Virus record (IMG/VR): IMGVR_UViG_3300047333_000133
Span: 1 to 39,375 of that record
DNA length: 39,375 bases
Strand: one strand, 5' to 3'
Source of the DNA: a virus
Both the position numbers and the translations under genes were made by a program. Under the pieces are notes generated by a model, which saw nothing but the letters and a program-made list of their open reading frames with translations, made no database searches and was not told the origin of the DNA. Numbering within the stretch: position 1 is the first letter of the stretch; every line of letters starts with the position of its first letter. Of the stretch, positions 1 to 39,375 are shown in pieces.

Positions 1-294
1 TTGTGACGCAGTGCAACATTTTTACAGCTATACGAGCAACAAATAAAGTTTGCTATCCGTATAAAAATAGCTAGCTGCACCGCAGCATATCAGACAGTTT
101 TAGCCATCGTCAGACGGTCTTTTAACCCATTTTAGATGATCGGATGGTACGCTTCAAGTACATTTCTTCAGGTGCGCGTCAGGCCAATATCGCTATATTC
201 CGATCTTCATTAAACGAAAATCTTACATTCCGATGTTCATCAACCCATACATCTGATGTTCGGTCAATTAATTCGGTAGGTCAATTCGTGGGCG
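1..294. other. Left-end region without a supported gene
   Basis: No convincing gene is seen here. The open frame at 144-392 on the plus strand has no ribosome binding site and an unnatural composition. The stretch holds loosely repeated words: ATTCCGATCTTCAT at 197-210 and ATTCCGATGTTCAT at 227-240, exactly 30 bp apart, and a related GATGTTC near 255. They could be degenerate binding sites or chance. The minus-strand terminator at 295-325 closes the region on the right. Confidence 0.4.
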
Positions 295-325
295 CAAAAA
301 AGCCCACCAGCTTGCGCTGGCGGGC
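295..325 (-). terminator. Rho-independent terminator of the 119-aa gene
   Basis: Read on the minus strand, a GC-rich stem (GCCCGCCAGC, loop GCAA, GCTGGTGGGC) is followed directly by a run of six T. It lies just past the stop codon of the minus-strand gene at 341-700, which supports that small gene being real and transcribed leftwards. Confidence 0.85.
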
Positions 326-340
326 CAAGGGGCTAGCCCC

Positions 341-700
341 TTATTGCTGCGGCTCGACCGGTACCAGTATGCGTAGCCGCTTTACCGCGTAAGTGAAAAA
401 GCTAACGTGGTTAGCAGCTATGCAAACCTCCATAGCCTGCGTGGCGGTAAGCGTGCCCGTTGGGCTAGCTGCCGCAGCATTGGCCAGTTGGGCGTGCGTG
501 TAGGCGTTGCCGCTTGCACCATACTTAAGGCCGGTAAGAGGTCGCTTGGGCGCTACCACCGTGTACTGCGTCTTGTTAGTGCTGCCCGGCGCACTAGTAA
601 CTCCGTTTTGCACTGAAACCACGGGCTGAGTTGCAGCCAAGGGCGCAGTGGGTACTTGAGTAAGGGTTTGCTGCTTTGCAGCGCGGTTATGCTTTGCCAT
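341..700 (-). CDS. Hypothetical protein, 119 aa
   Basis: I do not recognise a family. The N-terminal half (residues 1-55) is rich in Ala, Thr, Pro, Val and Gln with scattered Lys/Arg, and looks disordered. The C-terminal half (about 60-115) is more regular and ends in a basic-hydrophobic segment, FFTYAVKRLRILVPVE. There is no signal peptide or membrane segment. The ATG at 700 has an AGG about 8 bases upstream. A strong terminator follows the stop codon. It is the only minus-strand gene at this end and points away from the late operon, so it may be the last gene of another transcript or a lone small gene. A basic, disordered head suggests a nucleic-acid-binding role, but that is only inference. 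Confidence 0.6.
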   Translation of the reverse strand: MAKHNRAAKQQTLTQVPTAPLAATQPVVSVQNGVTSAPGSTNKTQYTVVAPKRPLTGLKYGASGNAYTHAQLANAAAASPTGTLTATQAMEVCIAANHVSFFTYAVKRLRILVPVEPQQ

Positions 701-949
701 CTAAACACCTGTTTTGTTAAGCGTGACCTGATTGCCACAAAGCCAGTATGTGCCGATCGCATTGCAACATGCAATACCCATTACAAAATATTTGCATTAA
801 ATAAATTTAATGTTATAGGGCTTGCGCTGCAACGCAATATGTGTTACGCGCGTACATTATTAACGCAGCGCAGCATAAAAATGCTGCAGTGCATCATAGG
901 CAAAGTACCCCCTGGGTGACCTTTGCCTGTTGGCATGGAACTTGCTTCT
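701..949. other. Intergenic control region with hairpins
   Basis: No gene is supported. Two inverted repeats stand out. GCAGCAT / ATGCTGC with a 4-base loop lies at 870-887. AGGCAAAG / CTTTGCCT with a 15-base loop lies at 898-928. The loop of the second contains TACCCCCTGGG (906-916), a word that recurs in the divergent promoter region at 38659-38669. The region separates a leftward gene from the rightward late operon, so operators, promoters or a replication or packaging signal would be expected here. Confidence 0.5.
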
Positions 950-1081
950 CAACCCCTGTGTATAAAGTTTCATTATTTTTTCTAGAATCCTGCAACCCCT
1001 GTGTATAAAGTTTCATTATTTTTTCTAGAATCCCGTGTATAAAGTTTCATTATTTTTTCTAGAATCCTGTGTATAAAGTTT
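950..1081. repeat. 33-bp direct repeats, three full copies and one partial
   Basis: A 33-bp AT-rich unit beginning GTGTATAAAGTTTCATT and ending TTCTAGAATCC occurs identically at 958-990, 1001-1033 and 1035-1067. Its first 13 bases recur at 1069-1081. The first two copies also share the preceding 8 bases (CAACCCCT), giving a 41-bp repeat spaced 43 bp apart. The array lies just upstream of the terminase promoter. Spacing is irregular (43, then 34 bp), unlike CRISPR. Possible roles are iterons of an origin, a packaging site, tandem binding sites for a regulator, or promoters for a phage RNA polymerase. Confidence 0.9.
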
Positions 1082-1107
1082 GATTTTTTAAATTCTGACT
1101 TTTCAGC

Positions 1108-1136
1108 TTGCGCTAGCCAGTTTTTTACCCTATTAT
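1108..1136 (+). promoter_or_regulatory. Sigma70-like promoter of the late operon
   Basis: TTGCGC (1108-1113), a 17-bp spacer and TATTAT (1131-1136) fit a sigma70 promoter with a good -10 and a moderate -35. The expected start of transcription is at about 1142-1145, on or next to the ATG at 1145. No Shine-Dalgarno sequence precedes that ATG, so the first message may be leaderless. Confidence 0.5.
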
Positions 1137-1144
1137 TTTCGACC

Positions 1145-1501
1145 ATGGATGAACAGCTACCTGAAATTTCCCCTTTTGCCATAGATTGTCTATGGGATGA
1201 AGAAGGAGTCCTTGGAGCAAAGATTAAACGACGCCCACCTCCACGCTTAGATCGTGAGGAAGTGGCTAGGAACGTTGTTGAAGTTTTCAATTTGGTTGGT
1301 GGTGTCCCTCGCCTAGCCCATTGGGCTAACGAACACTATGACCGTTTCGTTACGAAAGTGTTGCCCCGTATCATGCCCAGCACTTCAGCTACGGCAGTAC
1401 AGATTGGCAATCAAATGAATATAACGTATGTCGCAGCTATCCCCCCTGGCCCCCTTGATGTAGAGGTTAAAGATGTTCAATCCGATGGTACATACACCTA
1501 G
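1145..1501 (+). CDS. terS: Putative terminase small subunit
   Basis: A 118-aa acidic protein just upstream of the large terminase, the usual place for the small subunit, which recognises phage DNA and starts packaging. Residues 38-82 read as a helix-turn-helix-like block (VVEVFNLVGGVPRLAHWANE followed by YDRFVTKVLPRIMP). This resembles the segment of many phage small terminases in which a GG(V/I) turn precedes LA.WA and a run ending in ..LP.. . The remaining 30 residues are probably an oligomerisation or large-subunit-binding tail. No Shine-Dalgarno sequence is present, and the ATG lies 9 bp past the promoter -10 box. The stop overlaps the next gene by 29 bp. The call rests on position and this motif. 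Confidence 0.6.
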   Translation: MDEQLPEISPFAIDCLWDEEGVLGAKIKRRPPPRLDREEVARNVVEVFNLVGGVPRLAHWANEHYDRFVTKVLPRIMPSTSATAVQIGNQMNITYVAAIPPGPLDVEVKDVQSDGTYT

Positions 1502-1772
1502 CGCAATACCCATGTCGGGTACGGCTGCATCTATGCCAACCCGACCTCCGATGGCAGGGGCTAGAGCAGGTATGGCCATACGACCCCAGATGGCTGCTAG
1601 TCACCTGATGGCTCCGCATGTCCAGAATGGATCTATGCAGCCGCAGATGGGACAACGTGCCACTGACAGCCTTGATTTGATCAAACAGCGCATGCTTGCG
1701 AACTCTATGAGGGCAATGCCTGCGCAGATGCCGAGCACAGCAGCACCCACCGTAAGAGGAATGATACGATAA
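1473..1772 (+). CDS. Methionine- and proline-rich small protein
   Basis: A 99-aa protein between the terminase subunits. I do not recognise a family. It has 15 methionines, many prolines and alanines and several arginines, with recurrent MAP, MPT and PQM words, so most of it should be unstructured. Only residues 60-80 (ATDSLDLIKQRMLANSM) look like a helix. It overlaps the upstream gene by 29 bp and the next gene by one base (TAATG). This tight coupling argues that it is translated. The low-complexity sequence makes a structural or accessory role in packaging possible but unproven. Confidence 0.6.
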   Translation: MFNPMVHTPSAIPMSGTAASMPTRPPMAGARAGMAIRPQMAASHLMAPHVQNGSMQPQMGQRATDSLDLIKQRMLANSMRAMPAQMPSTAAPTVRGMIR

Positions 1773-1942
1773 TGGCAACCAGTAAGCAGAAAGAGCCACT
1801 TCCCCCAATTCGCTGGGTGGAGAAAGTTGTTGACAGGGATGGTATCAGCGTACATGAGCGACGTCTGCAGTATTTGACAGAGGCTGGGGAGTACGAGGAT
1901 ACCCCCATGTTCACTGAGATAGAGGATACCACACCTCTTTGA
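1772..1942 (+). CDS. Hypothetical protein, 56 aa
   Basis: A short acidic protein beginning MATSKQKEPLPPIRWVEKVV. Its start overlaps the previous stop by one base (TAATG), and its TGA overlaps the TTG start of the large terminase gene (TTGA). The sequence reads as a small globular chain with a beta-like middle (WVEKVVDRDG, HERRLQYLTE) and an acidic tail. No known domain is recognised. Translational coupling on both sides supports it as a real gene of the packaging module. Confidence 0.65.
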   Translation: MATSKQKEPLPPIRWVEKVVDRDGISVHERRLQYLTEAGEYEDTPMFTEIEDTTPL

Positions 1943-3312
1943 GTTTAGATGGCATCCCGCCTGCTGACGGACGGGATATTGTCAAATCTCCGTACATACC
2001 TCGTAAGCAGTTCCTACCTTTTCACGCTAGACGGCAGCGTTTCGCGGAGATGGTCATACACCGCCGAGCAGGGAAAACTGTTGCGTGCGTTAATGATCTC
2101 ATTGCCAAGGCGCTCTATAACAAGCGCGAGCGTCCTCGCTATGCTTACATCGCACCCCTCCGAAATCAGGCGAAGCAAATTGCTTGGGATTACCTCAAGC
2201 ATTACTCGAAAGGACTAACTAGTAAAATCTCTGAGTCCGAACTTTATGTGGAATTTGCACATAATGGCGCCAGAATATCTGTATATGGGGCAGACAACCC
2301 TGACGCGTTCCGAGGTCTATACTTTGATGGAGTGGTTCTCGACGAATATGGATTGATGAATCCGATGATTTATAATCAGATCATACTGCCTACTCTTTCT
2401 GATCGCAGGGGGTGGATTGTATTCATCGGTACGCCGGAGGGTAAGAATGATTTCTACAAGCAATACCAGAAAGGGCTGGCTAACCCTGAGGAACACTTCG
2501 CGTACCTTCTCAAGGCTAGCGAATCTGGAATCTTATCCCAACAGGAACTTACGCTGCAGAAGCGTGAGATGGCCGACGACGACAAGTTTGAACGTGAGTT
2601 TGAGTGCTCCTTCGAGGCAATGGTCAAAGGAGAATACTATTCTAAAATCATCGTTGAACTTGAGAAAGAGCGTCATATTACTCCTCTCGTTGAGCACAAT
2701 CCAGACATGTCGGTGGAAGTTGCATCGGATCTTGGTTACACCGACTCCTCCGCTTACTGGTTTTGGCAGAACACCCCGGACGGCCCCGGTATCATTGATT
2801 ATGAGGAGCATCATTCAGAACCACTTGCGTTTTACTTTGATCTCCTTAAAGGCAAGGGGTACAATTATGAACGCATTTGGCTTCCGCATGATGCTCGTGC
2901 TAAATCGTTGCAAACCGGAAGATCTACAGTTGAGCAATACCTTCACGCTGGGTTTCCTGTCGACATCGTACCTAAGCTGGCTATTCAGCACGGAATCGAC
3001 GCTGCTAGGAAAATACTCCCGTTGTGTTGGTTCAATCCCATATGTGCCCCAGGACTTGAGGCATTACGCGCGTACCGCCGTAAATATGATGAGAAACGGA
3101 AAATTTTAAGTGATATGCCTCTACATGATTGGTCATCGCACGCGGCCGATGCGTTTAGGGGCTTGGCAATCATATGTAAGGAGCGTATGCTACCCACACC
3201 TGAAGAGCCACTTCTGCCAACGGAAATTCAAGCAGAACCCGTTTGCCTTGAAGACTTATTTGAAGAATATGAGTCCAGGCAACGACGTCGTAAAAGAGGA
3301 TTTAGCTCATGA
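1939..3312 (+). CDS. terL: Terminase large subunit
   Basis: The ATPase and nuclease that drives and cuts DNA during packaging, 457 aa, close to the usual 450-500. The ATPase part shows the Walker A variant HRRAGKT (residues 41-47), Walker B VVLDE (132-136) with the catalytic Glu, and the coupling motif FIGTPEG (162-168). The RNase H-like nuclease part follows with acidic residues in VASDLGYTD (Asp264), LPHDAR (Asp318) and HAADAF (Asp404), the usual metal-binding triad. The start is a TTG whose TTGA overlaps the stop of the 56-aa gene, and the next in-frame ATG would remove the region before Walker A. The gene is coupled downstream by ATGA. Confidence 0.95.
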   Translation: MSLDGIPPADGRDIVKSPYIPRKQFLPFHARRQRFAEMVIHRRAGKTVACVNDLIAKALYNKRERPRYAYIAPLRNQAKQIAWDYLKHYSKGLTSKISESELYVEFAHNGARISVYGADNPDAFRGLYFDGVVLDEYGLMNPMIYNQIILPTLSDRRGWIVFIGTPEGKNDFYKQYQKGLANPEEHFAYLLKASESGILSQQELTLQKREMADDDKFEREFECSFEAMVKGEYYSKIIVELEKERHITPLVEHNPDMSVEVASDLGYTDSSAYWFWQNTPDGPGIIDYEEHHSEPLAFYFDLLKGKGYNYERIWLPHDARAKSLQTGRSTVEQYLHAGFPVDIVPKLAIQHGIDAARKILPLCWFNPICAPGLEALRAYRRKYDEKRKILSDMPLHDWSSHAADAFRGLAIICKERMLPTPEEPLLPTEIQAEPVCLEDLFEEYESRQRRRKRGFSS

Positions 3313-3554
3313 CAGCGCAAGTTGAAGCAGGTGGTTTTTATGAAGGGGCCTTTGCGATTACTCCAGGCACATCTTTTCCAGTAAATACTACGTGCCGTGC
3401 GATATACGTAGGTACCGCTGGGAACATTAATCTCACTACCGCAGCCGGACAAGCATTGGTATTCAATAACGTACCAGTCGGCGTTTTACCTGTGAGCGTT
3501 AGCGCGGTAGCTTCAGGAAGTACGACAGCTTCTAATTTGATTGGACTATACTAG
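3309..3554 (+). CDS. Small virion-associated protein, probably fibre-related
   Basis: An 81-aa protein with the pattern of a small phage structural protein often found near terminase or tail genes: N-terminal F.I.PGTSFP, central CRAIYVGTAGNINLTT, then a beta-rich ending in TTASNLIGLY. The function of such proteins is not firmly established; a fibre base or spike component is possible. It starts at ATG overlapping the terminase stop (ATGA) and ends on a TAG whose G begins the GTG of the next gene. Its place at the head of the fibre island suggests a virion role. Confidence 0.65.
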   Translation: MTAQVEAGGFYEGAFAITPGTSFPVNTTCRAIYVGTAGNINLTTAAGQALVFNNVPVGVLPVSVSAVASGSTTASNLIGLY

Positions 3555-4114
3555 TGCCCGAGATAGGCGGTAGTCCCAACGTCGTAGGTCCGTATCAATA
3601 TTCAGGACTGAATTGGGGAAATAATCAAGGTGCCGTAGGAAACATACTTCCCACTGCCTACGCGAGCACTGCGGCTTTACCGAGCACTACTAGTGTACCT
3701 GCCAGTACACTCGCTTATGTGATAGGTGGTGGCTGGTACTATTCGAACGGTAGCGCGTGGGTCAGCATAACTGGATCAGCACCTACGTTCGGTTCAGCAG
3801 TGACAGATTTGACTCCTGGCACGATACAGAATAATTACGTCCCTACCAATTTCAATAGTGGCACCAATTTCTTACGAATCTATGCCGCCGCTGGAGGTAC
3901 AACGATTACTGGTATCCTTGCCAGTGGTTTTTCAGCAGGACAAACAATGTTGATTAGAAATATTTCACCAACGGACCCATTGATTTTTACGCATCTTTCT
4001 AGTTCCTCCAATGTAGGCAACCAATTCTCAAATGAAAATGCAGCTACTGTTCAATTAGATCCCGGTGCGGCCAGCACCATCGTTTATGACTCAGGATTTT
4101 GGGTGTTTACATGA
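3554..4114 (+). CDS. Fibre-island protein A1 (paralogue of 6311-7111)
   Basis: A 186-aa protein, GTG start overlapping the previous TAG by one base. It is rich in Ser, Thr, Gly and Asn, as expected of a beta-rich fibre or baseplate chain. The N-terminus (GGSPNVVGPYQ, LNWGNNQGAVG, LPTAYAST, WYYSNGSAW) and the C-terminus (GGTTITGI, IRNISPTDP, LSSSSNVGNQF, final WVFT) match the 266-aa product at 6311-7111 block by block. Both are followed by a gene starting ATGAAAAA for a protein with a signal peptide. I infer a fibre-assembly or adaptor protein for the downstream fibre. No catalytic motif is visible. Confidence 0.65.
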   Translation: MPEIGGSPNVVGPYQYSGLNWGNNQGAVGNILPTAYASTAALPSTTSVPASTLAYVIGGGWYYSNGSAWVSITGSAPTFGSAVTDLTPGTIQNNYVPTNFNSGTNFLRIYAAAGGTTITGILASGFSAGQTMLIRNISPTDPLIFTHLSSSSNVGNQFSNENAATVQLDPGAASTIVYDSGFWVFT

Positions 4115-6054
4115 AAAAATTACTTTTTATATTTGGCGTGTTTTTGTCTTTTTCTGTATTCCCCCAAGTCAAACAACAGATATCCCCTGGCACGGTGTTG
4201 AGTAATTGTGGCGTCGGCAGCGCCTCGCCGACCGCAAACTCACCTTCCATTGGCGTAGCCATAAATATCACGTGTCCCACGTATGGCGCGTCTGCGGGAG
4301 CATCAAACAACGCAACAGCTATTCAAGCCGCGATCAATGCGGCCGTGAGCGCGGGGGTTCCGCTGTACATTCCCGCTGCTGCGACTTGCTACAAATACAC
4401 TGCGCCTCTGACCGTAACCGGCAATTTGACCATCATCGGGGATTTCGTCAGTGGGAATTGGCTCGGCGCAAACGGCATAAATTTGCCGGTTGGTAATCCT
4501 CTCTTCCAAGGCTCTGTGCTTTGTCCTTCAAGCAACGGATCGAACGGGATCACCGTCACAGGGGCTGGCAATTCGCTCAATTTATATAACATCGTCGTGG
4601 AGTTTCAAACGCCATTCTCGGGGACTGGGCATGGAATCTACTACGTCCCGCCCTTGACCGCAGGCAACTATCAAGGGCTTTCTGGGTCTGTTTGGAACAA
4701 CGTGGTCGTCTATGGCACCGACGGCAATCACTACGGTTACTATTTGGAAAATTTCATCTACGACACCTTCATCCAGGTGCAGGGATTCGGGGGCGGCGGG
4801 TTTTACCTTTACGGCTCCAATAACGGATTTAATTTTGGAAATTCGGTCTTTGTGAACCCCTACGTTCAGACTATCGTAGGAGGCTCGGCCAACGCTTACA
4901 ACGTGGATTCAGCGGCGGCTCAAACCCTAAATTTGATCACTTTTGTTAAACCACAAGCGATCGTTAATAACATCAGCGGAATAAGCCCCGCGGGTAATTT
5001 GCCAACCAGCGCGCAACAAATATTTTTCATGGGAACGCATCCGCAAGCGATCCGCTTGGTGGCTCCTGATTTCGAAACCAACGTGGGGTCGCCTGTCACT
5101 TGGTTTAACGGTCAACAGAATTATTTTGATACCTTGGCCTATTACAGTGACGCCAGCAAACTCAACATTACTGGCGGATTTCCGTATGGTGTTTTGACGC
5201 CTGGCCCTACCGTCAACATCAATGATGCGACCGGCTCGGGATCGGTCGCACTCGCTTCTGTAAATTTCATGCCGCAGGCGGTGGTGACCGCTTCGAGTCC
5301 TGTCAATTACGGGATTCTCGCAGGTCTTCAAGTAGGAGCTCCGACCCAAGGTACCAACGTCACTTCATCGAGACTAGACGCCATTTACAGCACCGGAGAG
5401 ATTTACAATACGGGCGATTACGCAGGTACAGGTGGCATGTTTGTTGGCGGCACGATGCAGCTCAATACTGGCAACGGCGGCGCGACCACGGAAATAGCGG
5501 ACGCCGGCACCTCGGGCTTGCTGACTTTAGGTAATACGAACAACACCACGAGCATGGGAAGCACCACTTTGAATCTGCCAAATATTGCGACGGTGACCAC
5601 GGCGCAAAGCGGAACGGTCTGCAGGGGCACCGGCGGATTACTCACTTACGATCCAACCAATACGTGCCTTGTTTCTTCTGGTCGGTTCAAAACGCATGTA
5701 GAAAATATTAGTGAAGGGCGCGGAATCGATGAAGTGATGAAACTCAGACCCGTTTCTTATTTTCTCGACAAGCCGGCCGACCCGTTGGATCTGAACCAAG
5801 TGACCATGCAGATTGGTTTTATCGCGGAAGATGTGAATAAGGTGGATCCCAGGCTTGTGACCACCACCAAAGATGGTGAACTCCTTTCGGTGCGCTATCT
5901 GCAAATGACGGCAGTTCTTACAAAAGCAATCCAAGATCAACAGCATGAAATAGACTCCCTAAAGAGGTGGAGATACGCATCGACCAGACGGCAACGGCCA
6001 TCACCGATGCGCAGTCCACCACCGGAACGCGAGCTCTTAAGAAGGGCGAAGTGA
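4111..6054 (+). CDS. Tailspike-like protein with signal peptide, beta-helix and S74 chaperone domain
   Basis: A 647-aa protein whose ATG overlaps the upstream stop (ATGA). Residues 1-19 form a signal-peptide-like segment (MKK, then LLFIFGVFLSFSVF). Residues 45-110 (YGA followed by NATAIQAAINAA, then VPLYIPA) match the entry into right-handed beta-helix tailspikes of the pectate-lyase type. A long Gly/Asn-rich beta region follows. Residues of about 520-615 (SSGRFKTHVENI, MKLRPVSYF, IGFIAEDV, LLSVRYLQMTAVL, QDQQHEIDSLK) are a peptidase S74 intramolecular chaperone, which trimerises and cleaves itself. After the coiled coil the last 27 residues are Arg/Pro/Ser-rich and unlike the rest, suggesting a frame change near 5960. 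The base composition here looks richer in G+C than the neighbours. The signal peptide is unusual for a phage spike. Confidence 0.75.
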   Translation: MKKLLFIFGVFLSFSVFPQVKQQISPGTVLSNCGVGSASPTANSPSIGVAINITCPTYGASAGASNNATAIQAAINAAVSAGVPLYIPAAATCYKYTAPLTVTGNLTIIGDFVSGNWLGANGINLPVGNPLFQGSVLCPSSNGSNGITVTGAGNSLNLYNIVVEFQTPFSGTGHGIYYVPPLTAGNYQGLSGSVWNNVVVYGTDGNHYGYYLENFIYDTFIQVQGFGGGGFYLYGSNNGFNFGNSVFVNPYVQTIVGGSANAYNVDSAAAQTLNLITFVKPQAIVNNISGISPAGNLPTSAQQIFFMGTHPQAIRLVAPDFETNVGSPVTWFNGQQNYFDTLAYYSDASKLNITGGFPYGVLTPGPTVNINDATGSGSVALASVNFMPQAVVTASSPVNYGILAGLQVGAPTQGTNVTSSRLDAIYSTGEIYNTGDYAGTGGMFVGGTMQLNTGNGGATTEIADAGTSGLLTLGNTNNTTSMGSTTLNLPNIATVTTAQSGTVCRGTGGLLTYDPTNTCLVSSGRFKTHVENISEGRGIDEVMKLRPVSYFLDKPADPLDLNQVTMQIGFIAEDVNKVDPRLVTTTKDGELLSVRYLQMTAVLTKAIQDQQHEIDSLKRWRYASTRRQRPSPMRSPPPERELLRRAK

Positions 6055-6083
6055 TTGTTTCCATCGCCAGGGTTGTCGAGTAA
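5967..6083 (+). other. Overlapping 38-codon frame, possible displaced C-terminus or tiny gene
   Basis: In the -1 frame relative to the spike gene, a GTG at 5967 opens 38 codons ending in TAA at 6081-6083. The peptide reads like real protein (VEIRIDQTATAITD, then TRALKKGEVIVSIARVVE), while the annotated end of the spike in its own frame is odd, Arg/Pro/Ser-rich sequence. This frame is open from 5949. It may be the ancestral end of the spike displaced by a one-base indel, or a separate small gene. No canonical slippery heptamer is present. AAAGAGG lies directly at the GTG, too close for a normal ribosome binding site. Confidence 0.35.
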
Positions 6084-6089
6084 TTCAAT

Positions 6090-6311
6090 ATGCGTAAGAT
6101 CGCTGCCCTAGCCGTCGCGCTCCTATGTTCGGTGGCCTCTTTCGCAGATGTTACGGGTGTCGTCACGCCTCCGGGTGGTGCTGGCGGTGGCGCTCCCAGC
6201 GGTGCTGCTGGCGGATCTCTTGGCGGCACATATCCCAATCCGACATTAGCGACTCAGGCTCCTGGCACGGTCGTTCTGATGCATACGCACCTCTGCAAAC
6301 GGAGTAATTAA
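6090..6311 (+). CDS. Small exported glycine-rich protein
   Basis: A 73-aa protein with a textbook Sec signal peptide: MRK, a hydrophobic core AALAVALLCSVA, and a probable cleavage site SFA/DV near residue 20. The mature part is a Gly/Ala/Pro-rich stretch followed by GGSLGGTYPNPTLA, a motif seen in collagen-like and fibre proteins. It looks like the front end of a longer fibre protein, so it may be a truncated relic, but its stop overlaps the next ATG by one base (TAATG) as for intact genes here. Function unknown. It may derive from a host surface protein gene. Confidence 0.55.
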   Translation: MRKIAALAVALLCSVASFADVTGVVTPPGGAGGGAPSGAAGGSLGGTYPNPTLATQAPGTVVLMHTHLCKRSN

Positions 6312-7111
6312 TGCCTGATTTACTTGGTGGAACCCCGGTTGTCGTAGGACCCTATGTCGCGAACAGTAATTACGGGAATAATCTTGGTTCAGTAGGTGGA
6401 GATTTACCTACTGTATACTCTAGTCTTTCCGCATTACCCGTAGCAAATTCAGTGCCTGTTGGAATGCGAGCTTATGTATCCGCAGGATCAGGCATTGCTG
6501 GTCAGTGGTACTATTCGGATGGAGCTTATTGGGACACGCTTGGAAGTGGTGGCGGCGGTGGAGGAGGTGTATCCAGTGTAGGGGTCACTAGCACTACTCT
6601 TTCGGTAACTAATTCTCCAATCACTGGTAGCGGTAACATCGAAGTCGATTTACCCATACAGGCAGGAGTTGCTGGAACCTATACAAACCTCAATGCGACG
6701 TTAGACGCATATGGGCGGGTCATAGTAGCTGCCTCTGGCTCTGGTGGAGGGGGTGGTGGACAGCCAATTTTTAGTAATCCTGTCTCTGACACTAGCCCAG
6801 GAAGTTCGGTTAATAACTACAGTCCGACTGGGTTTGGTCCGACGACTGATTTATTGAAGATTACGGCAGCAGTAGGTGGAACTACGATAACAGGTCTTTC
6901 ATCTTCAGGTAGAACTACCTATAGTGAAATCGTTATGAGGAATATGAGTACTACTGATAGCATTAATTTACCTCAACTTTCTTCTTCATCTTCTGCACAC
7001 AATCAATTTGCTAATTCTGGTTCCGGTAGCGGTGGACTAGGTGTTGCGATTTTACCTGGCAATGCTATCACACTTTACCTTGACACGGATAACTGGGTGA
7101 TTTGTTCATGA
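6311..7111 (+). CDS. Fibre-island protein A2 (paralogue of 3554-4114)
   Basis: A 266-aa protein, a longer paralogue of the product at 3554-4114. Shared blocks are GGTPVVVGPY, NYGNN, LPTVYSSLSALP, WYYSDGAYW near the N-terminus, and NNYSPTGF, GGTTITGL, LSSSSSAHNQF and a final WVICS at the C-terminus. The extra middle (about residues 78-150) is a fibre-like domain between two poly-glycine linkers, containing the word LDAYGRVI seen in tail-fibre beta repeats. Start ATG overlaps the upstream TAA; the stop overlaps the next ATG (ATGA). The same partner order as at 3554-6054 indicates a duplicated cassette. Likely a fibre-attachment protein. Confidence 0.65.
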   Translation: MPDLLGGTPVVVGPYVANSNYGNNLGSVGGDLPTVYSSLSALPVANSVPVGMRAYVSAGSGIAGQWYYSDGAYWDTLGSGGGGGGGVSSVGVTSTTLSVTNSPITGSGNIEVDLPIQAGVAGTYTNLNATLDAYGRVIVAASGSGGGGGGQPIFSNPVSDTSPGSSVNNYSPTGFGPTTDLLKITAAVGGTTITGLSSSGRTTYSEIVMRNMSTTDSINLPQLSSSSSAHNQFANSGSGSGGLGVAILPGNAITLYLDTDNWVICS

Positions 7112-8310
7112 AAAAGCTATTATCGATACTTTCCTTGTTTATCACTTCCCTGGCATTTGGGCAGAGCAGCCCAATTTTGCCGAATAATTATCTTTGGGGA
7201 AATTTCAGTGGTGGTCAAGGTCCAGCACAAGGCTATCCGGCTTTACTGATTGGTACTGGAAATTCTGGGGGTGTACTCTGCTACACAGGAACCAATGTAC
7301 TCGCTTCCAGTCCTACGCTTTCCACTAACGGACTTGTTATTGGCGGTGGAGTAGGTAATTGCCCGCAATCACTTTCTGGTACTGGCATTGTAAGTCTTTC
7401 TAGCGGAGCAGCTAGTGTACTGACATATCTTCCTGCTTCTGCTGGCGGATGTGGGATTAACGTAAATCCCAATAGTACCATATCTAATACTGCCTGCGGT
7501 TCTAGCGCTGGGTTGGGAATTACCGGCATCAATAACACTGCTTTCGGTAATTTTTCTCTGACAAACGCGAGTACTGGAAATAGCGACACTGCTTACGGGT
7601 ATGGTTCTTGCGATTATGTTGGAGCTACTGCAAATCAGAATAGCTGTTTCGGGTCTGGTGCTCTAAATGGAACCAACACTGCTCCCATCACTGGGAATAG
7701 CAATAGTGCTTTCGGATTTGATTCACTGTACGACACTCAAGGTGCTACTTCTAACAATAGTGCATTCGGTGCTTACACTTGTTACTCGAATACTACTGGT
7801 CTAAATAATCTGTGCTTGGGGTACGGAGTTGGCTACACGGGAATGGGTACAGGGAACTACAATATTATCGTAGGAGTTAGCACGAGCTGCACCATTTCTA
7901 CGACTTCTACCAGCAATGAGTTGGACATTTGCGGAAACTCTACACCAATCGTAAAATCAGTAGGAAATGGAACTCCTGCAACTTCTACTTGGACATTTTA
8001 CGGTAAGACTGGGTTTACTGGACACGTTATTTCAGCGCAGACTGCGCTTACGACAGCAGCTTTGTCGAGTTGCGGAACTACACCAGCAATTAGTTCTAAT
8101 TCGAGTGATATTAAGGGCACGATTACAGAAGGTACAACGGCTACGGGATGTACACTCACTTTCGCAACTGCATACTCGACTGCTCCAGATTGCATAGTGT
8201 CTAGCCCTAATGGTGCTGCGTTTACTTCCTACACTCCCAGTACGACCACCCTCGTAATTGTGAATGCCAGTGCTTCTGGGAATAAGTACAGCTATTTTTG
8301 CGAGCAGTAA
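7108..8310 (+). CDS. Fibre protein with signal peptide and YadA-head-like repeats
   Basis: A 400-aa protein starting at the ATG that overlaps the previous stop. Residues 1-21 are a signal peptide (MKKLLSILSLFITSLAFGQ) with likely cleavage after AFG or AFGQ. Residues of about 125-260 contain repeats of the type NTAFGNFSL..ASTGNSDTA, NSCFGSGAL, NSAFGFDSL, NSAFGAYTCY and LCLGYGVG. They resemble the left-handed beta-roll of YadA-like trimeric adhesin heads. The C-terminal 90 residues are a Cys-containing beta domain ending KYSYFCEQ. It fills the same slot after A2 that the S74 spike fills after A1. Presumably it is a trimeric fibre that binds the host surface. Export by Sec is not expected for a virion protein. 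Confidence 0.65.
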   Translation: MKKLLSILSLFITSLAFGQSSPILPNNYLWGNFSGGQGPAQGYPALLIGTGNSGGVLCYTGTNVLASSPTLSTNGLVIGGGVGNCPQSLSGTGIVSLSSGAASVLTYLPASAGGCGINVNPNSTISNTACGSSAGLGITGINNTAFGNFSLTNASTGNSDTAYGYGSCDYVGATANQNSCFGSGALNGTNTAPITGNSNSAFGFDSLYDTQGATSNNSAFGAYTCYSNTTGLNNLCLGYGVGYTGMGTGNYNIIVGVSTSCTISTTSTSNELDICGNSTPIVKSVGNGTPATSTWTFYGKTGFTGHVISAQTALTTAALSSCGTTPAISSNSSDIKGTITEGTTATGCTLTFATAYSTAPDCIVSSPNGAAFTSYTPSTTTLVIVNASASGNKYSYFCEQ

Positions 8311-8311
8311 T

Positions 8312-9529
8312 ATGCAAAGATTACTAATTTTTCTTGCTGGGGTAGTTCTTTCGCTGTCTGTTCACAGTCAAGTCAACTACTATGTCTTTGCAAACCCCAA
8401 TGGAGTGACGTTTGGGGGAATCCCTAATCCTGCTCCAGGACCAGCGCAGGCTGCAGGATTCAATACCAAAACGTTTGATTCTACTGCTCTATCTAATACT
8501 CTGGGTACGCTGTATTTTCCAACGGGATTCTTCAATTATAATGGGGGAACTGCGCAGAATAACTCAGACGGATCATTTACGCTGACTAACGGTGCTAATG
8601 ATCCTTCGGTAGCCACTGCGCACGCTGATAATACGAAAACAAACAAGTGGGGAGGGACTTGTTTTCAGAATGGCGCGTATTTTGAGTCTACTAGTTCTTC
8701 AACTCCTTTCAATAGTTATGGTAAAACTTCATGGCCTGGGTTTGGTATTTACGACTCAACTATTGTCGTCAATAATACTATCCTAGCTTCGGCTGGTAAT
8801 CAGTGGACGCAAACTATTGTCGGTACAGCTCCGGCGAACAATGCTACTTCTATGACTATTCCTGCGTGGCAGGGCACTATCACAGTAAGTGCTCAAGTCA
8901 CTTTTAGTGATAGCGAAGTAAAAACTGTAAGTTTCGTACCTAGTGCTACCAGTATTTCTTGGACTGGTGGACTTACTGGTTCAACTTTCACTGGCACCAT
9001 AAATGTTCTTTTTGGTACTGGCACTACTTACGGACATTGGCCAGAAATTGATGTTATGGAGCAGAATGCTGGCGGTTACTATGGTGGTTCACTTCCACAA
9101 TCACTAACTTCAGTAAGTATTGATGGAACTTACGATTGGTATGCAGTATACGGTAGTAATACTAAAGTTCATACGAACTTTACACCCATCGCTAACATCA
9201 ATACTGCACTTTCACACAAATATGCTGTTTTGTGGGTTCCTTGGAACGCTACTCAAGGCTATGGATCGCTAACATGGTATTATGATGATACTCAAGTGAA
9301 CCAGCAAACTTGGAGTACGGCCTACAATGTGAACACACCCCCAGCACCGACTGGTTCTAATACAAACAGTCATCTTTTCACTGGTGGCACTGCAATGAGT
9401 GTTGTAGATAGCCGTTGTATGGTACCATTCTGGCAAACTGCGGCTGGGACAGGAACTAATGCAGTTCCTATAACTGTTACATCTTTTCGTGTGTGGCAAT
9501 CTTCAAATGCAAATGCAGTGACTCAATAA
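8312..9529 (+). CDS. GH16-type beta-glucanase-like depolymerase with signal peptide
   Basis: A 405-aa protein. The start is the ATG at 8312, one base after the upstream stop; it gives a signal peptide (MQRLLIFLAGVVLSLSVHS, then QVNYY). The core looks like a glycoside hydrolase family 16 jelly roll. GHWPEIDVMEQ carries the catalytic pattern E-x-D-x-x-E (Glu245, Asp247, Glu250). It is followed by HKYAVLWVPWNA and LTWYYDDTQV, typical strands of the family. Before the motif is an insertion of about 70 residues (160-235) of Thr/Ser-rich beta sequence. Such enzymes cut beta-1,3 or beta-1,4 glucans or galactans, so a role in degrading capsule or matrix polysaccharide is likely. Whether it is virion-bound or secreted cannot be told. 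Confidence 0.65.
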   Translation: MQRLLIFLAGVVLSLSVHSQVNYYVFANPNGVTFGGIPNPAPGPAQAAGFNTKTFDSTALSNTLGTLYFPTGFFNYNGGTAQNNSDGSFTLTNGANDPSVATAHADNTKTNKWGGTCFQNGAYFESTSSSTPFNSYGKTSWPGFGIYDSTIVVNNTILASAGNQWTQTIVGTAPANNATSMTIPAWQGTITVSAQVTFSDSEVKTVSFVPSATSISWTGGLTGSTFTGTINVLFGTGTTYGHWPEIDVMEQNAGGYYGGSLPQSLTSVSIDGTYDWYAVYGSNTKVHTNFTPIANINTALSHKYAVLWVPWNATQGYGSLTWYYDDTQVNQQTWSTAYNVNTPPAPTGSNTNSHLFTGGTAMSVVDSRCMVPFWQTAAGTGTNAVPITVTSFRVWQSSNANAVTQ

Positions 9530-11734
9530 ATGGCGAGAAAAAAGAAGTATAAAGCTGCTGAAAATCAAGCTGAGGACAGCAAGGAGGGAAAGCAGAAATA
9601 CGCTGATAATCCGCATGGATACGCCGAGCGGTGGTCTTCTGAATTTGGACAAGCTAAAGAATTTCACCGCAAATGGCGTGAAGCTGGTAAGAACGCCGTT
9701 TCGCAATACCTGTCAAGAGATATGAAAACTTCGGACCCACAGGCTCCGGGGTATAACCTCAATCTATTTGCCGCTAACATCAACACATTAATGTCAATGC
9801 TGTATGGCAAAGTCCCCCAAGTATCCGCAGACCGAAGATGGGCCGACCCAGACGATACTGTTTCTAGAATCGCCAGTGAAATGGCGACCAGATGCCTTAA
9901 TGCCGACATTGAAGCTGCAGGCTATGACTTCTCGGCTATATTGCGCGGAACGCTCCAGGACCGCCTCTTGCCTGGTCTGGGGTGCGCCCGCATACGCTAC
10001 TCGTGTGATATTGGTGAAGAGGACGATCAGGAAGGGGAAACTACATCGGCAGAGGAAAAGCCGGAATCCAAAAAAGACGAGTGGATAGATGATGAATATG
10101 TGCCGTGGCAGGATGTTCTTTGGTCTCCTTGTCGGTATTGGGCTGAAATGCGATGGATTGCCTTTAAGCTCTACAAAACTAAGGAAGAAGTAATTGAATT
10201 CCTTGGTGACGCTGAAAATGCTAAAGAAATAGCTGATGAATTAGACTATAACTCAAAAGCCCCCCTTGAAAACGCTACTCAGAAAACTAGCGAAAACTGG
10301 GATAAGTGTGAGATTTGGGAAATATGGGATAAGATTAAGAAAAAGGTTTATTGGTGGGTGGAAGGTTATCATCGCACGATAAAAGATGTGGATGACCCGT
10401 TGGAGCTTGAAGGTTTCTATCCGTGCCCGCCTTTTTTGATTGCAAACACTACCACAATGGAGTATGTACCCAAGTCGGACTATTCCTTTGCCGCTTCCCT
10501 TTACCGTGAAGTAGATAGGTTGGAGGAGCGTATTGCTCTTCTAACAATGGCGATTAAGGTGGTAGGTGTCTATGATAAGAAAGCTGGACAAGATATTGGC
10601 AGACTTGTCAATGAAACTGCTGAAAACAAGCTTATTCCGGTAGACGCTTGGGCAGCATTTGCCGAACGCGGCGGCATTAAAGGCTCAATTGAGTTTATGC
10701 CGATTGATCAAATTGCCCAGGTCATAGAAATTTTACAGGACCAGCAGCAAAAGCGAATTGACCAGCTATTTCAGATAACTGGAATGAGCGACATTTTGCG
10801 CGGGCAGGCCAGCGGTGATAAACCAGCTAGTGCCACCGAGCAGCAGATAAAAGTTAAGTTCGCCAGTGTGAGAATCCAGTCATTACAGGACGAGTTTACG
10901 CGGTTTGCTACAGATTTGCAGAAATTGCGTTTCGAATTAATGTGTAAGCACTTTGATGTCGAAACAATTATTCGCAATTCTAATATGATGAATACTGCGG
11001 ACGGTAGGGATACACCTGAACTCGTAATGCAGGCTGCGCAGTTTTTGAAGGAACAGCCAAAGCAGGCTCTTTGGCGCATTGAAATTCAACCAGAGTCTAT
11101 GGCTATGGTTGATTATGCACAGCTTAAGCAAGAGCGTACTGAGTACATCAACGGTTTGGGTATATTTTTGCAATCTAGTTTTCCGGTAGCTGAAAAATTT
11201 CCAGAAGCTGCTCCAATTCTTATGGAATTGTTGAAATGGGGTCTTGCAGGCTTCAAAGGGAGTAAAGAAATTGAGGGGGTTATGGATCGTGCAATTAGTG
11301 CGATGCAACAGCAGGCTAAAAATCCGCAGCCTAAGCCACCCGATCCCCAATTACAAAAAGTTCAGATGGAAATGCAGCAAGACCAGCAAAACCATCAGGC
11401 TAAACTCGAGCAAATGCAGGTTGAATTTGCCCAGAAACAGAAAGAGCAGAATGATAAACATCAGCTTGATATGCAGTCGGCTATTATGGATTTCAAAGCT
11501 AAGATTGCCGAAATAAGAGCTGAAATGACAAAAACACATCATGAGACACAAGCTCACGTGACTAAAGCACAGGCTGATCAACAGACTGCTACTGTCCAGG
11601 GGCATGCAGACCAGCAAACAGCACAAGCCAAGGCCATCACGGCAGCAGCCGAGGCTCAGCAAGCGAAACAAGCTGCCGCTGCAGAAGCACAGCCTTTGAA
11701 TATGGGATCTGAGGAGCAACAAGGTGGCGCGTAA
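9530..11734 (+). CDS. Portal protein, P22 gp1 type
   Basis: A 734-aa protein, close to P22 portal (725 aa). It forms the dodecameric ring through which DNA enters and leaves the head. The N-terminal part (YAERWSSEFGQAKEFHRKW, NLFAANINTLMSMLYGKVPQ, a shared portal pattern of N.l...i..l...lyg..P) and the central region (REVDRLEERIALLTMAIK, LFQITGMSDILRGQ) match this long portal class. The last 150 residues are a Gln/Lys/Ala-rich coiled coil, like the barrel region extending into the capsid in P22. It directly follows the fibre island and overlaps the next gene by 11 bp. Confidence 0.9.
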   Translation: MARKKKYKAAENQAEDSKEGKQKYADNPHGYAERWSSEFGQAKEFHRKWREAGKNAVSQYLSRDMKTSDPQAPGYNLNLFAANINTLMSMLYGKVPQVSADRRWADPDDTVSRIASEMATRCLNADIEAAGYDFSAILRGTLQDRLLPGLGCARIRYSCDIGEEDDQEGETTSAEEKPESKKDEWIDDEYVPWQDVLWSPCRYWAEMRWIAFKLYKTKEEVIEFLGDAENAKEIADELDYNSKAPLENATQKTSENWDKCEIWEIWDKIKKKVYWWVEGYHRTIKDVDDPLELEGFYPCPPFLIANTTTMEYVPKSDYSFAASLYREVDRLEERIALLTMAIKVVGVYDKKAGQDIGRLVNETAENKLIPVDAWAAFAERGGIKGSIEFMPIDQIAQVIEILQDQQQKRIDQLFQITGMSDILRGQASGDKPASATEQQIKVKFASVRIQSLQDEFTRFATDLQKLRFELMCKHFDVETIIRNSNMMNTADGRDTPELVMQAAQFLKEQPKQALWRIEIQPESMAMVDYAQLKQERTEYINGLGIFLQSSFPVAEKFPEAAPILMELLKWGLAGFKGSKEIEGVMDRAISAMQQQAKNPQPKPPDPQLQKVQMEMQQDQQNHQAKLEQMQVEFAQKQKEQNDKHQLDMQSAIMDFKAKIAEIRAEMTKTHHETQAHVTKAQADQQTATVQGHADQQTAQAKAITAAAEAQQAKQAAAAEAQPLNMGSEEQQGGA

Positions 11735-12056
11735 AGTCTATGTTTACCGTAATGGTGAAATGGTGGAAAAACATCTGGCGCAACCCCTCAACACTGAGCG
11801 GGTACATGATATTATGCCTGATCTCCCTGATTTTGTTTCTACTGTGGACGGCTCTGTTATTAATGGTAGAAGGGGACTTCGGGAACATAATAAGCGGCAC
11901 AATGTGACGAATCCAGCAGATTTTACAAATCACTGGGCTAATTTCCAGAAACAAAGGGAAAAATTGTTTACTGGGCAGGATAATAGTCGTGCGCGCACTG
12001 AAGCAATAGCACGCGCGTTCAATGATTTACAAGAGCGTAATCGAAGGAGTTCGTAA
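11724..12056 (+). CDS. Conserved small head-region protein, 110 aa
   Basis: Begins at a GTG overlapping the portal end by 11 bp, with GGAG upstream at a workable distance. The sequence (KVYVYRNGEMVEKH, PDFVSTVDGSVINGRRGLREHNKRHNV) resembles a small protein often found between portal and scaffold genes in podoviruses of this type. Its role is unknown to me. The pattern S.VDGS.I..R..LREHN.RH, with two His and several Arg, hints at metal or nucleic-acid contact, but no full HNH signature is present. The stop overlaps the next ATG by two bases. Confidence 0.65.
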   Translation: MARKVYVYRNGEMVEKHLAQPLNTERVHDIMPDLPDFVSTVDGSVINGRRGLREHNKRHNVTNPADFTNHWANFQKQREKLFTGQDNSRARTEAIARAFNDLQERNRRSS

Positions 12057-13216
12057 TGTCTACTACTGGCTCATCTCTTAGAGAAGCCCTCGAAAAAGCC
12101 TACGACGATGTAGAAGCTGGGGGCGAAACAGAATCTGACCATACACCCTCTAGTGAGGAAACTCATTCCTACACTGAGGAAACACCTACTGGGGAAAGTT
12201 CTGCTACAGAACATTCTGAAGAGCAATCTAGTGTTTCGCAAACCGACGAAACTAAGGTTAAGCCAAAAGAGTCTGTAAAAACCCCTTCCAAATTAAAACC
12301 TGCGCAGCCTAGCGTGGCAAAGCCCGCAAAAGGGCAATCCCAGGCAGCAGGAAACGCTGGGAAAGGCGGGGAACAGGGTGCCGCTGCCACACCACTTAGC
12401 CGCGCGCCGCAGTCCTGGCGTCCCCAAACGCGCGCTCATTGGGACAAGCTACCTACTGAGGTGCAGCAGGAGATTAATAAACGCGAGCTTGAAGTTAGCC
12501 GTGGATTGTCTGAAGCTGCTACCGCTAGGCGTGGGCAGCAAGAATTTCAAAGCATTGTACGTCCTTTTGAAGCTTTACTCGCAGCCAGTGGGGTTACTGC
12601 GATGCAAGCTACCAGAAATTTGATGACTACTGCCGCAACGCTGCAAACAGGTACTCCTCAGCAGAAAGCGCAGACGGTAGCCAATATAATCCGTGCTTAT
12701 GGGATTGATATTGGTATTTTGGATAAAACCCTAGCAGGGAAAGCCCCCCCGCCATCCGTTGCTGGACCAGATGTTCGCGCAATTATACAGCAAGAACTTC
12801 AAAATAATCCGCTCATGGTTGAACGTCAGCGTGAAATTGAAGCTCGCAAACAGGCTCTTCAACAAGAATCTCATCGCAGCATTACTGAATTTGCTAGCGA
12901 CCCTAAAAATGAGTATTACGAAGATTTACGTGAAGATATGGCAGATTTGCTCGATTTGGCAGCGCAGCGTGGTCGTGTTATGACTATTCAGGAAGCATAT
13001 GATCGTGCTGCTCAAGCTCACCCAGAGATATCTAAGCTTGTTGAGCAGCGCAAGAGGGCAGAAGCGGCTGCTGCCGCTAAAGACGGAGTTTCTAGGGCGC
13101 GTAGGGCAAGTGTTTCTCAACCTTCAGGTACACCTGCGGCTGTCGGACGTACTTCAGCTCGCCCAGTGGGCGCAAGGGCAGCACTTAATCAAGCGTGGGA
13201 CGATTTAAGCGCGTAA
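12056..13216 (+). CDS. Putative scaffolding protein
   Basis: A 386-aa protein between portal and major capsid, the standard scaffold position. It guides capsid assembly and is then lost or cleaved. The first 110 residues are acidic and Ser/Thr/Glu-rich, then Lys/Ala/Pro-rich, and look disordered. Residues 115-290 are mostly helical and Gln/Ala/Arg/Glu-rich (HWDKLPTEVQQEINKRELEV resembles a motif in phage scaffolds). The C-terminus is basic (ARRASVSQ, RPVGARAALNQAW), as expected of a coat-binding helix. A ribosome binding site AAGGAG precedes ATG. Called from place and composition. Confidence 0.7.
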   Translation: MSTTGSSLREALEKAYDDVEAGGETESDHTPSSEETHSYTEETPTGESSATEHSEEQSSVSQTDETKVKPKESVKTPSKLKPAQPSVAKPAKGQSQAAGNAGKGGEQGAAATPLSRAPQSWRPQTRAHWDKLPTEVQQEINKRELEVSRGLSEAATARRGQQEFQSIVRPFEALLAASGVTAMQATRNLMTTAATLQTGTPQQKAQTVANIIRAYGIDIGILDKTLAGKAPPPSVAGPDVRAIIQQELQNNPLMVERQREIEARKQALQQESHRSITEFASDPKNEYYEDLREDMADLLDLAAQRGRVMTIQEAYDRAAQAHPEISKLVEQRKRAEAAAAAKDGVSRARRASVSQPSGTPAAVGRTSARPVGARAALNQAWDDLSA

Positions 13217-13219
13217 GGG

Positions 13220-13248
13220 TTGCAATCGCGCTAGCGACGCTGTATATT
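13220..13248 (+). promoter_or_regulatory. Internal promoter ahead of the major capsid gene
   Basis: TTGCAA (13220-13225), a 17-bp spacer and TATATT (13243-13248) closely fit the sigma70 consensus. It sits in the 133-bp gap before the capsid gene, the longest gap in the otherwise gapless late operon. Transcription would start near 13255 with a leader of about 95 bases. This would raise capsid protein output relative to its neighbours. Confidence 0.6.
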
Positions 13249-13349
13249 GCGTTCTCAACTGCGGTAACTAGGATGCTCACCCTCTGGGATGCCTCCCCAA
13301 GTTTCAGTAGAGGATAGTATCTTCAACTTTAACTAGAGAGGTAATCAAT

Positions 13350-14315
13350 GTGAGTTTTCCAAATGTCACTGATCTCGTGGCTACGGCGATTGAGTACCGC
13401 CAAGGCGAGATTCGTGATAACGTCACGAAGAATAATGCTTTCCTTCGCCATCTGGAGAAGAAAGGCAATACTCGTGAGTTTTCTGGCGGTACGCAGATTT
13501 TTGAGGAAATCAGCTTTCAGGCAAACCCGAACGCTGGCTGGTATTCTGGCTATGACCCGCTTCCGACTTCCGCTGCTGATGTTCTGTCAGCCGCAGCCTA
13601 TCAGATCAAGCAAGCCGCTTGCCCTGTGACGGTGTCGGGCCTGGAACTCCTCCAAAACGCGGGCAAAGAGAAGATCATCGACCTCGTCGATGGCCGCATG
13701 AAGGTAGCAGAATCCTCCATGTACAATCTTCTCGCGCAAGGTGCATATTCCGACGGTACCGGAAACGCGGGAAAGCAGATCGGAGGCCTTGACGCCGCCG
13801 TTCCCATTACCCCGACTACTGGCACCTACGGAAATATCAACCGTGCTACGTGGGCATTCTGGCAGTCTCAGGTTCGTACGGCGGGATCTACAATCACCGC
13901 AGCCACGGTCCAGACTGAAATGAATGCCATGTGGTCACTGTTGGTTCGTGGTAAGGATCACCCGCACCTGTGTATTATGGACAATTTCTGGTGGCAGATT
14001 TTCATGGCTTCGTTGCAAGCTCTACAGCGCTTTACAGGCGCTGAGGAAGGAGACCTTGGGTTTCCGACAGCGAAGTACATGAATACGGACTGCGTGCTGG
14101 ACGGAGGTATCGGCGGATTTGCCACGTATAAGACGTGCTATTGGCTGAATACCGACTTTTTCTACTGGCGCCCGCATTCTGCTCGCAATATGGTCCCTCT
14201 CAGCCCTGAAAAGCGCTACGCCATCAACCAAGATGCCGTTGTACAGATCTTGGCTTGGGCGGGTAACATCACTTCGGGCGGTCCGCAATTCTGCGGTCGT
14301 TCGATTAGCCCGTAA
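13350..14315 (+). CDS. Major capsid protein
   Basis: A 321-aa protein following the scaffold. The sequence is typical of an HK97-fold coat: an N-terminal helical arm (VTDLVATAIEYRQGEIRDNVTK), a beta-rich body, and a C-terminal stretch with YWLNTDFFYWRPHSARNMVPL and VVQILAWAGNITSG. The latter resembles the conserved 'LNT..i..r.h..r.....' ending of phage coat proteins in similar short-tailed phages. The start is GTG at 13350 with AGAGAGG 8 bases upstream. The ATG two bases earlier is followed at once by TGA, so it cannot be used. The gene has its own promoter and a long leader, consistent with high expression. Confidence 0.85.
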   Translation: MSFPNVTDLVATAIEYRQGEIRDNVTKNNAFLRHLEKKGNTREFSGGTQIFEEISFQANPNAGWYSGYDPLPTSAADVLSAAAYQIKQAACPVTVSGLELLQNAGKEKIIDLVDGRMKVAESSMYNLLAQGAYSDGTGNAGKQIGGLDAAVPITPTTGTYGNINRATWAFWQSQVRTAGSTITAATVQTEMNAMWSLLVRGKDHPHLCIMDNFWWQIFMASLQALQRFTGAEEGDLGFPTAKYMNTDCVLDGGIGGFATYKTCYWLNTDFFYWRPHSARNMVPLSPEKRYAINQDAVVQILAWAGNITSGGPQFCGRSISP

Positions 14316-14327
14316 GGAGTAGGGTTA

Positions 14328-14960
14328 ATGTCAAATTATCCTTCTACAGCGGGTAATGGTACCATTCAGGCCCCTAATTGGGTTGCGACTGACTCTACGA
14401 TGAGTGGTCAAAACCTGATGACTGCGTATACTGTCGGTGCTAACCCCAACTTAGCGTTGGGTGTAGAGCCTTCCGGTATGGTAGTTCAGGGTGCTGATTA
14501 TTCGCTGGGTATCGGAACTTTCGTTTATGCCCAGTGTTCCAACGCGGCGGGAGTGAGTCAGGGAAATGTGTGTGAAATCACACAGACCCTGTACGCTTCG
14601 GGTCTTTCCATTTCGCTTGTCAATTCTGTCCAGCAATGGCAGGGTACGGCGAACAGCGGTAAGAATCTTTGTGTAGCACTGAGTACCCTCGCACAAAATC
14701 AGTTCGGTTGGTTCCAAGTCTACGGTAACGCACTGGTCACAGTGTCTGGTACTCTAGGTGCTGGTTCCAGCGCTTACTGGAATGCGAATGGAGTAGTTCA
14801 ATCCGCAGCAGTAGCCTCTAAGCAGATGGTGTCAGCCGTTGGCTTGGTGGCCGCAGCCGCAAGTTTCGGTCAAAATTCGTTTGGCACCACGCCTACGATT
14901 TCAGCCGGATATTCGATCATTCAGATCGCCAACCCGCACGCCCAGAGTGCGATTACCTAA
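14328..14960 (+). CDS. Putative head decoration protein (DUF2190-like)
   Basis: A 210-aa Gly/Ser/Ala-rich beta protein 12 bp after the capsid gene, with AAGGAG upstream of its ATG. The pattern SLGIGTFVYAQCSNAAG, GNVCEI and FGWFQVYGNALVTVSG, with alternating short strands and turns, resembles the small capsid-surface proteins of the DUF2190 group. These bind capsomers and stiffen the head. The position directly after the coat gene fits. No signal peptide or membrane segment is present. Confidence 0.6.
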   Translation: MSNYPSTAGNGTIQAPNWVATDSTMSGQNLMTAYTVGANPNLALGVEPSGMVVQGADYSLGIGTFVYAQCSNAAGVSQGNVCEITQTLYASGLSISLVNSVQQWQGTANSGKNLCVALSTLAQNQFGWFQVYGNALVTVSGTLGAGSSAYWNANGVVQSAAVASKQMVSAVGLVAAAASFGQNSFGTTPTISAGYSIIQIANPHAQSAIT

Positions 14961-14972
14961 GAGAGTATAGAA

Positions 14973-15593
14973 ATGGAAAACCTGCATGCGATGAATATTG
15001 ACGTGTTTACTGGTGCGGTCAACCCAATGCCTAAGATTAAGGATGAGGGTGATGCACAGCTTCACGTTATGTTCGCCATGCAGTCTCATTTCAATGACGT
15101 CAAAACGCGGGAGGAACAGCGCCCGGTATTCGAAATGAAAGAGTACGTTACGATTATGGTGCCGGGAGATCCCAACACCATTATCAATCGACCTATTCGA
15201 GTTTCGGATATCGAGCGCTTTCCTCGGCAGTACCAAGCCTTCAAAGCTGGCAAGGAACAGCAAGAAGGTTATCCGCTCACTGAATGGCCGCTGATTACTC
15301 GCGCACAGTGTGACGAACTTTCTTTCTTCAAGATTTCTACCGTGGAGAAACTGGCCAACGTATCGGATACGGTAAAGCAGCGCTTCATGGGTTTGTCGCT
15401 GCTTTCTGAAAAGGCGCGCATATGGCTAGAGCAGCGTGCTGGTGAGGAACCAGCATTGAAGCTACAAGCTGAAGTAGTTGCCCGTACTGAGGAAAATGAA
15501 GCGCTCAAAGCCCGTTTGCAAATGGTTGAGGAAGCTTTGGCTGAGCTTAAAAGCAAAAAGCGCGGAAAGCAGGCTGAAGAACAGCCTGCATGA
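14973..15593 (+). CDS. Conserved head-region protein with C-terminal coiled coil
   Basis: A 206-aa protein of a type recurrently found between coat and head-completion genes of short-tailed phages, recognisable by EMKEYVTIMVPGDPNTIINRP, FPRQYQAFKAGKEQ, PLTEWPLITRAQCDEL and FFKISTVEKLANV. Function unknown. Residues 100-145 look helix-hairpin-like (FKISTVEKLANVSD). Residues 150-200 form a charged coiled coil (ARTEENEALKARLQMVEEAL) with a basic end, suggesting oligomerisation or DNA contact. Coupled to the next gene by a 4-bp overlap. Confidence 0.65.
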   Translation: MENLHAMNIDVFTGAVNPMPKIKDEGDAQLHVMFAMQSHFNDVKTREEQRPVFEMKEYVTIMVPGDPNTIINRPIRVSDIERFPRQYQAFKAGKEQQEGYPLTEWPLITRAQCDELSFFKISTVEKLANVSDTVKQRFMGLSLLSEKARIWLEQRAGEEPALKLQAEVVARTEENEALKARLQMVEEALAELKSKKRGKQAEEQPA

Positions 15594-16357
15594 GTAGTCT
15601 TGCGATCGTAAAATACGATACAGCACTTAATATAATCAATCAAGTAGCTGGCGAAGTAGGGGTTCTGGAGCAAACCTCCGATCCTTATCAGTCTACTAAT
15701 CCAATCTGTCAACGCTTGTGTAATCTGATGAAGAGCACAGGTCAAATTCTGCTGGGTATGCATGAGTGGCAGGAGAAAGAAGTTGTTTACAACCTCACAA
15801 CTCAAATTGGTGATACGGGAGTTTATCCACTCCCCGCAGATTTTGATACGCTTACAGATCAAACCGGATGGCAAAAGTCATATTTTTGGCCCTTACGCGG
15901 CCCATACTCTGCTCAAATGTGGCAGAGAGTGGTTAATTATCCCACAACTGGTATATATGTTGCCTTTCGAATTCAGAATGACCAGTTGTGGCTCTGGCCA
16001 CAACCTCCACCAATCGGAATCAGTATCACCTTCGTCTACAAAACTCGTGGATGGGTTATCGACGCCATTACGCAAACATTGAAAGATCATGTAGACGTAG
16101 GTGCGGACACTGTAAAGTTTGATAGTTTGCTTATTAGCAGATTTCTTAAGCTGCGTTATCTGACCAGCATTGGGCATGACACTACCGCTGCTGAGGCAGA
16201 ATTTAAGCTAGTGTTCGACGCAAAATGTGCCGCCAGCGATGGTGCAGCGCCTGAACTTGAATTAGCACGTGATGCTCGTTTTCCCTTTATTACTGGCTTC
16301 AATTCTCCCGATACTGGTTTTGGAGGACAACCCCCGGCTGGTGGAAGCTATATGTAA
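15590..16357 (+). CDS. Head-completion / head-tail adaptor protein (P22 gp4-like role)
   Basis: A 255-aa protein starting at ATGA overlap and ending at TAATG overlap with the next gene. An N-terminal helical block (ALNIINQVAGEVG, CQRLCNLMKSTGQILL), then YPLPADFDTLTDQTGW and LRGPYSAQMWQRVV. These resemble phage proteins that sit under the portal and seal the head, the role filled by P22 gp4 and by T7 gp11. The middle beta part (FRIQNDQLWLWPQPP) is also characteristic. Its place before a gp10-like gene agrees. Confidence 0.7.
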   Translation: MSSLAIVKYDTALNIINQVAGEVGVLEQTSDPYQSTNPICQRLCNLMKSTGQILLGMHEWQEKEVVYNLTTQIGDTGVYPLPADFDTLTDQTGWQKSYFWPLRGPYSAQMWQRVVNYPTTGIYVAFRIQNDQLWLWPQPPPIGISITFVYKTRGWVIDAITQTLKDHVDVGADTVKFDSLLISRFLKLRYLTSIGHDTTAAEAEFKLVFDAKCAASDGAAPELELARDARFPFITGFNSPDTGFGGQPPAGGSYM

Positions 16358-17976
16358 TGGATCAAATTGCGCAATTTGAAACAATCCCAGCTCCAATGGC
16401 TGGGATTGATGCAGTTGTTGGCTTGATGGAAATGTCCCCCAATGAGGCACTCTACGCTTACAACTTAATAATGACGCAAAACGGTCCCACAGTTCGTCCT
16501 GGATGGCAGGAATGGGACACTAACGTAGCCGGATCAGGTGGTGTTAGAACAATTATACCCGTTCGTGGTGCAGGAACCGCAGGTTCACAAGACTATTTAT
16601 TCGCTTGTACAGCTAATGGTATCTACGATTGTACTTCCTCTACTTCAGCCCCGACTCAAATGGTGGTTTTCCCCAACCCAACTGGAAATGCGGGCTATTG
16701 TGAATTCGATTTTGCTACTAATCTTGCTGGCGATGTCATGTTGCTGGTATGTGATGAAGTTAACGGATATTGGACTTTCGATACCGCTAGCTATACTTGG
16801 ACTCAGGTTACACTTGGAACTGGAGCTAATCAAGTATCGGGTGTTGATCCCGCTACTTTTGTTTCAGTACGTGTATTCGGAGCATTTGTTTGGTTTGTTC
16901 AAGGCGGTACCGGTAATGGCTGGTACGGGCCAGTAGGAGGAGGAATTTATGGCGCGTTCACTCAATTTGCATACGGAAACAAATTTCCACACGGAGGAAA
17001 TCTTAATAACCTATACGTTTTCACGTATGGTTCTTCTTACGGTACTTACACTTATCTTGTTGCTATTGGTGATGCTGGTGATATTCTGGCCTACCAAGGA
17101 ATTAATCCTAGTTCCGCTAGCTCTTGGACATTGGCTGGTCAGTGGTACGTGGGAGATTTACCTGCGGGTAGGCGTTCTTGTAACAACTACGGCGGTGATC
17201 TTACTATCGTATGTTCATATGGCATACTCAAGCTATCCTCTCTTTTCACTCAAACGAATATTGACGACCCCACTGCACACCTTGATAGGAAAATTGCTCC
17301 TGCTCTTGCTGCTGATTTCGCCCTCTATAGTAGTAATCGTGGGTTCGGATTGGTACCTTGGCCATCGCAAAATTCACTCATCGTTACAGAACCAATCATT
17401 GCGGGTATCGCCAAAAAGCAGTTCTGCTATAATCTCGCAACTGGGGGATGGAGCGTTTTCAGCAACCTTGATTGGCAGTGTGCGGGGTACTGGCACGGTG
17501 CTCTATACGCCGGTACTTCCGACAATAGGGTCATCAAAATGTCGGGTAATTCCGATGCAGTGCTACTTGATGGAACCAATGCCCAACCAGTCACCTTTGG
17601 TTGCCTGGGATCATTTCAACAGGGTAAGTCTCCAGAAGTAACCAAGATTGTAGATTTGATAAAGCCTTACTTCTTAGGTACCGCCCCAATCGCCTATACG
17701 GCATTCGCACGTTTTGATTTTGATTTGACTGATTTAACACTTGGTACAGTACCCTACACGCCTATTCCAATCCTTGGTGGTTGGGATTCAGGCTTATGGG
17801 ATGCTGCGCTGTGGCAAGGTGGAAGTGCGGAACCTACTACTCCTCAAATTTCTATCTACGGGGCAGTAGGTATTGGGAAATGGGTGTCTATCGGCATCAT
17901 AGGGGCTACGCAGGGGCAGACAACCCTTGCGGGATATGGTGTATCCTTTAGACCTTGTACGGGGTTTTTCAATTGA
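16357..17976 (+). CDS. Packaged-DNA stabilisation protein (P22 gp10-like role)
   Basis: A 539-aa beta-rich protein directly after the gp4-like gene, as in P22, where gp10 extends the tail stem and keeps DNA inside. Seen features: an N-terminal DAVVGLMEMSPNEALYAYNL that matches the usual opening of such proteins (asking for gene products to list Asn-rich 'P..A....N' turns), many Gly/Trp/Tyr-rich beta repeats with blade-like spacing (YLFACTANGIYDC, MLLVCDEVNGYW), and a C-terminal beta domain. TTGA overlap with the next gene. Confidence 0.7.
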   Translation: MDQIAQFETIPAPMAGIDAVVGLMEMSPNEALYAYNLIMTQNGPTVRPGWQEWDTNVAGSGGVRTIIPVRGAGTAGSQDYLFACTANGIYDCTSSTSAPTQMVVFPNPTGNAGYCEFDFATNLAGDVMLLVCDEVNGYWTFDTASYTWTQVTLGTGANQVSGVDPATFVSVRVFGAFVWFVQGGTGNGWYGPVGGGIYGAFTQFAYGNKFPHGGNLNNLYVFTYGSSYGTYTYLVAIGDAGDILAYQGINPSSASSWTLAGQWYVGDLPAGRRSCNNYGGDLTIVCSYGILKLSSLFTQTNIDDPTAHLDRKIAPALAADFALYSSNRGFGLVPWPSQNSLIVTEPIIAGIAKKQFCYNLATGGWSVFSNLDWQCAGYWHGALYAGTSDNRVIKMSGNSDAVLLDGTNAQPVTFGCLGSFQQGKSPEVTKIVDLIKPYFLGTAPIAYTAFARFDFDLTDLTLGTVPYTPIPILGGWDSGLWDAALWQGGSAEPTTPQISIYGAVGIGKWVSIGIIGATQGQTTLAGYGVSFRPCTGFFN

Positions 17977-18515
17977 AATTTGGCCCGTTTAATGATTTTG
18001 ATCGAAAAGCCTTTTGTCGTTTGATAGACTATGTACCAAACGAAATGAAGGGCATAAAGGGAGTCATTGATGGCCGTGTAGTCGTTGCTATGGGGTTAGA
18101 TCATTGGACCGCTAATAGCGTACACACTCATATCTGGTGCGCTAGCCCTAAGTACATGACGAAAGCGTTTATCAAAGAATGCTTTACTTACCTCTTTGGT
18201 ACGTGTAACTTGGGCATTGTAATCGGGGTTACGCCATGCAATAATGAGCGCGCCCTCGAATTTAATCGCAGATTAGGGTTTGTTGAAGTCTACCGTTTAA
18301 AAGACGGACAAGCTCTTGGAACCGACACGGCCATCCAGGTAATACGACGTGAAGATTGTCGTTGGATACCTGAGGAAATTAAGTGTCGAAATCCACACCA
18401 GCAGCCCCAGATTACACCCAAGCTGCAGAGCAGCAGGGATATCAAACTCAAGCGCTCAATGCACAGCAAACAGCCAATAATCGTCCTGATGTCAACACGC
18501 CGTGGGGTACATTAA
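17973..18515 (+). CDS. GNAT-like acetyltransferase-fold virion protein
   Basis: A 180-aa protein. The TTG at 17973 overlaps the previous TGA and is the best start; the frame is open further upstream but overlaps coding sequence. The middle reads like a GNAT fold: VIDGRVVVAMGLDHW, THIWCASPKYMTKAFIKECF, IGVTPCNNERALEFNRRLGFVEVYRLKDG. The last stretch is the classic strand-helix 'N..a...y.rlGF'. Similar proteins occur near ejection genes in T7-like phages, where the enzymatic role is unproven. The canonical acetyl-CoA loop (Q/RxxGxG/A) is not evident, so catalysis is doubtful. The last 44 residues overlap the next gene out of frame by 133 bp. Confidence 0.6.
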   Translation: MKFGPFNDFDRKAFCRLIDYVPNEMKGIKGVIDGRVVVAMGLDHWTANSVHTHIWCASPKYMTKAFIKECFTYLFGTCNLGIVIGVTPCNNERALEFNRRLGFVEVYRLKDGQALGTDTAIQVIRREDCRWIPEEIKCRNPHQQPQITPKLQSSRDIKLKRSMHSKQPIIVLMSTRRGVH

Positions 18516-19360
18516 CCTATACCGACACTCCTGGTGGTATAGACCCAGCTACGGGTACGGAAGTTGATCAATGGAATGAAAATGTAAGTCTTTCCCCTGC
18601 TGAGCAAGCTGCGGTCAATTCCCAGCAAGCTATTCAGCAGGGAACCAGTGGTATAGCTCAAAACCTGCTTAATCAAGTAGGTACTCAAATTCAGCAGCCC
18701 AATACGGCAGCCCCTCAAGAGAGTCAACTTACTGGGGCAGGGCAGGGCATTGATTATAACCCGCAGGCTGAGGATATGCAGGCCCAGAATGCGGTATGGA
18801 ATCAATTTGAAAATCTTGAGGAACCACTACAGCAGCAGCAAACTCAGGGAGAACAGGCGCAGCTAGCTGCTCAGGGATTAAAGCCAGGTGACGCCGCCTA
18901 TAATACGGCGATGCAAAATCTCAGCAATACCCAGAGCACCCAGACTCAGAATGCTCAAGACCAGGCCGTGCTCGCAGGCGAGCAGGAAGGCAGTACACTG
19001 TTCAACGAGGGTAATGCTGCTCAAGCGCAAGGGTTTGGCCAAGATACCACGCAGACTGGATACAATAATTCTTTGATTGGTAGCAATATTCAGAATCAGC
19101 AAGCTGAAACTGGGTTAAATCAAGAGCAGGCTGGCTACGACCTTAATCTTATGAATGCTGCTTTGAATGGCCAGCAAGTCGGCATGCCTAGCTTCCCTGG
19201 TACGACTTCTTCGGGCAGCGGTCAAGCTGCAAACTTACTGAATGCTGCTGAAAATCAAGGTCAAGCAGACCTTAACTCTTACAACGCATCAGCGAGTAAC
19301 ACGAATTCTGAAATAGGAGCCGGAGTGGGTATTCTCGCTGCAGCAGCATCGGCATACTGA
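18383..19360 (+). CDS. Putative internal virion / DNA ejection protein
   Basis: A 325-aa protein, extremely rich in Gln, Asn, Ala and Gly, starting at GTG with TGAGGA upstream. The opening (PAAPDYTQAAEQQGYQTQAL, NRPDVNTPWGTLTYT, VSLSPAEQAAVNSQQAIQQG) is the pattern of a family found among the ejection genes of short-tailed phages. Residues 120-300 are long amphipathic helices with a Gly/Ala-rich end (IGAGVGILAAAASAY) that could insert into a membrane. It probably leaves the virion with the DNA and helps form the conduit across the envelope. The GNAT-like gene overlaps its first 133 bp. Confidence 0.6.
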   Translation: MSKSTPAAPDYTQAAEQQGYQTQALNAQQTANNRPDVNTPWGTLTYTDTPGGIDPATGTEVDQWNENVSLSPAEQAAVNSQQAIQQGTSGIAQNLLNQVGTQIQQPNTAAPQESQLTGAGQGIDYNPQAEDMQAQNAVWNQFENLEEPLQQQQTQGEQAQLAAQGLKPGDAAYNTAMQNLSNTQSTQTQNAQDQAVLAGEQEGSTLFNEGNAAQAQGFGQDTTQTGYNNSLIGSNIQNQQAETGLNQEQAGYDLNLMNAALNGQQVGMPSFPGTTSSGSGQAANLLNAAENQGQADLNSYNASASNTNSEIGAGVGILAAAASAY

Positions 19361-19887
19361 TGACGAGATCATTTTTCATGGCTAATCTTTGCTTTCTGCA
19401 TGGCACCATGCAGGCTAGTGAGCAATTGCTTAAGCTTGCTATCCTGATTAAAAATCCTTTGACTGCCTACTACGAGCAGCATCTTAAAGAAGAAACTGGT
19501 CACATGGAATTGCTCAAAAAAGACATAGAGACGATGGGCATTAAAGAAATCGTAAAATTCCGTGTAGCTGCTGAAATGGTAGGCGCTCAGTATTACTACA
19601 TTTTTCACGAAGGTACCTTCATGCTATTGGGCTTCATGCTGGCTATGGAAAGCAGCCCTATGAGTTTAGAGCAGGTTGATGACTTAGAGAATAAGTATGG
19701 TCCGCTACCGTGTTTACGACATCATTCAATACATGATGTTGATCATAAGGAAGATTTGCAGCGTATGATGGCTACGTTACCTGCTAGGAATTACGCGCGA
19801 GCGATTACTAACTACAACGAGACTCGATTGGATTTTATACAGCGGGCGATACCCGCCATGCAAGCAGCCGAGAGGTATTTCATATGA
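19360..19887 (+). CDS. Heme-oxygenase-like diiron protein (HDO type)
   Basis: A 175-aa all-helical protein inside the ejection-gene block. HLKEETGHMELLKKD (Glu44, Glu45, His48), a second long helix pair with a buried Glu (FMLAMES, Glu97), and HHSIHDVDHKEDL (His122, His125, Asp126, Asp128, His129) give the ligand order E..ExxH / E / H..D..H. This is expected of heme-oxygenase-like diiron oxidases and oxygenases (iron-containing redox enzyme group, relatives of UndA and CADD). Length is shorter than the common 200-250. Start ATG overlaps the previous TGA by one base; an in-frame ATG at 19378 is an alternative. Coupled to the next gene by ATGA. What it does in a phage is unknown: oxygen-dependent chemistry, metal storage, or a retained scaffold. 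Confidence 0.6.
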   Translation: MTRSFFMANLCFLHGTMQASEQLLKLAILIKNPLTAYYEQHLKEETGHMELLKKDIETMGIKEIVKFRVAAEMVGAQYYYIFHEGTFMLLGFMLAMESSPMSLEQVDDLENKYGPLPCLRHHSIHDVDHKEDLQRMMATLPARNYARAITNYNETRLDFIQRAIPAMQAAERYFI

Positions 19888-20309
19888 TGAATGGTGGACA
19901 GCCAATAGACCCAGGTCTTATCCAGGCGCTCCAGTCTGTTGGTTCCAACCAGCAAGATCAGCAGCGCCTAGCACTTCAATCGCAAATGGCAAACCAGATG
20001 CGACAGGGTGCTCCACCATCTAATGAAATGGCGGGTAAAGTCGTAGTGAAGCAAAGCCCTCTGGCGTATATAAATTCGGGTTTGCGGGATTATTTGAGTG
20101 ATAAAAAGCAGCAAGATGTTATGCAGCAAATGAGTGCGCAAGCTCAGCAACTTCGGGATGTTAAGGGCAAGTTCCTCACTGCCCTACAAGCTCAACAAAA
20201 TCCTGAGCAAGTACACCCTGACTCTCAGGCAGCTATGGCGTCCATGCCGCAGTCACAAACGGATGATAACATGGCTGGTGGAAATTATGGGGGTAGTGGA
20301 GATCTGTAA
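19884..20309 (+). CDS. Gln-rich hypothetical protein, probable ejection module
   Basis: A 141-aa protein of Gln, Met, Ala, Ser and Asp-rich composition (LIQALQSVGSNQQDQQRLAL, then MQQMSAQAQQLRDVKGKFL). Two predicted helices flank a short Pro-rich linker, with a disordered acidic tail. No known domain is recognised. Start overlaps the upstream stop (ATGATG), and its stop overlaps the next ATG (TAATG). Composition and position match small internal proteins ejected with DNA. Confidence 0.6.
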   Translation: MMNGGQPIDPGLIQALQSVGSNQQDQQRLALQSQMANQMRQGAPPSNEMAGKVVVKQSPLAYINSGLRDYLSDKKQQDVMQQMSAQAQQLRDVKGKFLTALQAQQNPEQVHPDSQAAMASMPQSQTDDNMAGGNYGGSGDL

Positions 20310-21445
20310 TGGATCAGTTTGATGCAATGATTGCGGGCGCGCCTACGGATCAAGAGCATCAGCAAGCTCTTGCTCAAGCTTTGCGTCGCCAAAATATCCT
20401 TGGTCAGATGGCTAGTGTTACCGGGGGCGATTTCGCCCCAATTGGTAAAGAACTTCAACAATCTGCGCAAACTAGCGCGGAGCATATTGCTGCCGAACGT
20501 GACCGACAAAATGCTCTGCAGCAGCAGCAATTGTATCATCAACAAGAGATGGACCAACAAAATCGGTTTCATCAAGATACCGTACAACATCAGAACTCTG
20601 AATTGTCACAACAGCGCGCTATCGCAAATATGACAGATGCTCGTGACCGGGCGGCTACAGCGTCAAATGATGCATTACGTCGTGATTTAATGGCAGAACG
20701 AGGTCAGCAGCAACAAGAATTGGAGGCGCAGAAGGCTGCAGACAGAGCTGAAGCTCAAGCTCACGGTGGTAAGCCAATACCCGATGGGGAATTTCAAAAG
20801 CTTAGCTCTTTTCGTGATGCATTAGATTCAGTCACCCAAGCTAAAAATAGCTTCCAACCGCAATTTTCTGGTTCCGGTATGCTCACTTCACGACCGTTAG
20901 AGAATGCTATTGCTTCTAACCTACCTGGCCTAGCTAGTCAGAATATGAAGGATGCTAACAACTGGTGGCAGATGTATGGACGTGGATTTACTTTGGATGA
21001 AATGCACAATAAGTTCGGTGCTCGTATTAGCCCTACCGAACAGGCTATGTTCGAAAAAGTTCATATCAATCCGAATATGGATGGTAAGCAGATTGCTCAG
21101 AATTTAGATCAGATAGGCACCTTATCTGCTCGCAAGCTTGCTGAACGGTTAAATTCCCTTGAAGCTGCGGGATTTAATAAAGATCAAATAAATGAATTCA
21201 GAAAAAGCTTGCCCGGAGATCCTCAAGGACAACCCGGATCTCCGCCACAGCCCGGAGATAAATGGATTGAGCAAGCCAAACAAATACGACAAGGATCTGG
21301 ACAACCAGCCCCAGCAGCGTCTTCTCAACCGGTTGCGCCGCAGCAAGCGTCTCCTCAGCCGCAGCAGCCGACAAATTTCCCATTGACTAATGGAAACCTC
21401 CCCTACGTACCCGCTACGAGTATGCTGCAAGGTATTGGTCAATGA
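20309..21445 (+). CDS. Gln-rich internal virion protein
   Basis: A 378-aa protein. Residues 1-160 are a charged Gln-rich coiled coil (AAERDRQNALQQQQLYHQQE, AERGQQQQELEAQKAADRAE). Residues 165-290 are a more folded helical domain (NWWQMYGRGFTLDEMHNKFG, FEKVHINPNMDGKQIAQNLD). The tail is Pro/Gln-rich. The mix is typical of P22 gp20- or gp16-like ejection proteins, which enter the cell with DNA; sequence identity to those cannot be claimed. Linked by TAATG and ATGA overlaps on each side. Confidence 0.6.
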   Translation: MDQFDAMIAGAPTDQEHQQALAQALRRQNILGQMASVTGGDFAPIGKELQQSAQTSAEHIAAERDRQNALQQQQLYHQQEMDQQNRFHQDTVQHQNSELSQQRAIANMTDARDRAATASNDALRRDLMAERGQQQQELEAQKAADRAEAQAHGGKPIPDGEFQKLSSFRDALDSVTQAKNSFQPQFSGSGMLTSRPLENAIASNLPGLASQNMKDANNWWQMYGRGFTLDEMHNKFGARISPTEQAMFEKVHINPNMDGKQIAQNLDQIGTLSARKLAERLNSLEAAGFNKDQINEFRKSLPGDPQGQPGSPPQPGDKWIEQAKQIRQGSGQPAPAASSQPVAPQQASPQPQQPTNFPLTNGNLPYVPATSMLQGIGQ

Positions 21446-23340
21446 GTTTGTTTCCTGAAGCTATGGCGGGGACGATGGATAGTGGCCCGGGAACCTTCGC
21501 TGGTTCTCCATCCCCCCAGACGGGGGTTCCCGCCGCACCATCGTCCTCCGCCTCCCAAAGTCCTGGCCCGCCTGTAGGGGAGGAAGATGCTGTACTCCAG
21601 CATGCCTACGGACTCGCAGCTAAGGCTGGTGATACGGCAGCCATGCATGATATTCATGGTAGGCTTCTTAACTACTATCAGAGCCAAACGGCTAAGGTCG
21701 CCCAAAATGACCAAGAGAATATGGGTTTCTGGTCTAATCTCCGACAAGGTGTCGGTCGCGGTTTGGAGCGTGTGGTCAAAGGTGCTGGAAATGATGTGGG
21801 ATTGGTGTCCGATAAAGACCTTAAAGATAGCGATGAATTGGACAAAAACCTACTTTCAACGACTGGTGGAGCTACTGGCGATGTAGTGGGCCAGGTGGCC
21901 GCTACGCTGCCCCTTAGCCTTGCTGGGGGAGGCGCTGTAGGAGCCGCTGGGAAGGCTCTCCCTGCCCTTGGCAGGGGCTTGGGCGGCTTGGCTACCCGTG
22001 CGGCTGTAGCAGGCGGGGAGGGCGCGGTAGGGGCGCAATTAGGTGGAGGGGATACTAGTGAAGGTGCCGAAGCGGGTGCTGGTCTTAGCGTTCTTGGCTC
22101 TACTGGTGGTAAGCTGGTTCGGGGTTTGGTGGATAAGTCAGATGATTATAAGCAGCTTCAAAAGTTAGCTGATGATCCTGATTTATTCATTCCAATAAGT
22201 CAAGGAGGAAAAGGTGTTGCCAAGGGTATTTATCAGCATATGCTGCCTTATGCCCTTGGGGTTGAGCAACAACTTGATAGCCAAGCTGGGAAGGCTAGCA
22301 AAGAACTTGAAGGTGTTGCGGCCGCGAAAGGCATGCCTTATCAGGTAGATTCTACTGGTAAGGGCGAGATGGTGCCACCTAAGATGGGTGGCACCATGCA
22401 GCAGACCGCCGCTAACATTAAAGATCAATATGACCAGGCTTACCAGAATACAGTTAAATCCTACGCATTTAATCTACCTGATGAGGTCACTAGTAAGAAG
22501 GGTAAACCTATATCAGGTGTGATTGCTGGCGTTAGAGATAATCTTTCAGGTACTGGCTTGCCGAAAGCTCATGTCGATGCTATTGCAGGATTAGTAGATC
22601 AAACTTTAGATGAATACTCCCAGAAAGGAGTCATTACTGGTGAAAATCTTCTACGTGCGAAACAAGCTGCGAAACAAGCTCTGGGTGGTCTCCGGTCACC
22701 TGCGACCGGCGCGAATATTGCTACCCCTGATATTACCCAAAAAGCCCTAGGTACCTTTGACGATATAGTGCAAGACGCTATTGATGAGCATAAAGGCGTA
22801 GCTGCAATGCCGCCAAAACAAGCAAAAGCGCAAGGTTATTCCTATAAAGATCAAGAGTCTGCTCGAGTTACCGCAAATGACCTTGAAAATTTCCAGCGCC
22901 TTGGACCTGCACAGGAAGAAGGTAGTGCGGTGGTACGGACTGCTAATGCAAATAAGCCTAATCGCGGAGAATTAAAGTGGGCTAAACTCGCCAATGAAGC
23001 TCCTGATGGTTCGCAATTACAAGATCTCGGACAAACTGCGCATTCGGTGCTAGAAAATGAGTCACCGGGTAGTGTCAACCCGGCTGGACGCCATGCGCTA
23101 CACACTGCCGAAGGAATTACTTCGGGCGCAGCCTTGACAGGTGCGGCTCTCGGACATACCGTGGGCATACCTCTGATTGCTGGAGCGAATTTGGCGGCTA
23201 CTAAAACCGCACAGAAAGGACTATATGGGGATTTAGGTGTTCAACGTGCTTTAGCCGATGCTATGCGTAGTAACCCACGGGCTACCAGACTCACTGGAGC
23301 TTTAATGCGTCAAGGAGTCAGTGACAATGCCTCGCGATAG
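21442..23340 (+). CDS. Large internal virion / DNA transfer protein
   Basis: The largest ejection-type protein, 632 aa. The N-terminus (1-50) is a Pro/Ser/Gly-rich disordered segment. Residues 100-120 hold an amphipathic helix (LRQGVGRGLERVVKGAGND). Residues 150-235 are an unusually Gly/Ala-rich hydrophobic block (LPLSLAGGGAVGAAGKALPA, GAEAGAGLSVLGSTGGKL) likely to insert in membrane. The rest is helical with conserved-looking segments (QYDQAYQNTVKSYAF, VTANDLENFQRLG), and the end has another Ala/Gly helix. Such proteins form part of the channel for DNA entry. It overlaps the tail fibre gene by 14 bp. Confidence 0.6.
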   Translation: MSLFPEAMAGTMDSGPGTFAGSPSPQTGVPAAPSSSASQSPGPPVGEEDAVLQHAYGLAAKAGDTAAMHDIHGRLLNYYQSQTAKVAQNDQENMGFWSNLRQGVGRGLERVVKGAGNDVGLVSDKDLKDSDELDKNLLSTTGGATGDVVGQVAATLPLSLAGGGAVGAAGKALPALGRGLGGLATRAAVAGGEGAVGAQLGGGDTSEGAEAGAGLSVLGSTGGKLVRGLVDKSDDYKQLQKLADDPDLFIPISQGGKGVAKGIYQHMLPYALGVEQQLDSQAGKASKELEGVAAAKGMPYQVDSTGKGEMVPPKMGGTMQQTAANIKDQYDQAYQNTVKSYAFNLPDEVTSKKGKPISGVIAGVRDNLSGTGLPKAHVDAIAGLVDQTLDEYSQKGVITGENLLRAKQAAKQALGGLRSPATGANIATPDITQKALGTFDDIVQDAIDEHKGVAAMPPKQAKAQGYSYKDQESARVTANDLENFQRLGPAQEEGSAVVRTANANKPNRGELKWAKLANEAPDGSQLQDLGQTAHSVLENESPGSVNPAGRHALHTAEGITSGAALTGAALGHTVGIPLIAGANLAATKTAQKGLYGDLGVQRALADAMRSNPRATRLTGALMRQGVSDNASR

Positions 23341-24628
23341 TAGCGGCAATTATACCCTCCCAGCGGGTAATCCAGTAATCACAGGAACCGCTGTAGCTTC
23401 CTCGTGGGCTAATACCACGTTGAATGATATTGCAGCCGTTCTGACCGCTAGCCTTGACAGGAACGGTAATGGTTCCATGCTCACGGTGCTTAAGCTGGAG
23501 GATGGCACCCAAACGGCACCTGGAATAGCGTTTGGATCTGAGCCTACGCTTGGGCTATATCGTGATGGTGCTGGCGTGCTTGGCATTGCCCAAGGGGGAC
23601 AGACACTTGTCACTATTCAGAGCACGGCAGCTAGTTTCAATGTACCACTTCTAGCTGGTGATGATCAATATAATCTCTTTATTCAATCAGCAACCATACC
23701 AAAAGTCATCCATTGGGCTACCGGAAATGCAGCGAATACTGGGAAGTGGCAGACAGAAGTTTATGGATTACAGTGGGCGATTGGAGCAGTAAACGATGCA
23801 GTTACGCTAAATTCAAACGTCTTACAAGCTACCCGAACTGCTGGAACTTATACTGTCGCGACTATAGACTATGGTGACGTCAATGTAGGTTCGCAGCACA
23901 ATATTCACGGCAACACTACGATAACTGCAGATTTGACTGTTCAAGGTGGAGGACTATATTTAGGTACCAGCGGCTATGGAATTCTTAGTCTCCAAGGAGC
24001 TATTGCTAATGCTGTGAATGTCTTGCCAGTAGGTGGCGGAGGCGTGGCGCAGAGTGCTATTGAATATGGATCTGATAACAACCTGTACATTTTCGCTCCA
24101 ATTACCGGGACGCCTACTGGTGGAAATATCAGTCTGGTATACGGTCATGGTGGAATTTCTCACACTGGGTTGACGCTTGCAAACGATGGCACCGTAACTA
24201 TTAATTCACCTCAAAGCAGTGCTTACGGATTACTTGTTTTTGGTCCTGGTAATCTACACAGCACCATCATTTCTGATTATGCCAATACGCAATACAATGC
24301 TGGCTATTTAGAATCTCCGATAATTAACGTTAATTTAGCTTATGCTATTGCATGGCCTGATTCAGGTAAGACGTTACTTTGCTCTTCTGCTGGCGGGTAC
24401 ACTGTCACAATCCCAGCGGCTGTAAATATCAATTTCCCAATAGGTACAATGTTTCGGGTGTTGAATAATTCTGTAGCTAATATCAGTATCGCCATTGCAG
24501 GAACTGACACGCTTTTCTGGGTTCCTAACAACGCTACGGGCACAAGAACTCTTGCTCCACTAGGTGCTGCGACAATACAAAAAGTCGGAACTTATACGTG
24601 GTGGATTAATGGATTCAGTTTATCATGA
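23327..24628 (+). CDS. Tail fibre protein
   Basis: A 433-aa protein. The ATG at 23327 is chosen over the GTG at 23321 because AAGGAG (23312-23317) lies 9 bases before it. The opening MPRDSSGNYTLPAGNPVITG, then SSWANTTLNDIAAVLT, is the well-known attachment segment of many phage tail fibres. Next comes a repeat-rich shaft (GIAFGSEPTLGLYRDGAGVL, then ...GNTTITADLTVQGGGLYLG). The C-terminus (TLLCSSAGGYTVTIPAA, INFPIGTMFRVLNNS) resembles fibre head domains. It should bind to the tail by its N-terminus and contact the host by its C-terminus, probably with the Gly-rich protein encoded next. Confidence 0.8.
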   Translation: MPRDSSGNYTLPAGNPVITGTAVASSWANTTLNDIAAVLTASLDRNGNGSMLTVLKLEDGTQTAPGIAFGSEPTLGLYRDGAGVLGIAQGGQTLVTIQSTAASFNVPLLAGDDQYNLFIQSATIPKVIHWATGNAANTGKWQTEVYGLQWAIGAVNDAVTLNSNVLQATRTAGTYTVATIDYGDVNVGSQHNIHGNTTITADLTVQGGGLYLGTSGYGILSLQGAIANAVNVLPVGGGGVAQSAIEYGSDNNLYIFAPITGTPTGGNISLVYGHGGISHTGLTLANDGTVTINSPQSSAYGLLVFGPGNLHSTIISDYANTQYNAGYLESPIINVNLAYAIAWPDSGKTLLCSSAGGYTVTIPAAVNINFPIGTMFRVLNNSVANISIAIAGTDTLFWVPNNATGTRTLAPLGAATIQKVGTYTWWINGFSLS

Positions 24629-25212
24629 CCATGCTCATGTTGGATTCAGGTACGTCATTCATACCTGTTATCCAAACCTACAGTTCGGCCGGAACATTTA
24701 CACCGACTGTACCCTCGGGGGCTACTAACGCTGAGTTCGAGGTATGGGGTGCTACGGGCGGCTCTCAGGCTGGTACTGGATCGGGATGTGGTGCCGTATC
24801 CGGCCAAGGTTCTGCCTCGGGTGGGTATAGTAAATCACTTGCCAATGTTGCCCTCCAAAATGGGGTGGTCATCACTATATCTATTGCAGCAGGAGGTTCA
24901 GGAGGAGCCGCGCCTGGGGGTGTCGGAACAGCGGCCAGCGGTAATACAACTCTTGCCGCTAGCTTTCTTACTACCATGTCCTCCACGCCAGGGGCACCAG
25001 GCACCGGAGTAGGAACCGCGTTAGGGGGAACTGCTACTGGTGGATCTTCAGCAAACACAAGTGGTCAAAGTGTACCTTATGGTCAATCTAGTGGTGGCGC
25101 AGGTGTAGTAGGGGATAATGGAACTGGTCCTTCTGGTGTCGGTGGTGGAATTGATGGAACCAATGCAGGACGCACTGGAAAACCTGGAAAAGTGATCATT
25201 AGATACACATGA
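24625..25212 (+). CDS. Glycine-rich adhesin, tail-fibre tip candidate
   Basis: A 195-aa protein translationally coupled (ATGA) to the tail fibre gene. After a short beta start (YSSAGTFTPTVPSGATNAEF) it consists of Gly/Ser/Ala/Thr-rich loops (GGSQAGTGSGCGAVSGQGSA, GAAPGGVGTAASG, GGAGVVGDNG) and ends GKPGKVIIRYT. This is the signature of glycine-rich domain proteins, as in adhesins attached to fibre tips, where polyglycine helices form the receptor-binding tip. It most likely determines host range. Confidence 0.65.
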   Translation: MTMLMLDSGTSFIPVIQTYSSAGTFTPTVPSGATNAEFEVWGATGGSQAGTGSGCGAVSGQGSASGGYSKSLANVALQNGVVITISIAAGGSGGAAPGGVGTAASGNTTLAASFLTTMSSTPGAPGTGVGTALGGTATGGSSANTSGQSVPYGQSSGGAGVVGDNGTGPSGVGGGIDGTNAGRTGKPGKVIIRYT

Positions 25213-25559
25213 TCAACTATAAGCACGATGTTCGTGAAGGTAGATTTGGTTGCTGGTACCATTTCGATAACATTGGTGATGCGATACCTAGTCATTCTCA
25301 CGAAAACACTGACTTACACCATACTGTGAAAGTTATTCAGGGATCAGTTAGAGTACAGTTCGATACCGAAGCTGTTATTCTTCACAAAGGTGATGATGTA
25401 TTTTGGTTCGACAACTTTCGCCCTCACTCCATAGTGGCTGTGCTCCCGCGCACGGTTATTTTTAATGAATATATACAGGGAAAACCTGTCAGCTATAATG
25501 CGCTGGCTCCTACCTGTTTGGAGGGAACTATAGGTGTCTTACGATCCGAGAATAAATAA
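25209..25559 (+). CDS. Cupin-fold protein
   Basis: A 116-aa single-domain cupin. Motif 1 is recognisable: PSHSHENTDLHHTVKVIQGS has His29, His31, His37/His38 and Gly45. Motif 2 is GDDVFWFDNFRPHSIVAV with His73, so the metal-binding His set seems largely present. Cupins bind a metal or small molecule and include sugar isomerases, dioxygenases and sensors; the substrate here cannot be inferred. It lies between the receptor-binding adhesin and the lysis genes and is coupled by ATGA to the former. It could modify a host-surface or fibre compound, or be a structural cupin. Confidence 0.7.
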   Translation: MINYKHDVREGRFGCWYHFDNIGDAIPSHSHENTDLHHTVKVIQGSVRVQFDTEAVILHKGDDVFWFDNFRPHSIVAVLPRTVIFNEYIQGKPVSYNALAPTCLEGTIGVLRSENK

Positions 25560-25818
25560 ACGACTTGAAAATGCCCTGCATAATGCGACGGATCGTACTT
25601 TACAGATGGATATGTTGCTTGCCCACAATAGGGAGCAGGACAGCACTATAGGGGCCATTCAAGATGCGTTGAAAACTACGCAAAATGCGATAGAAAACAT
25701 CAATATTCGTATTAGTTTTCTTAAGACAATGGTCACTTTGTGCTTGGTCCCCCTAGCTGGGGCGAGTATACTAGTGGCGTTTGACCTGATCAAAAATTGG
25801 GGTTTAATGTCTAAGTAA
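25534..25818 (+). CDS. XhlA-like membrane protein of the lysis cassette
   Basis: A 94-aa protein: a charged amphipathic coiled coil (residues 8-60, with NATDRTLQMDMLLAHNREQD and IQDALKTTQNAIENINIRI) and one C-terminal membrane segment (64-86, MVTLCLVPLAGASILVAFDL). The arrangement matches XhlA-type haemolysin/holin-associated proteins, which help release endolysins. Start GTG at 25534 with GGAGG about 10 bases before it, 26 bp inside the cupin gene. A spanin-like or holin role is also possible. Confidence 0.6.
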   Translation: MSYDPRINKRLENALHNATDRTLQMDMLLAHNREQDSTIGAIQDALKTTQNAIENINIRISFLKTMVTLCLVPLAGASILVAFDLIKNWGLMSK

Positions 25819-25827
25819 GGAGTAACT

Positions 25828-26016
25828 ATGGCGATGGGAATAGAAATTAAAGGTCCAACTCTCGTAGCATTGGATCCAGAAGATTTGAATGTTGTGTTGA
25901 AATCTTTAGAGGAGCAGCCTTTGCGAGTTTCACGTAAAGTTTTCAACATAATTGAACGTGCGGCTGTGGAGCAGCATGGAAATAAAGTTGAGCCAGTCGC
26001 CCCCAAGGCAGATTGA
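25828..26016 (+). CDS. Hypothetical protein, 62 aa, lysis cassette
   Basis: A short soluble protein beginning MAMGIEIKGPTLVALDPEDL, with a strong ribosome binding site (AAGGAG, 5 bases before ATG). A predicted strand is followed by two helices (NVVLKSLEEQP, RKVFNIIERAAVEQ). It has no membrane segment. I do not recognise a family. It overlaps the start of the endolysin gene by 41 bp. Confidence 0.6.
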   Translation: MAMGIEIKGPTLVALDPEDLNVVLKSLEEQPLRVSRKVFNIIERAAVEQHGNKVEPVAPKAD

Positions 26017-26890
26017 TTGGCGGGAAGCGGGTGCATATTGGATACCTAAGCTCAACAAGGTTGAGGTTCATTATGGGATACCGAAAGATTTACTCGCACG
26101 TCAATGCTTTCAAGAAAGCAGGTTTAGACCTGAAGCTCGAAATGCTCATAGCGGGGCTATCGGACTCATGCAACTCCTACCCAAGTATTTCCCTGGGGCC
26201 GGTAATAATCCCAATTGGGACATTGATAGAGCAGGACAGTACCTCTCTTCCTTGGCCAAGAGATTCAATGGGGATTGGCAGCTTGCTCTCGCAGCCTACG
26301 ACTGGGGTCCAGGTGCCGTAAGTGAGTGGCAAAAACGACGTGAACATTTTTCGGACATGCCCGTTGAAACTCAAAATTATGTGAGTGAAATTATGACAGA
26401 TATCCCCATAAAAGGAGTTCTATGCAAAACCCCGAACCCCCAACCTCTTGGAAACCGGCCCGCTCAACCTACGGTGGTACCCTTGTCGGCGGCGCAGTCG
26501 CCAAAGTCCTCATCGCAACTATCTCCTATTTCATCCACAGTCAAGTTAGTACCGATTTCGCCCAAGGCGTCACAGCCCTCTGTATCTTCGCAGCCGTCTA
26601 CTTTATCCCAGATTAAAGGAGTTTCTATGACTACTTCCCCTGTTTTGTCCGCTGGCCAGCAATTTTTCGGTATGGTATTGAAAGATATGCTTACGATTGG
26701 AGGTGGTCCTTTACTGACTTTTTTGAATTCTTTCAGTGCCGCTGCTGGTGATCCTGTAAAAATCGAAGCCGCCTTGTTGGCCCTCCAAGGTGCGGAAATC
26801 GGTCAGTTGACACCATTCGAAGCTTTACTTTCTTCTCAGATTGCCGGGGCTTTGTCGGCGAAGCTACAGGCAGCAATGGCTAAACCGTGA
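25976..26890 (+). CDS. Transglycosylase-type endolysin with long C-terminal extension
   Basis: A 304-aa frame. Residues 25-130 form a lytic transglycosylase (SLT/goose lysozyme-like) domain: YGIPKDLLARQCFQESRF (catalytic Glu47), HSGAIGLMQLLP, and WQLALAAYDWGPGAV. It cuts the glycan strands of peptidoglycan at lysis. GGAG 4 bases before the ATG at 25976 supports this start, inside the 62-aa gene. After residue 145 the frame stays open but becomes Pro/Ser/Gln-rich, exactly where another frame encodes a membrane protein (26422-26616). It then reads in frame into a segment with its own ribosome binding site (26627-26890). So the product is either a 304-aa fusion or was once shorter with a lost stop codon. 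Confidence 0.8.
   Translation: MEIKLSQSPPRQIDWREAGAYWIPKLNKVEVHYGIPKDLLARQCFQESRFRPEARNAHSGAIGLMQLLPKYFPGAGNNPNWDIDRAGQYLSSLAKRFNGDWQLALAAYDWGPGAVSEWQKRREHFSDMPVETQNYVSEIMTDIPIKGVLCKTPNPQPLGNRPAQPTVVPLSAAQSPKSSSQLSPISSTVKLVPISPKASQPSVSSQPSTLSQIKGVSMTTSPVLSAGQQFFGMVLKDMLTIGGGPLLTFLNSFSAAAGDPVKIEAALLALQGAEIGQLTPFEALLSSQIAGALSAKLQAAMAKP
26422..26616 (+). CDS. Putative holin, nested out of frame in the endolysin gene
   Basis: A 64-aa protein with AAAGGAG ending 4 bases before its ATG. Two hydrophobic segments (about residues 18-38, GGTLVGGAVAKVLIATISYF, and 50-62, VTALCIFAAVYFI) separated by a short polar loop, and a Trp/Lys/Arg-containing N-terminus, fit a small holin, which makes inner-membrane holes at lysis. 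It lies wholly inside the 25976-26890 frame. The strong start signal and clean membrane pattern here, against low-complexity sequence in the other frame, suggest this frame is the selected one. Confidence 0.6.
   Translation: MQNPEPPTSWKPARSTYGGTLVGGAVAKVLIATISYFIHSQVSTDFAQGVTALCIFAAVYFIPD
26627..26890 (+). CDS. Lysis-region protein from an internal in-frame start
   Basis: AAAGGAG followed 5 bases later by ATG at 26627 opens an 87-aa reading that is in frame with the endolysin gene and ends at the same stop. The sequence (SAGQQFFGMVLKDMLTIGGG, then PLLTFLNSF, then helices ALLALQGAEIGQL) is mildly hydrophobic and unlike the Pro/Ser-rich linker before it. It is probably made separately as a small lysis-associated protein, whether or not it also forms the tail of a fused endolysin. 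Family not recognised. Confidence 0.55.
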   Translation: MTTSPVLSAGQQFFGMVLKDMLTIGGGPLLTFLNSFSAAAGDPVKIEAALLALQGAEIGQLTPFEALLSSQIAGALSAKLQAAMAKP

Positions 26891-27369
26891 AAATCATACG
26901 CCTACAATTTGTTCTAGGTGCCAGCGTATCCAGCCGTCTTATCTCATGGTGGGGTAATGGGTACGGTGGGTTCAGTCACGTTGACGGTGTATTAGATGAC
27001 GGTAGTTTGATTGGTGCTCGTTCTGATCGTGTGGGGGGAGTTGATCCAGGAGTACAACGTCGCCCCCCTGACTATGAGAAATGGAAGCGACGCATTGTTG
27101 TGGAATACCCAAATAGCGATGCGGCTTATCCGGAATGGGAAGCATGGTTGAAGTCACAGATTGGTATGGGGTATGATAAAGGTGATATTCTAGGGTTTAT
27201 ACTTGGAACTCAAATCATGCAAGAAGGGCACTGGATTTGTAGTGCCCTACAGAATGAAGCTTTGGAGCGCGTTAAAATTTTTCGCCCTTGCCCAATATCT
27301 TCGCAACAGATAACCCCTAATTCTCTTTTCTTAATGTCTACTCAGGCAGGTGGGGTTGTCGCTACTTAA
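26887..27369 (+). CDS. NlpC/P60-like (permuted papain fold) peptidase or amidase
   Basis: A 160-aa protein, GTG start overlapping the previous TGA by 4 bp. GGFSHVDGVLDDGSLIGARS gives the catalytic His (His31) of the circularly permuted NlpC/P60, YiiX-like group. HWICSALQNEAL gives the nucleophile Cys118 near the end, the reversed order typical for that group. Such enzymes cleave peptide or amide bonds, often in peptidoglycan or acylated substrates. Being the last gene of the lysis cassette, it probably acts with the transglycosylase, though other amidase roles are possible. A strong terminator follows. Confidence 0.6.
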   Translation: MKIIRLQFVLGASVSSRLISWWGNGYGGFSHVDGVLDDGSLIGARSDRVGGVDPGVQRRPPDYEKWKRRIVVEYPNSDAAYPEWEAWLKSQIGMGYDKGDILGFILGTQIMQEGHWICSALQNEALERVKIFRPCPISSQQITPNSLFLMSTQAGGVVAT

Positions 27370-27375
27370 AGGTTC

Positions 27376-27428
27376 GCCAGGGCATCCCAACGTCTTTCTT
27401 ACTCCTGAAGACGTGCCCTGGCATTTTT
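27376..27428 (+). terminator. Rho-independent terminator of the late operon
   Basis: GCCAGGGCA (27376-27384) pairs perfectly with TGCCCTGGC (27414-27422), followed by ATTTTT. An inner stem, ACGTCTT (27390-27396) with AAGACGT (27408-27414), makes the hairpin longer. It lies 7 bp past the last late gene. Confidence 0.9.
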
Positions 27429-27443
27429 GAGATTACTGTACGT

Positions 27444-27488
27444 AAAACCTGCGGGGCTTTACCCTGCCAGGTAAGCCAGGTTTTAATT
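27444..27488. terminator. Second, bidirectional hairpin terminator
   Basis: AAAACCTG (27444-27451) pairs with CAGGTTTT (27477-27484), with an inner stem GCTTTACC / GGTAAGC. On either strand the stem is flanked by T-runs, so it can stop transcription from both sides. It probably ends the minus-strand replication operon, whose last gene stops at 27555, and backs up the first late terminator. Confidence 0.65.
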
Positions 27489-27504
27489 TGGAAGGGGTTG
27501 AAGT

Positions 27505-27534
27505 TGCCGGCCTGCTAGCGAACCTGGGCCGGCG
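27505..27534. other. GC-rich hairpin between convergent operons
   Basis: TGCCGGCC (27505-27512) and GGCCGGCG (27527-27534) can pair around a 14-base loop. No T-run adjoins on either side, so this is less like a terminator. It may protect an RNA 3' end of the leftward transcript, or serve as a protein-binding site. Confidence 0.45.
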
Positions 27535-27554
27535 TCAGGTCAACAGGTCCCTAG

Positions 27555-28043
27555 CTAGCTTCGGGTACCTTCTTGGTTAGTGTATCTTGAATCAGCTTGT
27601 TCTGCCGATGTTTCGCTAATATTATTTGCCGCCTCTTCCAAGCTGCATCCCTCCGATTCCGCCAGCTTTTGAAGGAAGTGGTAAGCTTTCTTAAGATCTT
27701 TAAACCCATCCTTTTTTCTCCATCTGGTTAAGTACCTGATAATTTGTGCTTCAAGGTAAGGAATGTTATTAGCCAGAACATAGTCCCAATGCTGTATGTG
27801 TGCCTGGTAATGCATTCCTCCAACTTGTCTACTATTTGCTGCGCTAGCTTGCACTGTTTCCGCAGCCTTTACCAGCGTGATACTATCCTTTATATCTTTA
27901 GAAATCTCCGGGGCGCACTTGCAGGCAGGTAAGTCCAGTTTTCCTCCACGCTTCAACCACACGGTTTCTGTCTTCGAATACGGCCCATATTCTACTGAAG
28001 ATTCCGAGAGAATGTGCCCATGACACTTTAAGCAAGTGGTCAT
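27555..28043 (-). CDS. DUF3310 protein with N-terminal zinc-ribbon-like segment
   Basis: A 162-aa protein. Residues 73-130 (RQVGGMHYQAHIQHWDYVLA, IIRYLTRWRKKDGFKDLKKA) match DUF3310, common in phages and sometimes labelled nucleotide kinase without good support. Residues 1-45 carry CLKCHGH and CKC (Cys4, Cys7, Cys41, Cys43), a possible zinc site. The ATG at 28043 is chosen because it gives the zinc segment; the frame stays open upstream to 28175. That start lies 146 bp inside the HAD phosphatase gene in another frame. It is the last gene of the minus-strand operon. Confidence 0.65.
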   Translation of the reverse strand: MTTCLKCHGHILSESSVEYGPYSKTETVWLKRGGKLDLPACKCAPEISKDIKDSITLVKAAETVQASAANSRQVGGMHYQAHIQHWDYVLANNIPYLEAQIIRYLTRWRKKDGFKDLKKAYHFLQKLAESEGCSLEEAANNISETSAEQADSRYTNQEGTRS

Positions 28044-28359
28044 CTGTACGGGAATTAGCTCTCCGCATCTCAAGGTGGTGGTACACAACTCCGTATTTGA
28101 ACAACCATTCTTCAGTTTTACTTCTCGTCGTTTCCGAACGCCCCGTGAAAATGTAGATTTTCTTTTGGTTCCCATTTAAAATCCTCATTAGCTGTATGAC
28201 AACGTGATTTGGTTCGTCTAAATGACAGAGATCGAAATATTCGTCCCAACGTCGTGGTTTCTCCTTAAGTAAATGGTTCCTATGATCATCTAAAGCTAGT
28301 GTTCCATCGAGATCGCAAATTACAATATCGCGTATTTGCGAAGTAACCAATTCCGACAT
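27898..28359 (-). CDS. HAD-family phosphatase, polynucleotide 3'-phosphatase-like
   Basis: A 153-aa protein. CDLDGTLALDDHR gives the HAD nucleophile and acid (Asp16, Asp18). IYIFTGRSE supplies motif II (Thr72). VFEDRNRVVEAWRKTGL supplies the distal acidic motif (Asp130). The layout and small size match the phosphatase domain of T4 polynucleotide kinase and similar phage proteins, which remove phosphates from DNA or nucleotide ends. ATG at 28359 is chosen for GGAG 6 bases upstream rather than the TTG at 28371. It overlaps the end of the ThyA-like gene by 40 bp. The role may be end repair, or nucleotide dephosphorylation for the modified-base pathway. Confidence 0.75.
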   Translation of the reverse strand: MSELVTSQIRDIVICDLDGTLALDDHRNHLLKEKPRRWDEYFDLCHLDEPNHVVIQLMRILNGNQKKIYIFTGRSETTRSKTEEWLFKYGVVYHHLEMRRANSRTDDHLLKVSWAHSLGIFSRIWAVFEDRNRVVEAWRKTGLTCLQVRPGDF

Positions 28360-29300
28360 GCGTATCTCCAATCTATGTTTGCTATATCATTGCAAATATC
28401 TAATGCATATTCTACCTCACCCCTTGAAATCCATGCGCGGTGTACTTGAAGTACAGTTTCCCGCATGAAGGGGGTGAGGTAGCAACAGTCTACTGGGGAA
28501 TGAGATTTACAAAACCATTCACAATCTAATTGAAAATTAGCATAAGATTCATCCTTTTGTGTGAAAATTGGTATGGGATCTATTTTACAATCCCTATACA
28601 TGTCCTGGACTTTTACCAGCCGAATGTTAGGTTCGAAATCTTCTCTTTCCGTATACATGTGAAGATTATTACTGAATACCCTATACTTCCCCAAAGGTAT
28701 ATCAGCGAAGTGGGCAATAGTTTCATGAAGCATAGTCATATGAACTATATTGGCTCCGAGCGCCCCCCATATTAGATCATTACTGCGATTTATCACTGTC
28801 ATATTCAGCGCGCCCTGCACTACGCGGAACATAATCGCGATATTACAGGCTTTGTCTTTGTAAGCACCCAAAAGGTCATTTTGTACGTCCCACATCTGTA
28901 TTACGGCTTGTCTCGTCCCTTTATTTGACTTCAGCTTTTGGATAACTTGATGTATTTGATCAACCTTAAACAACTTCGTCCAGCGGTAGCCATAGGCAGC
29001 ATAGATTACCCCATCGTCGGCAAAGGACTCCATGTTTTTGTTGAATTGTGATATCCACTTAGAATCATTTCGACCAGCTACCATCCATATGAACTCCATA
29101 AGGTGGAAGAATGGATTAGCTTTCCGTACTGCATCATCGATAATTCTACACATGGGATTATGTAGTGTCATTACCGCTGGTTCAAGTAAAGTTAGAACTT
29201 GGCCGTTGCGGCTGGATTCTTTAACTCCGCTGACACGCATGTGCTGTAATGCTTCCTCATAAAGATGCGAAGCTGTGTAACCTTCTATTTCATTTATCAC
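28320..29300 (-). CDS. Thymidylate synthase family enzyme (possible dUMP hydroxymethylase)
   Basis: A 326-aa ThyA-fold protein. ACNIAIMFRV has the nucleophile Cys152. NRSNDLIWGALGAN gives the phosphate and base contacts (Arg172, Ser173, Asp175, Asn184). NNLHMY gives His214 and Tyr216. LMEFIWMVAGRND and YAAYGYRW match the remaining active-site segments (Glu69). Usual ThyA has PCH and PFN; here these are ACN and GAN, a deviation also expected of hydroxymethylases. It makes either dTMP or 5-hydroxymethyl-dUMP from dUMP with methylenetetrahydrofolate. GTG at 29300 has AAAGGAG 8 bases upstream, and this fixes the start. Context beside base-modifying genes favours the hydroxymethylase. Confidence 0.8.
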   Translation of the reverse strand: MINEIEGYTASHLYEEALQHMRVSGVKESSRNGQVLTLLEPAVMTLHNPMCRIIDDAVRKANPFFHLMEFIWMVAGRNDSKWISQFNKNMESFADDGVIYAAYGYRWTKLFKVDQIHQVIQKLKSNKGTRQAVIQMWDVQNDLLGAYKDKACNIAIMFRVVQGALNMTVINRSNDLIWGALGANIVHMTMLHETIAHFADIPLGKYRVFSNNLHMYTEREDFEPNIRLVKVQDMYRDCKIDPIPIFTQKDESYANFQLDCEWFCKSHSPVDCCYLTPFMRETVLQVHRAWISRGEVEYALDICNDIANIDWRYACRNWLLRKYAIL

Positions 29301-30162
29301 CTGGATAGCTCCTTTTTGATCGCCCAGTACCTGTTGAAACCCGCATGTACTTATCAAATTCGCACAAGCAATTTTGAAGGTCTTGCATGTCGTATTCGAC
29401 AGTGTTACCCAATTGTCCAAGTAGCGTGTGTACCATTTCTATATTTGCTTGGTAAGCTTTTTTCACTGGATTGTTAGGACTACCGCTAAATATCCAAGAT
29501 AATCCCCGCAAAGAACCAGGGCCAGAGCAAGACCAGCTTTTACGATCAGCGGCGTCGTATAGAGCATGCCCTGGAGTGTTTTTAAGATCTGCAATGTTCT
29601 GCCCTGCCATAAATGAGGATATACCGTAAACGCCCATATACCGTGTATACGCGGCTGCGCACGTAGGGGCTACGCCAGCATTGGCCCAAACCAAGCCCGG
29701 TCCTACGCCTTCGTACAGCGCCGGGAGCAGCGCTTGCGCCACATAGTAAGCCTTGGCTACGGGCCTACCGTTGGTGGAAACGATATAAGCATCCCCGAAG
29801 GTTCTCTTACCAGTAGTCTGGCGCGTGATAAGCGCATCGCCAACAGCCGCAAATGCTTCTCGGCTCCCAATATAGCCAATTTCTGCGAGTGTTCCAGGTT
29901 CATTGATGATTCTAGCAAAGCCAATGTTGACCTCAAACATCGGATCGTTAACGTGAGGCGAGTACATTCTTCGGATAAATTTAGTGACACGATCATTTTC
30001 CCTGTTTACGTTGCAGAAATAGGTGGTTTGGAATACTGGATCATTACTCCAAGGTTTCGGCGCCCCGGTCTCTTTCTGCACCCGTATCGCTTCCCTTTCC
30101 TGCATCCAATAGTGCAGCTTCTCGACCATATCTAAGGGCTTTGACCCATTGGATTCTGACAT
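29290..30162 (-). CDS. Alpha-glutamyl/putrescinyl-thymine pyrophosphorylase-like (5-hmdU kinase helical-domain) protein
   Basis: A 290-aa protein. REAIRVQKETGAPKPWSNDP, followed by FCNVNRENDRVTKFIRRMY (residues 23-67), is the hallmark opening of the helical domain shared by phage alpha-glutamyl/putrescinyl-thymine pyrophosphorylases and 5-hmdU DNA kinases. Downstream helical motifs (YVAQALLPALYE, YTRYMGVYGISSFMAGQNIA) and a GPGSLRGLSWIF turn agree with a DNA-glycosylase-like helical fold. In phages with hypermodified thymine this family acts on pyrophosphorylated hydroxymethyluracil in DNA. No P-loop kinase domain is present. The ATG at 30162 has AAGGAG 7 bases upstream. It overlaps the glycosyltransferase end by 119 bp and the ThyA start by 11 bp. 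Confidence 0.75.
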   Translation of the reverse strand: MSESNGSKPLDMVEKLHYWMQEREAIRVQKETGAPKPWSNDPVFQTTYFCNVNRENDRVTKFIRRMYSPHVNDPMFEVNIGFARIINEPGTLAEIGYIGSREAFAAVGDALITRQTTGKRTFGDAYIVSTNGRPVAKAYYVAQALLPALYEGVGPGLVWANAGVAPTCAAAYTRYMGVYGISSFMAGQNIADLKNTPGHALYDAADRKSWSCSGPGSLRGLSWIFSGSPNNPVKKAYQANIEMVHTLLGQLGNTVEYDMQDLQNCLCEFDKYMRVSTGTGRSKRSYPGDK

Positions 30163-30880
30163 CGACTCTCTCCTTACCCTGCCATGATGTTTTTGTTTGC
30201 TTGACAACCGCTTTAACGAACTGGGGGTATTTCGCTTCCAGTTGGTAAGCCGCCGCAGCCTGCATTTCCAATGTCCTCCATCCGGTGCAGCCTCCGGGTT
30301 GGTTGTTGGAACCTCCTTGGTTGTGGGTCATGTTGTTGTAGATACAGTTTTCATAGCCTCGTGTGAGTAAAGCCAGGGCTACATGGAAATCTTCCATAAG
30401 CTGGAACTCTTCAAAGCGAATATTGTACTGGCGCAATATCCGGGTATTGTATCCCAAAACCCGCATCGGTCGTCCAGGGGAGATTATTGGATCTACGTTG
30501 TAGCTAGCTCCTTCACGTGGTGACATTGCGATATGGGCAATGCCTTCATCATCTAAGCTAATCTTCGCCCACTGTAAAAACCTGAGTATTTCAGTTTCAG
30601 TAGATTTTTGAAGCAGCTTTAAGTTTTCTTCTCGTCGGGTAGCAAACTCTAAATCATCGTCCAACATTAGCACTGACTCAGGGTAGGCCCAGTCTATTAT
30701 GAAATCCCGTGTTGCCGCTATGGTTTTGATGTTTTCGGGCAGTGTAACTTGATGTTGATGGTCTAAAACTGCCGGGTCACCCTGCTGTTTGAAGAATATT
30801 ACCTGTTCCTGTATTTTCTCCGGCAGGTTTGAATAAGTTTTCTGATATACCCGCCCGTAAGTCGGAATCACTATTTTCAT
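30044..30880 (-). CDS. DNA-base glycosyltransferase-like protein (TET-associated type, GT-A fold)
   Basis: A 278-aa protein. MKIVIPTYGR opens a GT-A nucleotide-sugar fold. LMLDDDLEFATRRE holds the DXD metal site (Asp74-Asp76). FQLMEDFHVALALLTRGY gives a likely acidic catalytic region (Glu163-Asp164). THNQGGSNNQPGGCTGWRT and KYPQFVKAVVKQTKTSW, ending VRIQWVKAL, match the glycosyltransferases that accompany base-modifying genes in phages. It should transfer a sugar to hydroxymethylated bases in DNA. AAGGAG lies 7 bases before ATG. The last 40 residues are in the 119-bp overlap with the next gene. Confidence 0.7.
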   Translation of the reverse strand: MKIVIPTYGRVYQKTYSNLPEKIQEQVIFFKQQGDPAVLDHQHQVTLPENIKTIAATRDFIIDWAYPESVLMLDDDLEFATRREENLKLLQKSTETEILRFLQWAKISLDDEGIAHIAMSPREGASYNVDPIISPGRPMRVLGYNTRILRQYNIRFEEFQLMEDFHVALALLTRGYENCIYNNMTHNQGGSNNQPGGCTGWRTLEMQAAAAYQLEAKYPQFVKAVVKQTKTSWQGKERVDVRIQWVKALRYGREAALLDAGKGSDTGAERDRGAETLE

Positions 30881-30893
30881 TGACCTACTCCTT

Positions 30894-30922
30894 AAAAAGG
30901 AACGGCCCCATTTGGGGCCGTT
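30894..30922 (-). terminator. Rho-independent terminator between the Lys-rich gene and the modification genes
   Basis: On the minus strand AACGGCCCC, loop AAAT, GGGGCCGTT is followed by CC and five T. The T-run adjoins the AAGGAG that serves the glycosyltransferase start. It would reduce read-through, so the 30948-31331 protein should be made in larger amounts than the modification enzymes. Confidence 0.85.
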
Positions 30923-30947
30923 CTATTCACTAAAGCCTAATATTCAT

Positions 30948-31331
30948 TCATGCAACAGAAATGAATCCGTGGCCAACATCCCAGGAAATATCAGCATAAG
31001 TGACGCCAGCTTTGAGTGCTTCCGCCACCGTTTGTCCGGTCTTGTAGGCAGCGAAACGATTGTATGCCTTGCTTCCTTCACGCTTAGGGTTTTTGTCAAC
31101 CTTCAGTGTAATCTTGGTGTTGTCCGGATACACTTTCTTGAAATTGCTTTCCTTGGGCTCCTTGGGCTCCTTGGGCTCCTTGGGGACTTTGGCAGCCTTC
31201 GCTGGTTTTTCCTCGCCGGGGGTCGCCGGATTTTTGTTGACAGTCGGTGCAGCCGGTGCAGCCGGTGCAGCCGGTGCCAAGCTGGTCACCTTTGCAGAAG
31301 TAGAGGGTGCAGCAGGTGCGTTAGAACTCAT
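30948..31331 (-). CDS. Abundant-type Lys/Pro/Ala-rich protein with conserved C-terminal domain
   Basis: A 127-aa protein; ATG at 31331 has AAGGAG 8 bases upstream (31361 would add an unlikely extension). Residues 1-65 are a Pro/Ala/Thr/Lys tail with tandem repeats (PAA at 20-30, then PKE x4), much like histone H1 tails. Residues 68-127 are a folded domain: ITLKVDKNPKREGSKAYNRF, GQTVAEALKAGVTYADISWD, GHGFISV. That pattern recurs in small phage proteins, function unknown. It may bind DNA. It has its own promoter and a strong terminator. Confidence 0.7.
   Translation of the reverse strand: MSSNAPAAPSTSAKVTSLAPAAPAAPAAPTVNKNPATPGEEKPAKAAKVPKEPKEPKEPKESNFKKVYPDNTKITLKVDKNPKREGSKAYNRFAAYKTGQTVAEALKAGVTYADISWDVGHGFISVA
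31151..31186. repeat. Four 9-bp tandem repeats coding Pro-Lys-Glu
   Basis: CCTTGGGCT occurs three times, followed by CCTTGGGGA, in tandem with no gaps. On the minus strand this encodes the (Lys-Glu-Pro) repeats of the Lys-rich protein. Near-perfect DNA identity implies recent slippage, so copy number probably varies between strains. Confidence 0.9.
31245..31277. repeat. 9-bp tandem repeats coding Ala-Pro-Ala
   Basis: CGGTGCAGC occurs three times in tandem plus a partial copy. On the minus strand it codes for the Ala/Pro repeats of the same Lys-rich protein, and it too points to slippage. Confidence 0.9.
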
Positions 31332-31376
31332 TATATAAACTCCTTGGTTAGGTTGAAACAAACTATTACATTAGAC

Positions 31377-31405
31377 ATGTTACTATTATCTACATTCTAA
31401 TGCAA
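31377..31405 (-). promoter_or_regulatory. Promoter of the Lys-rich protein gene
   Basis: On the minus strand TTGCAT (31400-31405), 17 bp and TAACAT (31377-31382) form a moderate sigma70-like promoter, about 50 bp upstream of the ATG at 31331. A separate promoter plus the downstream terminator would make this gene a unit of its own. The -35 box partly overlaps the end of the small gene at 31397-31570. Confidence 0.4.
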
Positions 31406-31570
31406 GGGGGTAAACACTAAATTGATATGTTGTGGTAGACTTACAAGGAAATCTTCTATATTCCATACTGTTTTAGATTGCGCACCACATAAAGCTATTC
31501 TACCTTCAGAGCTTATAGCTTCAGCTATAAATGTATCATTACTGCTAGGTATCAAGCGTATGTCGGGCAC
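31397..31570 (-). CDS. Hypothetical protein, 57 aa
   Basis: A GTG at 31570 with GGGAG 6 bases upstream opens a 57-codon frame (VPDIRLIPSSNDTFIAEAIS...) that overlaps the helicase end by 26 bp in another frame. The composition is protein-like (alternating strand and helix, FIAEAISSEGRIALCGA, NIEDFLVSLP). No family is recognised. The frame is open further upstream, to 31732, only inside the helicase gene. Probably a small real gene filling the gap between helicase and the Lys-rich gene. Confidence 0.5.
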   Translation of the reverse strand: MPDIRLIPSSNDTFIAEAISSEGRIALCGAQSKTVWNIEDFLVSLPQHINLVFTPLH

Positions 31571-32963
31571 CGGAAGCTCCCAATGTTTTGAGTAAATTTT
31601 GCTGCGTCCGATCTTTACTACGCAGAACCCGTAACACTTTTTCGTCGAGCGTACCTTTGGCGACAATATGATAGATAAAAACTTTTTCAGCGCACTGACC
31701 CTGCCGGAAGACACGTGCATTAGCTTGGTCATAATGTTCTAAATTCCATGGTATCGAAAACCAGATTACATGGTTACACGCTTTTTGTAGATTGAGTCCG
31801 TGCGCCATGCTCGCCGGATGGCCCATAAGAAGCGGTAGCTTTCCGGCGTTAAAAGCGTCCACAAGGTTATTGAAACGAGTGCTACTAAGACCAGCACTAA
31901 CCATAGGAATATTGCCAAGACGTCCCCTAATACGGTCAGCATCATGCTGGAATTCATACAAGAGAAGAGTGGGTGCTCCAGCCAGTTCCTCAACCAAATC
32001 TTCGAGGGCTTCCAATTTGGCTTCGTGTATCGGTATGACATTTTTTTCTTCATCATAAACTGCTCCGTTAGCTATCTGTCGACACTTTATACCCGCAACT
32101 GCCGCGTTGCTCGCTATTATGTTTCCAGTTTCGGCAATACTTAGAAAATTTTCCTCTACAGACATATACCTAGCCATTGCCGATGGAGGTAGTTCTACTA
32201 CCAGGGGGGGTATATCTGGTCGGGCGGGCATTGCCAGGTAATCTCCGGCGGACAATTGCAAGATGAGCGGACTAATCTTTTCCACAATCTCGTCAAATGC
32301 CCCGACTCTGGGCGACCACTCATATAAATTGTACCCGGAGCGGACGAAATACTCAAGCCTAAAATGAGTGATATAGCGTCCCAAAGCTCTTCCTGCGTCC
32401 AGGATGTATATCTGTCCAAATAAGTCTGATATCCCGTTGGGCACAGGTGTCCCTGTAAGGATCCATTTGCGAGGCACATTAGGAAGAATCTTTTTGAGTA
32501 ACTTAAATCGGCGTGTTGTGGAATCCTTGAATTTTGTAGACTCATCAATAATGATGAGGTCGATGATAGGTAAATTCTCCTTAGAGAGGAGCCAGAGGAG
32601 TCCTTCTGGGTTGATGAGTCCAACGGTGGGGCCTGTGGTCCCGGACCATTCAGAATAGTTTCGTTCTTTGTCTCGTCCGTGAAGGATAGTGAACCGCACA
32701 TTTTTAAAATCCTCCCATTTCTGTATTTCGTCAGGCCATACCTTGTACATCGGCCTCAAGGGGGCCACGATCAAACATCTGGAGAGAATGCCTTTGGCCT
32801 GCAATATTTTTATCGCTGCCAAACAAGTACTCGTTTTCCCTAGACCTGGGTCCAAAAACAAGCCCCCACTGCTCTGCGATAGCAGTAACCGTATTGCGCG
32901 TTTCTGGTAGTCGTGCGGCTGCCAAGACGGCAGCGGTTGCTCCAATGGCAATTTTACTGTCAT
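31545..32963 (-). CDS. SNF2/DEAD-like superfamily 2 DNA helicase
   Basis: A 472-aa protein. HDYQKRAIRLLL (Q-like motif), DPGLGKT (Walker A, 38-44), IIIDESTKFK (motif II, DEST 140-143), LTGTPVPN (motif III), MGHPASMAHGLN (motif V) and QANARVFRQGQ (motif VI) give the full set of SF2 motifs in SNF2 style. Phage versions serve in replication, recombination or fork restart. The ATG at 32963 has GGTGG upstream and leaves 17 residues before the Q motif, so the start is fixed. As a result the VRR-NUC gene runs 233 bp into it in another frame. Confidence 0.9.
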   Translation of the reverse strand: MTVKLPLEQPLPSWQPHDYQKRAIRLLLSQSSGGLFLDPGLGKTSTCLAAIKILQAKGILSRCLIVAPLRPMYKVWPDEIQKWEDFKNVRFTILHGRDKERNYSEWSGTTGPTVGLINPEGLLWLLSKENLPIIDLIIIDESTKFKDSTTRRFKLLKKILPNVPRKWILTGTPVPNGISDLFGQIYILDAGRALGRYITHFRLEYFVRSGYNLYEWSPRVGAFDEIVEKISPLILQLSAGDYLAMPARPDIPPLVVELPPSAMARYMSVEENFLSIAETGNIIASNAAVAGIKCRQIANGAVYDEEKNVIPIHEAKLEALEDLVEELAGAPTLLLYEFQHDADRIRGRLGNIPMVSAGLSSTRFNNLVDAFNAGKLPLLMGHPASMAHGLNLQKACNHVIWFSIPWNLEHYDQANARVFRQGQCAEKVFIYHIVAKGTLDEKVLRVLRSKDRTQQNLLKTLGASGARHTLDT

Positions 32964-33189
32964 CTGTCCACCCCGCCAGTGAGCCTGAGATACGTAAGGA
33001 CCACATCCTGTACAATTGCGTCAAGCCTGGCTTTTTCCCTTTTTGCTTGAATTCTATCCAGATATGATGTCCTGAATTTACTGTAAGTCGATCTGGATAG
33101 CCCGTTTGTACGAACTTTACTTTCTCGCATAGTATTCCATACTCCTTGCACCAATCTACATAGCGTTTTTCATCCTCGCTTTCAAGCAC
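32731..33189 (-). CDS. VRR-NUC domain nuclease
   Basis: A 152-aa protein. Residues 6-85 form a VRR-NUC domain: EKRYVDWCKEYGIL, KVKFVQTGYPDRL (Asp33), HIWIEFKQKGKKPG (Glu46, Lys48) and Gln58 in LTQLYRMW. These are structure-specific PD-(D/E)XK nucleases, often Holliday junction or flap nucleases in phages. Start GTG at 33189 follows AAAGGAGG by 4 bases. The domain itself ends near residue 85. The remaining 65 residues are Ala/Arg/Glu-rich, coded over the helicase start, and probably arose by loss of an earlier stop. Confidence 0.8.
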   Translation of the reverse strand: MLESEDEKRYVDWCKEYGILCEKVKFVQTGYPDRLTVNSGHHIWIEFKQKGKKPGLTQLYRMWSLRISGSLAGWTDDSKIAIGATAAVLAAARLPETRNTVTAIAEQWGLVFGPRSRENEYLFGSDKNIAGQRHSLQMFDRGPLEADVQGMA

Positions 33190-33190
33190 A

Positions 33191-33436
33191 TTACCTCCTT
33201 TCTAATACTGGTATTCCTAGCTTTTTAGCGAGACTTTCAGCTAGTTGCCTTGCTTCTCTTTCTATTTGGTCGTCCCGGGTTAAGGGGTCGTAGTTATAGA
33301 ATGAAGTTTGTGCCACTAGCTGCGTACTTAGTGTATGCCCATCAGGGCTCTTTAGGCTTACTTCCCATGCGATACGGTCTTCTTTTTCTGGGGCTATTGC
33401 GAAGTAATGTTTTTCAAGATAGATATAGTAGCGCAT
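33191..33436 (-). CDS. Hypothetical protein, 81 aa, in nuclease block
   Basis: Starts MRYYIYLEKHYFAIAPEKED and ends in KKLGIPVLERR. The ATG at 33436 lies 5 bp downstream of the preceding gene's stop; an earlier start at 33481 would overlap the nuclease end. It looks like a small alpha/beta protein with an acidic middle and a helical C-terminus (DQIEREARQLAESLAKKLG). No family is recognised. Position between two nucleases suggests a replication or recombination accessory role. Confidence 0.6.
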   Translation of the reverse strand: MRYYIYLEKHYFAIAPEKEDRIAWEVSLKSPDGHTLSTQLVAQTSFYNYDPLTRDDQIEREARQLAESLAKKLGIPVLERR

Positions 33437-33440
33437 AATA

Positions 33441-34085
33441 TCAAAACCTGCATGGACCCCCCTTAGCCTTACTGAACCCACACCAGCGGCACAGGTACCC
33501 TGGTGTAGGTATAAATTCTGTGGCGCTCTGCATGCGCCCTACGCGGCGGGACCAGCGCTCCTTGGCGGCAGGCACCATATACGGGTGGAAGGTACGAGTG
33601 ATGCTTTTTCTTTGGTCCAAATAATCAAAGTGACTTGTGATTTCCTCCAATTCAGGGTAAGCGCAAAAAAGAGCCAAGGCGTAGAGTTCTTTTTGTTCAT
33701 CATGATCTGGATATATACGCCCTGTTTTCCAATCGTGAAACGACGCCGTAGTCGGGGAGGTTCGCACATATAGATCTATAATACCGTGGAACCAGTAATC
33801 GCCAGTAATGACCTGTTTCCAATCTTTATCAAGTTTAAGGTCAAATTCGGCACGATGCTCGACTCCAGCATATTGGAGCGATCGGATAGTATCCCCAACA
33901 AAACTAGCTTCTTCGGGGACAGGGGTAATTCTGTCTTTAATAGACTTCTCAATTCCGGCATGTATATCGATTCCGCGTTGGGCAGCAGAGGACCCCCCAT
34001 TATCTGGAATCTTAAGGTTATATCGATAGTCGTATTTTGCATGGCATGTCTCAAAGGTTTTCAATCGTGAAAGAGACCAACTCAT
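33441..34085 (-). CDS. Cas4/RecB-like PD-(D/E)XK exonuclease with likely Fe-S cluster
   Basis: A 214-aa protein. SWSLSRLKTFETCHAKYDYR gives the family N-terminus with Cys14. AEFDL (Glu80), GIIDLY (Asp104), FHDWKTGR (Asp118 and Lys120) and QKELYAL form the nuclease core. YLCRWCGFSKAKGGPC adds Cys199, Cys202 and Cys212. One early Cys and three late Cys is the pattern of the 4Fe-4S cluster of Cas4 and AddB. No cas genes lie near, so it belongs to replication and recombination. The start overlaps the next upstream gene's stop (ATGA). Confidence 0.85.
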   Translation of the reverse strand: MSWSLSRLKTFETCHAKYDYRYNLKIPDNGGSSAAQRGIDIHAGIEKSIKDRITPVPEEASFVGDTIRSLQYAGVEHRAEFDLKLDKDWKQVITGDYWFHGIIDLYVRTSPTTASFHDWKTGRIYPDHDEQKELYALALFCAYPELEEITSHFDYLDQRKSITRTFHPYMVPAAKERWSRRVGRMQSATEFIPTPGYLCRWCGFSKAKGGPCRF

Positions 34086-34264
34086 TTAATCACCTCTACT
34101 GGGCACCATAATTCATCTGAATTATGGTACTCTAAAATACACGGTCCCTGTACTATATCAACCATCTTAGTTTCCTTATAAATTTTATCCACAATAAGTA
34201 GATTTAAATAGTTGACTCCTTCTTTCAATTCTTCAATTGGTACTTGTCGTAGACGAAGTTTCAT
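34082..34264 (-). CDS. Hypothetical protein, 60 aa
   Basis: Starts at ATG 34264, 7 bases after AAGGAG (the ATG at 34267 is an alternative), inside the last 32 bp of the polymerase gene, and ends at an ATGA overlap with the nuclease gene. The chain reads like a small beta barrel or SH3-like fold: MKLRLRQVPIEELKEGV, LNLLIVDKIY, VQGPCILEYH. No family is recognised. Confidence 0.6.
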   Translation of the reverse strand: MKLRLRQVPIEELKEGVNYLNLLIVDKIYKETKMVDIVQGPCILEYHNSDELWCPVEVIK

Positions 34265-36116
34265 CATTCCACTCCTTAATATCTTGCCAGTTTTCACCCA
34301 CAAATCCTTCGCTACGCATAGGCACATCAAACCTATCTTTATCCATAGATAGACGTAGCGTCCGCATTGCCCTTGCTACTTCTTCCTCCGGCGTGCTGAT
34401 ATTAATTTCGTCGTGGACCGTTGCAAGGAATTCGTTTCTCCAAGATCGCCCGTTGTTCCAGTCAATAATGCTTTCTTTCGTTTGGTCGGCAGCACTGCCT
34501 TGGATAAGGTAATTAAGAAGTTTATATGCGAAATCTCGGTACGCTCCATTAATGACCTTACTTGGCTCAGCAATATATAGACGTCCTCCCCAAGTGCGGA
34601 TAGCTTCTCCCCTTTTCCCTCGGGCTTGTACGTCATACATAAGGTCGCGAATGCCCGGCATTGCCGAAAGGTACGCAGATTTGATACCTCTAGCTTCATC
34701 AATAGAGCACCCAAGCTGTCCAGCAAGGCCAGGTCCGCCGGTCCCGTATATGATAGAAAAACCTGTGGTTTTAATTGTTGGTCTGGCATAAAGTATCCCT
34801 ATAATTCCTTCAATTAGGTTTGCCGCCATTGCGTGCGGGTCCATAAGGGGATCAGCTCTATAAGCTTCGCATAGTGCGCCATCTTCAAAATGTGCCAGGA
34901 TACGTATTTCCTGGCTGCTAAAGTCGCGTTTGACCCAAAGGTGTCCCTCCTCGGGAAGACAATAGCGGCGCAGTAGGGGGAGGGCCGACAGCCCAGGAGG
35001 TACGGGCAGAGGATTACCACGAGAATCAGTAAACTCCGTAGGAACGTTTTGGAAGTTTGGGCTGTCGCAAGATAGCCGTCCGGTGCGCGCTCCTTTGGTA
35101 GCGTAGTCATTCCTAGCTTGGCGCACACTGTTCCAATTCGGGTGTAGTCGTCCATCTGTCTCACTATAGGCCAGCCACGGCCTCATGAAGGTTTGCAGAC
35201 AAGTGGCTAGATTGCTGCGGTAATCCATCAACACCTTAACTTCTGGAATGACAATCCTAATATTGTCCTTCGCCATACTGCGTTTACCGGACTTGGGTGT
35301 CATCACCCATTCCTTCACCGCCCCGCAGTTTTCTAACGCATCAGCGAGAGACTCGTCAGAAGCCATCCAAGCATCACCACCAAAGATGCTGCTAAGCTGA
35401 TTGTCAGCTTGCTTTGCACAATCCTCGTACAAACTAAGATCGTCATACAAGCTAGAACGATTAACGCGGATACCACGCTTAGTCCCATCCATAAGTATGG
35501 GTAAAAGTCTACGTTCTCTATCATAAGCTACTTCCATCCCCTTTTCTACAATGATAGGATGTAAATACTCAAAAAGGTTGCGAGTGCGCACGACATCACC
35601 AATTGCATATGGAGCAACAAGCTCAAACGGAGCCTTACAGATATGAGCTCCGGCTTCCTTTCGGGATGTACATTCCGGGACATTAGCAACAATCCAGTCA
35701 AATAATCTATCCTGCTCTTCAGGCGACATGCCCAGTATGCGATCAGCACTTGGCTTAAGGCTAAAACTGGGACTATATGGGTCATACAAAAATATGAGGA
35801 ATTGTGTGTCATGGATTAAATCCCAATTGTCTTCCATACCATGTTGAAATACAGCATTGCAGAAATACTTGTTCCACACGCTAAGGTCAAAGCTGGCGTT
35901 GTGGAACAGCATTGGCATACGACTATCACGTATTCTGGTCAGATACTGGTGGAAACTATCAAAGCTGATGTTATTATCGTTGTGTGGACTGCCCCATGAA
36001 TAGTATACAGGATCGCATCCTGGCATCAAAATAGAACACCCCCTTGGGAAAGGGGGTGTTACTATCGGGTTGCCGACTATAGGGTCTGTTTCAAAGTCAA
36101 TAACCGCCAGGTCCAT
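34233..36116 (-). CDS. DNA polymerase, family A
   Basis: A 627-aa PolA-type replicase with proofreading. Exo I is VIDFETD (Asp7, Glu9), Exo II FHNASFDLSVW, Exo III AIGDVVRTRNLF. Polymerase motif A is DFSSQEIRILAHFEDG, motif B RPTIKTTGFSIIYGTGG with the basic Arg/Lys, Phe and Tyr, and motif C VHDEI. Phe in motif B at the position of E. coli F762 predicts normal dideoxynucleotide discrimination. Length and layout match short phage PolA enzymes lacking a 5' nuclease domain. If the modification pathway makes 5-hmdUTP, this enzyme would have to accept it. Confidence 0.95.
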   Translation of the reverse strand: MDLAVIDFETDPIVGNPIVTPPFPRGCSILMPGCDPVYYSWGSPHNDNNISFDSFHQYLTRIRDSRMPMLFHNASFDLSVWNKYFCNAVFQHGMEDNWDLIHDTQFLIFLYDPYSPSFSLKPSADRILGMSPEEQDRLFDWIVANVPECTSRKEAGAHICKAPFELVAPYAIGDVVRTRNLFEYLHPIIVEKGMEVAYDRERRLLPILMDGTKRGIRVNRSSLYDDLSLYEDCAKQADNQLSSIFGGDAWMASDESLADALENCGAVKEWVMTPKSGKRSMAKDNIRIVIPEVKVLMDYRSNLATCLQTFMRPWLAYSETDGRLHPNWNSVRQARNDYATKGARTGRLSCDSPNFQNVPTEFTDSRGNPLPVPPGLSALPLLRRYCLPEEGHLWVKRDFSSQEIRILAHFEDGALCEAYRADPLMDPHAMAANLIEGIIGILYARPTIKTTGFSIIYGTGGPGLAGQLGCSIDEARGIKSAYLSAMPGIRDLMYDVQARGKRGEAIRTWGGRLYIAEPSKVINGAYRDFAYKLLNYLIQGSAADQTKESIIDWNNGRSWRNEFLATVHDEINISTPEEEVARAMRTLRLSMDKDRFDVPMRSEGFVGENWQDIKEWNDETSSTTSTN

Positions 36117-36847
36117 TAGTATTTCTTCGCTTTCTTACTAGTGGCGCTGTTGTCGGCAGCAGTTTCACCTGGATCTGCATAGTCATAGGGTGCGCTTAGG
36201 ACATTGTTAGCCATTTTTATCTGACTAAAGATTTGTGGCAGCTTATCCTCAGGTACTAGTTCCACAACATCAAATTTCACCACAAATTGGCTGCGGGGGT
36301 CGGGGTGTACCGAAATTTCGGTTACTACGCCCCACGGAGGTCTTTTGATGGTGGCCGCTAGCCCGTTGACGTAATTGCTCCAGTTTTTTACTGACATAAC
36401 TGGTATTGACAGCAGGGCCATTTCCTTACTATCAATCTTTGGCATCAACGCCAGTTTTCGCACCTGCTTACAAGCCTTTCCTCGGCCACCATTGAGGTCA
36501 CTACCCCACTGCATACGAGGGCAAGTAGCACAGCCATCCGCAGACTGTATTTCATGGGACGCCGGGTGCGGAATCCAAGGCTCAGCATCACTACCATCAT
36601 GAAAAGCAAAGCAAACAGGACTGGCAGGCTTATTTGGATCATATCTATCCTTGTAAAAGCGGTTTTCCATCATGCTGGCAATAACTATTGTCAGCAACTT
36701 ATTCCCCGGTATAGGGGTTTTTTCGTAGGACATAATCCCACCTTTTAGGCTAATACTGGCCAGGTTTGGCCGCTCGCTGGCAGCAACCTTCTGTGCATAC
36801 TTAGCCATTTCCTCGTCCCAACTAACTACTTCTTTACCTTCACTCAT
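36116..36847 (-). CDS. Putative DNA-binding protein with Cys cluster
   Basis: A 243-aa protein. The middle carries ADGCATCPRMQWGSD, GGRGKACKQVRKL, a zinc-type cluster with three Cys seen and a His-rich stretch before (FHDGSDAEPW, HPASHE). The rest is beta-rich (LLSIPVMSVKNWSNYV, VTEISVHPDPRSQFVVKFDV). The C-terminal 20 residues are Lys/Ala/Ser-rich. The pattern resembles a conserved protein encoded next to polymerase or recombination genes in many phages, possibly an OB-fold ssDNA binder. SSB function is inference only. TAATG overlap couples it to the polymerase gene. Confidence 0.55.
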   Translation of the reverse strand: MSEGKEVVSWDEEMAKYAQKVAASERPNLASISLKGGIMSYEKTPIPGNKLLTIVIASMMENRFYKDRYDPNKPASPVCFAFHDGSDAEPWIPHPASHEIQSADGCATCPRMQWGSDLNGGRGKACKQVRKLALMPKIDSKEMALLSIPVMSVKNWSNYVNGLAATIKRPPWGVVTEISVHPDPRSQFVVKFDVVELVPEDKLPQIFSQIKMANNVLSAPYDYADPGETAADNSATSKKAKKY

Positions 36848-36850
36848 TTT

Positions 36851-37234
36851 TTACACCTTTGTGATTGATAACTTGGTTACAGGGAATTTAACGATTCCCG
36901 GTATTGTTTTATTTTCTTCCCATCTGGCCTTTACACCAGAATCTAATAATCTCCTTTGCAGTAAGTCAAACTCGCCGGTTTCCATAATGTGCTTGTACAG
37001 TTTACCCCAGTCGGTTACCGTCGGCTTTTCATCTTTTTCGATCGTTGCCTTGTAGCGAGCACCTCCGCCAACTGTGAGACCATTAAGTCTGAGTATATAC
37101 TCAATCTTTTCTTTGGTACTGTTCTCAAGCCTTTTCCGTTCTTCGGCTTGCTTTTCCAAAGCTAATCTAGAATCACGTGTTTCTAGGTATAGTTCAATAA
37201 GCTCTGGTATTTGGCCAATGTGATTTTCTTCCAT
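36851..37234 (-). CDS. Conserved phage hypothetical protein, 127 aa
   Basis: N-terminal coiled coil (residues 8-45, YLETRDSRLALEKQAEERKR), then a folded part with LNGLTVGGGARYKATIEKDE, VTDWGKLYKHIMETGEFDLL, QRRLLDSGVKARWEENKTIP and GIVKFPVTKLSITKV. This order of motifs is typical of a small phage protein with unknown function, encoded near recombination and ssDNA-binding genes. Four bp upstream of the Cys-cluster gene. Confidence 0.6.
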   Translation of the reverse strand: MEENHIGQIPELIELYLETRDSRLALEKQAEERKRLENSTKEKIEYILRLNGLTVGGGARYKATIEKDEKPTVTDWGKLYKHIMETGEFDLLQRRLLDSGVKARWEENKTIPGIVKFPVTKLSITKV

Positions 37235-37244
37235 TCCTTACCCC

Positions 37245-37817
37245 TTATTTCGTGTAGACATAGCCTTTCCTTGGTGCAAAATATTCCGGCCCGTATTTCG
37301 CCCGTACTTCCCTTAGTTGCTGTTCATTAGCTTCTTTTTCCATCATTATTTCTAGTGCCGATTTCCCTTCGCCATAAGTTTCTGTACAAGTTTCTGTAAA
37401 AGTTTTTCTTTGTTCTTTAATGGTTATCTTTACATTGTCCAGCAGCACAGTTTTCTTACGCTTACTTACTACTTTTTCTTTCGCAAGAGCTTGGAGCGTT
37501 CCCTTGGCTTGGAGGCTGATTTTTTTCTCTTCCTGGGCGTTGTCGTATCTAGCGACTGCATCCTCCGGCGACATTCCCTTTGGATCATAGTAGCCCAGTA
37601 GGTTTCTTTCATGTATTTCCTTTGCTAGTTTATCCAGCGTTGCTTTTAGCTCAGGTGGTGGGCTATAGGTCCCAACCATTCGGCAGTAAAATTCCTCTAG
37701 CCCACTGCGCGGCTTGTTTTCTACTTCATCTACAAGATCGAAACACAGGGGGCACGGAGGAGAGTTGCAGAAAACATTGGGATCACGTAACGGATCTGCT
37801 TTAACAAACTTTGACAT
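37245..37817 (-). CDS. Hypothetical protein, 190 aa, with N-terminal Cys pairs
   Basis: CNSPPCPLCFDL near residue 17 looks like a small metal site. The centre is helical and charged (LKATLDKLAKEIHERNLLGY, EEKKISLQAKGTLQALAKEK), then a Lys/Thr-rich strand region (KTVLLDNVKITIKEQRKTF) and a Tyr/Phe-rich tail (YGPEYFAPRKGYVYTK). No family is recognised. It overlaps the preceding gene's end by 17 bp. Confidence 0.55.
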   Translation of the reverse strand: MSKFVKADPLRDPNVFCNSPPCPLCFDLVDEVENKPRSGLEEFYCRMVGTYSPPPELKATLDKLAKEIHERNLLGYYDPKGMSPEDAVARYDNAQEEKKISLQAKGTLQALAKEKVVSKRKKTVLLDNVKITIKEQRKTFTETCTETYGEGKSALEIMMEKEANEQQLREVRAKYGPEYFAPRKGYVYTK

Positions 37818-38079
37818 TTTTCGGCTCCCATGTGTAATCTGCTAATTTTCCTTCGTCACCTGGAATCAAACGCAGCGCCTTGGTTGGGACGCAAACCTTC
37901 CCCGCAGGGTATGGGAAATGTACGCGCGTCGCATGTCCGCCAAGTAGGATAGACATGAGTTCACAGCTACACACTCGCACGACTTCACCTTGCATACCTC
38001 TTTTCACATCAAACAAAGCAGTGAATATATGAGGTACGCGACCTATAACCTCTACTTTATCGCCAGGATTAAATTTCAT
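37801..38079 (-). CDS. Small SH3-like protein, 92 aa
   Basis: Begins MKFNPGDKVEVIGRV, then RGMQGEVVRVCSCE, ATRVHFPYPAG and VPTKALRLI. The order is that of a KOW/SH3-like small barrel with a conserved G-D-.V...G opening, as in many small phage or plasmid regulators. Function unknown. ATGA overlap with the first gene of the operon. Confidence 0.55.
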   Translation of the reverse strand: MKFNPGDKVEVIGRVPHIFTALFDVKRGMQGEVVRVCSCELMSILLGGHATRVHFPYPAGKVCVPTKALRLIPGDEGKLADYTWEPKNVKVC

Positions 38080-38552
38080 TTTAGCTCCACTAGGTTGCCG
38101 CGCGCTACAGTGGTTTCCGCCACTGGCGTTTCCTCACCGCAAATGGTTTCGTATATATCCTGCTCTACCAGCTTGGTGCCCACCTTGACGCGGCGACAAA
38201 CGCTGCTGGTGAAAAATAGCCAGACCGGCATTTTGCACTCTGGATGAAAAAAGTAACCGCTCCATTTATCATCACCAGCCTTGGGTCGCTCACTAGTCTC
38301 ACTTAGCTCAAATCCAGCAAGGCGAATTATATGCCAAACTTTTTCCAAGCGTTCTTTATCCCCTGTAAAACTTACATTTATGTCAGTAGACATAGTGGGC
38401 TCAATGCCAATTTCTTCAAGGGATTTAACAAGCCCCTGGAAATATATAAGGGATGATGACCAAAGTGCGCGGCGTTTTGAAAGATATAACGCTTCTTCTA
38501 ATAACTGTCTGTCTATGCTGGTTTGTATAGACAAATCTATCATTTTATCCAT
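38076..38552 (-). CDS. First gene of the replication operon, 158 aa
   Basis: A conserved-looking phage protein: a helical N-terminus (LEEALYLSKRRALWSSSLIY), a middle (FTGDKERLEKVWHIIRLAGF), then WSGYFFHPECKMPVWLFFTS and VCRRVKVGTKLVEQDIYETI. The pattern CRRV.VGT......YE..C is shared by a family of unknown function in phage early operons. ATG at 38552 has AAGGAG 5 bases upstream. A promoter lies at 38587-38615. Confidence 0.6.
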   Translation of the reverse strand: MDKMIDLSIQTSIDRQLLEEALYLSKRRALWSSSLIYFQGLVKSLEEIGIEPTMSTDINVSFTGDKERLEKVWHIIRLAGFELSETSERPKAGDDKWSGYFFHPECKMPVWLFFTSSVCRRVKVGTKLVEQDIYETICGEETPVAETTVARGNLVELK

Positions 38553-38586
38553 GTTGACTCCTTAGTGTGCGTATTTGCACCTGCCA

Positions 38587-38615
38587 AATATACTACTGTC
38601 ACGTGTACCAAACAA
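38587..38615 (-). promoter_or_regulatory. Promoter of the minus-strand replication operon
   Basis: On the minus strand TTGTTT (38610-38615), 17 bp and TATATT (38587-38592) fit a sigma70-like promoter. It gives a short leader before the AAGGAG and ATG at 38552. No other promoter of this quality was noted before 31405 on this strand. Confidence 0.55.
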
Positions 38616-38658
38616 CATTAAATTGGGCACCAGAGCACAGTTCCGATGTGTTACCGAC

Positions 38659-38674
38659 TACCCCCTGGGGGGTA
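38659..38674. promoter_or_regulatory. Near-palindromic candidate operator
   Basis: TACCCCCTGGGGGGTA is almost a perfect inverted repeat. It lies between the divergent minus-strand operon and the plus-strand Toprim gene. Its first 11 bases, TACCCCCTGGG, recur at 906-916 in the control region of the late operon. A regulator could bind at both sites. The second site lacks the right half of the palindrome. Confidence 0.4.
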
Positions 38675-38711
38675 CACTGTAAGTGCCCACCTACAAAACA
38701 GGATAAAAAGG

Positions 38712-39375
38712 ATGAATTTAATCCAGTTTCGTCCGTACAAAGTACGGCGCGTTATAGAGTCGGATTTCATAACGTCTTCTAATCCAGCCAATCTAGAATT
38801 CGCAAAAGAAGATTTAGCAAAGAGTGGTTTAACTCTTGAAGATATTTGGGGAACAGCACCAGGGAATTTAAAATTAGTTGATGGAGCTTTAGCAGGATAT
38901 TACATTCCGTATTTCGACATAAATGGGGAAATTCTTCGTGATGCATCCAACTTTAACACCATGTATCGTGTCAAACTCAAATTCTCTACCTACGCTAAAA
39001 ACATCCGCTACACACAACCTTCTGCTGACGAGCTACAGAGTTACGAACTTCCCAGCTACCTCCCATATCTCTACCCGTGCGAAAATCTTACTGGGGATAC
39101 TGTCTACTGTGCAGAGGGAGAGAAAAAAACAGCATCAGTGGTTAGAAACCTCGGCCTCCCGGCTTTCGGCATTAGTGGTTGTCAGGCTTGGGGAAATCCA
39201 ACTAAGCGAGGCGGTCCGCATCCATGGATCATTGAATATCTCAATCGGAGAGGCTTTAAGAAAGTCGTCATTATCCCTGACACCGATATCTTCCGCTATG
39301 ACATCTGTACGGCGTATGGCACTTTCGCGCATGCGCTCACCCAAGCAGGATTTGAGGTCCAACTACTTAACCCTC
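38712..39375 (+). CDS. Toprim (DUF3854-like) replication protein, 3' end cut off
   Basis: An open frame of 221 codons from ATG 38712 to the end of the window, without a stop; AGG is 9 bases upstream. It reads MNLIQFRPYKVRRVI near the start. VYCAEGEKKTASVVRNLGLP (Glu135), FGISGCQAWGNP and KKVVIIPDTDIFRYD (Asp190, Asp192) form a Toprim domain of the primase-like DUF3854 type, with the glutamate and the D.D pair. The domain before it (residues 30-100) matches the front part of such proteins. Probably the phage primase or primase-helicase, oriented away from the minus-strand operon. Confidence 0.7.
   Translation, partial: MNLIQFRPYKVRRVIESDFITSSNPANLEFAKEDLAKSGLTLEDIWGTAPGNLKLVDGALAGYYIPYFDINGEILRDASNFNTMYRVKLKFSTYAKNIRYTQPSADELQSYELPSYLPYLYPCENLTGDTVYCAEGEKKTASVVRNLGLPAFGISGCQAWGNPTKRGGPHPWIIEYLNRRGFKKVVIIPDTDIFRYDICTAYGTFAHALTQAGFEVQLLNP

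Follow-up and report, generated by a model that had tools for sequence, protein, structure and literature searches.

In the record of an uncultivated phage analysed here (39,375 bases, referred to as the window), three adjacent minus-strand genes form a real, conserved and testable cassette, a predicted variant of thymine hypermodification in which a glycosyltransferase replaces the kinase. They encode a ThyA homologue, an HMUDK_hel protein and a TAGT-family GT-A glycosyltransferase (hereafter TAGT), in a window which also has genes for terminase, portal and tail proteins, for a PolA-type polymerase and for an SNF2-type helicase. It is proposed, with a probability of about 0.6, that HMUDK_hel is a shared subunit which presents the hmdU of DNA to an enzyme that can be exchanged, in this case the TAGT, and that thymine would be replaced by glycosyl-hmdU as a result. 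An earlier note on this DNA had already read the three genes as a pathway. What stands is the conserved cassette, composed of a ThyA of the dUMP-hydroxymethylase type, a helical protein linked to 5-hmdU and a glycosyltransferase of the kind associated with modified bases, whereas the pyrophosphorylase-type pathway that it envisaged does not.

The three genes are located where that note had placed them, and profile searches (Pfam, PHROG) assign all of them to the families it had named. The TAGT gene (30044–30880) comes first on the minus strand and overlaps by 119 nucleotides the HMUDK_hel gene (29290–30162, minus strand, ATG start at 30162), which itself overlaps the ThyA gene (28320–29300, minus strand) by 11 nucleotides. 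The latter has a GTG start at 29300, with a ribosome-binding site AAGGAG in front. Two further minus-strand genes follow directly, first a HAD_PNKP-type phosphatase (27898–28359; PF25109, E = 9e-26), then a DUF3310 domain (27555–27900), whose start is provisional in an open frame running from 28175 to 27555. On the other side, between the upstream gene and TAGT, a terminator-like hairpin with a T run is found on the minus strand at 30900–30923 (10-pair stem with 8 G–C pairs, CTTTTT tail), in a scan whose total site count did not exceed that of shuffled sequences. It suggests that the cassette begins a new or attenuated unit. A nucleotide search of phage records with the cassette region gave no match.

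HMUDK_hel homologues were collected through alignment-based IMG/VR scans and our own iterated profiles, which yielded at least 317 matches in at least 212 clusters at 90% identity; these were ranked by similarity to the query, and the proportions given are those among the matches listed, not population frequencies. Among these listed matches, 108 of the 212 clusters contain a TAGT, 54 a P-loop kinase, and none contains both (Fisher p = 1e-21). When restricted to the clusters retrieved by HMUDK_hel queries, the listed matches give 73 TAGT, 50 kinase and again no cluster with both (p = 1e-15). The mutual exclusion of TAGT and kinase is a robust result of this sample. The remaining listed clusters either include GT4-like or other putative glycosyltransferases (15) or are without TAGT, kinase or recognised glycosyltransferase (35 of 212). 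ADDT, the amino acid:DNA transferase (PF18724), is observed solely alongside the 5-hmdU kinase (PF18748; 33 of the 54 kinase clusters among the matches listed), and HMUDK_hel is present in 51 of the 53 listed TAGT-query loci with flanks. Whole-record searches, in which the phage positive controls matched, detected neither PF18748 nor PF18724 in the window, in its colinear relative G001 or in the TAGT records, nor PF20691 in the kinase records. Within the kinase class, some of the 'kinases' sampled match PF18748 weakly, and another Pfam family accounts for one of the P-loop partners.

The absence of a 5-hmdU kinase from the window, pointed out in the earlier note, is borne out by the negative PF18748 search. 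The suggestion that such a kinase might lie outside fares less well. Comparison with G001 indicates that about 5 kb of the genome is missing from the window, and the G001 genome is probably complete because its first bases recur near its end, with a terminal redundancy of about 254 bases. No PF18748 kinase is found in the record or in G001, and kinase and TAGT occur together in 0 of the 212 clusters among the matches listed. The association of a glycosyltransferase with HMUDK_hel, which had been considered unusual, turns out to be the commonest arrangement sampled (108 of 212 clusters among the matches listed). These observations bear also on an M6/ViI-type amine hypermodification, in which the kinase and the amino acid:DNA transferase would be too diverged or encoded outside the window. 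ThyA and HMUDK_hel are indeed common to the window and the M6-type phages, and the missing 5 kb leaves some room for such genes. This reading is nonetheless already strongly disfavoured and retains hardly any probability, in view of the exclusion over the 212 clusters listed and of G001, which also lacks both PF18748 and PF18724. The window's HMUDK_hel is moreover a kinase-tied 'clade 1' protein and not the amine-transferring clade 2, which likewise speaks against a pyrophosphorylase-type pathway.

HMUDK_hel ('aGPT-PPlase clade 1') is well above threshold for its family (PF18723, E = 9.8e-30, 104.3 bits for a cut-off of 25), and the family assignment, the all-helical model and the overlap with the TAGT gene are consistent with a predicted hmdU-DNA recognition subunit, partner of TAGT. 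Its two main partners share an operon position. In 48 of the 54 kinase clusters among the matches listed, the kinase gene immediately precedes HMUDK_hel; in 86 of the 108 TAGT clusters, the TAGT gene lies within 300 nucleotides of HMUDK_hel, being in the upstream slot of the kinase in 65 cases and just downstream in 21. The partner has also been swapped repeatedly. On HMUDK_hel trees built among the matches listed, the label TAGT or kinase has to change 17 times with 209 rows (FastTree) and 12 times with 85 rows (IQ-TREE); at least 5 of the 12 changes are forced by supported branches, and shuffled labels give about 28 changes on the 85-row tree. In phylogenetically independent pairs, TAGT and kinase vary in opposite directions about seven times and never in the same direction (median p = 0.016). 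The HMUDK_hel core hardly follows these swaps: 24 positions reach 90% identity or more in the TAGT class and in the kinase class alike, and 2 are weakly class-specific. In Bacillus phage SBSphiC, a single 652-residue protein combines the kinase (PF18748) and HMUDK_hel (PF18723); natural TAGT–HMUDK_hel fusions were not found among the sampled loci in the matches listed. The comparative pattern thus consists of the exclusion, the shared slot, the repeated swaps, the invariant core and the SBSphiC fusion, and because of these five features it suggests that HMUDK_hel keeps the same role while its catalytic partner is exchanged.

The structure model of HMUDK_hel is all-helical and of high confidence (pLDDT 92.8). 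Its structural matches are non-significant (best E = 0.25) and include a DNA-3-methyladenine glycosylase, OGG1, AlkA and the PaMx11 glycinyltransferase PUGT; a helix-hairpin-helix-like segment, GISSFMAGQNIADL, starts at residue 180. The model hints at a base-flipping DNA-binding fold. HMUDK_hel could also be catalytic, because PUGT, one of these non-significant matches, is an enzyme. It would then be an enzyme of the PUGT/ADDT fold acting before or after its partner, for example by adding a further group to hmdU, with TAGT and kinase as alternative activators. The rank of PaMx11 gp46/PUGT among the best, though non-significant, matches goes in this direction, as do the original naming of the family as 'thymine pyrophosphorylase clade 1' and the 21 of 54 kinase clusters without ADDT in the sampled flank (among the matches listed). 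We nevertheless consider it rather unlikely: a glycosyl group is unlike a (pyro)phosphate as a leaving group, so that one chemistry would hardly suit both partners, yet the conserved HMUDK_hel residues are identical in the TAGT and kinase classes, and the kinase–HMUDK_hel fusion in SBSphiC suggests a shared step.

The TAGT is assigned to PF20691 (E = 1.7e-14, 54.7 bits for a cut-off of 27.5) and to PHROG 842 (E = 5e-35). Its AlphaFold model (pLDDT 92.7) has GT-A/GT2 enzymes, TarP and TarS, as best PDB matches (E = 7e-6), and across 71 aligned members the DDD motif is invariant and Asp164 nearly so; the alignments used for structure work leave out the rows from annotated phage records. Family, model and motif lead to the prediction that this enzyme would glycosylate hmdU in DNA. 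A scan of viral contigs with the single TAGT sequence found no relatives, which were retrieved only with alignment queries, and a sequence-profile search of solved structures found none for TAGT or HMUDK_hel. Many solitary TAGTs have been described with their role unassigned (PMC13216743). The strongest counter-evidence to a model in which HMUDK_hel assists the TAGT comes from MW202897, a complete phage in which TAGT adjoins ThyA and no HMUDK_hel is present, because of which TAGT may be able to act alone.

The ThyA homologue belongs to the ThyA superfamily (PF00303, Thymidylat_synt, E = 2.9e-21, 76.2 bits for a cut-off of 24.3; PHROG 5131, 'thymidylate synthase', E = 5.7e-92) and is predicted to be a dUMP 5-hydroxymethylase. 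With the GTG start, its catalytic cysteine is residue 152, and its ACN and GAN motifs align with PCH and PFN of E. coli ThyA, both as the earlier note had it. Among the sampled loci in the matches listed, nearly every clade member has (P/A)CN and G(A/S/T/I)N as its motifs, with TAGT and kinase partners alike. The xCN/GxN signature, His-to-Asn change included, is thus a clade-wide feature and not a peculiarity of the window. When aligned with E. coli ThyA, M6-type enzymes and T4 gp42 (the row of the latter being probably one residue off at the specificity position), the protein has both the nucleophilic cysteine and the dUMP-selecting asparagine. The selecting residue is Asn177 in E. coli ThyA and Asp179 in T4 dCMP hydroxymethylase. 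Because an asparagine is kept at this position in every class, the substrate is likely to be uracil and not cytosine.

A cytosine target, with a dCMP hydroxymethylase and a TAGT acting on hmC as in T-even phages, would accord with the best match of the ThyA homologue among solved structures, a CMP 5-hydroxymethylase, and with the origin of TAGT, which was known at first from phages T2/T6, as beta-glucosyl-HMC-alpha-glucosyltransferase (PMC13216743). It remains improbable in our view. The asparagine of GAN at the specificity position, where T4 gp42 has none (with the above reservation about its row), disfavours a dCMP hydroxymethylase identity; the closest phage relatives are mostly M6/YuA/PaMx11-type enzymes, together with that of the TAGT phage MW202897, and 5-HMUDK phosphorylates hmU in DNA but not hmC (PMC6457204). 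Nor does it seem at all probable that the protein is a plain thymidylate synthase, or that the cassette is inactive in DNA modification. Hydroxymethyluridylate and thymidylate synthases are admittedly hard to separate by sequence (PMC5977210), but ThyA is linked to TAGT and HMUDK_hel, being present in 106 of the 108 TAGT clusters among the matches listed, and the whole clade has Asn in place of the His of PCH. Judging from its clade, the enzyme would hydroxymethylate rather than methylate.

The accessory genes may act on the nucleotide pool. DUF3310 falls just under the Pfam threshold (PF11753, E = 4.4e-5, 23.9 for a cut-off of 24) and clearly matches PHROG 5839 (E = 2.4e-21); the T7 gp1.7 'nucleotide kinase' matches PF11753 at 4.5e-23. 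Among the matches listed, a HAD phosphatase is found in 13 of the 212 clusters and an HD protein in 95, never together (p = 3e-4). The HAD protein is predicted to fill the slot of the HD 5'-nucleotidase of its relatives, as a nucleotide-pool phosphatase.

The model that we infer extends to catalytic activities, sugar identity, contact between HMUDK_hel and its partner, the adaptor role and modification of virion DNA. The ThyA homologue, to judge by its clade and active-site residues, would convert dUMP into 5-hydroxymethyl-dUMP, which kinases of the host, together with the gp1.7-like kinase of the DUF3310 gene, would bring to the triphosphate, while the HAD phosphatase (the HD nucleotidase in relatives) would trim competing nucleotides. 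The PolA-type polymerase of the phage would then insert hmdU instead of T. HMUDK_hel would recognise or flip out hmdU in duplex DNA and hand it to the TAGT, which would add a sugar taken from a nucleotide-sugar of the host. HMUDK_hel would thus act here neither as kinase nor as pyrophosphorylase; it would be a subunit for hmdU-DNA that several systems share, working with a P-loop kinase in M6/YuA-type phages, with TAGT here and with other glycosyltransferases elsewhere.

In the M6/YuA-type cassette (M6, SN1, Pam3, Sonora), homologues of the ThyA-like hydroxymethylase and of HMUDK_hel keep the order seen here, a nucleotidase and DUF3310 come next, and PolA is close by. This cassette differs by its P-loop 5-hmdU kinase, in place of which the window has TAGT, and by ADDT (aGPT-PPlase2), radical SAM/PLP partners and Nmad5, which are absent from the window's cassette. 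The T2/T6-type TAGT (PF20691) shares the GT-A family and the DDD motif; the T-even enzyme puts a second glucose on glucosylated hmC, whereas the TAGT of the window adjoins a dUMP-type ThyA and HMUDK_hel. Base J of kinetoplastids is glucosyl-hydroxymethyluracil, made through T oxidation in DNA by JBP, a TET/JBP dioxygenase. It resembles the predicted product of the window, a glycosylated hmU, but the hmU of the window is predicted to arise as a nucleotide, from a ThyA-type enzyme; a Tet_JBP (PF12851) search gave no match in 12 records, and none in the control genomes either. In cultured Brevibacterium phage LuckyBarnes, gp38–gp41 comprise adjacent ThyA, two TAGTs and HMUDK_hel, again without PF18748 kinase; the gene order is different, ThyA has a long C-terminal extension and HMUDK_hel is annotated as hypothetical. 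The same three protein families have been reported in one region near the DNA polymerase of pelagiphages, with a suggestion of broadened function (PMC9599517); the portion of that report considered here describes co-location, and neither kinase/TAGT exclusion nor partner swapping. No published account of the swap was found in the part of the literature covered, and the novelty of the partner exchange is provisional.

More broadly, and here we are slightly more doubtful than confident, HMUDK_hel might be a general hmdU-DNA reader re-equipped with a kinase, a TAGT, GT4-like or other glycosyltransferases and possibly radical-SAM or sulfotransferase tailoring, which would imply a large, chemically unexplored set of base J-like sugar-modified thymines in environmental phages. 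The claim is directly testable in LuckyBarnes, an isolate whose genome is sequenced and contains the same parts. If it is true, the kinase-linked helical domain would be explained as presenting hmdU to an enzyme, not as a catalyst, and phages would be able to make base J-like DNA independently of TET/JBP oxidation. Many uncultured phages would then be predicted to have modified, restriction-resistant DNA, and an adaptor whose catalytic partner can be exchanged would offer a handle for enzymatic DNA modification.

The gene immediately after HMUDK_hel in the comparison locus L159 (3318-5060, coordinates being those of each locus) encodes a 581-residue protein in which a TAGT is fused to a radical SAM-SPASM domain. 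This fusion suggests that the sugar would be tailored further. The 5-hmdU kinase and HMUDK_hel domains are also found within one protein, unannotated so far, in Bacillus phage SBSphiC (L324, 1954-3909).

Other neighbours accompany HMUDK_hel in loci where both TAGT and the kinase are absent. GT4-like glycosyltransferases lie near it in 12 such clusters (90% identity) among the matches listed, including L031, L210, L219, L265 and L308; in L265, a radical SAM-SPASM gene is located between the glycosyltransferase and HMUDK_hel. Neither TAGT nor kinase is present with HMUDK_hel in L062, where it is adjoined (8798-10547) by a sulfotransferase-like gene, matching Sulfotransfer_3 below the cut-off, and by a gene from an uncharacterised protein family; in L070 and L082, relatives of the latter gene precede HMUDK_hel. 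The L264 locus, again devoid of TAGT and kinase, carries a methyltransferase-domain gene directly upstream of HMUDK_hel (5114-5977), a slot occupied by similar-sized genes in related loci.

HMUDK_hel also adjoins a ThyA homologue in three large bacterial contigs from Hyphomicrobium and Hyphomicrobiaceae (L336, L338 and L353), with no TAGT, kinase or amino acid:DNA transferase in its flanks. As a separate observation, a small protein of cupin-like appearance is encoded at 25209-25559 of the window and is retained in the colinear relative G001 (45% identity).

The complete phage MW202897 encodes TAGT and ThyA (L003, 19998-22296), although HMUDK_hel was found nowhere in it. ThyA, two TAGTs and HMUDK_hel, the latter annotated as hypothetical, occur together in Brevibacterium phage LuckyBarnes (L007, 3562-7577). 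This cultured isolate provides a ready test organism.
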